A stretch of DNA of 50,698 nucleotides, taken from positions 1-50,698 of IMG/VR virus record IMGVR_UViG_3300036770_005835. One strand, given 5' to 3'. The first letter of the stretch is position 1. Every line of letters begins with the position of its first letter. The position numbers and the translations under genes were made by a program. Of the stretch, positions 1 to 50,698 are shown piece after piece. The DNA is from a virus. The notes beneath the pieces are model-generated. The model was not told the DNA's origin, did no database searches, and worked only from the letters and a program-made list of their open reading frames with translations.

Positions 1-2
1 CA

Positions 3-122
3 AAAATTTTATTAGATGAGGGTTTTATTGATTTTTCTAACCACAGTGGTATGTATAATGACTATACCGATTTTAAGATGAGGATAAAAGCTATTAGAAA
101 CCCCGAAAATAATGTACGTTGA
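3..122 (+). CDS. C-terminal end of a truncated upstream gene
   Basis: An open frame enters from the left edge and ends at a TGA at 120-122, giving about 39 residues with no recognisable motif. It overlaps the start of the next gene by 11 bases, as many neighbours here do, which supports it being a real gene end. The product cannot be named from this fragment. Confidence 0.5.
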   Translation, partial: KILLDEGFIDFSNHSGMYNDYTDFKMRIKAIRNPENNVR

Positions 123-531
123 AGTGGGTGGTAGACAAACGGGTAAATCAACAAGACTTGTTGATTCTGTCATTGATTTTTTAACTAACAATCCAGATAA
201 AATGGCTTTAATAGTCTCTTATAATAATGAGAATAGAAAAAGAATACAACAAAAAATTTATGACAAATGTGGTAGACCTTGTGAACACAGAACAATAACA
301 TCCCACAAGATGTTACCAACCGTAAGTAATGGTACATTAAAACAATTTGTTGATGAATTTTGGTTTGTAGATTCGGAGAAATTAGTTATAGATAAAAACG
401 CTTATTACACCACTACAATTGGTGGTAAGGTAAACCAAAAAGCCCAAGAGATATGGGATTATTATAAAAAAAGACAATTATTAAAACCTAATAATATTTT
501 AAAAAGACATGGATTTGGAAGAAATAGTTGA
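112..531 (+). CDS. small P-loop NTPase-like protein
   Basis: The first 15 residues carry a Walker A motif (GGRQTGKST) directly after a beta-strand-like start, followed by a helix and a second strand (ALIVSYNNE), which is the start of a RecA/helicase-like P-loop fold. At 139 residues it is shorter than a full helicase or terminase and no clear Walker B is visible. It overlaps the next gene by 23 bases and belongs to a tight run leading to the gp47-like nuclease. ATP binding is a fair inference; the substrate is unknown. Confidence 0.6.
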   Translation: MYVEVGGRQTGKSTRLVDSVIDFLTNNPDKMALIVSYNNENRKRIQQKIYDKCGRPCEHRTITSHKMLPTVSNGTLKQFVDEFWFVDSEKLVIDKNAYYTTTIGGKVNQKAQEIWDYYKKRQLLKPNNILKRHGFGRNS

Positions 532-916
532 AAAATGGGAGACTGTGGGCCTTCTATCTGATTTACCTAATGAGTGGATTAAACAAAATTTAGCTTTAAC
601 TTACGAAAAAATGTCTACTCACTTATTAGATAATGATACTAGGTATGGTGATTTATACTTGAATACAGCAGCTTTTCCTATAACTTATAGAATTTGTAAA
701 ACAGGTTTAATTATCACAAATATAGAACATTTTTTAGGTGAAATGAATAATTTTTTTAGAGATAATAGACATATATTGGAGGGTAATCATGGGTATACTC
801 ATATGGACATAGAATCAGAACTTTGTAGAATTTTTGCTGAAGATTATATAGAGTGGTTAAAAGATAACCCACAAAATCTAGAACCAAATAAATTTTTACC
901 AAGACATAATTTATAA
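509..916 (+). CDS. hypothetical protein
   Basis: A 135-residue protein, acidic and rich in aromatic residues, with no motif I recognise. It overlaps both neighbours (23 bases upstream, one base downstream as TAATG), so it is translated as part of the same run toward the gp47-like gene. Confidence 0.6.
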   Translation: MDLEEIVEKWETVGLLSDLPNEWIKQNLALTYEKMSTHLLDNDTRYGDLYLNTAAFPITYRICKTGLIITNIEHFLGEMNNFFRDNRHILEGNHGYTHMDIESELCRIFAEDYIEWLKDNPQNLEPNKFLPRHNL

Positions 917-1209
917 TGGACATATATCACATACTTAAAAGGTGGTTTTTAGAAAACTACGGTCACTTAGGATTTAAACTTTCCACTTATTATGGTGATG
1001 ATAGTCATGGCCTTAAGTGTGATATTATGATTAATGATGAAATATCAAGAATAACGGGTATAAACATTGAAAAGGTTATGGGGTTTACTGGTCGTGATAC
1101 AGAACTTAGAAAGTTATTATTTGACTCTTTATTTAGACAAAATGGATATAGATTAGATAATGATTTTACACCATTAAAAAAAATTAAACAATTTGAATTA
1201 AATGGATGA
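916..1209 (+). CDS. hypothetical protein
   Basis: A 97-residue protein beginning MDIYHILKRWFLENYGHLGF. It resembles the next gene in layout: both open with a helix, a W-F-containing segment and a GxLGF/GPLGF motif, and both end with a basic KKI-rich tail. The two are probably tandem duplicates. Function unknown. Confidence 0.6.
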   Translation: MDIYHILKRWFLENYGHLGFKLSTYYGDDSHGLKCDIMINDEISRITGINIEKVMGFTGRDTELRKLLFDSLFRQNGYRLDNDFTPLKKIKQFELNG

Positions 1210-1519
1210 TATAATTGAATGGTTTGAATCCGAGTTTGGTCCATTGGGTTTTTCATTAACGCCAACAATGTATGACCCAGATACTTTTTCACCGGTCAAA
1301 GCAGTTAGATTTAGGTCACCTAATGGTGGGGCCATGTTGTTAACTAGAATTAGAATAACACCAAATATGAATATTGATGCAGTATTTGACATTTCTATTG
1401 ATGAATACAAAGAATTAATTAGAAATGAAATTGTTTTCTTCTTGGAAAACGAGATATCAAATTTTAATAAAGAAAAAGACTTTAAACCTACAAAAAAAAT
1501 TAATAAACTTAAATTATGA
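1202..1519 (+). CDS. hypothetical protein, likely paralogue of the preceding gene
   Basis: A 105-residue protein starting MDDIIEWFESEFGPLGFSL, parallel to the preceding gene (IYHILKRWFLENYGHLGF), with a similar KPTKKINK tail. The ATG lies inside the end of the previous gene and the stop overlaps the start of the gp47-like gene (TTATGATAA). A tandem duplication is inferred; there is no functional clue. Confidence 0.6.
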   Translation: MDDIIEWFESEFGPLGFSLTPTMYDPDTFSPVKAVRFRSPNGGAMLLTRIRITPNMNIDAVFDISIDEYKELIRNEIVFFLENEISNFNKEKDFKPTKKINKLKL

Positions 1520-2325
1520 TAAAATTTTTATACCACTGTGCGGACCTTCACATCAGACTTTATAAAAGACATGATGAATATAGAGAACAATTTCAAAAGT
1601 TTTTTGATTCTGTTAAAGAGCATATGGGAGACAATCAATTAACTAGAGAAGAAGTTAGAATTGTTATTGCTGGTGATGTGGTACATTCAAAAAATCAGAT
1701 GACACCCGAACTCATAGATTTGGTTACTTGGTTTTTTAAATGTTGTTGTAATATTTGTGATACGATAGTCATTTTAGGTAACCACGATTTTTTAGCTAAC
1801 AACTTAGATAGGATGGATGCTTTAACACCTATTATTGAGACATTAGGTGATGATAGACTTAAATTTCTAAAACACACAGGTTGTTATGAAGATAATAACA
1901 TTGTTTGGTGTTTATATGGCCATATGGAAGGTTCACAAAGACCTGAGATTGAGAAGGCTAAGGAAGAATATGGTGACAAAAAATATGTTGGGTTATACCA
2001 TGACCCACTTATTGGGTTAAAAACAAATATAGGATTTGAGTTTGAGGATGGAAAAGACATATCAATTTTTGATGGGTGTGATTTTGTTTGTTGTGGTGAT
2101 ATTCACTTATACCAAGTTATGGATTATCATGGAATTCCTATCGTACAACCATCATCGATGATACAACAAGATTTTGGTGAGTCTACTGATAAACACGGAT
2201 ATGTCATATGGGATGTTAATACAAATAAACATAAACATATAAATTTAGAATCAGATTACGGGTTCTATACCTTTAAAATAACCTCAATAGAGGACATTGA
2301 AGAAGAAAACGAAAAATTAGTTTAA
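1516..2325 (+). CDS. SbcD/T4 gp47-like recombination exonuclease subunit
   Basis: A calcineurin-like metallophosphoesterase of 269 residues. The metal-binding motifs are in order: DLH near residues 10-12, GDVVH near 54, GNHD near 88-91, a histidine in YHDP, and GDIH in the last third. This is the Mre11/SbcD/gp47 pattern. The family forms a complex with an SMC-like ATPase (SbcC/gp46) that resects double-strand ends for recombination-dependent replication. The partner lies 2.2 kb downstream (4536-6911) with small genes between, as in many T4-like phages. The family assignment is firm; partnership is inferred from context. Confidence 0.9.
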   Translation: MIKFLYHCADLHIRLYKRHDEYREQFQKFFDSVKEHMGDNQLTREEVRIVIAGDVVHSKNQMTPELIDLVTWFFKCCCNICDTIVILGNHDFLANNLDRMDALTPIIETLGDDRLKFLKHTGCYEDNNIVWCLYGHMEGSQRPEIEKAKEEYGDKKYVGLYHDPLIGLKTNIGFEFEDGKDISIFDGCDFVCCGDIHLYQVMDYHGIPIVQPSSMIQQDFGESTDKHGYVIWDVNTNKHKHINLESDYGFYTFKITSIEDIEEENEKLV

Positions 2326-2340
2326 TTAAAAAATAAGATT

Positions 2341-2586
2341 ATGGAAACATTTTATATTAAAGAAGAAAAATTAAATAACGGTAAAAGTAGGTATACACCT
2401 ATTATGAAAACACAAGACCAAGAGTGTTGTTATAATGAAACTTTTCTTTTGGAAATTTGGTACCCGTCACAAGGTTCTGAATATACATATAGTTTTGAAT
2501 TAGCGAAAGACTCAATAGAAAAACAAAAAGAAAAAATGTTGGATAAATCCCTACAAGTTGAAGGGACTGCTGTTCATTTATTTTAA
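2341..2586 (+). CDS. hypothetical protein
   Basis: An 81-residue acidic/basic mixed protein with no recognised domain. It sits between the two recombination subunits and starts 15 bases after the gp47-like stop, preceded by an A-rich stretch rather than a Shine-Dalgarno site. Confidence 0.5.
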   Translation: METFYIKEEKLNNGKSRYTPIMKTQDQECCYNETFLLEIWYPSQGSEYTYSFELAKDSIEKQKEKMLDKSLQVEGTAVHLF

Positions 2587-2597
2587 AATCATAAAAA

Positions 2598-2816
2598 ATG
2601 AATATTGGTGATAGAGTAAAATTTGTTGACCCCTTTTCAGATACATTATATGGTGTTATTATTGATAAAAAAACACCTAGATGTAAGTGTAAAGGTGGTA
2701 GTTATTGGATAGTTGATTTTAATGGGGAGACCAAACAGATTAAAGTTGATGATAATAGATTGAGTCTCCATAATATCGAGCCTTCTAGAGGTTCTTTAGG
2801 TTTTAATTTTATGTAA
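2598..2816 (+). CDS. small SH3/KOW-like protein
   Basis: A 72-residue protein opening NIGDRVKFVDPFSDTLYGVI and continuing with alternating short strands, which resembles a small SH3-like or KOW barrel. A CKCK segment could bind metal, but only two cysteines are seen. Function unknown. Confidence 0.5.
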   Translation: MNIGDRVKFVDPFSDTLYGVIIDKKTPRCKCKGGSYWIVDFNGETKQIKVDDNRLSLHNIEPSRGSLGFNFM

Positions 2817-2818
2817 AA

Positions 2819-3421
2819 ATGAATCGTAATTTATCTTTACAAGAAAAAACAGAAAAGTTATTATCTAATTCTTTTCACACTTTAGATCAAACTATAAGAG
2901 AAGGTCTATACCAAATAAGTCGTGATAGGTATGAAACATTTAGGGAGGAAGTTATTGCTATAATGGAATATTTTCAAAATATGAAAGTTTATGTTTTAGA
3001 TCTTCCATCTAATATAATACCACACCCTGAAAATAGAAGAAGAATAGTTGACCCTGAATTAGCTAACACCCCAACAACAAAACCCTTAGTAGTAAATACA
3101 TGGCGTTTTGATAATTTATATCAATTAACAGAGAAGTTCAATCAACTTTTAGATGAAAATAATGAAATATTTATCTATTCCATAGAAACAGTACAAGTTT
3201 TTGACCCAATGAACTTCGAACCTATTTATAAACCTATCGTTAGATTTGCTTATATTAATTTAGATTATTGGTATAATCCGAATTATATACAACCCGTTGA
3301 AAACGTAATCCAACCTGAAGTATATTTTGATAGATATAATCGAAACAGGCCAACAGAAGATATTAAAGAAGAAGATAAACCTATTTCAGTGGGTAAAAGT
3401 ATTTTAAAACATAAATTTTAA
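2819..3421 (+). CDS. hypothetical protein
   Basis: A 200-residue protein: an N-terminal helical part to about residue 60, then a strand-rich part with many tyrosines and prolines. It starts two bases after the preceding stop and is followed directly by the next gene, so it is translationally linked. No domain recognised. Confidence 0.6.
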   Translation: MNRNLSLQEKTEKLLSNSFHTLDQTIREGLYQISRDRYETFREEVIAIMEYFQNMKVYVLDLPSNIIPHPENRRRIVDPELANTPTTKPLVVNTWRFDNLYQLTEKFNQLLDENNEIFIYSIETVQVFDPMNFEPIYKPIVRFAYINLDYWYNPNYIQPVENVIQPEVYFDRYNRNRPTEDIKEEDKPISVGKSILKHKF

Positions 3422-3832
3422 TTGACTGATAATAAAAAATACCCTGATAATGTTGTCTATAATGAAGAGACAAAAAAATTTGATGCCAACATAAAACATT
3501 ATCCCACTACTATTGGGTCACAAGGATTTGAAATTTTACAAATAGATAAATCGGATGCTATAAAAGCCGACAAATACTTTAATAAAAGACTTGAAGAATT
3601 AAAATTAGAATGGGAAAAATTAGTAGGTGAATACAACTCTACAAAATTAATATATGAGACCAAATACTCCTTCCAACCTATATTAGGGCAAATATACCAT
3701 ATTTATATTGATAGCAGGGGTGAAAATTTTCTTAGTATAATAAGTCCTAATGAATGGAACAAACAATACCTAGGTTCTTACATATTAAACACTAATGGTA
3801 CTTGGGAAAAAATAGAATATGGAAATACCTAA
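3422..3832 (+). CDS. DUF2452-like protein
   Basis: A 136-residue protein whose second half reads F-Q-P-x-x-G-Q-x-Y-H-I-Y, then LSIISPNEW and a closing NGTWEKI. That order (a F.P..G..Y.LY strand, an S-P-x-E-W motif, a final G-T-W-E) is what I recall for DUF2452 proteins, which are common in Bacteroidota and have no known function. The start is TTG at 3422, directly after the previous stop. Its end overlaps the next gene by 14 bases. Confidence 0.55.
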   Translation: MTDNKKYPDNVVYNEETKKFDANIKHYPTTIGSQGFEILQIDKSDAIKADKYFNKRLEELKLEWEKLVGEYNSTKLIYETKYSFQPILGQIYHIYIDSRGENFLSIISPNEWNKQYLGSYILNTNGTWEKIEYGNT

Positions 3833-4475
3833 AAAAATAAAAGATGAGATTTGGGAATATTGTAGGTTAAACGATATTACAGATTTGAATGCTTTTATGG
3901 TAAAATCATTACAACAAGGATTCAATATTCAAAAATATGGTGCAACCCCCTTTAAAGCTAACAATGAAGTAGAAATTATTGAAAAAGAGGTTATTAAAGA
4001 AATTATTAAGGAGGTACCAGTCGAAGTGATTGTTGAGGTAGAAAAAATTGTTGAGGTTCCTTTTGAAGTAATTGTAGAAAAAGAGATTATTAAAGAAGTA
4101 CCTGTTGAAGTTTTTATTGAAAAAACACTTAATGACGATGAAAAACACTTAAAAAACGAAATAATTGTTGAAAAACGTATAGAAGTACCTATTGAAGTCA
4201 TCAGAGAAGTTGAAAAAATAGTGGAAGTACCTATTGAAGTCATCAGAGAAGTTGAAAAGATTATTGAGGTTTATGTTGATGATGGTGATAAAATAAAAAA
4301 ACTAGAAAAACAAATAGAAAACCTTAAAATAGAATTAGAATTAGAAAAAAATAGGAACTACCAGCCACCTAAAAAAGAAATTATAGAAGATAAACCTAAA
4401 AAAAGTGGTTTAAGTAATGTAATTAGTTGGGTCTCTAGAAACGAAAGAGATGAAAAAGATTTGTACGGGGAATAA
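3819..4475 (+). CDS. repeat protein with VPVEVI-VEVEKIVE units
   Basis: 218 residues. After about 45 ordinary residues it runs into tandem units of the type EVPVEVIxEVEKIVE (roughly residues 48-150), followed by a coiled coil (KKLEKQIENLKIELELE) and a lysine/proline-rich tail. Repeats of alternating V/I and E/K/P residues occur in fibrous spacers and stalks. The last two DNA copies are nearly identical, showing recent unit duplication. It may be a structural spacer or scaffold; this is inference. Confidence 0.65.
   Translation: MEIPKKIKDEIWEYCRLNDITDLNAFMVKSLQQGFNIQKYGATPFKANNEVEIIEKEVIKEIIKEVPVEVIVEVEKIVEVPFEVIVEKEIIKEVPVEVFIEKTLNDDEKHLKNEIIVEKRIEVPIEVIREVEKIVEVPIEVIREVEKIIEVYVDDGDKIKKLEKQIENLKIELELEKNRNYQPPKKEIIEDKPKKSGLSNVISWVSRNERDEKDLYGE
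4182..4265 (+). repeat. 42-bp tandem direct repeat inside a coding region
   Basis: Two adjacent 42-base copies (4182-4223 and 4224-4265) begin GAAGTACCTATTGAAGTC and encode 14-residue units. They are almost identical for the first 35 bases, then differ at a few wobble positions. The in-frame length means copy number can change without breaking the gene. Confidence 0.85.
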
Positions 4476-4535
4476 TAACCTGACACCCCTATTTATTTAA
4501 TCGAATAAATTTATTATTTTTTATAAAAAAAATAC

Positions 4536-6911
4536 ATGGAAAAAGTATCTAGTAAATCTATTGTTAGTGTGCCTAATAAAGCCAAAATTAGGGTCGTATG
4601 GGAGGATAATCCAGAGAATTACACACAAGAAAGGTCTAAAAGAATTGCAAAATATATTGTTGAAAAATATAATAACCCTAACGTACAAGTTGTTTTTAAA
4701 CCAAAAAAAGTTACAACTGAAAATGGTGAGGTAGAAATGACTGTTGCTGATAATTTAATGGATGTTAATTACCAAAGAAGGTTATTTAAAGAATGGTTAA
4801 ACAACAGTAATATTGAGGTCGATTGGGAACGTCTTTTACGTTTAGATGATAAAGTTAATGAAAAACTTTCACAACAAAGAGATACTGATTATAGATATAG
4901 AAATTGGTATGTTAAGGAATTAGAGTGGTCTAACTTCCTTTCTTATGGTGACGGTAATAAAATATCTTTTAAAGAACTAGAGGGTATTACTGTGATTACC
5001 TCAGACCCACTTAACATGGGTGGTAAAACAACCTTAGCTTTAGACTTATTATTGTTCCTGTTTTTCAATACAACTACTAAGGGTAGTACTGCCATTAAAA
5101 TGTTTAATTTGTTTAGGGACAAGGACGAAGTTTCTGTTAAAGGTAAAATCGCTATAGATGGTGTTGACTATATTATAGAAAGAATAGTTACTAGAAAATT
5201 AAAAAGAGGTGGTAATGAATATAATACAAGAACTGACCTTTATTTTTACAGAATTTTACCTGATAACACAATAGAAAATCTTGAGGGTGAACAAAGAAGA
5301 GAGACAGAAGAATTTATAAAAAAATCTATTGGTTCTGTTGATGATTTTTTATTGACCATTATAGCTGATGCTGATAACCTAGAGGACATTATTCATACAA
5401 AACCAACAGAGAAGGGTAGGATATTATCTAGATTTATTGGATTAGAGATTATTGAGGATAAAGAAAATATTGTTAAGGAGATGAAATCTTCTTGGGCGAA
5501 AGGTTTAAAATCTGACCTATATAATATAACAGATCTATCCAACGAAATAGAAGATTTAAAAAACAATATACAAGAAAAAAGTAAAACTATTTTAGAAAAT
5601 GAAATAGAAATTAAAAGTTTAGTATCTAGCATAGAATCATCTGTAGAAAAAAAAGAAACTTTAATATCTAAAAAAGTTGAGATAGATGGTGAGGTTATAA
5701 ATCTTAGACCTGAGGATATCGATAGAGAGGTTAATGATATAACTGAAAAGGGTAAGAAGAAAAAAGAAGATTATGATAAGGCTAAGGAATCCTTTGAGGG
5801 AATGACTGAACCTGTATATGATGAAGACTTACATAAAGAGTTTGTAAAACAAGAACGTGATTTAAGTTTAGAGGTTGAGAAAACAAAAAACAAAATAAAA
5901 GAAACCCAGTCAAGAATTAAAAACTTAGAGGAAGGTGAATTTTGTTCTTTATGTAAACAACCCTTGGCTGACGTGGACCACTCAGAAGAAATTGAAGAAA
6001 ACAAAAATAACCTTAATACTTTAGGTTCAGATTTACTTTCTTTAGGGGAAAAACTTGCTGAAGTTAGTTCTTTGGTTAAAGAACAGGATACAATTAAATC
6101 TTCTGTTTCTGAGTATGATAGAGCTTCATTGGTTGTGACTAAATTAGAGTTAGATTTAGAAAAGTTAAGAATAGAAAGAAGAGAAAAACTAGACCTCAAA
6201 AAAAGATATGAAGACAACATAGGTAACATAGAAAAGAATAAAGAATTAGATAGTAAAATCTTGGGTTACAACGCTAAAATATCTAACTTAGAATTAGAAA
6301 AAACCAATAAAATTAAATTAGGTGAAAGATTAGAAAATGAAATAGGACAACACCAAACCCAAATAAACAAAAATGAGGAATACATTAAAACAATAAAGGC
6401 TGAAGAAGAGATAAAAATAATTTTTGAAGTCTACCAAAGAATGGTTGGTAAGAATGGTATTATTAAAATAATAATGAAAAGTGTTATGCCTTTAATTAAT
6501 TCTGAATTAGATAGACTACTAATTGATACCGCCCCATTTAAACTTGAGGTGGATATAAATGACAAAAAAGAAGTTGAGTTCTTAATAATAAAAGAAAATG
6601 AAAACGGTGAAACAATAAAATATCCTATTACTGAAGGTAGTGGTTTTGAGAAAACCGTTTCATCTTTAGCTCTACGTTGTGTTATGTCTAAGGTCAGTTG
6701 TTTACCTAAACCAAACATAATTGTTTTTGATGAAGTTTTGGGTAAAGTAGCCAATACTAACCTAGAATTGGTAGGAAACTTCTTTCAGAAATGTTCAGAA
6801 ATGTTCCCTAATATCTTTATTATAACACACAATGAAATTGTTAGAGATTGGGCTACTAAAATTATAACTATAAACAAAAAAAATAATATTTCTTCACTGG
6901 TTATTAAATAA
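4536..6911 (+). CDS. SbcC/T4 gp46-like SMC ATPase, recombination subunit
   Basis: 791 residues with the Rad50/SbcC layout. After about 125 extra N-terminal residues comes LSYGDGNKISF, then a Walker A (DPLNMGGKTT, near 156-165), a long coiled coil interrupted by a zinc hook (CSLC near 469), a second coiled coil, an ABC signature (SEGSG-like, here EGSGFEKTVSSLALR, near 700-712), Walker B (IIVFDEVLG, near 727-735) and an H-loop (IITHNE, near 764). It should pair with the gp47-like nuclease to process DNA ends. The N-terminal extension before the first strand is longer than usual for gp46 and may be a phage-specific domain. Confidence 0.9.
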   Translation: MEKVSSKSIVSVPNKAKIRVVWEDNPENYTQERSKRIAKYIVEKYNNPNVQVVFKPKKVTTENGEVEMTVADNLMDVNYQRRLFKEWLNNSNIEVDWERLLRLDDKVNEKLSQQRDTDYRYRNWYVKELEWSNFLSYGDGNKISFKELEGITVITSDPLNMGGKTTLALDLLLFLFFNTTTKGSTAIKMFNLFRDKDEVSVKGKIAIDGVDYIIERIVTRKLKRGGNEYNTRTDLYFYRILPDNTIENLEGEQRRETEEFIKKSIGSVDDFLLTIIADADNLEDIIHTKPTEKGRILSRFIGLEIIEDKENIVKEMKSSWAKGLKSDLYNITDLSNEIEDLKNNIQEKSKTILENEIEIKSLVSSIESSVEKKETLISKKVEIDGEVINLRPEDIDREVNDITEKGKKKKEDYDKAKESFEGMTEPVYDEDLHKEFVKQERDLSLEVEKTKNKIKETQSRIKNLEEGEFCSLCKQPLADVDHSEEIEENKNNLNTLGSDLLSLGEKLAEVSSLVKEQDTIKSSVSEYDRASLVVTKLELDLEKLRIERREKLDLKKRYEDNIGNIEKNKELDSKILGYNAKISNLELEKTNKIKLGERLENEIGQHQTQINKNEEYIKTIKAEEEIKIIFEVYQRMVGKNGIIKIIMKSVMPLINSELDRLLIDTAPFKLEVDINDKKEVEFLIIKENENGETIKYPITEGSGFEKTVSSLALRCVMSKVSCLPKPNIIVFDEVLGKVANTNLELVGNFFQKCSEMFPNIFIITHNEIVRDWATKIITINKKNNISSLVIK

Positions 6912-6930
6912 AACATTATCTTTGTGAAAG

Positions 6931-6940
6931 ATATTTATTA
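6931..6940 (+). promoter_or_regulatory. ATATTTATWA motif upstream of a gene (example of a recurrent site)
   Basis: The sequence ATATTTATTA lies 11 bases before the next ATG. The same decamer (consensus ATATTTATWA) recurs just upstream of many other genes here: 9513, 14485, 17471, 21095, 22042, 23676, 25525, 31351, 36238, 37589, 40951, 43129 and 46274 on the plus strand, and near 10854, 35394 and 46202 for leftward genes. It is probably a phage promoter element; the role is inferred. Confidence 0.5.
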
Positions 6941-6951
6941 AAAAAAAACAT

Positions 6952-7398
6952 ATGGATTCTAGATACTTAATTGTTGTTTTAGGTGATTACAAAAACATTG
7001 AAGATGATTTAAATCATATAGCAGATTCAGACCATGGTGTGAATTATGTAGATGGTAATGGTATCTTTTTAGGAACCTTTTATAGCCCTTACACAACCAA
7101 CGAGATCTATGAGTTAATTGCTCATATACCAGCTTTTTTAATTTTTGATATTACTGACAAAAGTAAGAATGGAGTTAATTTACCTGTAAAATATTTTAAA
7201 GGACTTTTCCCTGAATATGAAGAAACTCTACAAGTTTTACAACAAGACTTAGAACCAAAGTTAAAAAAAACTAAAAAGAAAGCTGAGGTAGAAGAATATG
7301 ACAATGTTGACGATATTCTAGATAAATTAAGTAGACACGAATATGATAGAAGTTGTTTAACTGAAAAAGAAATACAAATTTTAGAAAAAAGTTCGTAG
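6952..7398 (+). CDS. hypothetical protein
   Basis: 148 residues. A compact alpha/beta N-terminal part (DSRYLIVVLGDYKNIEDDL) is followed by a lysine-rich linker and an acidic helical tail. It ends one base before the next gene. An ATATTTATTA site stands just upstream, so this gene probably opens a transcription unit. Function unknown. Confidence 0.6.
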   Translation: MDSRYLIVVLGDYKNIEDDLNHIADSDHGVNYVDGNGIFLGTFYSPYTTNEIYELIAHIPAFLIFDITDKSKNGVNLPVKYFKGLFPEYEETLQVLQQDLEPKLKKTKKKAEVEEYDNVDDILDKLSRHEYDRSCLTEKEIQILEKSS

Positions 7399-7399
7399 A

Positions 7400-7873
7400 A
7401 TGGGTTTATTCAATGTTTTTAAGAAAAAGAAAAAAACAAAAGATTTTAAAGATCTTTTAGATTTAATGTCACCTAAAGAAGATGTTAAGGAAACTTATAA
7501 AGAAATAACTGAATATCACTATAAAAGGACTGACGGTGAATTCTTATTTAAAATAGGTGATAAAGTTATATGCCGTTCAAATGAGGCAGACCCATTATTA
7601 ATAGGTGAGATAGTTTCTTTTTGGGATAATGAAGGTAGATGGACAGACCCGATACCCTATGTGAAAGACTCAAATGATAATCTATTTGGTGTTATGGGTA
7701 TTATTAGACCATACTCCGAAGAATTACTTAAAAAATTAAATAAAATGAAACCATTGGAACAGTGGAATTATTTTGTACCCCAAGAATATCAATACTCTAA
7801 AGAAGAGATGTTGAGGAAAGAAGATTTATATAGAAAAAGAAAAGAGTTTCTAGATAAAAATTTTGCCAAATAA
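7400..7873 (+). CDS. hypothetical protein with SH3-like core
   Basis: 157 residues starting with a very basic segment (FNVFKKKKKTKD). The middle part (FKIGDKVICRSNEADPLLIGEIVSFWDNEG) reads like a small SH3/Tudor-type barrel, followed by a charged helical C-terminus. No known family identified. Its last bases overlap the -33 element of the promoter that follows. Confidence 0.6.
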   Translation: MGLFNVFKKKKKTKDFKDLLDLMSPKEDVKETYKEITEYHYKRTDGEFLFKIGDKVICRSNEADPLLIGEIVSFWDNEGRWTDPIPYVKDSNDNLFGVMGIIRPYSEELLKKLNKMKPLEQWNYFVPQEYQYSKEEMLRKEDLYRKRKEFLDKNFAK

Positions 7874-7892
7874 AAAGAAATCCTTATTTTTG
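7863..7892 (+). promoter_or_regulatory. Bacteroidota-type promoter (TTG-N19-TATTTTTG)
   Basis: TTG at 7863-7865 and TATTTTTG at 7885-7892 are separated by exactly 19 bases, fitting the Bacteroidota primary-sigma consensus (TTTG at -33, TAnnTTTG at -7). It would drive the genes from 7931, including the sigma factor. Confidence 0.7.
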
Positions 7893-7930
7893 TAAAGTTA
7901 ATTAAAAACCCATATAGGGTTAGTATTGTT

Positions 7931-8134
7931 ATGAAAAATAATTTAAACATGGATAATATAAAAGAACTCATTGAAGAAATGAACAGATTACGCCAAGTAA
8001 AGGATGTAGTTAATGACAGTGAAGAATGTTGCCCAAATCTGATGGGTAAAATAGCTGATATGGTTAAGGAAAACCCGAATGATTATGATTTGGGTAAAGT
8101 GGTTAGAAATTTTTACCTTAATAGTTTGAAGTAA
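7931..8134 (+). CDS. hypothetical small protein
   Basis: 67 residues, helical and acidic (MDNIKELIEEMNRLRQVKD), with two adjacent cysteines. It is the first gene after a well-formed promoter. An internal ATG at 7949 (MDNIKE) is an equally good start. Function unknown. Confidence 0.55.
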   Translation: MKNNLNMDNIKELIEEMNRLRQVKDVVNDSEECCPNLMGKIADMVKENPNDYDLGKVVRNFYLNSLK

Positions 8135-8138
8135 TTTT

Positions 8139-8540
8139 ATGGATAATTCTTTGTATGAGAAAATAATTCGTGAAGATGATAAAGTTGATTGGTATGGCAC
8201 AGAAGTACCCCAAGGACTTATCACATCTTTAGTAAGATTTGCATCAGAAGGGTTGTCACATGAATTAGATAAATTAAAATCTAGTTTAGATGAATTAAGA
8301 GGTTCTGATTTAGAAAAACGTAAGAATTACATTAAAGCGGTTGAACGTAATTTACAGACATTACCTTATACTTTAAACGGTGATTTCTACATGAAGAAAA
8401 GAAAACGGATTGAATCATCAATTGAGGAAGAAAATAAAAATAAAAAACCCGTTAAAAAAAGTAAGGAAACAACTAAAAACAATAAAGTAACGTCTAAGAA
8501 AACCACTAAAAACGGTGATCTTATTTTTGGAAAAAAATAA
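8139..8540 (+). CDS. hypothetical protein with basic tail
   Basis: 133 residues. The first 85 are helical; the last 45 are strongly lysine-rich (KKPVKKSKETTKNNKVTSKK), suggesting nucleic-acid binding. It lies between a small gene and the sigma factor in one unit, so a transcriptional accessory role is possible but unproven. Confidence 0.55.
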   Translation: MDNSLYEKIIREDDKVDWYGTEVPQGLITSLVRFASEGLSHELDKLKSSLDELRGSDLEKRKNYIKAVERNLQTLPYTLNGDFYMKKRKRIESSIEEENKNKKPVKKSKETTKNNKVTSKKTTKNGDLIFGKK

Positions 8541-8550
8541 AATATAATAT

Positions 8551-9366
8551 ATGGCATCAAATAAAAGATTTATTGAAACATCAGAAGACTCTATATCTAA
8601 TTACCTAAAAGAGGTTAGAAAGATAGATTTATTAACACCTGAAGAAGAAGTTGAATTAACTAAAAAAATTGCTGAAGGTGATAGAAGAGCACAAGACAAA
8701 TTAGTGAGTGCTAACCTAAGATTCGTTATTTCTATAGCAAAAGAATATCAAGGACAGGGGGTCCCGTTGGTGGATTTAATCTCTGAAGGTAATTATGGTC
8801 TTATAAAGGCCGCAACAAAATTTGACCATACAAAAGGTTTTAGGTTTATATCTTATGCTGTGTGGTGGGTTAAACAATCGATACTACAATCTTTATCTGA
8901 AAACAGTAGAACAGTTAGACTACCTGTTAATATAACTAATCAGTTATCTAAAATCAAAAAAGAAATCGCACAATTTGAACAAGAGAATCATAGGCAACCT
9001 ACTGATATGGATATGGATTTATCAGTACTCTTACACCCAACTTGTGGTTCCCTTAATGAAAAAATAAATGAGGATGGTGATGAGATATTGGATATGATTC
9101 CTGATAACTCATTTGCTAGACCCGATGACGATTTTTATGGTGATGACATTTTAAAAAATGAATTAGAAAAAACTCTTTCTGTTTTATCTGAAAGAGAAAG
9201 AAAAATAATCGACATGTATTTCGGTATCGACGGGCAACCAATGACTTTAGAACAAATCGGTGATGAATTTGAATTAACAAAGGAACGTATCAGACAAATT
9301 AAAGAAAAGGCTTTAAGAAAATTGAAAAATAATTGTATAAATTTATTTGAATTTAAACACAAATAA
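8551..9366 (+). CDS. RpoD-like sigma-70 factor
   Basis: 271 residues. Region 1.2 (SISNYLKEVRKIDLLTPEEE) is followed by region 2 with ANLRFVISIAKEYQGQG, DLISEGNYGLIKA and the -10 recognition helix (FISYAVWWVKQSI). Region 3 is present but short, and an acidic stretch precedes region 4 (LSERERKIIDMYFG, then the helix-turn-helix LEQIGDEFELTKERIRQI). No long region 1.1 is present. It would redirect host RNA polymerase to phage promoters. Its close likeness to Bacteroidota RpoD may mean it reads TAnnTTTG-type or related -10 elements; which ones is unknown. Confidence 0.93.
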   Translation: MASNKRFIETSEDSISNYLKEVRKIDLLTPEEEVELTKKIAEGDRRAQDKLVSANLRFVISIAKEYQGQGVPLVDLISEGNYGLIKAATKFDHTKGFRFISYAVWWVKQSILQSLSENSRTVRLPVNITNQLSKIKKEIAQFEQENHRQPTDMDMDLSVLLHPTCGSLNEKINEDGDEILDMIPDNSFARPDDDFYGDDILKNELEKTLSVLSERERKIIDMYFGIDGQPMTLEQIGDEFELTKERIRQIKEKALRKLKNNCINLFEFKHK

Positions 9367-9367
9367 T

Positions 9368-9397
9368 TTGCCAATTAAAATAAACTCTTTATATTTG
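9368..9397 (+). promoter_or_regulatory. Bacteroidota-type promoter (TTG-N19-TATATTTG)
   Basis: TTG at 9368-9370 and TATATTTG at 9390-9397 with a 19-base spacer. It begins at the sigma-factor stop codon and points at a short region with no convincing gene that ends in a terminator, so it most likely drives a small RNA. Confidence 0.7.
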
Positions 9398-9403
9398 TAG
9401 TAT

Positions 9404-9482
9404 AAATGATAAGATAATTAAATGTTCTTCTTGTCAGAATACATTAAGAACAGCCACGGTCAGAATACCGTGGTTTTTTTTT
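9404..9482 (+). ncRNA. short twin-hairpin RNA with repeated loop sequence
   Basis: Between a good promoter and a run of T lie two hairpins. The first pairs GTTCTT (9424-9429) with AAGAAC (9446-9451). The second pairs CCACGGT (9454-9460) with ACCGTGG (9467-9473) and is followed by nine T, so it doubles as a terminator. The same ten bases, GTCAGAATAC, occur at 9433-9442 and 9459-9468, so both loops present GTCAGAAT. This suggests a small RNA with two copies of one binding site. No convincing reading frame fits between promoter and terminator. Confidence 0.6.
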
Positions 9483-9534
9483 ATTTAAAAAATTGTTTTA
9501 ATACCCATGGATATATTTATAAATAAAAACTAAA

Positions 9535-10416
9535 ATGGGTGTAAAATATATTATAGACAACATAGATGGTTCACTTACAGGACAAACAATTAATGGTGAT
9601 TTATATGTTGTCGGTACACTGTCAGCCGACAATTATTTAAATTTACCAATGTATGGACCAACAATTTGGACATCAGGCTCAACTGGTACATATTCTATTA
9701 AAGCAGTAAATGATACATCAATAGATGCAACTGGTGATTATGCTGTAGCTGAAGGTTATGATACAATTGCTAGTGGTACATATTCACATGCTGAGGGTTT
9801 AGGTACTATCGCTAGTGGTACTTCATCACATGCTGAGGGTTATTACACAATATCATTAGGTGATTTTTCACATTCTGAAGGAAATAATACACTGGCTAGT
9901 GGTAATTTTTCACACACTGAAGGTAATAGTACAACGGCAAGTGGTGAATCTTCACACGCTGAAGGTAATAGTACAACCGCTAATGGATTATATTCACATT
10001 CTGAAGGTCAACAAACAAGGGCGATTGGTAATTATTCACATGCTGAGGGTTTTCGTTCATTATCTAGTGGTATAACCTCCCATGTTGAGGGTTATTACAC
10101 CACAACTTTAGGTAATAGTTCACATACAGAAGGTGAATTTACAACAGCAATTGGTGCCGCATCACATGCTGGTGGTATATCTTCTACAGCTTCTGGTTTA
10201 AATTCATTTATACATTCATTTGGTTCAAATGTAACTGGTGATAGAAGTGTTGTATTGGGGGGTCAAAATATTATTGGGTCTACCAACGATACGGTATATA
10301 TGCCAAAAGTTGAATTGGATGAAATTGGTGAGGGTATTATAATGAAAAGTCCAGATGGTACAAGATATAAATTAACAATAGCTAATGGTGGTACAGTTAC
10401 TATAGTACCGGCATAA
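9535..10416 (+). CDS. tail fibre or adhesin with YadA-head-like SHAEG repeats
   Basis: 293 residues. From about residue 70 to 215 there are tandem 14-residue units of the type ASGxxSHAEGxxTxA, the hallmark of trimeric-autotransporter head (Hep_Hag) repeats that fold into a left-handed beta roll. The N-terminus (DGSLTGQTINGDLYVVGTL) resembles the shaft start of phage fibres; the C-terminus is a short strand-rich cap. In phages such proteins are virion fibres that bind host surface. No signal peptide is present, which fits a virion role. ATATTTATAA lies 12 bases before the start and a terminator follows. Confidence 0.75.
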   Translation: MGVKYIIDNIDGSLTGQTINGDLYVVGTLSADNYLNLPMYGPTIWTSGSTGTYSIKAVNDTSIDATGDYAVAEGYDTIASGTYSHAEGLGTIASGTSSHAEGYYTISLGDFSHSEGNNTLASGNFSHTEGNSTTASGESSHAEGNSTTANGLYSHSEGQQTRAIGNYSHAEGFRSLSSGITSHVEGYYTTTLGNSSHTEGEFTTAIGAASHAGGISSTASGLNSFIHSFGSNVTGDRSVVLGGQNIIGSTNDTVYMPKVELDEIGEGIIMKSPDGTRYKLTIANGGTVTIVPA

Positions 10417-10424
10417 ATTTAAAT

Positions 10425-10456
10425 AAAAAACCACAATTTTTATTGTGGTTTTTTTA
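10425..10456. terminator. bidirectional terminator
   Basis: AAAACCACAA pairs with TTGTGGTTTT around a short T-rich loop, with A and T tracts on both sides. It serves the fibre gene on the plus strand and the convergent leftward gene on the other. Confidence 0.8.
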
Positions 10457-10849
10457 TTGTACAAATATCTGTAACTGACCAGCACTTACAGTAAAGTTAG
10501 GTTTCTTCATTACTGTAATAGTTACTAAATTCCAATGGTTCGTATCTAGTTTTTCGGGACTAATTATAACATTTAAATAATCACCACCATCTCTAGATAC
10601 TATAAATCTTCTATTAGGTCTAATATCACCGTCAATTATACTGTAAACAATTTCTTCTTTGGCGTCATTTAATAACCTTACTATGTCAATATCATATATT
10701 TTTTCACCACTACCATGTCTCCATTTTCTTTGTGCTGTGTGTCCACCTAAATCGTGATGTAAGTCAAATGTGAAAGTTATTTCACTATTTAATTGATGGA
10801 ACTTTTCTTCCCTTAATATAGACTCTTTTATGATTTTTTTAATATTCAT
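10454..10849 (-). CDS. hypothetical protein with amphipathic N-terminal tag
   Basis: 131 residues on the minus strand, starting MNIKKIIKESILREE and then a strand-rich domain. The opening I-K-K-I-I-K-E-x-I pattern is shared with proteins at 14681, 16466 and 36265 and resembles a short cleavable capsid-targeting peptide. It is one of few leftward genes in this region. Its upstream side carries the ATATTTAT motif in its own orientation. Function unknown; a virion-internal protein is a guess. Confidence 0.55.
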   Translation of the reverse strand: MNIKKIIKESILREEKFHQLNSEITFTFDLHHDLGGHTAQRKWRHGSGEKIYDIDIVRLLNDAKEEIVYSIIDGDIRPNRRFIVSRDGGDYLNVIISPEKLDTNHWNLVTITVMKKPNFTVSAGQLQIFVQ

Positions 10850-10923
10850 ATAATATAAATATTTATATAAAAAGTTAATTATAGACTTTTTTAATAAATT
10901 ACTTAAAATTAAAGAAAAAAAAT

Positions 10924-11256
10924 ATGAAAAATTTTATCGAGTTTATTAAGAAATATAAGATTCATATCTTATCTAGTTTATTATTTATTTTCTTTTTTCG
11001 TTCTTGTGTAAATTCAGGACAAGTTAGAAAATTAGAAAAAGTAAAAACAGAAAAAAGTGAAACAATAGATAGTCTTAATTTAGTTATTAAAGGCCAAAGA
11101 GACACTATTAATAATATTTCTGAAGTTATTAGACAGGAAAAAATTAAAGTTCATACTGAGTACGATAACTTTATTTCATCTAAAGATCGTGGTGAACAAT
11201 TAATGGAATTACATATGTTGGTAAAACAAAATATTAAAAAACTACAAAATGATTAA
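10924..11256 (+). CDS. membrane-anchored coiled-coil protein, i-spanin-like
   Basis: 110 residues: an N-terminal membrane segment (about residues 14-28, ILSSLLFIFFFRSCV) and then a long helical coiled coil with a serine/threonine-rich start. One membrane anchor plus periplasmic coiled coil is the layout of inner-membrane spanins. Enzymes for cell-wall cleavage lie downstream. Spanins are too variable to confirm by eye, so this is tentative. Confidence 0.5.
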   Translation: MKNFIEFIKKYKIHILSSLLFIFFFRSCVNSGQVRKLEKVKTEKSETIDSLNLVIKGQRDTINNISEVIRQEKIKVHTEYDNFISSKDRGEQLMELHMLVKQNIKKLQND

Positions 11257-12208
11257 ACTTTGGAATTGGATTAAAAACAACCCAAACAGGTCTATGTTCT
11301 TGGTACCAATATTATTGGTAGCCGGTATATCTATTTCACACGTTGTTACTTGGTACGATATGGCAAACCCAATAAATTGGGCAATATACCTTTCAATAGC
11401 TATAGAAGTTGGTGCAATTACAGCTTTAGTTGCTGCAACAAATAAAATCAAAGGGGGTATTTGGTTTATGTTTGGGATAGTCACATTTATCCAAATGATT
11501 GGTAATATATTTTATTCTTATAAAGAAATTGATGCAAATGGGGAACTGTTTAAATCTTGGGTAGAATTAACTGGTCCTATTTGGGAGTTGTTAGGTACTG
11601 AAATAACTGATGTTGTGGGTATGAAAAGATGGTTAGCCTTTTTAGAGGGTGGATTATTGCCTGTAATATCATTAACCTCACTACACTTCTTTGTTAAATA
11701 CGAGGACCCCAATTCCCCAAAGGAAGAGGAGATTTCCCCAAAAGAAACAATAAATGAAGAAAAAATAGATATAATAGAAGAAATCAATTCCCCAAAGGAA
11801 GAGGAGATTTCCCCAAAAACTGATTTACAAAAAGAGGCTGACAGAGTTTGGGAAACGGTTAAGAAACTAAAAGAAGAAGGTGTATTCCCCGAACCAACCG
11901 AGGAAGAAATGATAGATGAACCTACAGCACTAGCTAATTCGGGGTATCGTGAAAGATTGGAACTTGAAGAATATGAAGAAGACGAAGATTACCCAAAACC
12001 AAACGAAAAATTGATTAAAGCTAAAGAAATATGGGAAGGTGTAGAAAACCCTCAATATCGAGAAGAACACGAACCAATTGAAGAAGAAAACCCTGAAGAT
12101 GAGACATCAGAGCCAATTGAAATTAAAAATAAGGGTGAAGAATTAAGTCAAGTTTGGCAGAATATTCTAAGAAAAAGAAAAGAAGAGAGAAATAAATTAG
12201 GTGAATAA
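11249..12208 (+). CDS. membrane protein with long acidic cytoplasmic-type tail
   Basis: 319 residues. About four hydrophobic segments fill residues 15-150 (FLVPILLVAGISISHVV and WAIYLSIAIEVGAITALVA among them). The remainder is a very acidic, proline- and glutamate-rich tail with the duplicated unit NSPKEEEISPK. It overlaps the spanin-like gene by 8 bases and its own stop touches the next ATG. A role in the host membrane at lysis or in morphogenesis is possible; no family recognised. Confidence 0.55.
   Translation: MIKLWNWIKNNPNRSMFLVPILLVAGISISHVVTWYDMANPINWAIYLSIAIEVGAITALVAATNKIKGGIWFMFGIVTFIQMIGNIFYSYKEIDANGELFKSWVELTGPIWELLGTEITDVVGMKRWLAFLEGGLLPVISLTSLHFFVKYEDPNSPKEEEISPKETINEEKIDIIEEINSPKEEEISPKTDLQKEADRVWETVKKLKEEGVFPEPTEEEMIDEPTALANSGYRERLELEEYEEDEDYPKPNEKLIKAKEIWEGVENPQYREEHEPIEEENPEDETSEPIEIKNKGEELSQVWQNILRKRKEERNKLGE
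11711..11818 (+). repeat. 33-bp direct repeat within a gene
   Basis: The 33 bases at 11711-11743, beginning AATTCCCCAAAGGAAGAGG, recur at 11786-11818. They encode the NSPKEEEISPK unit twice in the acidic tail. The identity at DNA level points to a recent duplication. Confidence 0.9.
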
Positions 12209-12795
12209 TGTTTATTGATAAAGAAAAATATAAACTAAATGAATCTAATTATTACGATTCAGTCTATAAAAAAACACAAATAGTTATAGGACATAGTGGC
12301 CGTAAAGAAATGCGACATTTTGATTCTTGGCTTTATAGAAGAAATGGTCAATATAAAAAAACATCTGCTTTTTCAATAGATACTGAAGGTAATATCTACC
12401 AACATTTTGATCCAAAATATTATTCAGATTTTTTAGGTAATGAACAAGACAAATGTAATATCTCAGTAACTTTAGTTAACCAAGGATGGTTAAAATTAAA
12501 TGAAATGAATGTGTATGTTGATTGGTTAGGGCATATTTATAGTAGAAGTATAGAACCTTTTGAAAAAAATTGGAGAGATTATAGGTATTGGGCTAAATAC
12601 ACGGAAAAACAGTTTAGTTCTTTGAAAATTTTAATAGACCATATCTGTGAAGAATTCAATATAGAACGTAAAATAATAGATTATAACGTTTATGATAGTG
12701 AGGTTGATATATTTAAAGGTATAACATTTAGAAGTAATTATTACGCGGATTTAACAGATGTTAGTCCCGCTTTTGAAATTGAAAAAATAAAATGA
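12208..12795 (+). CDS. amidase_2-fold protein, possibly catalytically dead
   Basis: 195 residues resembling N-acetylmuramoyl-L-alanine amidases: an early VIGHSGR strand, SAFSIDTEGNIYQHFDP, ISVTLVNQGWL, and YTEKQFSSLKILIDHICEEF. The first zinc histidine may be the H of GHS, but the usual second and third ligands near the end (H-x-D-I-x-P-G-R-K-x-D-P) are replaced by ITFRSNYYADLTDVSP. It may therefore bind peptidoglycan-like ligands without cutting, or be diverged. The true amidase lies at 18128-19018. Confidence 0.55.
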   Translation: MFIDKEKYKLNESNYYDSVYKKTQIVIGHSGRKEMRHFDSWLYRRNGQYKKTSAFSIDTEGNIYQHFDPKYYSDFLGNEQDKCNISVTLVNQGWLKLNEMNVYVDWLGHIYSRSIEPFEKNWRDYRYWAKYTEKQFSSLKILIDHICEEFNIERKIIDYNVYDSEVDIFKGITFRSNYYADLTDVSPAFEIEKIK

Positions 12796-13328
12796 TGGAT
12801 GATAGAGAATTTCTTAAAAAAATAAGAAGATTACAAGAAAGTGAAAATAAAATTGGTTTAACTGAATTCCCAGTTGGTCACGGTAGTTCTACCCCTAAAT
12901 TAATCAAAGAATCTAGAATTTTAAAAGAAGAGGAGATTCAAACAATAGAACCTGATGAACAACGTGAAGAGGAAAATAAATTCAAAGACATAGTATCAAA
13001 ATTAGTTAAATTTGAACCAATTAAAGTACATACAGAAAATGTTGAGTGGTCTGGGCATTTAATTAGAGAAAAAATTGATTGGTATTTTTCTTTAGACGAT
13101 ACTATTGGTTGTTATATAGACACTACTGAATTGATACAGTTAAGAGATGAAACTCTTGAAGTACTTAAAAAACTAAGAGGTTATTACGATGTTTGGGCTG
13201 ATGATTGGTCAAACAGATTAACAGGTGCTCCCGCTGAAGAAACAGAAACTGGTACTGATACAGGTTTTGGTACAGAAACTAGTGGTGCTGAGGGTGGTAC
13301 TGAAGAAGAAACAGGATTTGGGTTCTAA
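12792..13328 (+). CDS. hypothetical protein with glycine/threonine/glutamate-rich tail
   Basis: 178 residues. A charged N-terminus is followed by a conserved-looking core with tryptophans (WSGHLIREKIDWYF, YYDVWADDWSNRL), then a low-complexity tail (ETETGTDTGFGTE). It overlaps both neighbours by a few bases. Low-complexity G/T/E tails occur in virion proteins. Function unknown. Confidence 0.55.
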   Translation: MMDDREFLKKIRRLQESENKIGLTEFPVGHGSSTPKLIKESRILKEEEIQTIEPDEQREEENKFKDIVSKLVKFEPIKVHTENVEWSGHLIREKIDWYFSLDDTIGCYIDTTELIQLRDETLEVLKKLRGYYDVWADDWSNRLTGAPAEETETGTDTGFGTETSGAEGGTEEETGFGF

Positions 13329-14104
13329 TGAAAGATAAAATTTTATACGGTTTAATTATCACCTTGATTATATTATTAATCTTTGGTGTTTGGAGTAGTC
13401 GTCGCCAACAAGCAGAACTATACAAAAAAATAGAGGAAGGTAATAAAATGATTATCGATGCTGATAAGACTACTAAAGAAGGTGACGGCCAATATGCTAA
13501 GTTAGTTAATTATTTTAATACCGAAAAAGATTTAAATAATCAGTTAAAAGATCAAAACAAAGAATTATATAAATTAATCAAAGACCAAGACGAGAAATTA
13601 TTAATGATTAATAATACTGTGTTATCTCTAGAAGGACAGTTAGCCGAAGGTTTTGGTAGTATAAACACAAAAGATACAAATAAGATAGATTTAAAACTTA
13701 ATTACCCAACAGAAGGAGAAAGTTTTATAACTTGGAATGGTTTTGTTAATAGAAAAAATGCTTTTTATTCGGGTAAATGGGAATTTGGTAAACTACCTTT
13801 ACAGATAGTTATGACTGAGACTGATAGAGGTCTTTGGAAATCTAGATTAATTGGTCCCGAATGGTTATTGGTTGATTCTATAGAAATTAATAGTTTACCT
13901 TTACCAGTTACACCAAAAGAGAGTATTTTTGGTTTGGTTTTAGGTGGTGGTTATTATAAATCTTTTGACCCCAATTTAACTAATTCTGTTTTTATTGGTG
14001 GAGGATTAAAATTCAAAGACCATAGATTTATTATAAATGCTACAACAAATAAACAAATAGGCTTCAGTTATTACTACGATATTCTTAAATTAAAGAAAAA
14101 ATAA
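13328..14104 (+). CDS. single-pass membrane protein with coiled coil and beta-rich C-terminus
   Basis: 258 residues. An N-terminal membrane anchor (ILYGLIITLIILLIFGVW, residues 4-21) leads into a coiled coil to about residue 105, then a beta-rich domain with glycine-rich strands (FGLVLGGGYYKS, FIGGGLKF) near the C-terminus. In a phage this could be a periplasmic component of lysis or superinfection control. Start overlaps the previous stop. Function unknown. Confidence 0.55.
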   Translation: MKDKILYGLIITLIILLIFGVWSSRRQQAELYKKIEEGNKMIIDADKTTKEGDGQYAKLVNYFNTEKDLNNQLKDQNKELYKLIKDQDEKLLMINNTVLSLEGQLAEGFGSINTKDTNKIDLKLNYPTEGESFITWNGFVNRKNAFYSGKWEFGKLPLQIVMTETDRGLWKSRLIGPEWLLVDSIEINSLPLPVTPKESIFGLVLGGGYYKSFDPNLTNSVFIGGGLKFKDHRFIINATTNKQIGFSYYYDILKLKKK

Positions 14105-14108
14105 AATT

Positions 14109-14438
14109 ATGAACAAAAATAATCCACAAGTAGTAAAATTATTAGAAGACGTTAAAAACAATAGTGATAAAAAAGTCGTTGTATATGCTTTAGATGGTTG
14201 TCCAGCGTGTGAGGAACTTAAATCTAAACTTGAAAAAATTGGTGTTGTTTATGAAAACGTTAGAATGAATGGTGATGAGGAAATGTGGGCTAAATTAGCT
14301 GAGATGGGAGGTAGTGATTTCGCACCACAAGTACAGGTAGAAGGTTACTTAATTAAAGAAAATGAGTACGATACAATAAACGATTTAGTCAGTTGTACAC
14401 TAACTAATCTATTAAATAGAAAAGTAGTTATAAAATAA
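14109..14438 (+). CDS. glutaredoxin-like protein
   Basis: 109 residues with a thioredoxin fold start (KKVVVYALDGCPACEELK); CPAC near residues 35-38 is the redox active site. A cis-proline equivalent is visible in DFAPQVQVEGYLI. Phages often encode glutaredoxins to feed electrons to ribonucleotide reductase; none is in this window. A hairpin terminator follows. Confidence 0.85.
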   Translation: MNKNNPQVVKLLEDVKNNSDKKVVVYALDGCPACEELKSKLEKIGVVYENVRMNGDEEMWAKLAEMGGSDFAPQVQVEGYLIKENEYDTINDLVSCTLTNLLNRKVVIK

Positions 14439-14446
14439 AAAAATAT

Positions 14447-14471
14447 AAAACCACCATTAGGTGGTTTTTTT
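14447..14471 (+). terminator. rho-independent terminator after glutaredoxin
   Basis: AAAACCACC, a short ATTA loop and GGTGGTTTTTTT form a 6-bp GC-containing stem followed by a T run. Confidence 0.8.
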
Positions 14472-14528
14472 ATGCTCTCTTAATATATTTATTATTAAAT
14501 AATAATCGATTATTAAAAACACATAAAG

Positions 14529-14681
14529 ATGTCAAAAAAAGTATTGCGCTACACAGAAGAAGAATTTATAACTTTATTAGAAAATATCGTAAATAGAGTT
14601 AAAAAAGAGGAGGCTCTTAACGAATCTAGAGAAGATAGATTTAAAAAAGCTAAACAAACCTTCAGAAGAAACCGTAAATAA
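14529..14681 (+). CDS. small basic helical protein
   Basis: A 50-residue frame (MSKKVLRYTEEEFITLLENI...) with an ATATTTATTA site 34 bases upstream. Its TAA overlaps the next ATG (TAATG), a coupling seen throughout this genome. Basic C-terminus (KKAKQTFRRNRK). Function unknown. Confidence 0.6.
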   Translation: MSKKVLRYTEEEFITLLENIVNRVKKEEALNESREDRFKKAKQTFRRNRK

Positions 14682-14950
14682 TGAAAAACCTTATTAAACA
14701 AATTCTTAAAGAGGAATTAACTCGTGCCGATAAGTCTGAAATTAAAAAATTGGCTAGGGCAGAGTTTGAAGATATGCTTAAAACAAGTAATATTAAATCT
14801 AAAATTGAGGATTTGGTTAAGAAACAACTTAAAAACGACAAATCTACACAAAAAGAGGTAGCCGATATTACACAAAAAGTATTGGTACAATTCTATAAAA
14901 CACTTTGGACCAGAAGAAGTTTTTGGGCCAATAAATTAGATAATATTTAA
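14681..14950 (+). CDS. small helical protein with amphipathic N-terminal tag
   Basis: 89 residues starting MKNLIKQILKEELT, the same opening pattern as the protein at 36265 (MKDLIKKILKEEQLS). The rest is helical and lysine-rich. It overlaps its neighbours by one base on each side. The shared leader may be a capsid-targeting peptide cut after an L/I-x-E motif, as in T4 internal proteins; this is inferred. Confidence 0.6.
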   Translation: MKNLIKQILKEELTRADKSEIKKLARAEFEDMLKTSNIKSKIEDLVKKQLKNDKSTQKEVADITQKVLVQFYKTLWTRRSFWANKLDNI

Positions 14951-16452
14951 TGGGTTGGATAGAAGATAATACAAGAATTGACTCCATAGCTAAAGTTGGT
15001 ATGAGGATTCGTTTAAAAGAAATGCCAAACGACCCAAACCCAATAGACGAAGACATGGAGGGTACAATAAGAACTATAGATAGTTTAGGTACTTTACATG
15101 TTGTATGGGATGATGGTTCACAATTAGGTGTTATACCAGGAATAGACAAATATGAGTTGTTGACTGATGAGTTTATTGATGATCCAGACAAATTTATAGG
15201 TATGTTTGGTGAAGGTTCTGACTTTAAGTTATCGAATGCATCAAAAAAAATATCTAGAACCTCACCGACAGTAAAAAATTTTAGAAATAATTTTAAAAAA
15301 GAATTTTCTAGTGTTAGACCTAAACCAGACATTAAGATTGAATCTGAGGACGAAGAATTAGATGAAACAATGACCGCTGGTGGTGGGGGTGGTTTAGCTG
15401 GAGCATCAGGATACTCATATGTTGGTCCTTTAGGTAGTAAAAAAAATGAATCTAAAATTATTAAGGCCAAAAATTTTTTAAAAGAAACTACAACGGCTTC
15501 AGCTATTCAAGCACCATCAGATTTTATTATAGCCAATTTACTTGGTTGGGGGACTTTAGAAGATTTAAGTCCACCATGGCCTTCACCAAAAAAATTAGCT
15601 GATAATAGACAAAAAGAAAATTGGTGGTGGCAAAAAATCCCAATATATAATGGTGGTGTAATAACTGATCCTTATGCCAAAACAGACGAAACTTGGGATG
15701 ATGATGCTTTACAAATTAATATAGATCAAAATTTATCCGCTTTTAAATCTGATATTGAAAAAAACCCTAAAAAATATAAACAAGATACTATAAATGTTAG
15801 TAAAGCTTTTAATGCTAATGTAGACGGTGTGGGTAATAGATGGGTAAATTACAGTGATGATGAAAGAATTGTTGTTGTAAAAGAGGCCAAAGAAAAAAGT
15901 GTACATAAAGTAAAATGGGATAGATGTGTTAAAGATGTAGAAGAAAAAAATAAAAAAAATAAAACAGATTATAATCCATACGCTGTTTGTACTAAATCTA
16001 TTGGTTACGAGGGTTCTATAAAGAAAAAACATAGAAGAAAAGAAGTTTCTGAAGAAGATGTGAATGAAACAACAACCTTTTCTTCTGTATTTGGTGGTAA
16101 TTTTCCTGTAACACCTTTTATGTTTGCTAAAAAAGGAAAACACATACCATCTAAAAAACCTTTATGGAAAGGTGGACAAATTGTACAAAAAGTAGATAAG
16201 GCTGATTTATTAGGTGAATCCATTTTAGATGAAATAAATAAGATTAAATGGGTTAAGGGTGGTAAATACGTTAAAATAAAAGATAAATGTGCCAAATACA
16301 ATAACCAACCATGGTGTAGTCAAGGTGCAATAGATAACCCATTGGAATTAAGTGATACAACTTTTGAGAATATAAAAAGAGTTTCTAAAAAAACAGGTTT
16401 ACCAGAAGAAGTAATATTAGAAAGAATTTTAAAAAAGATGGGATATTTATAA
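14950..16452 (+). CDS. large phage protein with DUF4314-like N-terminus
   Basis: 500 residues. Residues 15-80 (GMRIRLKEMPNDPNPIDEDMEGTIR, then HVVWDDGSQLGVIPG) match my recollection of DUF4314, a small barrel found alone or in phage proteins. A glycine-rich linker (TAGGGGGLAGASG) lies near residue 145, followed by KIIKAKNFLKET, then a long tail with conserved cysteine pairs (DRCVKDVEE, PYAVCTKSIGYEG, KDKCAKYNNQPWC). The KYVKIKDKCAKYNNQPWCSQG segment recalls capsid-internal proteins of marine T4-like phages. Probably virion-associated; not certain. Confidence 0.6.
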   Translation: MGWIEDNTRIDSIAKVGMRIRLKEMPNDPNPIDEDMEGTIRTIDSLGTLHVVWDDGSQLGVIPGIDKYELLTDEFIDDPDKFIGMFGEGSDFKLSNASKKISRTSPTVKNFRNNFKKEFSSVRPKPDIKIESEDEELDETMTAGGGGGLAGASGYSYVGPLGSKKNESKIIKAKNFLKETTTASAIQAPSDFIIANLLGWGTLEDLSPPWPSPKKLADNRQKENWWWQKIPIYNGGVITDPYAKTDETWDDDALQINIDQNLSAFKSDIEKNPKKYKQDTINVSKAFNANVDGVGNRWVNYSDDERIVVVKEAKEKSVHKVKWDRCVKDVEEKNKKNKTDYNPYAVCTKSIGYEGSIKKKHRRKEVSEEDVNETTTFSSVFGGNFPVTPFMFAKKGKHIPSKKPLWKGGQIVQKVDKADLLGESILDEINKIKWVKGGKYVKIKDKCAKYNNQPWCSQGAIDNPLELSDTTFENIKRVSKKTGLPEEVILERILKKMGYL

Positions 16453-16465
16453 TAAAAACATAGCT

Positions 16466-17425
16466 ATGTCAAACAACATTAAAAAAATAGTAAAAAAGAA
16501 TTTAGATATGATTCTTGAAACCAAAGGTTTTGAGGACATGGAGGTTGCTTTTGGTATTAAAGAAAAAAGTGATAATCTTTCTGATGCCGAAAAGAGACAG
16601 TTCTCTTCAATGGAAACAATCCAAGACAAAGAAAGCGGGGTCATTAATTTAGGTGATGCTTCAGTACAACCGGCATTAAATAAAGTCCATAAAGAAGACC
16701 TTAAAGATGCGGAAGAATATTATAAAATGGTTTTGGATAAAATGAGAAATTTCCAAAAAACAGATAAGTCTGAACCATCACAAATAGGTGAGGCTTTTGA
16801 GATACCTAAAATTAATAGAAAAGACGATCAATTAAAAGACGAGGAAGTTTATGATATTGAAGCTTTAGGACCTGGTATGTTAGCCTTAAAATATGATAAC
16901 GAAGGTACCCCTGTTCATGACAAATTCAAAAAAAGAATGGAGGATATGAATGGTGGTGATTTAACTTACCAAAAATTAAAAGGTAATGCTGAAAAATATT
17001 TAAAACATAAATACGAAAAACCTGACGAGTATCAAAAAACACCAAAGGTAAGAGTAACTAGTGAATCTGTTGAGGACGTGTATATTGATGTCTTAAAAGA
17101 GAATATATTCAAAGTTAAAGGTGAAATAAAATCGAGAGAACAGATTATTAAGTTTACAGAAAAATTACCTTTAAGAGTTAAAATGAATGAAACAGTTTTT
17201 GCTGTAACAGATGGTGAAAATTATTATCGTTTAATATGGGAAGGTTCTGAAGATGGTGAGGCTATAATTACACACGAAAAAAATAATAAAACCATTAATG
17301 AGAGTATTGGTAAAATGAAACATTTATGGAATTTTAAATCATCAGATACTTTATCTACTAAAAAAAATATTAAAGAAAGTGAAGACGATTTCTTTAAGAT
17401 GATGAATAAAGTTCGAGGTAAATAA
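16466..17425 (+). CDS. hypothetical protein, probable virion protein
   Basis: 319 acidic residues, opening MSNNIKKIVKKNLDMILE, another variant of the amphipathic tag. No enzymatic motif is seen. The similar tag and position directly before the endolysin cluster suggest an internal or scaffolding-type virion protein. A strong terminator follows. Confidence 0.55.
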   Translation: MSNNIKKIVKKNLDMILETKGFEDMEVAFGIKEKSDNLSDAEKRQFSSMETIQDKESGVINLGDASVQPALNKVHKEDLKDAEEYYKMVLDKMRNFQKTDKSEPSQIGEAFEIPKINRKDDQLKDEEVYDIEALGPGMLALKYDNEGTPVHDKFKKRMEDMNGGDLTYQKLKGNAEKYLKHKYEKPDEYQKTPKVRVTSESVEDVYIDVLKENIFKVKGEIKSREQIIKFTEKLPLRVKMNETVFAVTDGENYYRLIWEGSEDGEAIITHEKNNKTINESIGKMKHLWNFKSSDTLSTKKNIKESEDDFFKMMNKVRGK

Positions 17426-17435
17426 TTAAAAAAAA

Positions 17436-17464
17436 TAAGTAAGGTCTTCGGACCTTATTTTTTT
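17436..17464 (+). terminator. rho-independent terminator
   Basis: AAGGTC, a TTCG loop and GACCTT followed by ATTTTTTT form a compact stem with a stable tetraloop. Confidence 0.85.
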
Positions 17465-17491
17465 GCTAACATATTTATAAATAAAAAAGGT

Positions 17492-18103
17492 ATGAGTTTA
17501 AAAAAATTACAAGAAAAAATTGGAGCAACGCCAGATGGTTCGTTTGGACCAAACACACTTAAAAAGGCTATGGAGTATTTTAAAATGACACCAGAAAGAG
17601 CCGCTCATTTTTTCGCACAAACAGCACATGAAACAGGTGAATTTAAATTATTTACTGAAAACTTAAATTATTCAGCTAAAGGATTACAAGGAACTTTTGG
17701 TAAGTATTTCCCTGGTAACCTAGAAGAATCTTATGCTAGACAACCGGAAAAAATAGCTTCAAGGGTTTATGCTAATAGAATGGGTAACGGTGACGAGACA
17801 TCAAAAGATGGTTGGACTTACCGTGGTAGGGGTGCTATACAATTAACTGGTAAGGCTAATTACAAAAACTTTTCAGATTACCTAAAAAAACCTGAAATAA
17901 TGACAAACCCTGACGTAGTATCAAATGATTACGCATTTGAATCAGCAATATTTTTCTTTGATAGAAATAAACTTTGGGATATATGTGACAAAGGTGTGTC
18001 AGATGCTACTATACTATCTTTAACAAAAAGAATAAACGGTGGTACAAATGGTTTAGACCATAGATCACAATTAACCAAAAAATATTATGGTTGGTTAAAA
18101 TAA
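17492..18103 (+). CDS. GH19 chitinase-type endolysin
   Basis: 203 residues. The family signature is clear: RAAHFFAQTAHETGEFKLFTENLNY, with the first catalytic glutamate in HETGE, then the substrate groove segment WTYRGRGAIQLTGKANYKNF and a closing TKRINGGTNGLDHR. GH19 enzymes in phages act as muramidases on peptidoglycan. No signal peptide is present, so release probably relies on a holin or the membrane proteins upstream. ATATTTATAA lies just before the start. Confidence 0.92.
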   Translation: MSLKKLQEKIGATPDGSFGPNTLKKAMEYFKMTPERAAHFFAQTAHETGEFKLFTENLNYSAKGLQGTFGKYFPGNLEESYARQPEKIASRVYANRMGNGDETSKDGWTYRGRGAIQLTGKANYKNFSDYLKKPEIMTNPDVVSNDYAFESAIFFFDRNKLWDICDKGVSDATILSLTKRINGGTNGLDHRSQLTKKYYGWLK

Positions 18104-18127
18104 ATAACAATTATTAAAATTAAAAAA

Positions 18128-19018
18128 ATGTTACTAAAAGTAGGGAGTAAAGGTTCGGAGGTTAAGTTACTCCAAGAATTTTTAAACATCGGAAATGATG
18201 GTGTTTTCGGTAAAGGAACTGAGGCAGCAGTTATGTCTTGGCAATCAAATAATAAATTAGTTGCTGACGGTATTGTTGGTCCAAATACATGGAAAGCAAT
18301 GGGGTTAGATGAATTGGTTACAACCGATATTTCAGAAAGAGTTATTGGTTTACCTGATGGGTTGGTAATAGAACAATATTTTCTACCTAAAGGTGAATAC
18401 CTAACAGGACCAACGAAAAAAGAATATCTTTTTCTTCATCACACAGCTGGAGGACACAACCCATACCAAGTTGTTGATATGTGGGGAAGAGATACTAGAG
18501 GAAAAATTGCGACAGAATTTGTCTTAGGTGGCATTAGTTCAAATGGGAAAGATCATAAACATGACGGGAGATTAATCCAATCTTTTCCTGTTGGGGCTTA
18601 TGGATGGCATCTTGGTAAATGTGGTTCACAAACTATGCATACAAATTCAGTAGGAATTGAGGTTTGTAATTATGGATACGTTGTAAATGGCAAAAACTAT
18701 GTTGGGTCCTCAATAGAACCTTCTCAAATTGTAACCCTACCAAAAGCGTTTAGAGGGCATAAAACATGGCAAAGATATACTGATAAACAAATTGAGATTC
18801 TTAAGAATTGGATATTGTTTATCGCGGAAAGAGATAATATTGATGTTAGAAAGGGTTTGATAGAAGAAATTAAGAAAAAAGGTGTTGATGGGTTTGAGTT
18901 TAATGAAAACGCATACTATGGTAAAATAAAAGGAATGTGGACACACACAAATACCCGTAAAGATAAGGTAGATATGTTCCCACAACCTGAATTAATCGAT
19001 ATGCTATTATCAATATAA
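18128..19018 (+). CDS. N-acetylmuramoyl-L-alanine amidase with PG-binding domain
   Basis: 296 residues. Residues 1-60 are a PG_binding_1 domain (GSKGSEVKLLQEFLNIGNDGVFG). From about residue 95 there is an amidase_2 domain: FLHHTAGG with the first zinc histidine, FPVGAYGWHLGKCG, NSVGIEVCNYG with the catalytic glutamate, and a C-terminal WTHTNTRKDKVDMFP. It would cut the stem peptide from MurNAc. It follows the GH19 enzyme, so the phage carries two distinct wall-cutting activities. Confidence 0.88.
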   Translation: MLLKVGSKGSEVKLLQEFLNIGNDGVFGKGTEAAVMSWQSNNKLVADGIVGPNTWKAMGLDELVTTDISERVIGLPDGLVIEQYFLPKGEYLTGPTKKEYLFLHHTAGGHNPYQVVDMWGRDTRGKIATEFVLGGISSNGKDHKHDGRLIQSFPVGAYGWHLGKCGSQTMHTNSVGIEVCNYGYVVNGKNYVGSSIEPSQIVTLPKAFRGHKTWQRYTDKQIEILKNWILFIAERDNIDVRKGLIEEIKKKGVDGFEFNENAYYGKIKGMWTHTNTRKDKVDMFPQPELIDMLLSI

Positions 19019-19074
19019 AAATAAATTAAATACATAATATTTAATCTCTAAATCCTTTCATTAAAATTGTTTAT

Positions 19075-19551
19075 ATGAAAAAAGGTGAGAAATTTAATAA
19101 AGCAGTCGATTTTATCGAATATATTTCAAAAGACATGAGAAGAGAGGACATGCTTTTATTATATAAAATTAATAATATTAAAAGGGAGGTTTTAGATCTA
19201 CTTTCTGATTTTATATTTTCATTAAACGATTTAATATTAAAAACTTATATGGGTGATGATGTTACTTTTGGTGAAAATAAAGAAAAACATTTTAATTGGT
19301 GTTGGGATCAAGTGATTAAATCTTTTAAAAAAGAAGGTATTTATTTTTTAGAACCTATAGAGTTACATAACTATTTTTTAACTTTTTATCAGGAATCATT
19401 TTATGAGGAAGAAAAAGATACTGAAAAAACTAAAATGATGGTTATGTTTTGGGATGACCTATTAGATTATAATAAAGATAAAACAATGTCCGAATATGAA
19501 ACATTGTTAGAACTTTATAAAATATTTAAAAAAAGTTTTATCGTAAATTAA
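19075..19551 (+). CDS. hypothetical protein
   Basis: 158 residues, helical, rich in aspartate, glutamate and tryptophan (HFNWCWDQVIKSFKKEGIYF). It starts a new run after the amidase. No family recognised. Confidence 0.6.
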   Translation: MKKGEKFNKAVDFIEYISKDMRREDMLLLYKINNIKREVLDLLSDFIFSLNDLILKTYMGDDVTFGENKEKHFNWCWDQVIKSFKKEGIYFLEPIELHNYFLTFYQESFYEEEKDTEKTKMMVMFWDDLLDYNKDKTMSEYETLLELYKIFKKSFIVN

Positions 19552-19605
19552 GGGTAATAACGTTTAATTTATTAGTTTTTACCCTTATTTTTATTTAAAA
19601 GTTTT

Positions 19606-19842
19606 ATGAGTTTAAAAATTTTACAGATAATAGAAAGTGAATTAATGTCTAATAAAATATTAGCTGAGTCTAGTATTGAATATCTTTTAATGGACAAAAA
19701 TTTATCACCTGAAGATAAAAAACATAAAATAATGGTGGAGTTAGAAAAATTTAAAGAAGCTTCACTGAAATTAAGTTTTTGGGGGGAATTTATCTCTAAA
19801 AACATAATAATTCCTGGAGAGGAAGATAATAACAAAGAATAA
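19606..19842 (+). CDS. hypothetical small protein
   Basis: 78 residues, helical (MSLKILQIIESELMSNKILAESS). The plus-strand frame is preferred over the opposite-strand frame because it sits in a continuous rightward run and starts after an A/T-rich leader. Function unknown. Confidence 0.5.
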   Translation: MSLKILQIIESELMSNKILAESSIEYLLMDKNLSPEDKKHKIMVELEKFKEASLKLSFWGEFISKNIIIPGEEDNNKE

Positions 19843-19855
19843 AATAATTAAAAAA

Positions 19856-20041
19856 ATGGAAAAAGTAGTTGAACTTGAGAATCTAGTAAAATCTTTTAAA
19901 GAGGATTATGAAAAGTTTCTAGAAAAAGGAAATAGTACAGCCGGTACTAGAGCTAGAAAAACTTTACAAGATATCCGTAACTTAGCGAAAGATACTAGAG
20001 ACGAAATTAGTAACACAAAGAAACAGAGAGTTAGTGCGTAA
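19856..20041 (+). CDS. histone H1-like small basic protein (Hc1 type)
   Basis: 61 residues: KSFKEDYEKFLEKGNSTAGTRARKTLQDIRNLAKDTRDEISNTKK. This matches Hc1-like DNA-binding proteins of Bacteroidota (pattern DFxKFxEKGNxAAGTRARKALQELK), which coat DNA. A phage copy may organise phage DNA or alter host nucleoid. Its stop overlaps the next start (TAATGG). The match is from memory but is close along nearly the whole length. Confidence 0.75.
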   Translation: MEKVVELENLVKSFKEDYEKFLEKGNSTAGTRARKTLQDIRNLAKDTRDEISNTKKQRVSA

Positions 20042-20244
20042 TGGCAGAATTTATTTTAAATAAAGTTTTATTAGTCATTTTCATCATGTCAGTTTTTAAC
20101 TGTTTAAAACATGTTTGGAATGTAATAGATAATCTAAGGGAACCAATACCTAGTAAGTACCAAGTAACACCAAAAGAAAGGTTTTTACTAGGTCTTTCCT
20201 TAGCTTATATAATTAGTAGTTTTTTTACAGGAATCCAATTATAA
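20041..20244 (+). CDS. small membrane protein
   Basis: 67 residues with two hydrophobic segments (VLLVIFIMSVFNCL near 7-22 and FLLGLSLAYIISSFFTGI near 46-64) separated by a charged loop. It is coupled by overlapping stop/start codons to the Hc1-like gene before and the gene after. Could be holin-like, but nothing proves it. Confidence 0.55.
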   Translation: MAEFILNKVLLVIFIMSVFNCLKHVWNVIDNLREPIPSKYQVTPKERFLLGLSLAYIISSFFTGIQL

Positions 20245-20726
20245 TGATACAAAAAAGATTAGATTTATTAAAACCCTATTTTAAAGGGATTAAAGTGGCT
20301 GAAAATTATAAAATAGCTGAATTTAATCTTAAAAAAAGTTGGGTCATCCAAGATGATGAAGACATAGAAGTGCAACAAAAAGAAATAAAAGAAAATAATA
20401 ACTTTTTGTATAACATGTTTTATTCCGATAATAAAAGTTTTGATGAAATATTAGATTTTGTTGAAGAAAGTATTATAAATTACAATTTAGAGATTGAACA
20501 AAAAGAAGCACTTTTAAGGGCTAAAGTAGAAGAACTTAAAAGAGTTTTTGAAAATAAGAGTTTAGATGAATTAAATAATCTAAAATTTACTACCGAAGAA
20601 AACACACTTAAGTTAAATGGGACTAAAATTGGTACTAATGGTTACGGTGTGGTAAATAATAACGAACAAAAAATAGAATCTAATGGGGTTACCGAAGAAC
20701 TATCAACAAACAGTGAATCTAAGTAA
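20244..20726 (+). CDS. hypothetical protein
   Basis: 160 residues, largely helical with coiled-coil character in the middle (NLEIEQKEALLRAKVEELKRVFE). The C-terminus is asparagine/glycine-rich. The next gene overlaps its end by 44 bases. Function unknown. Confidence 0.55.
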   Translation: MIQKRLDLLKPYFKGIKVAENYKIAEFNLKKSWVIQDDEDIEVQQKEIKENNNFLYNMFYSDNKSFDEILDFVEESIINYNLEIEQKEALLRAKVEELKRVFENKSLDELNNLKFTTEENTLKLNGTKIGTNGYGVVNNNEQKIESNGVTEELSTNSESK

Positions 20727-21072
20727 AAGAATTGAAGCTTTAAATGATTTAATTTTTTACAATTTTACATATAAAGTAAAATTAACTAGTAAAATAATTA
20801 ATGAAATTTATGATAGTAATAAAAGTTTTGATGACTTGGAACAATTTTTAGGTAAAATTACCCTACTTAAAAATAGGGTAGCTAAATGTGAAAACAGAGT
20901 TTCTGCTTTAAATAGAGAAAAAGCTGACGAAAAAATTAGTGAGTGGTTAGGTAAGGCTATTGAGACAGAAATCATCGAAAGTTATGAGGTAACTAAGGTA
21001 GAAGAAAAGACATTCAACCAAGAGTTGGAAGAACAAAATTTATCTGATTTTATGATTAATGAGAGGGACTAA
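20683..21072 (+). CDS. hypothetical protein
   Basis: 129 residues, helical, with a segment (DSNKSFDDLEQFLGKI) resembling part of the preceding protein (DNKSFDEILDFVEESI), so the two may be paralogues. Its stop lies inside the stem of the following terminator. Confidence 0.55.
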   Translation: MGLPKNYQQTVNLSKRIEALNDLIFYNFTYKVKLTSKIINEIYDSNKSFDDLEQFLGKITLLKNRVAKCENRVSALNREKADEKISEWLGKAIETEIIESYEVTKVEEKTFNQELEEQNLSDFMINERD

Positions 21073-21086
21073 AAGTCCCTTTTTAT
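21062..21086 (+). terminator. rho-independent terminator
   Basis: AGGGACT (21064-21070) pairs with AGTCCCT (21074-21080), followed by five T. It overlaps the stop codon of the gene before. Confidence 0.8.
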
Positions 21087-21107
21087 TTTATGTAATATTT
21101 ATAGAAT

Positions 21108-21671
21108 ATGGTAAAAATAAAAAAATTAGTATCTTTTGATTTTGATGACACATTAGTTCACACACCATTTCCTGATGAAGGGAAATTGATTTGGAAGGAG
21201 AAAACCGGTACTAATTGGCCTCACAGGGGTTGGTGGTCTAAACCTGAGAGTTTAGATACAGATATATTTGAAATACCTTTAAATAATAAGATTTATAATA
21301 GGTACCAAAAATTAATAAGTGATCCAAGTAATTACGTTATTTTAGCAACAGGTAGGGTTAAACCTTTAGAAAAAGAGGTTAATAAAATATTAGGTGATTA
21401 TGATTTAACATTTGATGAGGTTCATTTAAACCCAGGTACAGACACATTTGATTTTAAATCAAAACTTTTTTCAGAACTCATATATGATTTAGAACCCGAA
21501 GAATTCATTATGCATGATGATAGACAAGAGCATTTGGTTAGGTTTGTTGAGTGGTCGAAGAATATGCCTTGTAAAGTTACCATAATAGATGCCATAACGG
21601 GACAAGAATTTAAAACCGAAAATAGTTTAAAAGAAGCTATTAAAAGGATATTAAAAAAAGGGACCATTTAG
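21108..21671 (+). CDS. HAD-superfamily phosphatase
   Basis: 187 residues. Motif I is SFDFDDTLVHTP (DxDxT near residues 10-14); motif II is in VILATGR; motif III/IV aspartates are in FIMHDDRQEHL. This is the HAD nucleotidase/swiss-army-knife type. The substrate cannot be told from sequence; phage members include nucleotide and polynucleotide 5'/3' phosphatases. A terminator overlaps its stop. Confidence 0.8.
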   Translation: MVKIKKLVSFDFDDTLVHTPFPDEGKLIWKEKTGTNWPHRGWWSKPESLDTDIFEIPLNNKIYNRYQKLISDPSNYVILATGRVKPLEKEVNKILGDYDLTFDEVHLNPGTDTFDFKSKLFSELIYDLEPEEFIMHDDRQEHLVRFVEWSKNMPCKVTIIDAITGQEFKTENSLKEAIKRILKKGTI

Positions 21672-21683
21672 TCCCTTTTTTTA
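21654..21683. terminator. bidirectional terminator between convergent genes
   Basis: GGGAC and GTCCC around a CATTTA loop, with A and T tracts on either side. It separates the HAD gene from the leftward membrane-protein gene. Confidence 0.8.
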
Positions 21684-22028
21684 TTCTTCTGGAAAAGCTC
21701 TTTCCATCATTTCTTGAAAGGTGTGTAAAATCCATGTGGTACCTGATGCTAAAACACCATCAAAGAAAACTGAACCAACCTCCTTAGGGATTTTAAATAA
21801 ACCAAAAACATTAATATCATCAAAACCATAATAAAGTGATGGTGAAAAAAATGTTAATGATAAGAAAAAACCTGCCCAAGTTGGAAAACACATCATACAA
21901 GAAAAAAGCTTACCCCAAAAACTAGGACTTATACGGTCCAAGAAATTTCTTAAACCAGCAAATATAGACCCATATACGACTATATTTGAAAACCCATAGG
22001 CAACTAAAATAAATAATAAAGTATTCAT
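21681..22028 (-). CDS. membrane protein with CxxC motif (DUF1360-like)
   Basis: About 115 residues from the preferred start (MNTLLFILVAYGFSNIVVYG); an upstream in-frame ATG at 22061 would add 11 residues. Two or three hydrophobic stretches and FSCMMCFPTWAGFF recall DUF1360-type membrane proteins, which carry a C-x-x-C followed by F-W-x-G. The function of that family is unknown. It is divergent from the Nudix gene. Confidence 0.6.
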   Translation of the reverse strand: MNTLLFILVAYGFSNIVVYGSIFAGLRNFLDRISPSFWGKLFSCMMCFPTWAGFFLSLTFFSPSLYYGFDDINVFGLFKIPKEVGSVFFDGVLASGTTWILHTFQEMMERAFPEE

Positions 22029-22073
22029 AACATCTTGTTTTATATTTATAATTGTAATCAAATTTATTAGAAA

Positions 22074-22493
22074 ATGAAAGAGTCAGTAGGAATATTAATA
22101 ATAGCAAAAGACACAAATAATTTCCTTTTATTACATAGGGTCTCTAAACCTATTGTTTGGTCGATATTGACTGGTAAGATGGATAAAGAAGGTGAAACAC
22201 CGTTAGAAACAGTTAAAAGAGAAATAAGTGAAGAAATAAATTTAGACCCCAGCGAGATAAAAAACATTCAAAAAGTTGGTGTTGTGAAGGACACAAAAAT
22301 ATTTCATGTTTTTGTTGGTTTTGTTGAAAATGAATTTAATCCTAATTTAAAAATTGATGAAAATGATGATTTTGGTTGGTATAACCAAAATAATTTACCC
22401 ACACCTATACATAAAAGGTGGAATGACACTTTCCAATTAGTTAAACCTTTATTAACTTTAAGAGAAAACTTTATTAGATATACAAAAAGATAA
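22074..22493 (+). CDS. Nudix hydrolase
   Basis: 139 residues. The Nudix box reads GKMDKEGETPLETVKREISEEI; it has the REUxEE core (REISEEI) but is one residue longer than the standard G-x5-E spacing and has N for the usual final G. Such enzymes hydrolyse nucleoside diphosphates linked to another group, for example oxidised dNTPs or RNA caps. The flanking VGVVKDTKIFHVFVG is a typical strand. Substrate unknown. Confidence 0.85.
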   Translation: MKESVGILIIAKDTNNFLLLHRVSKPIVWSILTGKMDKEGETPLETVKREISEEINLDPSEIKNIQKVGVVKDTKIFHVFVGFVENEFNPNLKIDENDDFGWYNQNNLPTPIHKRWNDTFQLVKPLLTLRENFIRYTKR

Positions 22494-22497
22494 TTTA

Positions 22498-22653
22498 ATG
22501 TTTAAAAAAATTAAATTTTATAATTTTCTTGAGGATAATGATAAAATATGTGAGGGTATTTTAGTAGAGGATCACATGTTTAGTGGTGGTTATAAAATAC
22601 TATACGAAAATTGTATATTTTCTATAAAAATAGTTAAAATAGTTGAGGACTGA
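22498..22653 (+). CDS. small hypothetical protein
   Basis: A 51-residue frame (MFKKIKFYNFLEDNDKICEG...) fits between the Nudix gene and the next one, with its TGA overlapping the next ATG (TGATG). The tight coupling supports it being translated. Function unknown. Confidence 0.55.
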   Translation: MFKKIKFYNFLEDNDKICEGILVEDHMFSGGYKILYENCIFSIKIVKIVED

Positions 22654-22853
22654 TGGGAGAAAGAGAAGAATGGGAGTTAGAACAAGAAAGAAGAAAACTC
22701 CTACAAGATAAAATGGTTACTGAATATAAAAAAAATAAATTTATCGAGGAGATTAAGTCTGGTTTAGGTGATGAAATATTACAGGAACCTAATAAAGTAT
22801 ATAAAAGACCTAGTTTTTGGTCTAGATTTAAAAAAGTTTTAGGATGGAATTAA
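22653..22853 (+). CDS. small charged helical protein
   Basis: 66 residues, strongly charged N-terminal helix (GEREEWELEQERRKLLQDK) and a basic aromatic end (RPSFWSRFKKVLGWN). Overlaps both neighbours. Function unknown. Confidence 0.5.
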   Translation: MGEREEWELEQERRKLLQDKMVTEYKKNKFIEEIKSGLGDEILQEPNKVYKRPSFWSRFKKVLGWN

Positions 22854-23080
22854 AAAATTTTGTTGACTTTACTTATTCATTAGTCAATATGGATGAAGTT
22901 AAAAAAGGTTCATTTGTGTTACCCAAAGAAATCATTTTTGAATTAAGTGAGGAAGAACACATACAAATACATAGAAAAATAAAAGAAGAAAAGGGAGATA
23001 TCACAAATCAATCCTTAAAAGAAAGTTTTGATATTGAGATTTTGGGTGTTTTATTAAAATTTAAATTAAATAATGAGTAG
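22844..23080 (+). CDS. hypothetical small protein
   Basis: 78 residues, acidic, with FELSEEEHIQIHRKI as its clearest helix. Overlaps the RNase HII start by 8 bases. Function unknown. Confidence 0.5.
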   Translation: MELKNFVDFTYSLVNMDEVKKGSFVLPKEIIFELSEEEHIQIHRKIKEEKGDITNQSLKESFDIEILGVLLKFKLNNE

Positions 23081-23672
23081 ATTACAAAAATACCCACAAG
23101 AACTAGAAAATATTGATTATATATGTGGTGTTGATGAAGCTGGAAGAGGTTCTTTATCTGGACCTGTTTTTGCTGGAGCAGTAATTCTACCTAAAGATTT
23201 TGAATCGGATTTAATTAGAGATTCAAAAAAGTTATCAGAAAAAAAAAGAAACGAGGCTTTCGAACTAATTAAAAAAGAATCCCTATTTTGGGGTTACTGT
23301 TACACAGAGCCAAAATTCATAGACCAAAAAAATATTCAAAACGCTACTCATTCAGCGATGATAAACGCTATTTCTAATTTGAATAAAAAACCAGAACATT
23401 TACTAATAGATGGTAATGTTTTTAGTGGTTACTATGATGTACCCCACACTTGTGTTATTAAGGGTGATGATACTTACTTATGTATTGCCGCAGCCTCCAT
23501 AGTAGCAAAAGTTATGAGGGATGAATATATGGTAAAAATTCATAAAGAATACCCTAACTATAATTGGGCATCAAATAAAGGTTATGGTTCAAAAGAACAT
23601 ATTGATACCATCTTGTCTGAGGGTTTAACTAAGTATCACAGACTATCTTTTGTTAAGAAAATACTAAATTAG
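23073..23672 (+). CDS. rnhB: ribonuclease HII
   Basis: 199 residues. The catalytic motifs of RNase HII are present: GVDEAGRGSLSGPVFAGA near the start (D and E of DEAGRG), LIRDSKKLSEKKR, LLIDGN, KGDDTYLCIAAASIVAKV. It cleaves RNA in RNA-DNA hybrids, as for removing primers or embedded ribonucleotides. T4 uses an unrelated RNase H, so this is a cellular-type enzyme acquired by the phage. The last residues form the usual helical tail. Confidence 0.93.
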   Translation: MSRLQKYPQELENIDYICGVDEAGRGSLSGPVFAGAVILPKDFESDLIRDSKKLSEKKRNEAFELIKKESLFWGYCYTEPKFIDQKNIQNATHSAMINAISNLNKKPEHLLIDGNVFSGYYDVPHTCVIKGDDTYLCIAAASIVAKVMRDEYMVKIHKEYPNYNWASNKGYGSKEHIDTILSEGLTKYHRLSFVKKILN

Positions 23673-23696
23673 TAGATATTTATTTAAAAAACTAGT

Positions 23697-23897
23697 GTGG
23701 TGAAAGACTTAACCAAATATCTAGTAAAAATATCTTTGTTAATCAAAAAAAATGGTTATCACAATAAATTTTTGTTACAAGAAATAAGTAATATTGCTGT
23801 AGATAACTGGGTTAAAAACTCTATTCCTGATTTAAGTAAAGAACAATTAAATAAAGTTTTTATTTCGGCTTTGATAAAAGATGTTAATTTAAATTAA
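23697..23897 (+). CDS. hypothetical small protein (GTG start)
   Basis: 66 residues from a GTG at 23697, with ATATTTATTT 11 bases upstream. Helical (DLTKYLVKISLLIKKNGYHN), no known domain. Its end overlaps the convergent leftward gene by four bases. Confidence 0.5.
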   Translation: MVKDLTKYLVKISLLIKKNGYHNKFLLQEISNIAVDNWVKNSIPDLSKEQLNKVFISALIKDVNLN

Positions 23898-24535
23898 CGA
23901 CTACTTTTCCTATATAACCTGTTGTAACCAACGCCTGTTGTCTCATGAATCTTTTTATACCAAGACTTCCTATATTCTTTGCCTATTGAACCGAAAAAAA
24001 CAATATTTTGTATATTGTTATCAAAACAGTGAGTCCGCAATCTATTATATAATCTAATGGTTTCATCGATGTCCTTACAGGTAATCATATTTAAGGTTAT
24101 ACCCTCCACAACTATTTTATTGTTAATCATAACAATTTGTTTTGGGTTTTTATCACTTATTTTAGGTAGTAAAACGTATCTGATGATTTCGTCTAAACTT
24201 AGTTTTCTATTTGCCCCTGTTACCGAAAATTGTTCTTCTATATTATATTCAGAACGACCTAAGACAACCCATTCAGGGTCTTCCATAAAAGACTCTAATA
24301 ATTTACCATACTTATCTCTAACTATTATACTTTTATCACCCTCTTCTCTTTTTTTAAGTAATAAGATATGATAAAAAACATCAGTAAGTATTTTGTTTTT
24401 ATAAACTTGTTTTTTTGGTAATTTAGCCTGTTTTTTAGATATATTAGTAAATCTATATAAAGCATCATGTTCCCTTGTATAGTTATACAAAGTTTTTATT
24501 TTTTTATTATTTTCAGTCAAAACAATTTGATACAT
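23894..24535 (-). CDS. hypothetical protein
   Basis: 213 residues from the preferred start MYQIVLTENNKKIKT; an upstream in-frame ATG at 24577 would add a hydrophobic 14-residue extension that looks unlike the rest. Strand-rich N-terminus, then a helical basic C-terminal third ending VFFGSIGKEYRKSWYKKI. It is alone on the minus strand here, divergent from dnaJ. No family recognised. Confidence 0.65.
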   Translation of the reverse strand: MYQIVLTENNKKIKTLYNYTREHDALYRFTNISKKQAKLPKKQVYKNKILTDVFYHILLLKKREEGDKSIIVRDKYGKLLESFMEDPEWVVLGRSEYNIEEQFSVTGANRKLSLDEIIRYVLLPKISDKNPKQIVMINNKIVVEGITLNMITCKDIDETIRLYNRLRTHCFDNNIQNIVFFGSIGKEYRKSWYKKIHETTGVGYNRLYRKSSR

Positions 24536-24592
24536 GATAAATTCAATATTACATATGTTTACAATAAATGTCCACACTATTATATTTAATTA

Positions 24593-25522
24593 ATGAAAGA
24601 ATATTATGACATTTTAGGGTTAAATCAAGGATCTAGTCAAGAAGATATAAAAAAAGCGTATCGTAAACTTTCTAAAGAATACCACCCAGATTTAAACCCA
24701 GACAATAAAGAAGCAGAGGAAAAATTTAAAAAAGTTGTTGAGGCTTACGAAGTTTTAACAGGTAAACAAAAACCTAAACAACAAAACCCATTTGGAGGTA
24801 ATCCTTTTGGTGGTAATAGGGTTTACAAAGCTTCCGCTTTAAAATTGGTTTTAGAGATAACAATCGAAGAATCTTTTCACGGTAAAGAAAAAAACATTAA
24901 CTACTTTATAGATGATGTTTGCTCTAAATGTGATGGTGATGGTGGACATGAACCTGTTACATGTAATCAATGTGGTGGTAACGGTCACCTACAACAAGGA
25001 CCATTTGTTTTTATGTGTCATAATTGTAATGGTAAAGGTAGAGTCTTCAAAAAAGTTTGTTATACGTGCCAAGGAAAAGGAAATGTAAAAAAACAAAAAA
25101 ATATAACAATTAAAATACCTAGGGGTATAATTGAAGGAGAAGTATATCCTATAGCTGGAATCGGTAATAACATTAAAAATGGTGTTACAGGTGACGTTTA
25201 TTTTGTTATAAAAATAAAAGAACATAAAGTTTATACACTTGAAGGACTTAATTTAAAAAGAAAATTGGATATACCATTTTTAGATATTTTATTAGGTACT
25301 GAGAAGGAATTTGATACTCTAGATGGGACTGTTAGAATAAAAATACCTAAACTATCAGAGATGAATAAAACCTTTAGACTTAAAGGAAAGGGATTTTTTG
25401 ACGAACACTCAAATATAACAGGAGATATGTATGTAACATTAAACCCAATCCTACCAAAAGAATTAAATAGTGTTGAAGAAGATAAATTAAGGCAATTAAA
25501 ATCGTTGCCTAATTTTAGTTAG
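24593..25522 (+). CDS. dnaJ: DnaJ (Hsp40) co-chaperone
   Basis: 309 residues. J domain in residues 1-65 with the HPD triad in [11 protein letters not shown], a short glycine/asparagine-rich linker, then four zinc-finger repeats of the CxxCxGxG type ([32 protein letters not shown]), and the C-terminal substrate-binding domains. It is shorter than bacterial DnaJ (about 370) because the linker is reduced. No DnaK is in the window, so it would recruit the host DnaK, perhaps to replication or capsid assembly. Confidence 0.93.
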
Positions 25523-25539
25523 GCATATTTATAATTAAG

Positions 25540-26748
25540 ATGAAAAACGAAAAGATTATAAATGAGATAATGGGGGTACCTAAATCACTAGATCCTTGGG
25601 TAGAGGCCTTTTATCAAATAATTAAATATCAAATAGAATCAGAAATTAGCGGTGGTTGGGAGTACGAGGGTAGTATGCAATATAAGGACCCTGAAACTAA
25701 CGAAATTGTTGATGATGTGGCCAAAAAAACTGACGAAATAATAATACCTGGTAATGAAGTAATGGATGAGTTGATGGGTTTACTTGGATTTAATGATTTA
25801 AAGGAGTTTATTAAATCTGAGTTATTCTCAACTTTACCTATATGGAGACCTGAAATAACACTTTCTATTGTTGGTATACCTAATGTCGCATATGAAATGG
25901 AGAAAGGTAACCCAATTGAGGCTTCTGTTAATAGTAAAATGGGTCACGAACTAAGCCATGTAGGTAAAATTGTTGTTTTTTCTAATCTAATATATGATTT
26001 TAGTGTTGTTATGCCTGTAGATGGTATAACTAAAAAATTTGAATCTGATTTAAAATCTACAATAGCACACGAACTATTACACACACATCAGATGTTTAAA
26101 CAGTTAGAAAAAGGTAAACCGTCTCACCACGGTAAAGAAACTATGTTAAATACATTGACACAGATACCGGCATTAAATCAAATTGAATTAAACAGTTGGC
26201 GAAAATTTTTACATTTAGTTTATGTACACCTTTCTTTTGAAATAAATGCTAGAGTAGTTGAACTATACCATAAGTTCAAGGGGATGGGTATAAATACTAA
26301 AGAAGAGTTTTTAAAAGAATTAAAAAATACCCATATATGGAAGTATACAAAAGAACTTGAGAATTTTAGTGCTGAAGACTTTATAAAATCTTTTGAGTTA
26401 CCTTCTACTAAATTAGATTTTGGTAATTCAAATCCTTTTGAAATGTTACATAAGTTATTAACAGGTCAAACAGACTTAGAGATGTTAAAACGTAGGGGTA
26501 TAGATGTTAGTTCTGAAAATGAGGCTTTAAAATCTTTAATAAATATTTGGGATTTAATATTACAAGCCGGAAATGAAGAATTAAAAAATAATACTGGTAT
26601 TGATTTTGATATGATGCCTGTACCAGAAAACGCTAAACAAGATCCATACTTGTTTTTTAAATTTTTTGAAAAGAGATTCCATAAAAAGGCTGAAAAATGG
26701 AAAAGAAAGTTATATAGACTATCTGCAATTCTTTTAGAAGAAAATTAA
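25540..26748 (+). CDS. putative zinc metalloprotease-like protein
   Basis: 402 residues opening MKNEKIINEIMGVPKSLDP. An HExxH motif with a third histidine nearby (AHELLHTHQMF, near residues 176-186) is the key feature, and it follows a strand-rich region. The C-terminal half is helical. MNEKIINEIMGVP-type openings occur on phage proteins tied to the virion. It may be a virion-borne protease, but the protease family is not recognised and metal binding alone does not prove activity. Confidence 0.55.
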   Translation: MKNEKIINEIMGVPKSLDPWVEAFYQIIKYQIESEISGGWEYEGSMQYKDPETNEIVDDVAKKTDEIIIPGNEVMDELMGLLGFNDLKEFIKSELFSTLPIWRPEITLSIVGIPNVAYEMEKGNPIEASVNSKMGHELSHVGKIVVFSNLIYDFSVVMPVDGITKKFESDLKSTIAHELLHTHQMFKQLEKGKPSHHGKETMLNTLTQIPALNQIELNSWRKFLHLVYVHLSFEINARVVELYHKFKGMGINTKEEFLKELKNTHIWKYTKELENFSAEDFIKSFELPSTKLDFGNSNPFEMLHKLLTGQTDLEMLKRRGIDVSSENEALKSLINIWDLILQAGNEELKNNTGIDFDMMPVPENAKQDPYLFFKFFEKRFHKKAEKWKRKLYRLSAILLEEN

Positions 26749-26766
26749 TTTATAAATTGTTTTATT

Positions 26767-27552
26767 ATGAATGTTATATCCGAATACAAATACGGGAAAA
26801 TAATATATAATGCTAATGACTATTACATAGGTTCCTGTATTTCTGAGTATGGTGAATATTGTGACGACGAAATAAATTTAATCTCTAAATTTGTAAAAAA
26901 AGGTGACATTGTTTTAGATGTTGGTTCTAACATTGGTTTAATGACAATACCTTTTAGTAAAATGGTTGGTCAAATTGGTAAAGTAGTATCATTTGAACCA
27001 CAGACACAAGTATTTAATATAATTTGTGGGAATATAGTTATTAATAATTTGGATAATGTTGAAGTCCACAATATAGCCTTGGGTGATAACAACCGAGATC
27101 TGTTTTTACCTAAAATTAATTATAAAGAACAAAATAATTTTGGTGGTATTTCTTTATCTGAAAAGGGTGAGATAAAAATAAAACAAATAAAATTAGATGA
27201 CCTAGAATTTGAAAAAATAAACCTTATTAAGGTTGATGTTGAAGGTATGGAATTAAATGTTTTAAATGGGGGTAAAAATAGTATTAACAAACATAGACCA
27301 TTTTTATATATAGAAAATGATAGAAAAAATAAGTCAGAGAATTTATTGTCTTTCTTATTAGAAAACAATTACGATTGTTATTGGCATACTAGTAATTTAT
27401 TTAATATGGATAATTTTAAAAAAAATAAAATTAATGTTTTTGATAAAATATATATGTCGTTAAATGTTATAGCCATTCCGAAAGAAAAGGGGATTAATTT
27501 AGACCTAATAAAAATAAAAACAAATAAAGATTGGTTTTTTGATACTATTTAG
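26767..27552 (+). CDS. FkbM-family methyltransferase
   Basis: 261 residues. The SAM-binding start VLDVGSNIGLMTIPFSKM, then VVSFEPQTQVFNI and NVEVHNIALGD are typical of FkbM methyltransferases, and the family's D-V-E-G-x-E motif (KVDVEGMELNVLNGG) is present. These enzymes O-methylate sugars or peptides. In a phage it may modify a surface glycan or virion component; the acceptor is unknown. Confidence 0.85.
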   Translation: MNVISEYKYGKIIYNANDYYIGSCISEYGEYCDDEINLISKFVKKGDIVLDVGSNIGLMTIPFSKMVGQIGKVVSFEPQTQVFNIICGNIVINNLDNVEVHNIALGDNNRDLFLPKINYKEQNNFGGISLSEKGEIKIKQIKLDDLEFEKINLIKVDVEGMELNVLNGGKNSINKHRPFLYIENDRKNKSENLLSFLLENNYDCYWHTSNLFNMDNFKKNKINVFDKIYMSLNVIAIPKEKGINLDLIKIKTNKDWFFDTI

Positions 27553-27603
27553 GTGTTTACTATAATATATTTTATATGTAACATTTAATAAAATAAAATA
27601 ATT

Positions 27604-28017
27604 ATGATTGAAAAAGGAAGTAAAGTAAAAGTACATTACACAGGAAAATTTGAGGATAACAATATTTTCGATTCATCTGTAGATAAAGATCCACTAGAGT
27701 TTGTTGTTGGTGAGGGTATGTTAATTCCTGGTTTTGAAAACGGTGTCATTGGTTTGGACGCTGGTGATAAAAAAACCATTGAGATACAACCAGAAGAAGC
27801 TTATGGGCCATTTAGAGAAGAATTAATAAATGAGGTACCTAGACAAAATTTACCTGAAGGTGTACAAGTAGGTCAAATGTTACAAGCACAAACAGACCAA
27901 GGACCAATCACAGTAGTATTGGTTGAGTTAACTGAAGAAGTTGGTAAAATCGATGCCAATCACCCATTAGCTGGTAAAAAATTAATTTTTGATTTAGAGG
28001 TGGTTGAGGTCGCTTAA
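27604..28017 (+). CDS. SlyD-like FKBP prolyl isomerase
   Basis: 137 residues. FKBP core (VKVHYTGKFEDNNIFDSS, then PLEFVVGEGMLIPGFENGVIG) with the inserted-flap chaperone domain of the SlyD type (residues about 65-120) and a closing NHPLAGKKLIFDLEVVEV. It lacks the metal-binding histidine-rich tail of E. coli SlyD. A folding helper for phage proteins is likely. A terminator follows. Confidence 0.93.
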   Translation: MIEKGSKVKVHYTGKFEDNNIFDSSVDKDPLEFVVGEGMLIPGFENGVIGLDAGDKKTIEIQPEEAYGPFREELINEVPRQNLPEGVQVGQMLQAQTDQGPITVVLVELTEEVGKIDANHPLAGKKLIFDLEVVEVA

Positions 28018-28039
28018 AAATAAAAAAATTAAAAAAAAA

Positions 28040-28074
28040 AGAGTCCGATATATTTTTGTATCGGATTTTTTTTT
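28040..28074 (+). terminator. rho-independent terminator after SlyD-like gene
   Basis: TCCGATA (28044-28050) pairs with TATCGGA (28059-28065), followed by a run of nine T. A TATATTTG at 28074-28081 lies just after it but has no TTG at the 19-base spacing, so I do not call a promoter there. Confidence 0.85.
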
Positions 28075-28147
28075 ATATTTGTGGTGTGATTATAAAATGA
28101 TATCTCTAAAAAATAATAAAAAAACGGGATTTTATTAAAACAGCGTA

Positions 28148-28176
28148 TTGACAAAACATAAAATAGATACTATACT
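28148..28176 (+). promoter_or_regulatory. classical sigma-70-like promoter (TTGACA-N17-TATACT)
   Basis: TTGACA at 28148-28153 and TATACT at 28171-28176 are spaced by 17 bases, the textbook E. coli arrangement, and unlike the TAnnTTTG sites elsewhere in this window. It precedes the operon of the small acidic protein, the Ro60-like protein and the large RNA. Confidence 0.55.
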
Positions 28177-28196
28177 TAACCAACAAATAAAAAAAT

Positions 28197-28445
28197 ATGA
28201 AAATTAGAATGACAAGGTCTTATAGTGTTTGGGAATCTTATGGGGCTATTGAAATTAACCCTGAAGATTATCCTGAATTGGAGGGAATGTCTGAAGAAGA
28301 GATTATTGACTATCTTAATGAAAATATGTTTGAATTTGAATTAAAAGGTAGTTCAGAAAGTAATTTGGCCGACGAATTTATGTTTAACGTGGGCATCATC
28401 AAGGACAAACAAAACGAAGAAGAATTTGAAATAGTACTTGACTAA
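28197..28445 (+). CDS. small acidic protein upstream of the Ro60-like gene
   Basis: 82 residues, highly acidic, mixed alpha/beta (KIRMTRSYSVWESYGAIEINPEDY). Only 42 bases separate it from the Ro60-like gene and no terminator lies between, so the two are probably co-transcribed. No known family; a partner or regulator of the next protein is a contextual guess. Confidence 0.65.
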   Translation: MKIRMTRSYSVWESYGAIEINPEDYPELEGMSEEEIIDYLNENMFEFELKGSSESNLADEFMFNVGIIKDKQNEEEFEIVLD

Positions 28446-28487
28446 GATTAAAAAAATTAATAGTTTTAAAAAATAAAATAAAAAATT

Positions 28488-29924
28488 ATGTCACGATTAA
28501 TGGAAGCTTTACAAACAGAGAACACAACTACTAAAAATGGGATGACTACAAATTCATCTTCATTAAATGAGTGTGTTAACTTGTTTTTCTCTATCGGAGC
28601 GATGAGAGGTAAGAATAAAGAGACTATCATCTCCTTGTTCTCCAAGGCTTTCAATGAAAACCCTAGAACAGCAATGAGAATCCTTTTTTGGTCGAGAGAC
28701 GTAAGAGAAGGTGCAGGTGAAAGACAAATCTTTAGAGATGTTCTTAATTATTTGGTAACAAATCACCCTCAAGCAGTTAAGGCTAATCTTGATTTAATTC
28801 CTGAGTATGGAAGATGGGATGACATACACGGACTATTCGGAACCGAATTAGAGGGTGATGCTATCTCACTTCTTGTACAAGGGTTGAAAGATGCGAACGG
28901 TTTGACAGCGAAATGGATGCCAAGAAAAGGTTTAGTATTTAACAAGGTACGTAAATCTTTAAAGGTAACCCCAAAAGAGTTGAGAAAACTAATTGTTTCA
29001 TTATCCAACACTGTTGAACAAAAAATGTGTTCAAAAAGATGGGAAGAGATTGAATACCCAAAGACACCATCTTTGGCTATGTCAAGATACGGTAAAGCTT
29101 TTGGTCGTAATGACGGTGAAAGATTTACTCAATTCATTGAGTCTTTGAAAAAAGGTGAGGTGAAGGTAAACGCGGGAGCATTGTATCCGTATGACGTTAC
29201 TAAAAATCTTAGATTTGGTGGCAATAAAGATTTGGCTAATGAACAGTGGAAAGCACTTCCAAATTGGATGGAGGGTTCTGACGAACTGATTTTACCTATG
29301 GTCGACGTTTCAGGTTCAATGGGGGTCGCTGTAGGGGGCAACGCAAACCTTACATGTATGGAGGTAGCCATTTCTTTGGGTATGTATATCTCTGAAAGAA
29401 ATGAGGGGGCATTTAAAGATATGTTTATGACATTTTCTTCTACTCCTCAGATTCAAAAACTGTTAGGTCCTTTAAGTGACCGATACGGACAACTAGCTAG
29501 AGCTGACTGGGGGATGTCTACTAATTTGGAGTCGGCTTTTAAAACCATCCTAAATCAGGCGGTTAAATTTAATATCCCACAGAGTGAGATGCCAACTAAG
29601 GTATTAATCCTAAGTGATATGGAATTCGACCACGCTACTGGTGGTGGTTGGAGAAATGAGTCTGATTGGAACCCATCAGCAATGTCTATGATTGATGAGA
29701 TGTTCACTAACGCTGGTTATGAAAGACCTGGAATCATATTCTGGAACTTGAACGCCAACGGGGGTAACTTCCCTACACGTTTCGATGAAATGGGAACTTG
29801 TATGGTTAGTGGATTTTCTCCATCAATTATGAAATCTATCATTTCTAATCCTGATAGTTTAACACCTATCAACATTATGAATGAAACTGTTAATTCAGAA
29901 AGATACGAACCTGTTACAGTCTAG
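28488..29924 (+). CDS. Ro60-like RNA-binding protein (DUF2828/TROVE-vWA type)
   Basis: 478 residues. The N-terminal 250 are helical repeats with TROVE-like signatures: FFSIGAMRGKNKETIISLF, RDVREGAGERQIFRDVL, LDLIPEYGRWDDIHGLF and WMPRKG. The C-terminal part is a von Willebrand A domain with an intact MIDAS start (PMVDVSGSM, DxSxS), a later threonine (GMSTNLESAF) and LILSDMEFD. Ro60 uses this fold to hold Y RNAs and misfolded RNAs, often with the RNA gene next door. Here a boxA and a large structured RNA begin 44 bases after the stop. Codon use is less AT-biased than in the neighbours, suggesting strong expression or separate origin. Confidence 0.85.
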   Translation: MSRLMEALQTENTTTKNGMTTNSSSLNECVNLFFSIGAMRGKNKETIISLFSKAFNENPRTAMRILFWSRDVREGAGERQIFRDVLNYLVTNHPQAVKANLDLIPEYGRWDDIHGLFGTELEGDAISLLVQGLKDANGLTAKWMPRKGLVFNKVRKSLKVTPKELRKLIVSLSNTVEQKMCSKRWEEIEYPKTPSLAMSRYGKAFGRNDGERFTQFIESLKKGEVKVNAGALYPYDVTKNLRFGGNKDLANEQWKALPNWMEGSDELILPMVDVSGSMGVAVGGNANLTCMEVAISLGMYISERNEGAFKDMFMTFSSTPQIQKLLGPLSDRYGQLARADWGMSTNLESAFKTILNQAVKFNIPQSEMPTKVLILSDMEFDHATGGGWRNESDWNPSAMSMIDEMFTNAGYERPGIIFWNLNANGGNFPTRFDEMGTCMVSGFSPSIMKSIISNPDSLTPINIMNETVNSERYEPVTV

Positions 29925-29940
29925 AACCTATAGGTGATGA

Positions 29941-29955
29941 AAGATACTCGGTATC
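29941..29955 (+). other. small hairpin between Ro60-like gene and boxA
   Basis: AGATAC, a TCG loop and GTATCT form a perfect 6-bp hairpin at about 29942-29956, 17 bases after the stop codon. It has no T run, so it is not a terminator; it could protect or process the mRNA end upstream of the large RNA. Confidence 0.5.
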
Positions 29956-29967
29956 TAGATTGTTAAA

Positions 29968-29983
29968 GTTCTTTGAAATATTG
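29968..29983 (+). promoter_or_regulatory. boxA-like antitermination element
   Basis: GTTCTTTGAAATATTG matches the element found ahead of both tRNA arrays here (40815, 49415) and resembles the boxA-like sequence of Bacteroidota rRNA leaders and spacers (compare E. coli GCTCTTTAACA). It would load a Nus antitermination complex for the long untranslated RNA that follows. Confidence 0.65.
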
Positions 29984-29984
29984 T

Positions 29985-30509
29985 GGTATTAAAGAATAAT
30001 TGCAGCAAATTTAAAAAACATAAATTCAAGCTACATGGAAGAGGGGCTTTGATATCCCCACTTAACTACAAGGGTGTAAAGGTGAAAGCCGGGGACCACT
30101 CACGGTTAGGTAAAAAGAGTCAAACGATTCTGTTACCACAACAATATTAAGGTGTAAAGGGTACGTCAAACGAGACTAAAAGGCCCAACAAACGAATGGT
30201 TTCTGCAACTAATTTCTATGATCTACAAGTTGAACAGAAAGGGGTTTTATCACTTTACCTCAAATTAAATTATAAAGTGGCGACCATAGGGGAGTTTAAA
30301 CGTGGGAAAATCCCACACTTGAGGTCGTAAAACATACCTCTTGGTTATCTCAAGTAAAATAGATAGTTGGGTTTGTCTCAATTAAAAATAAGACACTCAG
30401 TGGGGCTGAGTTAAAAATCTACCATGGGGACGGTCATCATGTAAAATAAAAGCCGAACCACCATTCCGACACCAAAAATTAAAGGGAGATAAATTCTCCC
30501 TTTTTTTTT
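29985..30509 (+). ncRNA. large structured noncoding RNA (about 525 nt)
   Basis: No plausible gene covers this stretch, and it is richer in G than the surroundings. Helices seen by eye: GGTAA/TTACC (30109/30133) around GAGTC/GATTC; TTTCTG+CAACT (30200-30210) with AGTTG+CAGAAA (30228-30240); CACTTTA/TAAAGTG (30251/30273); GTGGGA/TCCCAC (30302/30311); GAGGT/ACCTC (30321/30336); GTCT/AGAC (30375/30391) next to ACTCAG/CTGAGT (30395/30406), both inside TAGAT/ATCTA (30360/30417). CCTCAA in the loop at 30258 can pair with TTGAGG at 30319, a possible pseudoknot. GGTGTAAAGG occurs twice (30073, 30151). Size and phage setting recall GOLLD/ROOL-type RNAs; identity to either is not shown. Confidence 0.75.
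30481..30509 (+). terminator. strong terminator of the large RNA
   Basis: AAAGGGAG (30481-30488) pairs with CTCCCTTT (30496-30503) and runs into nine T. It defines the 3' end of the structured RNA. Confidence 0.9.
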
Positions 30510-30554
30510 GCTAAAAAACTACAAGGTTAACAATTTTATTTTTATTATTGTGAT

Positions 30555-31340
30555 ATGAAATATTTTTTTGAGATTAAAGAAGTAGATAAAAATTTAGCAA
30601 TAGAGTTTATTCAAGAAAGACATTATTCCAAAGTTTTGCCTAGATTAACCAAACATTGGTTGGGTTGTTTTTATAAAGAGGAATTAGTTGGGGTACTAAC
30701 ATTGGGTTGGGGTACACAACCTCTACAAACAATAAAAAAATTATTCCCTGATTTAAAATCAGAGGATTATTATGAAATAGGTAAAATGTGTATGGATGAA
30801 AAAATGCCTAGGAATTCAGAATCTCAAATGATATCTTCTGTTGTTAGATGGATGAAACAAAATTTACCTGAAAAAAAATTTTTGTACACATGGGCTGATG
30901 GGATTGTAGGTAAAGTGGGTTACGTGTATCAGGCTTCTAACTTTTACTATGGTAATTTTATTTGGACCGACATTTATATTTCACCTAGTGGGGAAAAAAT
31001 ACATCCTAGGAGTTCAAAGGCTTTATTACAAGAAAATGCTAAATTTTTAGGGAAAGACAAATTATTTTGGATGACCCCTGATTTCATGGAGTTAAAGGGT
31101 ATACGTAGGATAAGGGGTAAACAATTTAGATACATATATCCATTAAATAAAAAGGCTAAAGAAAGTTTAAGAAGAGAGTCTACGGTTAATTGGAATAGGG
31201 TGTATCCTAAAGAGGGTGATTTACAATGGAAAGAACAAAAAAGTAAGGGTGAATACAGACTATTATTAGGTAAACCTGAAATGGATTTAAGTATTGTAGA
31301 ATTTAATGAAAAAAATGTTAATGCACATAAGAAGATTTAA
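30555..31340 (+). CDS. Mom-like DNA-modification (GNAT-fold) protein
   Basis: 261 residues. The core reads AIEFIQERHYSK, WLGCFYKEELVGVLTLG, YYEIGKMCMDEKMPRNSES and WADGIVGKVGYVYQASNFYY. The chain H-Y near 23-24, E-I/L-x-[KR]-[ML]-x, P-x-N-[ST]-x-S and G-x-x-Y-Q-A-x-N-F-x-Y is that of the phage Mu Mom family, which adds a methylcarbamoyl group to adenine N6 and blocks restriction. It begins 45 bases after the large RNA terminator. A second family member is at 35510. Target base and chemistry in this phage are unknown. Confidence 0.75.
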   Translation: MKYFFEIKEVDKNLAIEFIQERHYSKVLPRLTKHWLGCFYKEELVGVLTLGWGTQPLQTIKKLFPDLKSEDYYEIGKMCMDEKMPRNSESQMISSVVRWMKQNLPEKKFLYTWADGIVGKVGYVYQASNFYYGNFIWTDIYISPSGEKIHPRSSKALLQENAKFLGKDKLFWMTPDFMELKGIRRIRGKQFRYIYPLNKKAKESLRRESTVNWNRVYPKEGDLQWKEQKSKGEYRLLLGKPEMDLSIVEFNEKNVNAHKKI

Positions 31341-31379
31341 TTATTTATTAATATTTATTTAACAAACCCCCCCAGTAAA

Positions 31380-31550
31380 ATGTCTAGAATAGAAGAAATT
31401 GTAATTGAAGCTTATGAGTTAGGTTTAAAAGACCAAATTTTTGAAGAGGTTTCCAAAATGAAATTCCAAGAAAAATATAGGTATATTCCCTTAGATGATG
31501 TCTATGAAAAGGCCTTAAAAAAAATTAAAGAAGAGTGTCTAACTAACTAA
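31380..31550 (+). CDS. small helical protein
   Basis: A 56-residue frame (MSRIEEIVIEAYELGLKDQIF...) with ATATTTATTT 20 bases upstream and a terminator just after its TAA. Highly charged and helical. The promoter-gene-terminator framing makes it credible as a gene. Function unknown. Confidence 0.65.
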   Translation: MSRIEEIVIEAYELGLKDQIFEEVSKMKFQEKYRYIPLDDVYEKALKKIKEECLTN

Positions 31551-31557
31551 GAAATTA

Positions 31558-31586
31558 AAAAACCCCTCTAACCGAGGGGTTTTTAC
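31558..31586 (+). terminator. rho-independent terminator
   Basis: ACCCCTC (31562-31568) pairs with GAGGGGT (31574-31580), followed by four more T and an A/T stretch. Confidence 0.85.
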
Positions 31587-31735
31587 TTTTTAAGTAAAAT
31601 CATAGTGAAGACTAAGTAATTCTACTAATTTAACATAAAGGAGATAGTGTATTTTAAGTTTATATGAGGGTCAAATTTTAGTATTTTCAGTGTTTTAGTA
31701 GTATCTATGTGTATAAACAAATAAAAACACATAAT

Positions 31736-33178
31736 ATGAAAAAGTTACACTCAACAATCACAACCCTATTAATTAGTTTATTAACCGTAGTATCTTTCGC
31801 ACAAAAAGGTTCTGTATGGGCAACTGTAGAAAATGTTAATACATTAAAATTAGAAACAGTAATCACAACATTAAAAACTGATTTAGTTTACACAAAAGCT
31901 TTCCCGTCATCAAGACAAGAATCACTACAAAATGTGTACGAATTTACTTGTGACTGTAATGTTGTTGATTTATATTCATCATTACACAAAGTAAATGGTT
32001 TAAGAGGTATTGAATACACACCCACATACGAAACATTAGAAGTACCAAACGATTACACGGCAGTATTCTCAAATAATTGGGCATTAGATTTAATAAACGC
32101 TCAAACGGCATGGTCATACACAACGGGTAACCCAAATCTAAACGTGGCAATTTCTGACCAAAATTTCTATAACAACCACGAAGAATTAAACGGTAAAATT
32201 AATTATTATGACAATACAAACACAGCAACAAGAACACACGGTACGGCCGTGGCAACTATAGTAGCGGGAAACACAAATAACTCTCTCGGTACCTCATCAA
32301 TAGGTTACAACACAACTGTTAATTTATTTAGAATGAATTATAACGAAATGTTAAACGCATCTTATAATGGGGCAAGAGTTATTAACATGTCTTGGGCATC
32401 AGGATGTAATTTTAACATCTACGCACAACAAGCAATCGACGAAGTTTATAACAACGGAACATTTATAGTGGCAGCAGCCGGTAACGGATCTACTTGTGGT
32501 AATCCTGACGCATTAGTTTATCCAGCGGCATACAATCACGTATTTGCGGTTACAAGTGTAGGTAATCAAGATAATATCGAAAAAGTAATAGGTAACCCAT
32601 CTACAAGACATCAAACAAACACTTCTGTAGATTTATGTGCACCTGGTCATAACGTACCATTAACACCGGCACCAGGGTGGTATACATACTCAAGCGGTTC
32701 ATCATTTGCAGCACCTTATGTAACAGGAACAGTGGCTTTAATGTTATCATTAAAAGAAGATTTAACAAACGATGAGATAGATTCAATTTTAAGAGTGAGT
32801 GCCACTAATATTGACCAATTAAATCCAAATTATGTGGGTAGAATAGGTTCAGGTAGATTAAACTCAGGAGAAGCTTTAAGAATGGTACAAGATATTATTG
32901 ACCAAGAACTTTTATCTAACGAAGATGACGGAAATAATGGTCACGGAAATGATGAAGATGGTGTAGATTCTTCTAACCCAGGACAAGGAAACGGTAACCA
33001 AGGGGGTAATGGTAATCACTACGGATGGGATAAAGGTCAAAAAGAATTATCTGAAGGATTTGGTGATGTAGTAGTTCTTGATATGAATGGAAAAGTAACA
33101 GAATTAAATAACGCACTTCCTGGTATGTACTTCATAGTCGATTCAGGGATTATAATAAAAAGGATATATAAAAATTAA
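31736..33178 (+). CDS. secreted subtilisin-like (S8) protease with T9SS-type C-terminus
   Basis: 480 residues from the internal ATG that gives a clean signal peptide (KKLHSTITTLLISLLTVVSFAQ); the frame is open nine codons further up. Propeptide-like part to about residue 110, then the S8 triad: Asp in NVAISDQNF, His in THGTAVATIVAG, Ser in SGSSFAAPYVTGTVALM. A Gly/Asn/Asp-rich linker (about 390-430) precedes a short C-terminal domain (VVVLDMNGKVTEL, GMYFIVD, KRIYKN) that looks like a T9SS type A sorting tail. It would be exported by the infected cell's T9SS. Its codons are less AT-biased than in nearby genes. A host-surface or defence role is possible. Confidence 0.82.
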   Translation: MKKLHSTITTLLISLLTVVSFAQKGSVWATVENVNTLKLETVITTLKTDLVYTKAFPSSRQESLQNVYEFTCDCNVVDLYSSLHKVNGLRGIEYTPTYETLEVPNDYTAVFSNNWALDLINAQTAWSYTTGNPNLNVAISDQNFYNNHEELNGKINYYDNTNTATRTHGTAVATIVAGNTNNSLGTSSIGYNTTVNLFRMNYNEMLNASYNGARVINMSWASGCNFNIYAQQAIDEVYNNGTFIVAAAGNGSTCGNPDALVYPAAYNHVFAVTSVGNQDNIEKVIGNPSTRHQTNTSVDLCAPGHNVPLTPAPGWYTYSSGSSFAAPYVTGTVALMLSLKEDLTNDEIDSILRVSATNIDQLNPNYVGRIGSGRLNSGEALRMVQDIIDQELLSNEDDGNNGHGNDEDGVDSSNPGQGNGNQGGNGNHYGWDKGQKELSEGFGDVVVLDMNGKVTELNNALPGMYFIVDSGIIIKRIYKN

Positions 33179-33180
33179 AA

Positions 33181-33489
33181 ATGGTAAGAATCAATATCGA
33201 TTATTCAAAAAGAAATGTTTTAGAATTAATAGATAGTTGGTCAAATGAAGTCATAGATGACCTATTAAATGATATAAAAGGTTATACTGAGACAAAAAAT
33301 ATAAGGGATATAGAATTAACCTTACAAAGTATTAATAACATAAAAAAAGATTCTTTTGAATTGAAACAACAAATAATGAAGTCTAATAATATACTTAAGA
33401 TATGTTCATTATTGGATTGTGAATTATTTAACGAAACGGAATCTATAATATTAAGTAAAATATTTAATCAGGAATTAATAATAGAGTAA
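33181..33489 (+). CDS. hypothetical helical protein
   Basis: 102 residues, helical and acidic (NVLELIDSWSNEVIDDLLNDI). It starts two bases after the protease stop and its own stop overlaps the next ATG (TAATG), so all three form one unit. Function unknown. Confidence 0.6.
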   Translation: MVRINIDYSKRNVLELIDSWSNEVIDDLLNDIKGYTETKNIRDIELTLQSINNIKKDSFELKQQIMKSNNILKICSLLDCELFNETESIILSKIFNQELIIE

Positions 33490-33608
33490 TGAAAAATAAA
33501 AATCACAAGACCAAGATAGAGGATTTAAAGATGATAGGAGTGCTGGTGTTAACAGCACTCACATTCACCCACGGGATAAGACTTTTAATTATCGAATCAC
33601 TTTTCTAG
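33489..33608 (+). CDS. very small single-pass membrane protein
   Basis: A 39-residue frame (MKNKNHKTKIEDLKMIGVLVLTALTF...) with one hydrophobic segment. It is coupled to the preceding gene by TAATG and overlaps the end of the convergent leftward gene by 20 bases. Function unknown. Confidence 0.5.
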   Translation: MKNKNHKTKIEDLKMIGVLVLTALTFTHGIRLLIIESLF

Positions 33609-35343
33609 TAGATCCATCTGAATAAACTTCTATTACAAGACCAATCGTAGTTAGAGGGTTTACTTCTTGTCCCATTAAATTTACATATTTAACTATTTCT
33701 TTACCTGAAGAAGACTTCATAACAGAAATAGGTCCATATGTTTTTGATTTACCATCGTTATCAAATTGAACTAATCTATAATAGGTTAGTTCTTTTTGGT
33801 TGTAATCAATCCAAGAGTATTTTATTTCTTCCGTAGAGTAAACAGCTGCCGGCTTATTAACTATTTCCCTCCAAGTGTAACCGTCATAACTAGACTCCAA
33901 TATATAATGAGACGAGTTGTATTCTGATGCGGTAGTCCATTTAACCACATTCCACAATGGGTATTCAATGGCTTCAAATTGAGTTAATTCAACAGGTAAA
34001 GCTTGAGGTGTTGATACATAAATTTTAAAGGTGCCACTAACATCTCCACCGTATTCCCAAACACGGACATAAATTGTTTCCCCAGGTATAAAATCCTCTC
34101 TATATATCCAAGGCATCAAACCATCCAATCCATCGTCATCATCACATTCAATCTCAGTTAATGAACCTAGTGTTCCTCGATAAATTGTCATACCACCATC
34201 CGTAATATCCCCCGTTTGGGTATCAAAATCTAGTACAGTGATGTTATTTGGTACCACTACTTTAAACCAAACATCTCCACCAGCATAACTAGCACATGAA
34301 GGACTTGACTCTGTTGTTGTTGAAGTCGCTAATGTATTGGTGTAAGTTACATACCCCAAAGGTTCATTTACTGTAAGTAATATCGCACCTGATGGGTCAT
34401 CATTTGATGGGGGAGGTGGTGGTGGAGCTAGTTTTGTAATTGTTATTGAATACTCACCACAATCAGGTGAAGGCCAAGTATCAGTCCACAAATAGTATGT
34501 ACCTGCTGATAAATTTTGTGTAAACGATGTTGAAGTACCTGATGATGTTGTCGACCAATTAAGTACATTACCATTTGAAGGAGTACAACTAGAATGTAAT
34601 GAAAGTATTTTATATGTACCCGTCCCACCTAAATCAAATTGATAATTACCTCCACCCGATGGAACTGTTATAGACCAAACCGCATCTTCTCCATCACCAT
34701 ATAAACTTGAACCAAATGAATTAACTGGAAAATCATTTCCTCTACCACAAGTTGTTTGAGTACCTGTAGTTGTTGTTGTTCCTTCTGTTGTTGGTAATGA
34801 AAGAGCTGTCACATTTGAACAATCACTATTTGAAGGTAGTGGAGGACCTACTGTAGTAGTAAAATCGTGAATATATAACGCTCTGTTTGCGTTGTTATTT
34901 AGTATTCTTAACTCTAAATTCGCTCTACCATCATCTATAGTTATGTTAGATGTAATTGCAGTGGTTGCCGATGTTGAATAAGCGTTAATTAATTCCCATG
35001 CACCTCCATTTACTCTTTTATACAAAGCAAAACCACCATTAGATCCTGATACTCTTAGTTTAAGTGTCAATGTTCCAACACCACCTGAGCTTATAATCGG
35101 TGTAATTAATTCACCTCCCGCTTTTGATAACTGAGTGAACCCTGAAGATCCGGTACCATTTGCTGCACCTCCTGGTGCAACAATTGTCTTAGTGTATAGC
35201 CAAGTACCTCCATTACCGTTTTGGGATGATTGAGATGTTAGATAGGACGTTTGGGATGTCCAAGATTGAAAGTTTTCTGATAGTTGCCCAAATATAGGAC
35301 TAGAAAGCAAAAATGCTAACGTGATTAATAATAAATTTTTCAT
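33589..35343 (-). CDS. large secreted protein with T9SS type A sorting domain
   Basis: 584 residues. A signal peptide (KNLLLITLAFLLSSPIFGQ) leads into a jelly-roll-like domain (about 20-165), then two pre-peptidase-type beta domains (about 172-310 and 318-445) separated by a proline run. The end has the typical Bacteroidota T9SS pattern LPVELTQFEAIEYPLWNVV, WTTASEYNSSHYILESSYDG, YYRLVQFDNDGKS and a final VNLMGQEV strand. It should be exported and anchored or released by the T9SS. It may act on the surface of the infected cell, for example as adhesin or decoy. Upstream, on its own strand, an ATATTTATAA site is seen. Confidence 0.82.
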   Translation of the reverse strand: MKNLLLITLAFLLSSPIFGQLSENFQSWTSQTSYLTSQSSQNGNGGTWLYTKTIVAPGGAANGTGSSGFTQLSKAGGELITPIISSGGVGTLTLKLRVSGSNGGFALYKRVNGGAWELINAYSTSATTAITSNITIDDGRANLELRILNNNANRALYIHDFTTTVGPPLPSNSDCSNVTALSLPTTEGTTTTTGTQTTCGRGNDFPVNSFGSSLYGDGEDAVWSITVPSGGGNYQFDLGGTGTYKILSLHSSCTPSNGNVLNWSTTSSGTSTSFTQNLSAGTYYLWTDTWPSPDCGEYSITITKLAPPPPPPSNDDPSGAILLTVNEPLGYVTYTNTLATSTTTESSPSCASYAGGDVWFKVVVPNNITVLDFDTQTGDITDGGMTIYRGTLGSLTEIECDDDDGLDGLMPWIYREDFIPGETIYVRVWEYGGDVSGTFKIYVSTPQALPVELTQFEAIEYPLWNVVKWTTASEYNSSHYILESSYDGYTWREIVNKPAAVYSTEEIKYSWIDYNQKELTYYRLVQFDNDGKSKTYGPISVMKSSSGKEIVKYVNLMGQEVNPLTTIGLVIEVYSDGSTRKVIR

Positions 35344-35509
35344 AATAATTGGTCTTGTTTTTTATACACTTAATTCTTACTAAGTGATTATACTTATAAA
35401 TATGTTTTCTTTATCATTAAGTAAAACATAAATTAATATTTAATACGCACCGATTATTATTTTAGTGCTTTCACTTTTCATTTTTATTTTTTTTTAGTAA
35501 AATTATGGT

Positions 35510-36235
35510 ATGAAAAGTATTGAAAGCTTTATAAATAGGGAAGTAAAGGCGAAAGAAATCTTTTATTTAAAAGAAGTCCAAAAGTCTGAGGCTTACGAAT
35601 TTGTTAAAACTTATCACTATTTAGGTGATGCCAAATTTTTTGCTAAATTTTCATATGCTTTAATCCATAAAGAAACCGACAATATTGTGGGTGTGGCAAC
35701 TTTTTCTAACCCACAAGGTAATGTGGCCCTTAAAGGTTGGTTCGGTTTACCTAATACAGACCAAACTGTTTTAGAATTATCTAGACTTTGTGTTTTACCT
35801 GAATTAAACGGTACTAACGCTACATCTTATTTATTAGGTGGTTCTATTAGATTATTAAAGAAAGAAGGGATACGTGCAGTTATCACATTAGCTGATGACA
35901 GTAGACACAGTGGGAGCATTTATCAAGTCTGTAATTTTACCTATTACGGTTTGACCGACAAGAAATCTGATTTCTTTAGGTGGGACGGAAAAGTTAACCC
36001 AAGAGGTTCTACAAAGGAAGTTCAAGGAGTGTGGATTAATAGAACAAGAAAACATCGATATGCTTATATTATAGATAAATCTTTAATTTGTAATTATAAA
36101 GAAGAACCCAAACCCCAAAAAGGAGATACCAATGAATATGATTGTTGTGGTGGTACAAAACAAGTTTACGATAATAGATTTAATAAATGGTATTCTTGCC
36201 CTAAATGTGATGAAATAGCTGAATTAGCTTTCTAA
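35510..36235 (+). CDS. second Mom-like DNA-modification protein with zinc ribbon
   Basis: 241 residues. GNAT-like core with the Mom-family chain: FVKTYHYLGDAKFF, ELSRLCVLPELNGTNATSY, ALITLADDSRHSG-like (AVITLADDSRHSG) and IYQVCNFTYYG, then FRWDGKVNPRG. Unlike the copy at 30555 it ends with a small zinc ribbon (EYDCCGGTKQVY, SCPKC). The two copies are only distantly alike, so they may act on different targets or one may be regulatory. Anti-restriction is the likely role. Confidence 0.75.
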   Translation: MKSIESFINREVKAKEIFYLKEVQKSEAYEFVKTYHYLGDAKFFAKFSYALIHKETDNIVGVATFSNPQGNVALKGWFGLPNTDQTVLELSRLCVLPELNGTNATSYLLGGSIRLLKKEGIRAVITLADDSRHSGSIYQVCNFTYYGLTDKKSDFFRWDGKVNPRGSTKEVQGVWINRTRKHRYAYIIDKSLICNYKEEPKPQKGDTNEYDCCGGTKQVYDNRFNKWYSCPKCDEIAELAF

Positions 36236-36264
36236 AGATATTTATTAAAAAGAATTTTTGGATA

Positions 36265-37179
36265 ATGAAAGATTTAATTAAAAAAATATTAAAAGAAGAA
36301 CAATTATCGTTATTTGGTGATGAAGAAAAAGTTGAAAATACAAGATACAAACTTTGTTCACATTACGACAATTCACCAAAAGACAAAGAACTTTGTGTTA
36401 GGCTTAATAATTTAGGTCAATTTTTATATAAACAATTAGGTTTAAGAAAAATTATTGATGAAAAATTAAAACTTCTCGGTGTTGTAGACGACCTTAATCA
36501 GAAATACCAAAAACCACTAGCCATCCTTTACAGTACAGGAAAATTTGATAATATAAAATATGAGGATGGTGTCTATACTTTGGATATATTAAAAGATCGT
36601 TTCATGGTTTATAACCAATCAGGTGAATGGGATTTTATAAATAAATTAAATACTAATTATTCAGATTTAGCCGAATTATTAACAGAACTTTTTATTAGAG
36701 GTGGGGTTAATACTAAACTCCATAATAAAAATGAGTTAGGTCTTAAAAATTACCTTTATTCTATAAAAAATAAACTAGATAGGGTTTTGGATAAATACTT
36801 TAAGATTGACGAATATAGGGATTTTGTAAGGAATATAAAAGATAGGTCTGAAATAGGTGAAAAATCTGAAGATGATGTTCTTGATGTTTTACAAAAATTT
36901 GGAATGTCACTCTTATACCAAGGAGGGAATGGTGATTATATTGATATGATTTTTGGGGCAGACCTAATTATGGAATATAAGGGTGGAATTTATTTATTCC
37001 AAGTAAAAAGTACTGAAACACAAATGTTAAAAAGTTCGGAAGATTCTAAATATAAAAAGATTGACTATTTTGCATCACCTACTAAACTTGGTATAGTCAT
37101 TAAAAGTAGAAAAGGTAAAATAACCAATATAGATTTTGATGGCAAAATCATCGATGAATCCGAAAAAGAAAATACCTAG
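36265..37179 (+). CDS. putative PD-(D/E)XK nuclease-like protein with N-terminal tag
   Basis: 304 residues opening MKDLIKKILKEEQLS, the amphipathic tag also at 14681. Residues about 200-295 resemble a Holliday-resolvase/Mrr-type nuclease core: SEDDVLDVLQKFGMSL, GGNGDYIDMIFGADLIMEYK, IYLFQVKST; D..D and Q-x-K fit the PD-(D/E)XK arrangement with Q in place of E/D. If the tag targets the capsid, this could be a nuclease packaged with the DNA. Both steps are inference. Confidence 0.55.
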   Translation: MKDLIKKILKEEQLSLFGDEEKVENTRYKLCSHYDNSPKDKELCVRLNNLGQFLYKQLGLRKIIDEKLKLLGVVDDLNQKYQKPLAILYSTGKFDNIKYEDGVYTLDILKDRFMVYNQSGEWDFINKLNTNYSDLAELLTELFIRGGVNTKLHNKNELGLKNYLYSIKNKLDRVLDKYFKIDEYRDFVRNIKDRSEIGEKSEDDVLDVLQKFGMSLLYQGGNGDYIDMIFGADLIMEYKGGIYLFQVKSTETQMLKSSEDSKYKKIDYFASPTKLGIVIKSRKGKITNIDFDGKIIDESEKENT

Positions 37180-37576
37180 TTTTTGTTTTGAATCCCCTTG
37201 GTTAAAACCATTTGATTTAGATTTATATTCAACAGTTGTTGTTGCAGGTGCTAGAACTTTACGTGCAACATGGTCACCTGAGTTAGCACAAGATTTACAG
37301 GGTTTTCATGGTTTAGACATAGAGGAGGAATTGACTAGGGTTTTATCGGAAGAAATTTCTAGACAAATAAATAGGGATATAATGACCACCCTTACACAAG
37401 ATTTAGTCCCAGTACAACCTTTAGATGCACCAGTAGGTCATTTGTTTTATTTTGATTTCCAATATGAAGACACCAAAGAACCAAAGGTATATAGTGATGG
37501 GTCTTGGTCTTTAGGTAACGTCTTTGAAGGTTCTATAGGAATTAAAATAGAAATTAAAAAGTTTGAGTTTATTTAA
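37154..37576 (+). CDS. small protein with a T4 gp23-like segment
   Basis: About 140 residues; the ATG at 37154 is preferred, though an in-frame ATG at 37139 is open, and both overlap the preceding gene. Residues about 35-75 (GARTLRATWSPELAQDLQG, HGLDIEEELTRVLSEEI, RQINRDI) are very like a helix of T4-type major capsid proteins (RALKAEYSLELAQDLKAIHGLD...). The next part (VQPLDAPVGHLFYFDFQY) also recalls a gp23 strand, but in reversed order. It is too short to be the capsid protein. It may be a capsid accessory or an arm that pairs with gp23. Confidence 0.6.
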   Translation: MNPKKKIPSFCFESPWLKPFDLDLYSTVVVAGARTLRATWSPELAQDLQGFHGLDIEEELTRVLSEEISRQINRDIMTTLTQDLVPVQPLDAPVGHLFYFDFQYEDTKEPKVYSDGSWSLGNVFEGSIGIKIEIKKFEFI

Positions 37577-37612
37577 TCTATCTTCTTAATATTTATTAAG
37601 AAAGAAATTAAC

Positions 37613-38899
37613 ATGTCAAAAAACTTTTTTAATAAATTAAAAGAATCTTTTATGTCTTCTCCTAATTATAGAGGGAACAAATCTGATGATTTTGAAAAAG
37701 CTAAAGAAGTTTTATTTTCCTCAAAAAATACACAACAATTAATATCGGCTGTTAAATTCATAAACAACTTCAATAAAAAGTGGGATATTAGAGAAGGTTC
37801 TCCCGAATTTATTTATTTTGAAAGAATGATTAAATTAATGAGAATTAAAATTAAAAATATCGGACTTGGGAATGTTGGTGATTTAGATGAGAGTTTTCGG
37901 TTGAGCCGTAGTATAAAAAATATAATCAGAGAATCTTTAGGTGATTTAAGTTGGATTGAGGACACCCATTCTAGTTTTGACCCTCACTTTATTTTTAAGG
38001 GTAAAGAACATTGGGTCGATGTTGAAGGTTTGTCTAATGAAGAAAAAATTTTAATTAGGGAATATCTTCTAAAGGTAACAAATTATAGAAGTAGTAGACA
38101 ATTTAAAGAACACATGATTGACGAATACAAGGGTTTTGTTGTTCATTGTGGTACTGATGTTACTGATTATGAACCTGAAGAGGATGAAATTTGTTATTTA
38201 GAAGTATCTTTTAATGAAGACAAATACACAGATAATTCCATTTATGTCGATGGTAGAGAGGTATTGGAATACATTAACCTAACCAATGATGACGAAGAAT
38301 TGGATGAATCTTTAGAATGGACTGATAAAGACAACTCTTATGGTAATGATGAAAGATATTCAAATGACGGTTCTTGGAAAGCAGACGACAATTGGACACC
38401 AAACCCTGATAAGTCTTATTGGAAACAAGGTAGTGTAGGTAGTACTTCATCATCTGGTGGGGAATCTGTTAGTGAAGGAATAGACGACTTAGGATGGATA
38501 AAGGATATAGAAGAATTCCCAAATTATAACGGATTTCCACAAGGTGTTGTTTATGTGGGTAGTCATGAAGAAATTACTATGTTTTATGAATTAATTCAAA
38601 AAATTAACCCTAAAAATTTTGACGGAAGAGGTAATATCTATAATTTACACCAAGGACTAGAGGAAAGAAGAGATGAAGCAGAGGCTGAAGGTTACGACTC
38701 AAGTGATTCCTTAATCGCAATATCATTTTTTGTGGAAAAAGATTATCCTGAAGGTTTATCTACTGGTTATTGGAGTTACGATGTAGATGAAGATGAGATA
38801 AACGAATGGTTAAGTGGTGGTGATACATTTAGCCAAGATTATAGATTATATAATAGTGTCTATAATTTAAAGAAAGAGTTAGCACACCTAATTAATTAA
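37613..38899 (+). CDS. hypothetical acidic protein with internal duplication
   Basis: 428 acidic residues. An N-terminal helical part is followed by IKNIIRESLGDLSWIED (about 102) and, further on, a second GIDDLGWIKDIEEFP (about 286), each starting a similar alpha/beta unit; the two units look duplicated. A serine/glycine/asparagine linker (SVGSTSSSGGESVSE) separates them. No catalytic motif. It may be a virion protein. Two terminator-poor bases later a host-type promoter starts a new unit. Confidence 0.6.
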   Translation: MSKNFFNKLKESFMSSPNYRGNKSDDFEKAKEVLFSSKNTQQLISAVKFINNFNKKWDIREGSPEFIYFERMIKLMRIKIKNIGLGNVGDLDESFRLSRSIKNIIRESLGDLSWIEDTHSSFDPHFIFKGKEHWVDVEGLSNEEKILIREYLLKVTNYRSSRQFKEHMIDEYKGFVVHCGTDVTDYEPEEDEICYLEVSFNEDKYTDNSIYVDGREVLEYINLTNDDEELDESLEWTDKDNSYGNDERYSNDGSWKADDNWTPNPDKSYWKQGSVGSTSSSGGESVSEGIDDLGWIKDIEEFPNYNGFPQGVVYVGSHEEITMFYELIQKINPKNFDGRGNIYNLHQGLEERRDEAEAEGYDSSDSLIAISFFVEKDYPEGLSTGYWSYDVDEDEINEWLSGGDTFSQDYRLYNSVYNLKKELAHLIN

Positions 38900-38908
38900 C
38901 CCCAGTAT

Positions 38909-38938
38909 TTGTTGTTAAAGAAAAAATGATTATATTTG
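38909..38938 (+). promoter_or_regulatory. Bacteroidota-type promoter (TTG-N19-TATATTTG)
   Basis: TTG at 38909-38911 and TATATTTG at 38931-38938 with the 19-base spacer seen in the other sites. It would drive the genes from 38961 to 40485. Confidence 0.7.
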
Positions 38939-38960
38939 TCTAAATTTAAAAAAGACAGGT

Positions 38961-39140
38961 ATGAGCATTGCTTTAATAAAACAAATTGAAAGAAATATTA
39001 AAATTAAAATGAAGGGGATTAAAGATGGTAGCATCACCCCTAAAGAATCTAGAATTGGGTTCCAATTTAATCGATTAAAAGATTTGGACCAAGCATCATA
39101 CGAAAATTTATTGAGTCAGTATAAACAAATATTAAAATAA
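38961..39140 (+). CDS. small basic helical protein
   Basis: A 59-residue frame (MSIALIKQIERNIKIKMKGIKDG...), first after the promoter and separated from the next ATG by one base. Function unknown. Confidence 0.65.
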   Translation: MSIALIKQIERNIKIKMKGIKDGSITPKESRIGFQFNRLKDLDQASYENLLSQYKQILK

Positions 39141-39141
39141 T

Positions 39142-39918
39142 ATGGGAACAGATATTCATGTGCTTTGTGAAGTAAAAGAAAATGGTAAATGGAAGGTTAA
39201 TGAGGAAAAGGTTTTCCCTAACCCTGATTATCATTATTTACAAGAAAGAATTAAAGAAGACTCTAATTATGTGGTACCTGATTTTTGGAAGGATGATTTA
39301 GATGCACCATTTAAAGAACACCCTGAAAGTGGTAGAAATTATGATAAGTTTGCTATTTTAGCAGATGTTAGAAATGGTTTTGGTTTTGCTGGTGTTAAAA
39401 CAGGTAGGGGGTTTAAACCTATGTCTAGTAATAGAGGTTTTCCTTTAGATTCTGATAAGGAATATGTGGAAAGATATTTTGATTGGACTCATTCACAAAC
39501 TTGGATTAATTTGAGTGATGTAAAAGAATATGATTGGGACCAAATGACTATTAAAACAGGTGTGATTAGTTTGGAAGAATATAAAGAACTAAGAGACCCT
39601 TTCTCAAAACACAATACCAAAACACCAAATAGTTGGTCAGGTGGGGTTGGTGGTGGGAATAACATCACAATTAGTATGAAGGAGGCAGATAAAGTTTTAA
39701 AAGGTGAAATAACCGAACTAACAAACAGAGACGAATATTTTAGAGAAGAAGAACCTGAAACTAAACCTATTTCAGAATGGAAAATTAATGTCCAATATGA
39801 ATGGCACATAACTTATAAAGAATGGTTTAAAAGTTTCTTTAAAAATTGGATTGAACCCATTAAGGAGTTGGGTGAAAAATATGAAGATGTTAGAGTAGTA
39901 ATGTCGTTTGATTCTTAA
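39142..39918 (+). CDS. conserved phage-type protein of unknown function (MGTDIH family)
   Basis: 258 residues opening MGTDIHVLCEVKENGKWKVN. Proteins with this M-G-T/M-D-I-H start, a following N-Y-x-x-F-A-x-L-A-x-V-R-N segment (NYDKFAILADVRNG) and a SHSQTW-like motif (here THSQTWINLSD) recur in phage genomes. The conserved histidines and aspartates suggest an enzyme, but no activity is known to me. Confidence 0.6.
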   Translation: MGTDIHVLCEVKENGKWKVNEEKVFPNPDYHYLQERIKEDSNYVVPDFWKDDLDAPFKEHPESGRNYDKFAILADVRNGFGFAGVKTGRGFKPMSSNRGFPLDSDKEYVERYFDWTHSQTWINLSDVKEYDWDQMTIKTGVISLEEYKELRDPFSKHNTKTPNSWSGGVGGGNNITISMKEADKVLKGEITELTNRDEYFREEEPETKPISEWKINVQYEWHITYKEWFKSFFKNWIEPIKELGEKYEDVRVVMSFDS

Positions 39919-39919
39919 T

Positions 39920-40270
39920 ATGTTTAAAGTTATTGTCGCAGGTGGTAGAGAATTCAATGACTACCAACTATTAAAAAATAATCTAGACCAACTCCTACAA
40001 AATAAAACAGAGATAGAAATTGTTTGTGGTAAAGCAAAGGGTGCAGATACCCTTGGTGAAACCTATGCTAAAGAAATGGGTTATTCTGTTAAAGAATTTC
40101 CGGCTCAATGGAATGAATTTGGTAAGAGAGCTGGTTATATTAGAAACGAAGAAATGGCTAAGTATGCTGATGCTTGTGTTGCTTTTTGGGATGGACAATC
40201 CAAAGGGACCAAACATATGATAGATTTGGCTAATAAACATAAATTAGAAATTAAAATAATAAAATATTAA
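39920..40270 (+). CDS. SLOG-fold protein (DUF2493-like)
   Basis: 116 residues from the ATG at 39920 (MFKVIVAGGREFNDY); the frame is open 12 bases further up but the core begins here. GGREF, EIVCGKAKGADTLGETYAKE, PAQWNEFGKRAGYIRNEEM and ADACVAFWDGQSKGTKHMI are the family's nucleotide-binding motifs. The SLOG superfamily binds nucleotide or NAD-derived ligands, and some members take part in phage-defence signalling. A role in binding such a signal is possible. Confidence 0.8.
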   Translation: MFKVIVAGGREFNDYQLLKNNLDQLLQNKTEIEIVCGKAKGADTLGETYAKEMGYSVKEFPAQWNEFGKRAGYIRNEEMAKYADACVAFWDGQSKGTKHMIDLANKHKLEIKIIKY

Positions 40271-40272
40271 AA

Positions 40273-40485
40273 ATGGAAATAATAGATTATACTTGGTTTA
40301 CTTCTTCACATTCTATAGGCATCGTTTTGGTTAAAGACCCTTATGATGGTTATAAAGCCTATATAGGTATTGGTGGTGGTGATAATGAATTGGATGACGT
40401 TAAACACATAACCGAATGGGGTAATAGATTTCCTCTTGAGGCAGCAAAAAAATTATTCCCCATGGTAGATTTTGAAAAAAATTAA
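40273..40485 (+). CDS. hypothetical small protein
   Basis: 70 residues, strand-rich (DYTWFTSSHSIGIVLVKDP) with a GIGGGDNELDD turn. Two bases after the SLOG gene; last in that unit. Function unknown. Confidence 0.6.
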   Translation: MEIIDYTWFTSSHSIGIVLVKDPYDGYKAYIGIGGGDNELDDVKHITEWGNRFPLEAAKKLFPMVDFEKN

Positions 40486-40495
40486 AAAAAAATAT

Positions 40496-40525
40496 TTGAC
40501 ATTTAAATAACTTTTATTATCTTTG
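40496..40525 (+). promoter_or_regulatory. Bacteroidota-type promoter of tRNA array 1
   Basis: TTG at 40496-40498 and TATCTTTG at 40518-40525, spacer 19. The following bases (CATATTTAATTAATA) are identical to those after the array 2 promoter (49181-49210), showing the two promoters share origin. Confidence 0.8.
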
Positions 40526-40554
40526 TAACATATTTAATTAATAGACATAAAAAA

Positions 40555-40662
40555 ATGAGAACAAATAACATACATATCAGTAATCGTAATCAGTGGTATC
40601 AGCCGTGTTTTATTAGCAGTGGTAAGGGTATGTTATATGTAGATAGTGTCTGTAAAGGATAA
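40555..40662 (+). CDS. short leader ORF before tRNA array 1
   Basis: A 35-residue frame (MRTNNIHISNRNQWYQPCFI...) between promoter and terminator. Array 2 has a similarly placed but unrelated 31-residue frame. It may be a leader peptide, or the region may act as RNA. Weak as a gene. Confidence 0.35.
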   Translation: MRTNNIHISNRNQWYQPCFISSGKGMLYVDSVCKG

Positions 40663-40687
40663 CGAGAAAAACATAAAAAGATATAAC

Positions 40688-40719
40688 AAACCCGATTCCA
40701 AAAAAGAGTCGGGTTTTTT
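40688..40719 (+). terminator. terminator between leader and tRNA array 1
   Basis: CCCGATTC (40691-40698) pairs with GAGTCGGG (40706-40713), followed by six T. It stands between promoter and first tRNA, so it may act as an attenuator. Confidence 0.8.
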
Positions 40720-40728
40720 ATTTTAACA

Positions 40729-40802
40729 CGGTGTGTAGCTCAGCTGGTAAGAGCATTCGCCTGATACGCGAAAGGTCGTAGGTTCAAATCCTACCACACC
40801 GA
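40729..40802 (+). tRNA. tRNA-Ile(GAU)
   Basis: Full cloverleaf: acceptor CGGTGTG/CACACCG with A73, anticodon loop CTGATAC, T loop TTCAAAT. No CCA encoded, as in all tRNAs here. Confidence 0.95.
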
Positions 40803-40814
40803 CAGAAAGAAAAA

Positions 40815-40830
40815 GTTCTTTGAAATATTG
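40815..40830 (+). promoter_or_regulatory. boxA-like antitermination element in array 1
   Basis: GTTCTTTGAAATATTG, after the first tRNA and 14 bases before the second. Same element as at 29968 and 49415; likely lets polymerase read through the structured array. Confidence 0.65.
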
Positions 40831-40844
40831 GTACAATTAATAAT

Positions 40845-40931
40845 TGACGGGTTCGCGTAGTTGGCCGAACGCACCAGACTGTTAATCTGGCGAGAATTTC
40901 TCCACCGTGGGTTCGACTCCCACCCCGTCAG
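40845..40931 (+). tRNA. tRNA-Asn(GUU) with a long variable arm
   Basis: Acceptor TGACGGG/CCCGTCA with G73, anticodon loop CTGTTAA, T loop TTCGACT. The variable region (about 14 nt, CGAGAATTTCTCC) forms an extra stem, making this 87-nt tRNA class II. Asn tRNAs are normally class I. U1-A72 and G73 fit Asn identity; the D arm and long variable arm look tRNA-Tyr-like. Confidence 0.9.
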
Positions 40932-40980
40932 CATTTATCGAAACTTATACATATTTATTAATATAAAATGTTAATAAATT

Positions 40981-41697
40981 ATGAAAGAGTTAGAAGAAAA
41001 AATTATTGAATTAAGAGAAAAAGGTTTTTCTTTTAAAAAAATTAAAAATGAACTAAATTGTGCTTTATCTACAATACAGTATCATTGTAAAAAACACGGA
41101 CTAAATAGTCCTAATGTTTCATTAAGATTAGAAGTGATTGGTGACTATAATTCTGAATCTGAGGGTAAAATACTTAAATTAAGAAATGAAAAAAAAAGTT
41201 ATTTGGAAATACAGGAGGAAACAAAATATAGTATGGATTTAATAAAAAAAGTTTGTAGGAAACATAATCTACAAAAAATGGATACCATAAAAATTGAACC
41301 GACTCTCATAATTGAAAAATATATAGAATTAAAATCATTAAGAAAAACGGCTTTATTTTTTGAAACAACAAGGGACACTATTAGAAAGTATGTTGATGTA
41401 AATAAACATAAATTAACTGAAGAAGAGAAGAAAAAATTAAAATCCCAACACGTTATAAGTTGGCGAAAGAGGAAAAAAATAGAATTGATTAATTATAAAG
41501 GTGGGGAATGTGAGTGTTGTGGATATAAAAGATGTGTAAGTGCTTTAGAATTCCACCATAAAGATCCAAAAGAAAAGGATTTTAATATAAGTGGTAAATC
41601 CTATTCTATTGAAAGATTAAAAAAAGAAATTGATAAATGTATTTTAGTGTGTAGTAATTGTCATAGTGAAATACATGAAGGATTGATTAAAATATAG
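40981..41697 (+). CDS. HNH endonuclease with helix-turn-helix repeats
   Basis: 238 residues. Three HTH-like units fill residues 1-150 (KGFSFKKIKNELNCALSTIQYHC, KSYLEIQEETKYS, LRKTALFFETTRDTIRKYV). The last 65 residues are an HNH nuclease: CECCGYKRC zinc knuckle, LEFHHKDP and CILVCSNCHSEIHEG. This is the form of free-standing homing endonucleases of phages. It is inserted between tRNA-Asn and the structured RNA at 41701, and has an ATATTTATTA site upstream. Confidence 0.88.
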   Translation: MKELEEKIIELREKGFSFKKIKNELNCALSTIQYHCKKHGLNSPNVSLRLEVIGDYNSESEGKILKLRNEKKSYLEIQEETKYSMDLIKKVCRKHNLQKMDTIKIEPTLIIEKYIELKSLRKTALFFETTRDTIRKYVDVNKHKLTEEEKKKLKSQHVISWRKRKKIELINYKGGECECCGYKRCVSALEFHHKDPKEKDFNISGKSYSIERLKKEIDKCILVCSNCHSEIHEGLIKI

Positions 41698-41700
41698 GGT

Positions 41701-41791
41701 TGATTGGGGAATGATAACATCCATAACATGAGAGTGTATATCGGTTGATGTTATCGGAGTTGGGAGATATACACCTAAGTAAAGCCAATCA
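41701..41791 (+). ncRNA. pseudoknotted RNA closed by a 7-bp acceptor-like stem
   Basis: TGATTGG (41701-41707) pairs perfectly with CCAATCA (41785-41791). Inside, ATAACATC (41714-41721) pairs with GATGTTAT (41747-41754) and GTGTATATC (41734-41742) with GATATACAC (41766-41774). The two helices (8 and 9 bp, no mismatches) interleave, so this is an H-type pseudoknot. There is no T arm or anticodon arm. It starts four bases after the HNH stop. Confidence 0.75.
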
Positions 41792-41793
41792 TA

Positions 41794-41826
41794 AAAGGGG
41801 ATGTCCACGCAACCATCTTCCCCTTT
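41794..41826 (+). other. stem-loop before tRNA-Tyr
   Basis: AAAGGGGATG pairs with CATC-TT-CCCCTTT (two-base bulge) around a ten-base loop. No long T run follows, so it is more likely a processing or spacing structure than a terminator. Confidence 0.5.
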
Positions 41827-41835
41827 CCTTATCTT

Positions 41836-41919
41836 GGGGATGCGCCGAAGCTGGAGAGTCGGGGCGGTCTGTAAAACCGTTGTTCTTTAACTGAGTGTGT
41901 TCGATTCACACCATCCCCA
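41836..41919 (+). tRNA. tRNA-Tyr(GUA)
   Basis: Acceptor GGGGATG/CATCCCC, A73, anticodon loop CTGTAAA, long variable arm as expected for Tyr, T loop TTCGATT. 84 nt. Confidence 0.92.
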
Positions 41920-41932
41920 CAAAATGTTTGAA

Positions 41933-41991
41933 GGAAGATTTCAGCAAATTAAAAAAATCAAAAGCGGAAATTTGAAAACAAAATGTCTTCC
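41933..41991 (+). ncRNA. 59-nt RNA with 7-bp closing stem and TTCAGCAA motif
   Basis: GGAAGAT (41933-41939) pairs with GTCTTCC (41985-41991; one T-G pair). Then TTCAG, a second helix CAAATT (41945-41950)/AATTTG (41969-41974), and an A-rich strand AAAACAAAAT leading back to the closing stem. Same plan as the element at 50438-50498. Not a tRNA: no T arm and too short. Confidence 0.65.
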
Positions 41992-42005
41992 TGTACATTT
42001 TATCC

Positions 42006-42076
42006 GCGTCTCTGGTGTAATGGTAGCATAAACGGTTCCAACCCGTTTGGTAAGAGTTCGAATCTTTTGGGGCGTG
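42006..42076 (+). tRNA. tRNA-Trp(CCA)
   Basis: Acceptor GCGTCTC/GGGGCGT (several G-U pairs), G73, anticodon stem AACGG/CCGTT with loop TTCCAAC giving CCA. The D arm (TGTAATGGTAGCAT) recalls phage tRNA-Gly(UCC), and the overall body is Gly-like, so Trp is assigned on the anticodon. Confidence 0.8.
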
Positions 42077-42081
42077 CAAAT

Positions 42082-42154
42082 GGTGATGTAGCTCAGTTGG
42101 TAGAGCACTTGATTGAAGATCAAGGTGTCAGTGGTTCGATTCCACTCATTACCA
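42082..42154 (+). tRNA. tRNA-Phe(GAA)
   Basis: Acceptor GGTGATG/CATTACC, A73, anticodon loop TTGAAGA, T loop TTCGATT. Confidence 0.95.
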
Positions 42155-42157
42155 CAA

Positions 42158-42270
42158 GTGTGAAAGGGTTAGGTGATGGGTTAATGGTCTGAAACTACTT
42201 ATACTAGTTTGTAGAGAAAAGAAGAGGATTAACCATGTAACCTTTCGTGTGGGTTCAAGTCCCACCACAC
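42158..42270 (+). ncRNA. tRNA-like RNA: T arm and acceptor, long hairpin instead of D/anticodon arms
   Basis: GTGTG (42158-42162) pairs with CACAC (42266-42270) and a normal T arm precedes it (GTGGG, loop TTCAAGT, CCCAC). Between lies one long hairpin: GAAAGGGTT/AACCTTTC (42162/42239, one bulge), GGTTAA/TTAACC (42179/42229), AAACTA/TAGTTT (42192/42205) with loop CTTATAC. No D arm is recognisable. The terminal arm would read as UAU anticodon if it is one. The layout recalls the tRNA-like domain of tmRNA joined to a long helix, without the message part. Confidence 0.6.
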
Positions 42271-42333
42271 AAAAATAAAACAGTTTGAAACTTGGCTACC
42301 GTTCTGTTAATTAAAAACGTTGGGCCTTGACTA

Positions 42334-42407
42334 CGAGTAGTAGAGGAGTGGTTTATCTCGCCTGTTTTGGGAACAGGAGCACGCAGGTTCGAATCCTGCC
42401 TATTCGA
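42334..42407 (+). tRNA. tRNA-Pro(UGG)
   Basis: Acceptor CGAGTAG/CTATTCG, A73, anticodon loop TTTGGGA, T loop TTCGAAT. Confidence 0.95.
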
Positions 42408-42415
42408 CAATATAA

Positions 42416-42489
42416 TGTCCCGTAGACGAATTGGCAAAGTCACCACGCTTTGAACGTGGAGTTTGGAAGTTCGACCCTTCCCGGGACAA
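42416..42489 (+). tRNA. tRNA-Gln(UUG)
   Basis: Acceptor TGTCCCG/CGGGACA, A73, anticodon loop CTTTGAA, T loop TTCGACC. Confidence 0.95.
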
Positions 42490-42550
42490 CTTGGAACTTT
42501 TATACCTACTTGACATATTAATATTGGGTGGATAAGAGGAAGAAAAATAA

Positions 42551-42618
42551 AATAGTTATTTCTCGTTAAAAGATGGTCATACAGACCCACGGAGGTCGAG
42601 TCAACATCAATAACTATT
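42551..42618 (+). ncRNA. 68-nt hairpin RNA with 10-bp closing stem
   Basis: AATAGTTATT (42551-42560) is a perfect complement of AATAACTATT (42609-42618). Inside, GATG/CATC and GACC/GGTC form further pairs. It sits in the 130-base gap between tRNA-Gln and tRNA-His. Not a tRNA; role unknown. Confidence 0.55.
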
Positions 42619-42622
42619 ATAT

Positions 42623-42697
42623 GGTAGCTATAGCTCAGTTGGTAGAGCAAAGGATTGTGGTTCCTTGTGCCGTGAGTTCGATTCTCACTAGTTACCC
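42623..42697 (+). tRNA. tRNA-His(GUG)
   Basis: Acceptor GGTAGCT/AGTTACC with C73 as expected for His; base -1 is T, so G-1 must be added after transcription. Anticodon loop TTGTGGT. Confidence 0.93.
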
Positions 42698-42702
42698 TAA
42701 AA

Positions 42703-42789
42703 GGAAAGGTGGGTGAGTGGCTTAAACCAGCACTCTGCTAAAGTGTCGTACTCGTAAGGGTACCGAGGGTTCAAATCCCTCCCTTTCCG
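42703..42789 (+). tRNA. tRNA-Ser(GCU)
   Basis: Acceptor GGAAAGG/CCTTTCC, G73, anticodon loop CTGCTAA, long variable arm, T loop TTCAAAT. 87 nt. Confidence 0.93.
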
Positions 42790-42796
42790 CTCATAT

Positions 42797-42870
42797 GGGG
42801 ATGTAGCTCAGTTGGTGAGAGCAGGACGCTTATATCGTCAAGGTCGTGGGTTCAATTCCTACCTTCCCTA
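42797..42870 (+). tRNA. tRNA-Ile(UAU)
   Basis: Acceptor GGGGATG/CTTCCCT with one mismatch, A73, anticodon loop CTTATAT giving UAU. The body, including GGACGCTTA-ATCGTC, is close to a tRNA-Val(UAC). Bacteria normally read AUA with a CAU-lysidine tRNA, so a UAU anticodon is unusual. Confidence 0.85.
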
Positions 42871-42874
42871 CAAA

Positions 42875-42937
42875 GGTACATCGGACTAAGGTGAGAGAAC
42901 CAGGAGTGTGGTCGGCATTCTCCGTGTCTATGTACCT
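42875..42937 (+). ncRNA. 63-nt RNA with perfect 7-bp acceptor-like stem
   Basis: GGTACAT (42875-42881) pairs perfectly with ATGTACC (42930-42936). Inside, GGT/ACC, GACTA/TGGTC and GGAG/CTCC can form, the last two interleaved. No T or anticodon arm. It lies between tRNA-Ile(UAU) and tRNA-Arg and is the same size as a tRNA lacking one arm. Confidence 0.6.
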
Positions 42938-42941
42938 ACAC

Positions 42942-43015
42942 ACACTCTTAGCTCAATGGATTAGAGCACAACGTTACGGCCGTTGGGGTTGGTGGTTCGA
43001 GTCCATCAGGGTGTA
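42942..43015 (+). tRNA. tRNA-Arg(ACG)
   Basis: Acceptor ACACTCT/AGGGTGT, A73, anticodon loop TTACGGC, T loop TTCGAGT. Confidence 0.94.
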
Positions 43016-43027
43016 CAAATAACATAA

Positions 43028-43098
43028 GGTCCTATGCCCGAGTGGTCAGGGGTCGGTCTGCAAAACCGCTTACATTGGTTCGAATCCAATTGGGACCT
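43028..43098 (+). tRNA. tRNA-Cys(GCA)
   Basis: Acceptor GGTCCTA/TGGGACC with U73, the Cys identity base. Anticodon loop CTGCAAA, T loop TTCGAAT. Last tRNA of array 1. Confidence 0.94.
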
Positions 43099-43153
43099 CA
43101 AATAAATTTACTTTTTTATAGTCTAAATATATTTATAATAAAATGAAATTGTT

Positions 43154-43771
43154 ATGAATAGAAAGACACAACCAATAGGCAATAGTACATCAATAATTGT
43201 TAATGAATTACTTGGTAAAAAAAGAATTTTTGAACAAGATGAAGAGACTGAAAAAACTGATGACACAAAAACTAATGGTGAACCACAATTATATAAATTA
43301 AGTGACAAAGTAGTTCAAATCCTTACTGATAGAATCAAAGATGAGTATTACGCTCACTATCTTTATAGAACGGCAGCAAATTGGTGTCAAGATATGAACT
43401 ATAAAAAAGCGGCAGCCTTTTTTCATGAAGATGCACACAAAGAACTAGAACATGCTGAAACTATTCAAAAGTATATGGCTGACTTTAATATTGTAACTAA
43501 AATGCCTCAATCAGAAACTAGTTTCACTTTTGATAGTTTATTAGATATCATTTATCAAGCTTATAATTTTGAGTTAGGATTAATGAAAAGTTATAACAAA
43601 AACTCACAAGAAGTTTTCCAAGAGGATTTAACTACTTTTGATTTCTTACAACAATTTAGAGAAATACAAAAAGAATCTGTAATAGAGTTTAATGATTTTA
43701 TAAACGCTGCTAATCTAGTTGATAAAAATGATAAGTTCCAAATCCTTTATTTCGAACAAACTTATTTTTAA
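43154..43771 (+). CDS. ferritin-like protein
   Basis: 205 residues. A 55-residue acidic leader containing SIIVNELLGKKRIFEQDEE precedes a ferritin four-helix core: LTDRIKDEYYAHYLYRTAANWCQD, then AAAFFHEDAHKELEHAETIQKYM with the E-x-x-H iron ligands. The leader resembles the virion-targeting type of N-terminus seen elsewhere in the window. It may store iron or guard against oxidative damage, perhaps inside the virion. ATATTTATAA lies 16 bases upstream. Confidence 0.8.
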   Translation: MNRKTQPIGNSTSIIVNELLGKKRIFEQDEETEKTDDTKTNGEPQLYKLSDKVVQILTDRIKDEYYAHYLYRTAANWCQDMNYKKAAAFFHEDAHKELEHAETIQKYMADFNIVTKMPQSETSFTFDSLLDIIYQAYNFELGLMKSYNKNSQEVFQEDLTTFDFLQQFREIQKESVIEFNDFINAANLVDKNDKFQILYFEQTYF

Positions 43772-44091
43772 ATCATTTTTTTTACTGTAACCTTTATTCT
43801 ACCTTGACTGTGATTTGCTATCTTACCAAAAGATAGTTTACTTAAATCAATATGGTTTGAACCTGAGGTGTGCCTATCTGTAATAACTACAGTATCAGTT
43901 TTTTGATTATTAATATTTGTCACCAATACTTTATCCCCTATCTTATAATGGTTAAAAGCTGCTGTTGAGTACTCCCTATGTACTTTAGGGTAATTCTTTG
44001 TTTCATACCAAGTAGCATTACACAAGATAGGTTTATTAGATTCTATAAAACTAGAACAAAAAAATAAGATTAAAGGTAAAACAATTTTCAT
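43768..44091 (-). CDS. secreted RlpA-like double-psi beta-barrel protein
   Basis: 107 residues. A signal peptide (KIVLPLILFFCSSFIES) precedes an RlpA-type barrel: CNATWYETKNYP, STAAFNHYKIGDKVLVTN and VVITDRHTSGSNHIDLS, close to the RlpA motif V-x-I-x-D-R-x-P...R-I-I-D-L-S. RlpA acts as a lytic transglycosylase on naked glycan strands. The cysteine after the signal may also make it a lipoprotein, though the lipobox is poor. It is the last gene of a leftward secreted-protein cassette. Confidence 0.75.
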   Translation of the reverse strand: MKIVLPLILFFCSSFIESNKPILCNATWYETKNYPKVHREYSTAAFNHYKIGDKVLVTNINNQKTDTVVITDRHTSGSNHIDLSKLSFGKIANHSQGRIKVTVKKMI

Positions 44092-44101
44092 AATTAATAT
44101 T

Positions 44102-44665
44102 TTATTTTATTAAAACAACATGACCCATTTCCAATACACGTTCATCGTTTTTAATGACTTTGAACTCTATTTTCCATGTATAAACACCATCTTGACAAGA
44201 AAAATCACCATACTTACCATTCCATCCTTTTGACATATCGTAACTTTCAAAAACAATTTCACCCCATCTATTAAAAATAGTTAAGTGGTAATTATATGGG
44301 TCAACCCCTGTGGTAAAAATAGGTATGAAAGATTGGTTAAAATTATCACCATCGGGTGTGAAAGCATTTGGTACAAAGTATATTGGTTCATCACATTTAG
44401 TCACATTTACTGTATAAGATTGTGGTAATGACGGACAACCATCATTAATTCTTATAACATTTATAACATATGTACCAGTATCAGACCATGTCATTACAAG
44501 GTCTTCAGTGTAAAAATATTGACCGTTAACCTCCCACTGATTAGTCCCTACGTCATCTGATGATGTAGAATAGGTAAATGTCACACTTTCTTCACCACAA
44601 AGTTCTATATTTTGTTGTGAAAGAGTGAAAAAAGGTAATAACAATATGACCCACCAAAATCTCAT
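44102..44665 (-). CDS. secreted protein with T9SS type B (CHU_C) sorting domain
   Basis: 187 residues. Signal peptide (RFWWVILLLPFFTLSQQ), one Ig/PKD-like domain (about 22-90), then a full gliding-motility-associated C-terminal domain: YFVPNAFTPDGDNFNQSF, HLTIFNRWGEIVFES, GWNGKY, QDGVYTWKIEF and GHVVLIK. This domain directs T9SS export and surface attachment in Bacteroidota. Its start overlaps the previous stop (TAATG). It is a compact version of host adhesins. Confidence 0.88.
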   Translation of the reverse strand: MRFWWVILLLPFFTLSQQNIELCGEESVTFTYSTSSDDVGTNQWEVNGQYFYTEDLVMTWSDTGTYVINVIRINDGCPSLPQSYTVNVTKCDEPIYFVPNAFTPDGDNFNQSFIPIFTTGVDPYNYHLTIFNRWGEIVFESYDMSKGWNGKYGDFSCQDGVYTWKIEFKVIKNDERVLEMGHVVLIK

Positions 44666-45228
44666 TAGTTATGTTGTATTGGTGATAATACTGGTTGTGA
44701 GTTAACTGTTACTGAAGTTGTTGTAGAGAATGTACAACCATTTTGTGTTACAGTATAAGTAATTGTGTTAGAGCCAATGTTGGCGTTTGCTGGACAGAAC
44801 TGATTTCCTGAAACACCAGGTCCTGAAAATGTCCCACCTGTTGGTGTACCTGTTAAAGTAACACAAGGTTCAGTACTACAAAAAGGGCCAAGAGCTGTAA
44901 TTGTAGGTATTATTTCTAATATAAAGACATTAAGGGTTATTGATGTTGATTGACAACCCGAAGCATTTGTGGCATAAACTGTAATACCATCTGTGATAAG
45001 GCCAGGTGAAGCCGAAGACCAATCAACGTTGATTGAGTTGGTTCCTTGACCCGAAACTAAAGTACCTGGTGAGGTAACAGACCATGTATAGGTGTAACCC
45101 ACACCTAGTGAAGGTACTGAATATGTAGAACCGGCTGTTTGATAACAAACTGTGTCAGGGTTAACTGTTGATTGACCAAAAACAACAGAAGAAACCAAAA
45201 TTGTTAGGATAGTTAATAACTTTTTCAT
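44665..45228 (-). CDS. secreted Ig-like domain protein
   Basis: 187 residues. Signal peptide (KKLLTILTILVSSVVFGQ) then two PKD/Ig-like beta domains (YTYTWSVTSPGTLVSGQG; TALGPFCSTEPCVTLTGTPTGGTFSGPGVSG). It lacks a sorting domain and ends LSPIQHN, resembling the end of the next protein upstream (GNITHN). It may need its neighbours for export or work as a secreted subunit. Confidence 0.75.
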   Translation of the reverse strand: MKKLLTILTILVSSVVFGQSTVNPDTVCYQTAGSTYSVPSLGVGYTYTWSVTSPGTLVSGQGTNSINVDWSSASPGLITDGITVYATNASGCQSTSITLNVFILEIIPTITALGPFCSTEPCVTLTGTPTGGTFSGPGVSGNQFCPANANIGSNTITYTVTQNGCTFSTTTSVTVNSQPVLSPIQHN

Positions 45229-45230
45229 AA

Positions 45231-46199
45231 TTAATTGTGTGTAATGTTACCCACGTTAAATTGTGTGGGTTGAGTTATGGTTACACTTCCTGTTGAAGTG
45301 CATCCGTTTTGTGTGACCGTAACGGTATAAGTTCCCGGACATAGATTAGATATTGTTTGAGTGTTTAACCCATTTGACCATGAATAAGATGAACCTACTA
45401 CACCGGCACTTGCTGTTCCATTACAAAGACCAAAACAAGTAACGTTTGTTGATGTTGGTGCAACTGTTGATGAATTAACTGTAATTGTTGTCGTACTAAC
45501 AGATTGACAAGGTGCTTGACCTAAAGTATAAGTTATGGTGTGGGTGCCAACCCCGGCAGTTGACGGGTTAAATAAACCTGTTGATGAGACCCCAGGTCCT
45601 GACCATGTACCACCCATATTAACTGATTGTAATTGAGTTGTGGGTGAGGTAGTACAAAAAGGGCCAACAGGTGTTATTGTTGTACTCGGTGGTCCTGTCT
45701 GTGCACTTGGTGGTGGGGCTAATTGTAAAGTAAAATTTGTTGATGGTCCGTTCATCCAATCCTCAACAACTATCATAAGAACTTGACCTGCTACAACATT
45801 GGGTGCAGGAGAATTACTAGTACAAGGGAATGAAGTCCCAAATTGATTACACCCACTTGAGGTTTGTGCATAACTACAACCAATTTGGTTTGCGTTATTT
45901 TGAATGGCTGTACATGGTGCAACACCCGAAGGTATGTTGAAGACAGCTACATCTAAATAACCCGTAGCACCATTACCATCAATATATAAATTAAGGGGAC
46001 CAGATTGTGTAATATATAAAACAATATAAGCAAATCTTGAGGACCCCACCCAATCTAAACAAGTACTAACTGCTGGACCACCATTACCAAAAGTAAAAGG
46101 TCCAGCTGTACCTGAAGTACAAATGGTATTATTAGTATTACACTGTGTAAAACTATTACTCAAAAATAATGTAAGTATTATTGTTATTAAAAACCTCAT
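45231..46199 (-). CDS. secreted protein with SprB-type repeat
   Basis: 322 residues. Signal peptide (RFLITIILTLFLSNSFTQC), an N-terminal domain to about 165, a PKD-like domain (TPVGPFCTTSPTTQLQ; GGTWSGPGVSSTGLF) and a SprB repeat (TNVTCFGLCNGTASAGV, YSWSNGLNTQTISNLCPGTYTVTVT). SprB is the mobile surface adhesin of flavobacterial gliding. No sorting domain; ends FNVGNITHN. First gene of the leftward cassette, with ATATTTATTA directly upstream on its strand. Confidence 0.82.
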   Translation of the reverse strand: MRFLITIILTLFLSNSFTQCNTNNTICTSGTAGPFTFGNGGPAVSTCLDWVGSSRFAYIVLYITQSGPLNLYIDGNGATGYLDVAVFNIPSGVAPCTAIQNNANQIGCSYAQTSSGCNQFGTSFPCTSNSPAPNVVAGQVLMIVVEDWMNGPSTNFTLQLAPPPSAQTGPPSTTITPVGPFCTTSPTTQLQSVNMGGTWSGPGVSSTGLFNPSTAGVGTHTITYTLGQAPCQSVSTTTITVNSSTVAPTSTNVTCFGLCNGTASAGVVGSSYSWSNGLNTQTISNLCPGTYTVTVTQNGCTSTGSVTITQPTQFNVGNITHN

Positions 46200-46285
46200 A
46201 TTAATAAATATTAGTTAAGTTATTTAACAATTTAAATAGATGTAGAGAATGAAAATTTTAGGTATTTTTTTAAATATTTATATGT

Positions 46286-48046
46286 ATGACAAGAACATTT
46301 AAAATATCTCTACTATTATCACTAACCTTAATGATAATTTTATTTACGACCCAATCACTATTAATAATTAATATTATGGGTCATATAGATAAGATAGGTT
46401 ATTTGGGTTATGCTATAATATTTTCATTATTTCCAACCATAGGTACTTTCATTTATGAATATATTAAAAAAAATAAGTACATAAAAAATAAAAACATTTA
46501 TAATAAAAAATTAGATAACACACTTAACTCACAATTACATAATAATTTATTTTATGAGGGTAATCTAAATGATGGTGCTAAAGTTTTAACCAAAGAAGTT
46601 ACCCAAACAATGGATGTTGATAGATGTTCAATATGGTTATACAATGAAGACAAAACCTCAATAATATGTCAACAACTATATATTAAAGATGAAGATTCTT
46701 GGTACCAAGACATTATATTAAGTAAAAAAGATTTTAAAAATTATTTTTTAGCTTTAAGTGACAACCCTGTAATAGTAGCAAATGATGCTAAAAATCATCC
46801 GGCAACTTCTTGTTTTAATGAAACCTATTTAACCCCGCTTGGTATCAAATCGATGTTAGATGTACCCATAACTTATAAAGGTGATGTTATAGGTGTTTTA
46901 TGTGTTGAAAGTTTAAAACAAAGGGTGTGGGTAGAAGATGAAATAAACTTCACTCAAATGTTATCTGCTTTATACAGTTTTACTTATTCGGTTAAAGAAA
47001 ATTATATTGTAACAAAAAATATAAAAGATATTGAATCATTTGTTGACCATTCCGTACTTGTAAGTAAAGCAGATAAATATGGTAAAATAACTTATGTTAA
47101 CAAAAAATTTGAGGATGTATCGGGGTGGAAATTAAAAGATGCTATGGGTAAAGATCATAATATTGTTAATTCCGGTTATCATCCGAAGGAATATTGGAGA
47201 AAAATGTATGAAATTGTGGTTAAAAAGAAAAAAATATGGAATGATGTTGTAACAAACAAAACTAAAAATGGTGATTTGTATTGGGTTGATTCATATATAA
47301 AAGCAGAATTTGACCCAACTACAGATGAATTAATTGGGTTTATGTCAATAAGGTATGATGTGACGGAACTTATGAAAAAAACCCAAGAGATAGAAAAAAA
47401 GAACACATATCTGGAACATGCCGCAAAAATATTACGACATGATATGCATTCAGGAATCAATACTTATATACCAAGGGGTATATCATCATTAGAAAGAAGG
47501 TTAAATGAAGAAGACATAAAGAGATTAAAAATAGAGTCTCCCTTAAGGATGATAAAAGAAGGTTTATTACACTCACAAAAAGTTTATAGAGGTGTTTTTG
47601 AATTTACCAATCTAGTTAAGAAAGATGTTGTTTTAAATAAGGTTGAATGTGATCTTAAAAAGATCTTAGAATCTTATCTTTCTACTACAGCATATAAATC
47701 ACAAGTTAAAATAGATTCATTAACAACGATAGAAGTTAATGAACCCCTGTTTTGTACCGCAATAGATAATTTAATTAGAAATGGTTTAAAATATAATGAT
47801 AGCGATAGTAAATTCGTTCATATTTATATTGAGGACTGTAACTTAGTAGTCCAAGATAATGGTAGAGGTTTAACCCAAGAAGAATTTAATATGTTATCAC
47901 AACCTTATAAAAGAAAAGAAGGTCAAAAAGAATCTGGTACGGGTTTAGGTTTGAATATATGTTTAGCTATATTAAATGAACATAAATTTAATGTTTCTTG
48001 TGAAAAAAATAATATTGGTACAAAAATTAAAATTAAATTAAATTAA
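46286..48046 (+). CDS. membrane sensor histidine kinase (GAF-PAS)
   Basis: 586 residues. Two N-terminal membrane helices (about 7-30 and 40-60), a GAF domain (about 90-230; DVDRCSIWLYNEDKTS, GVLCVESLKQ), a PAS domain with PAC (about 250-360; KITYVNKKFEDVSGW), a phospho-acceptor helix with H in LRHDMHSG, and a HATPase with DNLIRNGLKYND, QDNGRGLT and GTGLGLNICLA. All catalytic boxes look intact. It is followed 5 bases later by a receiver protein. A sensor kinase encoded by a phage is unusual. Confidence 0.9.
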   Translation: MTRTFKISLLLSLTLMIILFTTQSLLIINIMGHIDKIGYLGYAIIFSLFPTIGTFIYEYIKKNKYIKNKNIYNKKLDNTLNSQLHNNLFYEGNLNDGAKVLTKEVTQTMDVDRCSIWLYNEDKTSIICQQLYIKDEDSWYQDIILSKKDFKNYFLALSDNPVIVANDAKNHPATSCFNETYLTPLGIKSMLDVPITYKGDVIGVLCVESLKQRVWVEDEINFTQMLSALYSFTYSVKENYIVTKNIKDIESFVDHSVLVSKADKYGKITYVNKKFEDVSGWKLKDAMGKDHNIVNSGYHPKEYWRKMYEIVVKKKKIWNDVVTNKTKNGDLYWVDSYIKAEFDPTTDELIGFMSIRYDVTELMKKTQEIEKKNTYLEHAAKILRHDMHSGINTYIPRGISSLERRLNEEDIKRLKIESPLRMIKEGLLHSQKVYRGVFEFTNLVKKDVVLNKVECDLKKILESYLSTTAYKSQVKIDSLTTIEVNEPLFCTAIDNLIRNGLKYNDSDSKFVHIYIEDCNLVVQDNGRGLTQEEFNMLSQPYKRKEGQKESGTGLGLNICLAILNEHKFNVSCEKNNIGTKIKIKLN

Positions 48047-48051
48047 AAAGT

Positions 48052-48489
48052 ATGATAGAGTCTATTTTATTGGTTGATGATGAGGATTTATTCCATTTAG
48101 TATTCGAGGACGCATGTTCATTACTAGATATAAGTTTATCATTAAAATCTGTTAACAGTGCTGATGAGGCTGAAAAGATGTTCAAAAAATGGTTTGAAGA
48201 AAAAAATGTTGATGATAAACCTGAGTGCGTGTTTGTTGATTTAAACATTATAGGTAGTTCTTTTGATGGTATTGAACTTATTAGAAGGATTAATTTCCAA
48301 TACGGAAACCACGTTATAATTGGTATAATCTCTTCTTCTAATGAATCTGAAGAACAGGCTAAAGCAGTACAAGCTGGAGCACAGTTTTGGATTATAAAGT
48401 CAGATGACATTGAACCTAGATTAGAAGAGTTTAGGGATGATTATGAAGGTTATAAAAATAGAACAGCTCCATTTAAAATTTATAGATGA
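48052..48489 (+). CDS. single-domain response regulator
   Basis: 145 residues, one receiver domain. The acidic pair is in ILLVDDEDLFH, the phospho-acceptor Asp in VFVDLNIIG (about 63), the switch Ser in GIISSSNES and the conserved Lys in FWIIKSDD. No output domain, so signalling must go through a partner. It overlaps the next gene by 4 bases, which may be that partner. Confidence 0.88.
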   Translation: MIESILLVDDEDLFHLVFEDACSLLDISLSLKSVNSADEAEKMFKKWFEEKNVDDKPECVFVDLNIIGSSFDGIELIRRINFQYGNHVIIGIISSSNESEEQAKAVQAGAQFWIIKSDDIEPRLEEFRDDYEGYKNRTAPFKIYR

Positions 48490-49163
48490 TAAAAATAGAT
48501 TCAGGTACTAAAAAGGTTTTAATTGATTTATACGATAAAAAAGGTATAGGTTTAGAAGGTAATATCACAAAATTGATTGATGGTGAAAACGATGAAGAAT
48601 TTGTGAAGTACTTGAAAGATTGTGCAGCAAAAGATTCTGAAAAAAGGAAAAAACGTCTTGACATGACGAAAAAAATCCAAAAACAAAACGAAGAATTAAT
48701 TAAAGCAAATCAAGAAAATGAAAGAATAATGGGAGAACTTCAACAAACTCTAAATGAGGTTGAGGAGTCTAAATTAACCTATGAAGTTCAAAATAGGGAA
48801 CTAAATGAATGGAAACAAGATAATTTACGTCTAACTGAAGAATTGAAAAATGAAATGGTTAGGGCCGAACAATCTAGAATTGAAGCCGAAACAGCCAAAC
48901 AAAGTGCTGAAAATGATTTAGATTTATTACAGAAAAAAACACAAAACGAATTAATATCAACAATAGTCAAAGTGGCTTTATGGGTTATTATTGGTGTCGG
49001 TTTTGTTTCAACAGCTGTTTATTTAGTGACTTTATTCTCAGGTAAAGATACACAAATCATAAGTGCCGCTTGGTCTAATATAATTGGGATACTTTTAACA
49101 AACGCCTTCTCAATAGTAGGTACAATTATGGGTATAAAATACGCAACAGAAAAAAAAGATTAA
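48486..49163 (+). CDS. coiled-coil membrane protein downstream of the two-component pair
   Basis: 225 residues. A globular start (about 1-60), a long coiled coil (about 60-155, ELNEWKQDNLRLTEELKNEM), then two hydrophobic segments (IVKVALWVIIGVGFVSTAVYLV and IIGILLTNAFSIVGTIMGI) and a short charged end. It overlaps the response regulator gene by four bases. It may be the membrane output of the signalling pair; no known family. Confidence 0.65.
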   Translation: MIKIDSGTKKVLIDLYDKKGIGLEGNITKLIDGENDEEFVKYLKDCAAKDSEKRKKRLDMTKKIQKQNEELIKANQENERIMGELQQTLNEVEESKLTYEVQNRELNEWKQDNLRLTEELKNEMVRAEQSRIEAETAKQSAENDLDLLQKKTQNELISTIVKVALWVIIGVGFVSTAVYLVTLFSGKDTQIISAAWSNIIGILLTNAFSIVGTIMGIKYATEKKD

Positions 49164-49180
49164 AATTTTTTGAAAAAAAG

Positions 49181-49210
49181 TTGACATTAGACAAACTTTT
49201 ACTATCTTTG
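49181..49210 (+). promoter_or_regulatory. Bacteroidota-type promoter of tRNA array 2
   Basis: TTGACA start at 49181 and TATCTTTG at 49203-49210, spacer 19, followed by the same CATATTTAATTAATA as the array 1 promoter. Confidence 0.8.
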
Positions 49211-49252
49211 TACCATATTTAATTAATACAAATAAAAAACACAGTAAATTCA

Positions 49253-49348
49253 ATGAAAACAACTATGACATACAAACTAGGGGTCGATAAGACGGGGATG
49301 GTAGCGGATTCGCTTACCCAAGGACCTGGGATGTCTAATATGAGTTGA
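49253..49348 (+). CDS. short leader ORF before tRNA array 2
   Basis: A 31-residue frame (MKTTMTYKLGVDKTGMVADS...) between promoter and terminator, in the same position as the array 1 leader but unrelated in sequence. May be a leader peptide or merely chance. Confidence 0.35.
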   Translation: MKTTMTYKLGVDKTGMVADSLTQGPGMSNMS

Positions 49349-49375
49349 TTCATCGGAATTTATTCTCTATATAGA

Positions 49376-49408
49376 AAAACCCTGGGTCCAAAAGATTCAG
49401 GGTTTTTT
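49376..49408 (+). terminator. terminator between leader and tRNA array 2
   Basis: AAACCCTG (49377-49384) pairs with CAGGGTTT (49398-49405) and a T run follows. It mirrors the terminator before array 1. Confidence 0.8.
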
Positions 49409-49414
49409 TATTTA

Positions 49415-49430
49415 GTTCTTTGACATATTG
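49415..49430 (+). promoter_or_regulatory. boxA-like antitermination element of array 2
   Basis: GTTCTTTGACATATTG, ten bases before the first tRNA of the array. Same element as at 29968 and 40815. Confidence 0.7.
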
Positions 49431-49439
49431 GTAAAAAAA

Positions 49440-49523
49440 GGAAGGCATCCGGCTGGATGAGGGGCCACTCTTGAAAAGTGGTAGTACTGAAAGGTATTTG
49501 GGGTTCGAGTCCCTGGTCTTCCG
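49440..49523 (+). tRNA. tRNA-Ser(UGA)
   Basis: Acceptor GGAAGGC/GTCTTCC, G73, anticodon stem CCACT/AGTGG with loop CTTGAAA, long variable arm, T loop TTCGAGT. Confidence 0.92.
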
Positions 49524-49537
49524 CAAAATGATATTAA

Positions 49538-49660
49538 AGAATTGTTACAGCAATTTTATATCTTAGCCTTGTAAGCTCGTGGTCGTGGGTTCGAGTCCCA
49601 CTCGGTCCTTCGGGGCCGATAGCTCAGTGGGTAGAGCACGAATAGAAAAAAAACAATTCT
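49538..49660 (+). tRNA. circularly permuted tRNA-Thr(UGU) in a flanking helix
   Basis: The 3' half comes first: GC, loop CTTGTAA, GCTCG, TGGTC, T arm (GTGGG TTCGAGT CCCAC) and acceptor TCGGTCC, at 49566-49608. Only four bases (TTCG) later comes the 5' half: acceptor GGGCCGA, TA, D arm GCTC...GAGC, A, CGA (49613-49641). The halves fit: 7-bp acceptor (one G-U) and anticodon stem CGAGC/GCTCG once CGA is joined to GC. Thus the acceptor is capped by a UUCG tetraloop. Outside, AGAATTGTT (49538-49546) pairs perfectly with AACAATTCT (49652-49660). TTACAGCAA is at 49545-49553. If joined, T73 matches the normal tRNA-Thr at 49834. Confidence 0.75.
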
Positions 49661-49673
49661 GTTATCATTAATT

Positions 49674-49745
49674 GGTCCATTGGTGTAGTGGCTAACATAC
49701 CACCCTGTCACGGTGGTGCCGCGAGTTCGATTCTCGCATGGACCG
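49674..49745 (+). tRNA. tRNA-Asp(GUC)
   Basis: Acceptor GGTCCAT/ATGGACC, G73, anticodon stem CCACC/GGTGG with loop CTGTCAC. Confidence 0.95.
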
Positions 49746-49751
49746 CAATCT

Positions 49752-49824
49752 AGTTCCTTAGCTCAGCTGGGAGAGCAACACGCTTACATCGTGAAGGTCA
49801 CAGGTTCGAACCCTGTAGGGACTA
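49752..49824 (+). tRNA. tRNA-Val(UAC)
   Basis: Acceptor AGTTCCT/AGGGACT, A73, anticodon loop CTTACAT. Its ACGCTTACATCGTG arm is one base different in the loop from the Ile(UAU) tRNA at 42797. Confidence 0.95.
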
Positions 49825-49833
49825 CAATAAAAT

Positions 49834-49907
49834 GCCTTAGTAACTCAGCTGGCCAGAGTGCCTCACTTGTAATGAGGATGTCGTGGGTTCGAATCCCTCC
49901 TGAGGCT
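49834..49907 (+). tRNA. tRNA-Thr(UGU), normal order
   Basis: Acceptor GCCTTAG/CTGAGGC, T73, anticodon stem CCTCA/TGAGG with loop CTTGTAA. Same anticodon loop and same T73 as the permuted copy, so the latter is redundant for decoding. Confidence 0.94.
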
Positions 49908-49968
49908 CAATTAATAACAAATAATAAAAATGTCAGATTATGGAAAGTGACAAGTACGACAAAGAAAA

Positions 49969-50043
49969 GACTTCGTAGCTCAGTTGGTTTAGAGCACTCC
50001 ACTTTTAATGGAGGGGTCGTGGGTTCGAACCCCACCGGGGTCA
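49969..50043 (+). tRNA. tRNA-Lys(UUU)
   Basis: Acceptor GACTTCG/CGGGGTC, A73, anticodon loop CTTTTAA, T loop TTCGAAC. Confidence 0.94.
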
Positions 50044-50049
50044 CAAAAA

Positions 50050-50122
50050 GCCGAAATGGTCTAGTGGTTTAAGACACTTCTCTCATCAAGAAGGGACTGT
50101 GGTTCGATTCCATATTTCGGTA
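50050..50122 (+). tRNA. tRNA with CAU anticodon (Met or Ile2)
   Basis: Acceptor GCCGAAA/TTTCGGT, A73, anticodon stem CTTCT/AGAAG with loop CTCATCA. The D arm (GTCTAGTGGTTTAAGAC) looks like tRNA-Glu. CAU could be elongator Met or lysidine-modified Ile; sequence alone does not decide. Confidence 0.85.
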
Positions 50123-50131
50123 CAATTAAAT

Positions 50132-50205
50132 TGCGGGCGGCAAGGTTGGTATCTTGGGAAGTCTCATAAGCTTTTTAAATCTGGTTCGATTCCAGAGCGG
50201 CGCAA
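50132..50205 (+). tRNA. tRNA-Met(CAU) with a damaged acceptor stem
   Basis: Anticodon loop CTCATAA, D arm CAAG/CTTG and T arm TCTGG/CCAGA are sound. The acceptor pairs only at its outer end (TTGCG with CGCAA); the inner three positions (GGC facing CGG) do not pair. It may be a decaying copy, or require editing. Confidence 0.6.
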
Positions 50206-50210
50206 CACAA

Positions 50211-50284
50211 GGGTCATTGGTGAAGCTGGCTATCATACCTGATTTGCACTCAGGAGTCTTGGGTTCGAAGCCCAAATGTATCCA
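50211..50284 (+). tRNA. tRNA-Ala(UGC)
   Basis: Anticodon stem CCTGA/TCAGG with loop TTTGCAC. Acceptor GGGTCAT pairs with ATGTATCC with one bulged T; the G3-U70 pair that marks Ala is present. Confidence 0.85.
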
Positions 50285-50315
50285 CAAAATAATAAGTGAA
50301 TAAAAAATAAATAGA

Positions 50316-50489
50316 ATGAAAGTAGTGTTGGAGGGTAAATTAGATTCACACAGAGAAATTTTTAGAGGTAAAAAAAGTGAAAGTAAGTTGATTAAAAAAA
50401 TTAAAAGACTTAGAGTTAAGAAAAGAAAATATTTTAAGGGATTGTTTCAGCAAAAAACAGATCATCAAACTTTTAATTTGAACAGATAA
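50316..50489 (+). CDS. possible small basic ORF within array 2
   Basis: A 57-residue frame, very lysine/arginine-rich (KSESKLIKKIKRLRVKKRKY). It fills the 230-base gap between tRNA-Ala and tRNA-Gly, but its last third overlaps the structured element at 50438, so it may be chance. If real it may bind nucleic acid. Confidence 0.35.
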   Translation: MKVVLEGKLDSHREIFRGKKSESKLIKKIKRLRVKKRKYFKGLFQQKTDHQTFNLNR

Positions 50490-50498
50490 AGCAATCCC
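50438..50498 (+). ncRNA. 61-nt RNA with 7-bp closing stem and TTTCAGCAA motif
   Basis: GGGATTG (50438-50444) pairs perfectly with CAATCCC (50492-50498). Then TTTCAG, a helix CAAA/TTTG or TCAAA/TTTGA with loop CTTTTAA, and an A-rich strand (AACAGATAAAG) back to the stem. Same plan as the element at 41933-41991. The TCAAA-CTTTTAA-TTTGA arm looks like a tRNA-Lys anticodon arm, but there is no T arm. Confidence 0.65.
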
Positions 50499-50511
50499 GA
50501 ATTATTAATAA

Positions 50512-50584
50512 GCGAGAGTAGCTCAGTTGGTAGAGCGTCTGCTTGCCAAGCAGAAGGTCGTGAGTTCGAACCTCATCTCTCGCT
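50512..50584 (+). tRNA. tRNA-Gly(GCC)
   Basis: Acceptor GCGAGAG/CTCTCGC, T73, anticodon loop TTGCCAA, T loop TTCGAAC. Confidence 0.95.
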
Positions 50585-50698
50585 CCATAAGGGAATCCCG
50601 CTTTAAGGTGAAGGACACGCGGGCGGTTGACATTTAGAGGTTGTCATTAAATAACTCGAAACCTTAAGTCTACTGTAGGAGGTCCCTACCTACAATTT
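50585..50698 (+). ncRNA. pseudoknotted RNA at the right edge, possibly partial
   Basis: CCCGC (50597-50601) pairs with GCGGG (50619-50623) while TTAAGGT (50603-50609) pairs with ACCTTAA (50661-50667), which interleaves with it. TGACA/TGTCA (50628/50642) and TGTAGG/CCTACA (50674/50689) are further hairpins. No tRNA arms are seen. The window ends just after it, so its full extent is not known. Confidence 0.5.

Follow-up and report, generated by a model that had tools for sequence, protein, structure and literature searches.

The window analysed here (positions 1 to 50,698 of the viral IMG/VR record IMGVR_UViG_3300036770_005835, 50,698 nucleotides) carries a unit, entirely on the plus strand, in which a sigma70-like promoter (TTGACA-N17-TATACT, 28148-28176), a small acidic open reading frame of 82 amino acids (28197-28445), a gene for a DUF2828+DUF7788 protein (28488-29924), a boxA-like motif (29967-29983), a long structured RNA (29983-30507) and an intrinsic terminator (30481-30507) follow one another; the features described below are likewise on the plus strand unless stated. 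The promoter reported by the initial annotation is present and is the single match to TTGACA-N16..18-TATANT in a pattern scan of the whole window, with similar sites at the equivalent place in relatives. In many of these relatives a promoter-like site lies about 70 nt 5' of the DUF2828 gene itself and the small acidic frame is absent between the two, and this frame, for which no match was found in Pfam or PHROG, is therefore considered optional. Its listing as a component of the unit holds for its presence in the window and not for its conservation, and the small acidic protein was rejected as a partner of the unit.

The product of the gene at 28488-29924 matches the Pfam families DUF7788 (E 7.6e-45) and DUF2828 (E 7.7e-36) and PHROG 850, described as 'RNA-binding protein', with no match to the Pfam TROVE sequence model, and a profile of the protein reached only E 0.031 against TROVE chains of the PDB. 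In a Foldseek search with an AlphaFold model built from 23 homologues (pLDDT 87.9, pTM 0.88), the best match was the TROVE protein 9kop (E 2.4e-9), followed by 1yvr, the Ro autoantigen Ro60 (E 1.7e-8). As these two were the only significant PDB matches (TM 0.53-0.58), the gene product is, by its predicted structure, a Ro60-fold protein that the Pfam TROVE model does not recognise. The MIDAS residues of its vWA domain (D273, S275, S277, T345 and D377, in the order DxSxS, T, D) are unchanged across 23 divergent homologues. The earlier label of a Ro60-like TROVE/vWA protein of the DUF2828 type is thus upheld by fold, family and intact MIDAS and fails by the Pfam TROVE model. Proteins of this type are present in 681 deposited phage records.

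The long RNA, of about 525 nt, begins 58 nt beyond the stop codon, in the orientation of the gene, and folds with a minimum free energy of -136.1 kcal/mol (z -2.86). It is preceded by the boxA-like sequence AGTTCTTTGAAATATTG and ends in a terminator whose covarying stem (30481-30503) is followed by a T run, both of which had been proposed from the sequence and are borne out. The boxA motif AGTTCTTTGAMATATTG occurs three times in the window (29967, 40814 and 49414) against 0.03 copies expected, once before the long RNA and otherwise within or before the two tRNA clusters; this placement suggests that the phage uses rRNA-type antitermination for its noncoding RNA. The copy at 40814-40830 lies between tRNA-Ile and tRNA-Asn of the first cluster, and that at 49414-49430 precedes the second. 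At 29925-29962, just after the stop codon, there is a degenerate repeat of the 3' end of the gene (GATGAAAGATACTCGGTATCTAG versus GAAAGATACGAACCTGTTACAGTCTAG), which is kept in several relatives and may be a scar of the arrival of the long RNA. Directly after the long RNA, one of two different Mom-family proteins of the window is encoded (30555-31340), the other being at 35510-36235.

By blastn and pattern scans the RNA was found in 26 other contigs, directly downstream of the DUF2828 gene each time, with the stretch examined in L063 and L071 carrying the 3' end of the gene alone; its linkage to the gene is strict. Pattern matches in L187, L189, L190 and L192, where there is no RNA or gene similarity and which are for that reason likely due to chance, were rejected, as were most matches of a wider contig search. 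In L212, L213, L214 and L191 the protein is 57-60% identical and the RNA 72-77% identical over the aligning part. When the RNAs of 15 relatives were aligned, 93.8% of cells could pair, changes on both sides were seen in 40 pairs (18.6 in shuffles), and compensatory cells numbered 97 (30.3 in shuffles). Sliding the partners by one column halved the pairing, a comparison that somewhat favours the true over the slid versions because the structure was derived from the same alignment. A large structured RNA at 29983-30507 is therefore confirmed. In the Rfam scans that had been recommended, no family, YrlA included, matched it, and GOLLD, ROOL and OLE gave no match at gathering or at E<=5, which removes the suggested membership in GOLLD or ROOL; among INPHARED phages there was no full-length DNA match.

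The long RNA contains two tandem copies of an element, here called the handle, which consists of a stem of 5-8 bp, the hexamer CAGCAA at a distance of exactly 10 nt from the outermost pair of that stem, and a 3' strand followed by G[U/A]. In handle 1 the 5' arm GUGGUA-UUAA-AGAAU (29983-29997) pairs with AUUCU-GU-UACCAC (30127-30139), CAGCAA (30003-30008) lies 10 nt from the outer pair and is invariant in the 15 relatives, and head 1 occupies 30009-30126. Both arms covary, with GUGGUA/UACCAC replaced by AUGGUA/UACCAU or GUGAUA/UAUCAC and AGAAU/AUUCU by GGAAU/AUUCC. In handle 2 the outer stem GGUGU (30151-30155) and the inner stem GAAUGGU, which is followed by UU and CUGCAA (30194-30208; CNGCAA in relatives), pair with the covarying 3' arm ACCAUUC-CG-ACACC (30460-30473), the outer stem with 30469-30473 and with a change from GGUGU/ACACC to GAUAU/AUAUC. 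Its head (30209-30459, about 250 nt) contains several covarying hairpins. Each copy departs somewhat from the general form: handle 1 has five pairs only and an A-U pair where most handles have G-C, and handle 2 has CUGCAA and, in the window, a C.C mismatch at the outer pair. The large heads have no match to any known tRNA part. Head 2 is shorter in L014, L015 and L191 and only about 36 nt long in L188; both handles fit within about 250 nt in L188 and about 280 nt in L020, and the longer versions measure about 430 nt in L191 and about 465 nt in L014 and L015. Since both handles recur with small heads in more distant relatives, the 525-nt RNA is a lineage-specific expansion of two tandem handles, with L191, L014 and L015 as intermediates. 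The initial annotation had suggested that it and the Ro-like protein would make a new type of RNP; the RNA is not of an unrelated new type and comprises two tandem Y-RNA-like handles with enlarged heads.

The handle is not confined to this lineage. A strict search of 30 largely non-redundant DUF2828 loci (371,589 bases) recovered 47 handles on the strand of the gene versus two on the other strand and 1.5 in shuffled sequence, and 13 other hexamers substituted in the same search gave seven matches for CTGCAA and zero to four for the rest. Among 43 compact handles, stem plus spacer equals 10 nt in 42 and the third pair is G-C in 41; the 3' strand is followed by G, which the construction of the search fixes, and then by U (33) or A (10). 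Most handles are single RNAs of 45-130 nt, found next to DUF2828 genes in phages that infect many different hosts. For instance, in complete genomes those found at the gene amount to 3/3 in Samty, 2/2 in Campylobacter CPX, 3/4 in Listeria P100, 2/2 in Enterococcus Porthos and 3/4 in Bacillus FADO; they adjoin the gene in Samty, P100, CPX and Porthos and are near it in FADO, whereas in Cronobacter S13 one handle is near the gene and the others are in the tRNA region. No handle was detected at the loci L034, L037 and L052 within the flanks examined. The phages T4, T5, SPO1 and phiKZ, which do not have DUF2828, yielded only scattered, mostly long-loop, chance-like matches, seven of them in T5, so that position and head size, and not the raw count per genome, are discriminating.

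These positions bear on a reading in which the long RNA serves autoregulation from the 3' UTR, with the Ro-like protein binding handles of its own mRNA to adjust stability or translation and with no function in trans. The RNA does follow the gene closely, in the same orientation and, in this lineage, always on its downstream side; however, the window also has this handle in its tRNA clusters, far away from the gene, and CPX and P100 have it on the upstream side of theirs, boxA marks the long RNA and the tRNA clusters alike, and head 2 is conserved far beyond what a binding site would need, which makes autoregulation an unlikely explanation. A protein-free, self-assembling ornate RNA, next to which the Ro-like gene is found by synteny, appears quite unlikely as well. 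Its size, ornate covarying helices and phage origin are shared with GOLLD, ROOL and OLE, which are likewise large and ornate, and GOLLD and ROOL are found in phages near tRNA islands, ROOL with no known protein partner (PMC12286853). Yet the long RNA matches none of the three in sequence or structure, these classes are without a known Ro-like handle, and the handle of which the long RNA has two copies is characteristic of DUF2828 loci from unrelated phages.

The heads of the smaller handle RNAs resemble parts of tRNAs. The tRNA clusters of the window contain three ordinary-sized handle RNAs, namely AGGAAGA-UUU-CAGCAA ... UCUUCCU-GU between tRNA genes (41932-41994), one with a head of the tRNA-Lys(UUU) anticodon stem-loop type, CAAA-CUUUUAA-UUUG (50438-50500), and a YrlA-like permuted tRNA (49530-49666). 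Twelve of 45 heads have an anticodon arm of 4 bp with the loop CUNNNAA (shuffle mean 0.35, maximum 3 in 500), including four with CUUUUAA (Lys) and two with CUGCUAA (Ser); other loop patterns gave zero or one match. In the permuted RNA the order is T arm, acceptor closed by UUCG, and D arm, the CUUGUAA anticodon loop is intact, and the handle has the UUAA/GU internal loop of handle 1; the two halves, if joined, would make a perfect tRNA-Thr(UGU). The Rfam YrlA model matches it at 49577-49642 with 44.1 bits, and other permuted examples include Porthos (45.9 bits, the best and full length), Samty (37.9) and L059 (31.8), all below the gathering threshold of 69; FADO and L047 also have permuted tRNAs. 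Weak matches of the same model in control genomes, which probably arise where tandem tRNAs resemble the module, make the enclosing handle important. In L039 and S13, handles are inserted within un-permuted tRNA genes near the junction of the D arm and the anticodon arm. For instance, at 5824-6066 of S13 (L081) two annotated over-long tRNAs of 121 and 113 nt each have a handle inside, with an identical CAAACT...AGTTTG hairpin and CAGCA 10 nt from its base.

Such arrangements would also be expected if CAGCAA/GU were a new splicing element, intron-like or circularising, whose permuted tRNA halves are ligated to circular or mature tRNAs, and in addition an RNA ligase and a protein annotated as a tRNA splicing ligase are encoded nearby in Listeria P100; this reading is nevertheless demoted to very improbable because many heads are an anticodon hairpin only, which cannot yield a tRNA, and one L039 handle encloses a whole tRNA-Ile, while the Samty head and one L039 head have no anticodon arm and bacterial Y RNAs share a similar stem with D/T/acceptor architecture (PMC8394870; Rfam YrlA consensus).

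The recurrence of the handle together with the tRNA-mimicking heads points to a phage Ro60/Y-RNA-type ribonucleoprotein, a reading to which we assign a probability of roughly two in three. The DUF2828-family protein, with its HEAT-like ring and vWA domain, would most likely grip the handle, and by analogy with Rsr and its Y RNA (PMC8394870) the stem may hold the protein while the head acts as effector. The heads of the small members, which copy anticodon stem-loops in some cases and a permuted D/T/acceptor body in others, would probably act on tRNA-directed enzymes, for instance anticodon or processing nucleases of the host, as a decoy or a tether. The long form probably arose when two adjacent handle RNAs were fused into one boxA-preceded, terminator-ended transcript with expansion of the heads, and the resulting 525-nt scaffold might accommodate two copies of the protein. 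YrlA has been suggested to act as a competitive inhibitor of an anticodon nuclease (PMC7790460), and the PARIS effector AriB, a host nuclease, cuts tRNA-Lys (PMC11455837). It is conceivable, and offered here tentatively as a conjecture we would sooner doubt than adopt, that DUF2828 phages deploy handle-tagged tRNA mimics, including isolated Lys, Ser, Thr and other anticodon stem-loops, as decoys that the protein shields and that divert host defences which cleave tRNA, with the 525-nt RNA as a multi-copy scaffold belonging to this class.

The phage system is like YrlA (RF02553) with Rsr/Ro60 in that the RNA is encoded beside the gene of a Ro60-fold protein, in that its two ends form a stem, which covaries here and is predicted to bind the protein, and in the tRNA-like D/T/acceptor module of permuted order. 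It differs in the handle consensus, YrlA having AUGCU ... AAACUUG where the handle has CAGCAA at 10-nt spacing and a 3' G[U/A]; in YrlA scores that stay below gathering; in the many heads that are anticodon stem-loops; and in a protein that is DUF2828 and not Pfam TROVE. The long RNA is also double-handled and about five times larger, at about 525 nt versus about 90-150 nt for bacterial Y RNAs, whereas the small handle RNAs measure 45-130 nt. Y RNAs encoded close to Ro60 were reportedly described for bacteria and mycobacteriophages by Chen in 2014, and phage Y RNAs beside Ro60 are already known. Seemingly new are the CAGCAA handle with its spacing, the anticodon-loop heads, the insertion of handles within tRNAs and the 525-nt form with its two handles. 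For the handle, its 10-nt spacing, the anticodon-loop heads and the double-handled form no description was found in Rfam or in the part of the literature that was searched, and some of these features may already be in print.

A further comparison is offered by the P100-like Listeria phage CKA15, whose putative Y RNAs accompany the same protein family as that of the window. According to the accessible portion of its published account (PMC12282133), the Ro-like homologue is present in virions (20 peptides, 57% coverage), highly transcribed noncoding regions lie <=2 kb from its gene, and noncoding transcripts by the tRNA cluster are proposed as Y RNAs; that portion gives no RNA structure or signature for them. 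Three unannotated handle RNAs are located at 25,290-25,552 of this genome, inside the 2-kb span. The most transcribed phage region given there (26,236-26,727, about 490 nt and noncoding) has no CAGCAA handle, and an identification of the handles with that abundant transcript was rejected.

The handle signature provides a concrete predicted binding site for the protein family found in the deposited phage records, and its RNA partners can be listed from sequence alone. Through the tRNA mimicry that the heads suggest, what phage Ro proteins and Y RNAs do, a long-standing question, becomes testable, for example against anticodon nucleases, and the size series shows an ordinary small RNA grown to 525 nt with intermediates still existing.

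Several further features were noticed. The spacers at 42155-42278, 41740-41830 and 42490-42620 in the tRNA clusters of the window look structured, and the first, which has a T arm and matching ends around a large insert, is perhaps an undetected modified tRNA. A group I intron match (51.5 bits) lies at 7125-7333 of L021, near the DUF2828 locus of a 464-kb phage. The window also encodes, at 44102-46199 (minus strand) and 46286-48046 (plus strand), proteins with CHU_C and PKD-like domains, which are typical of type IX secretion in Bacteroidota, and a GAF/PAS histidine-kinase-like protein.
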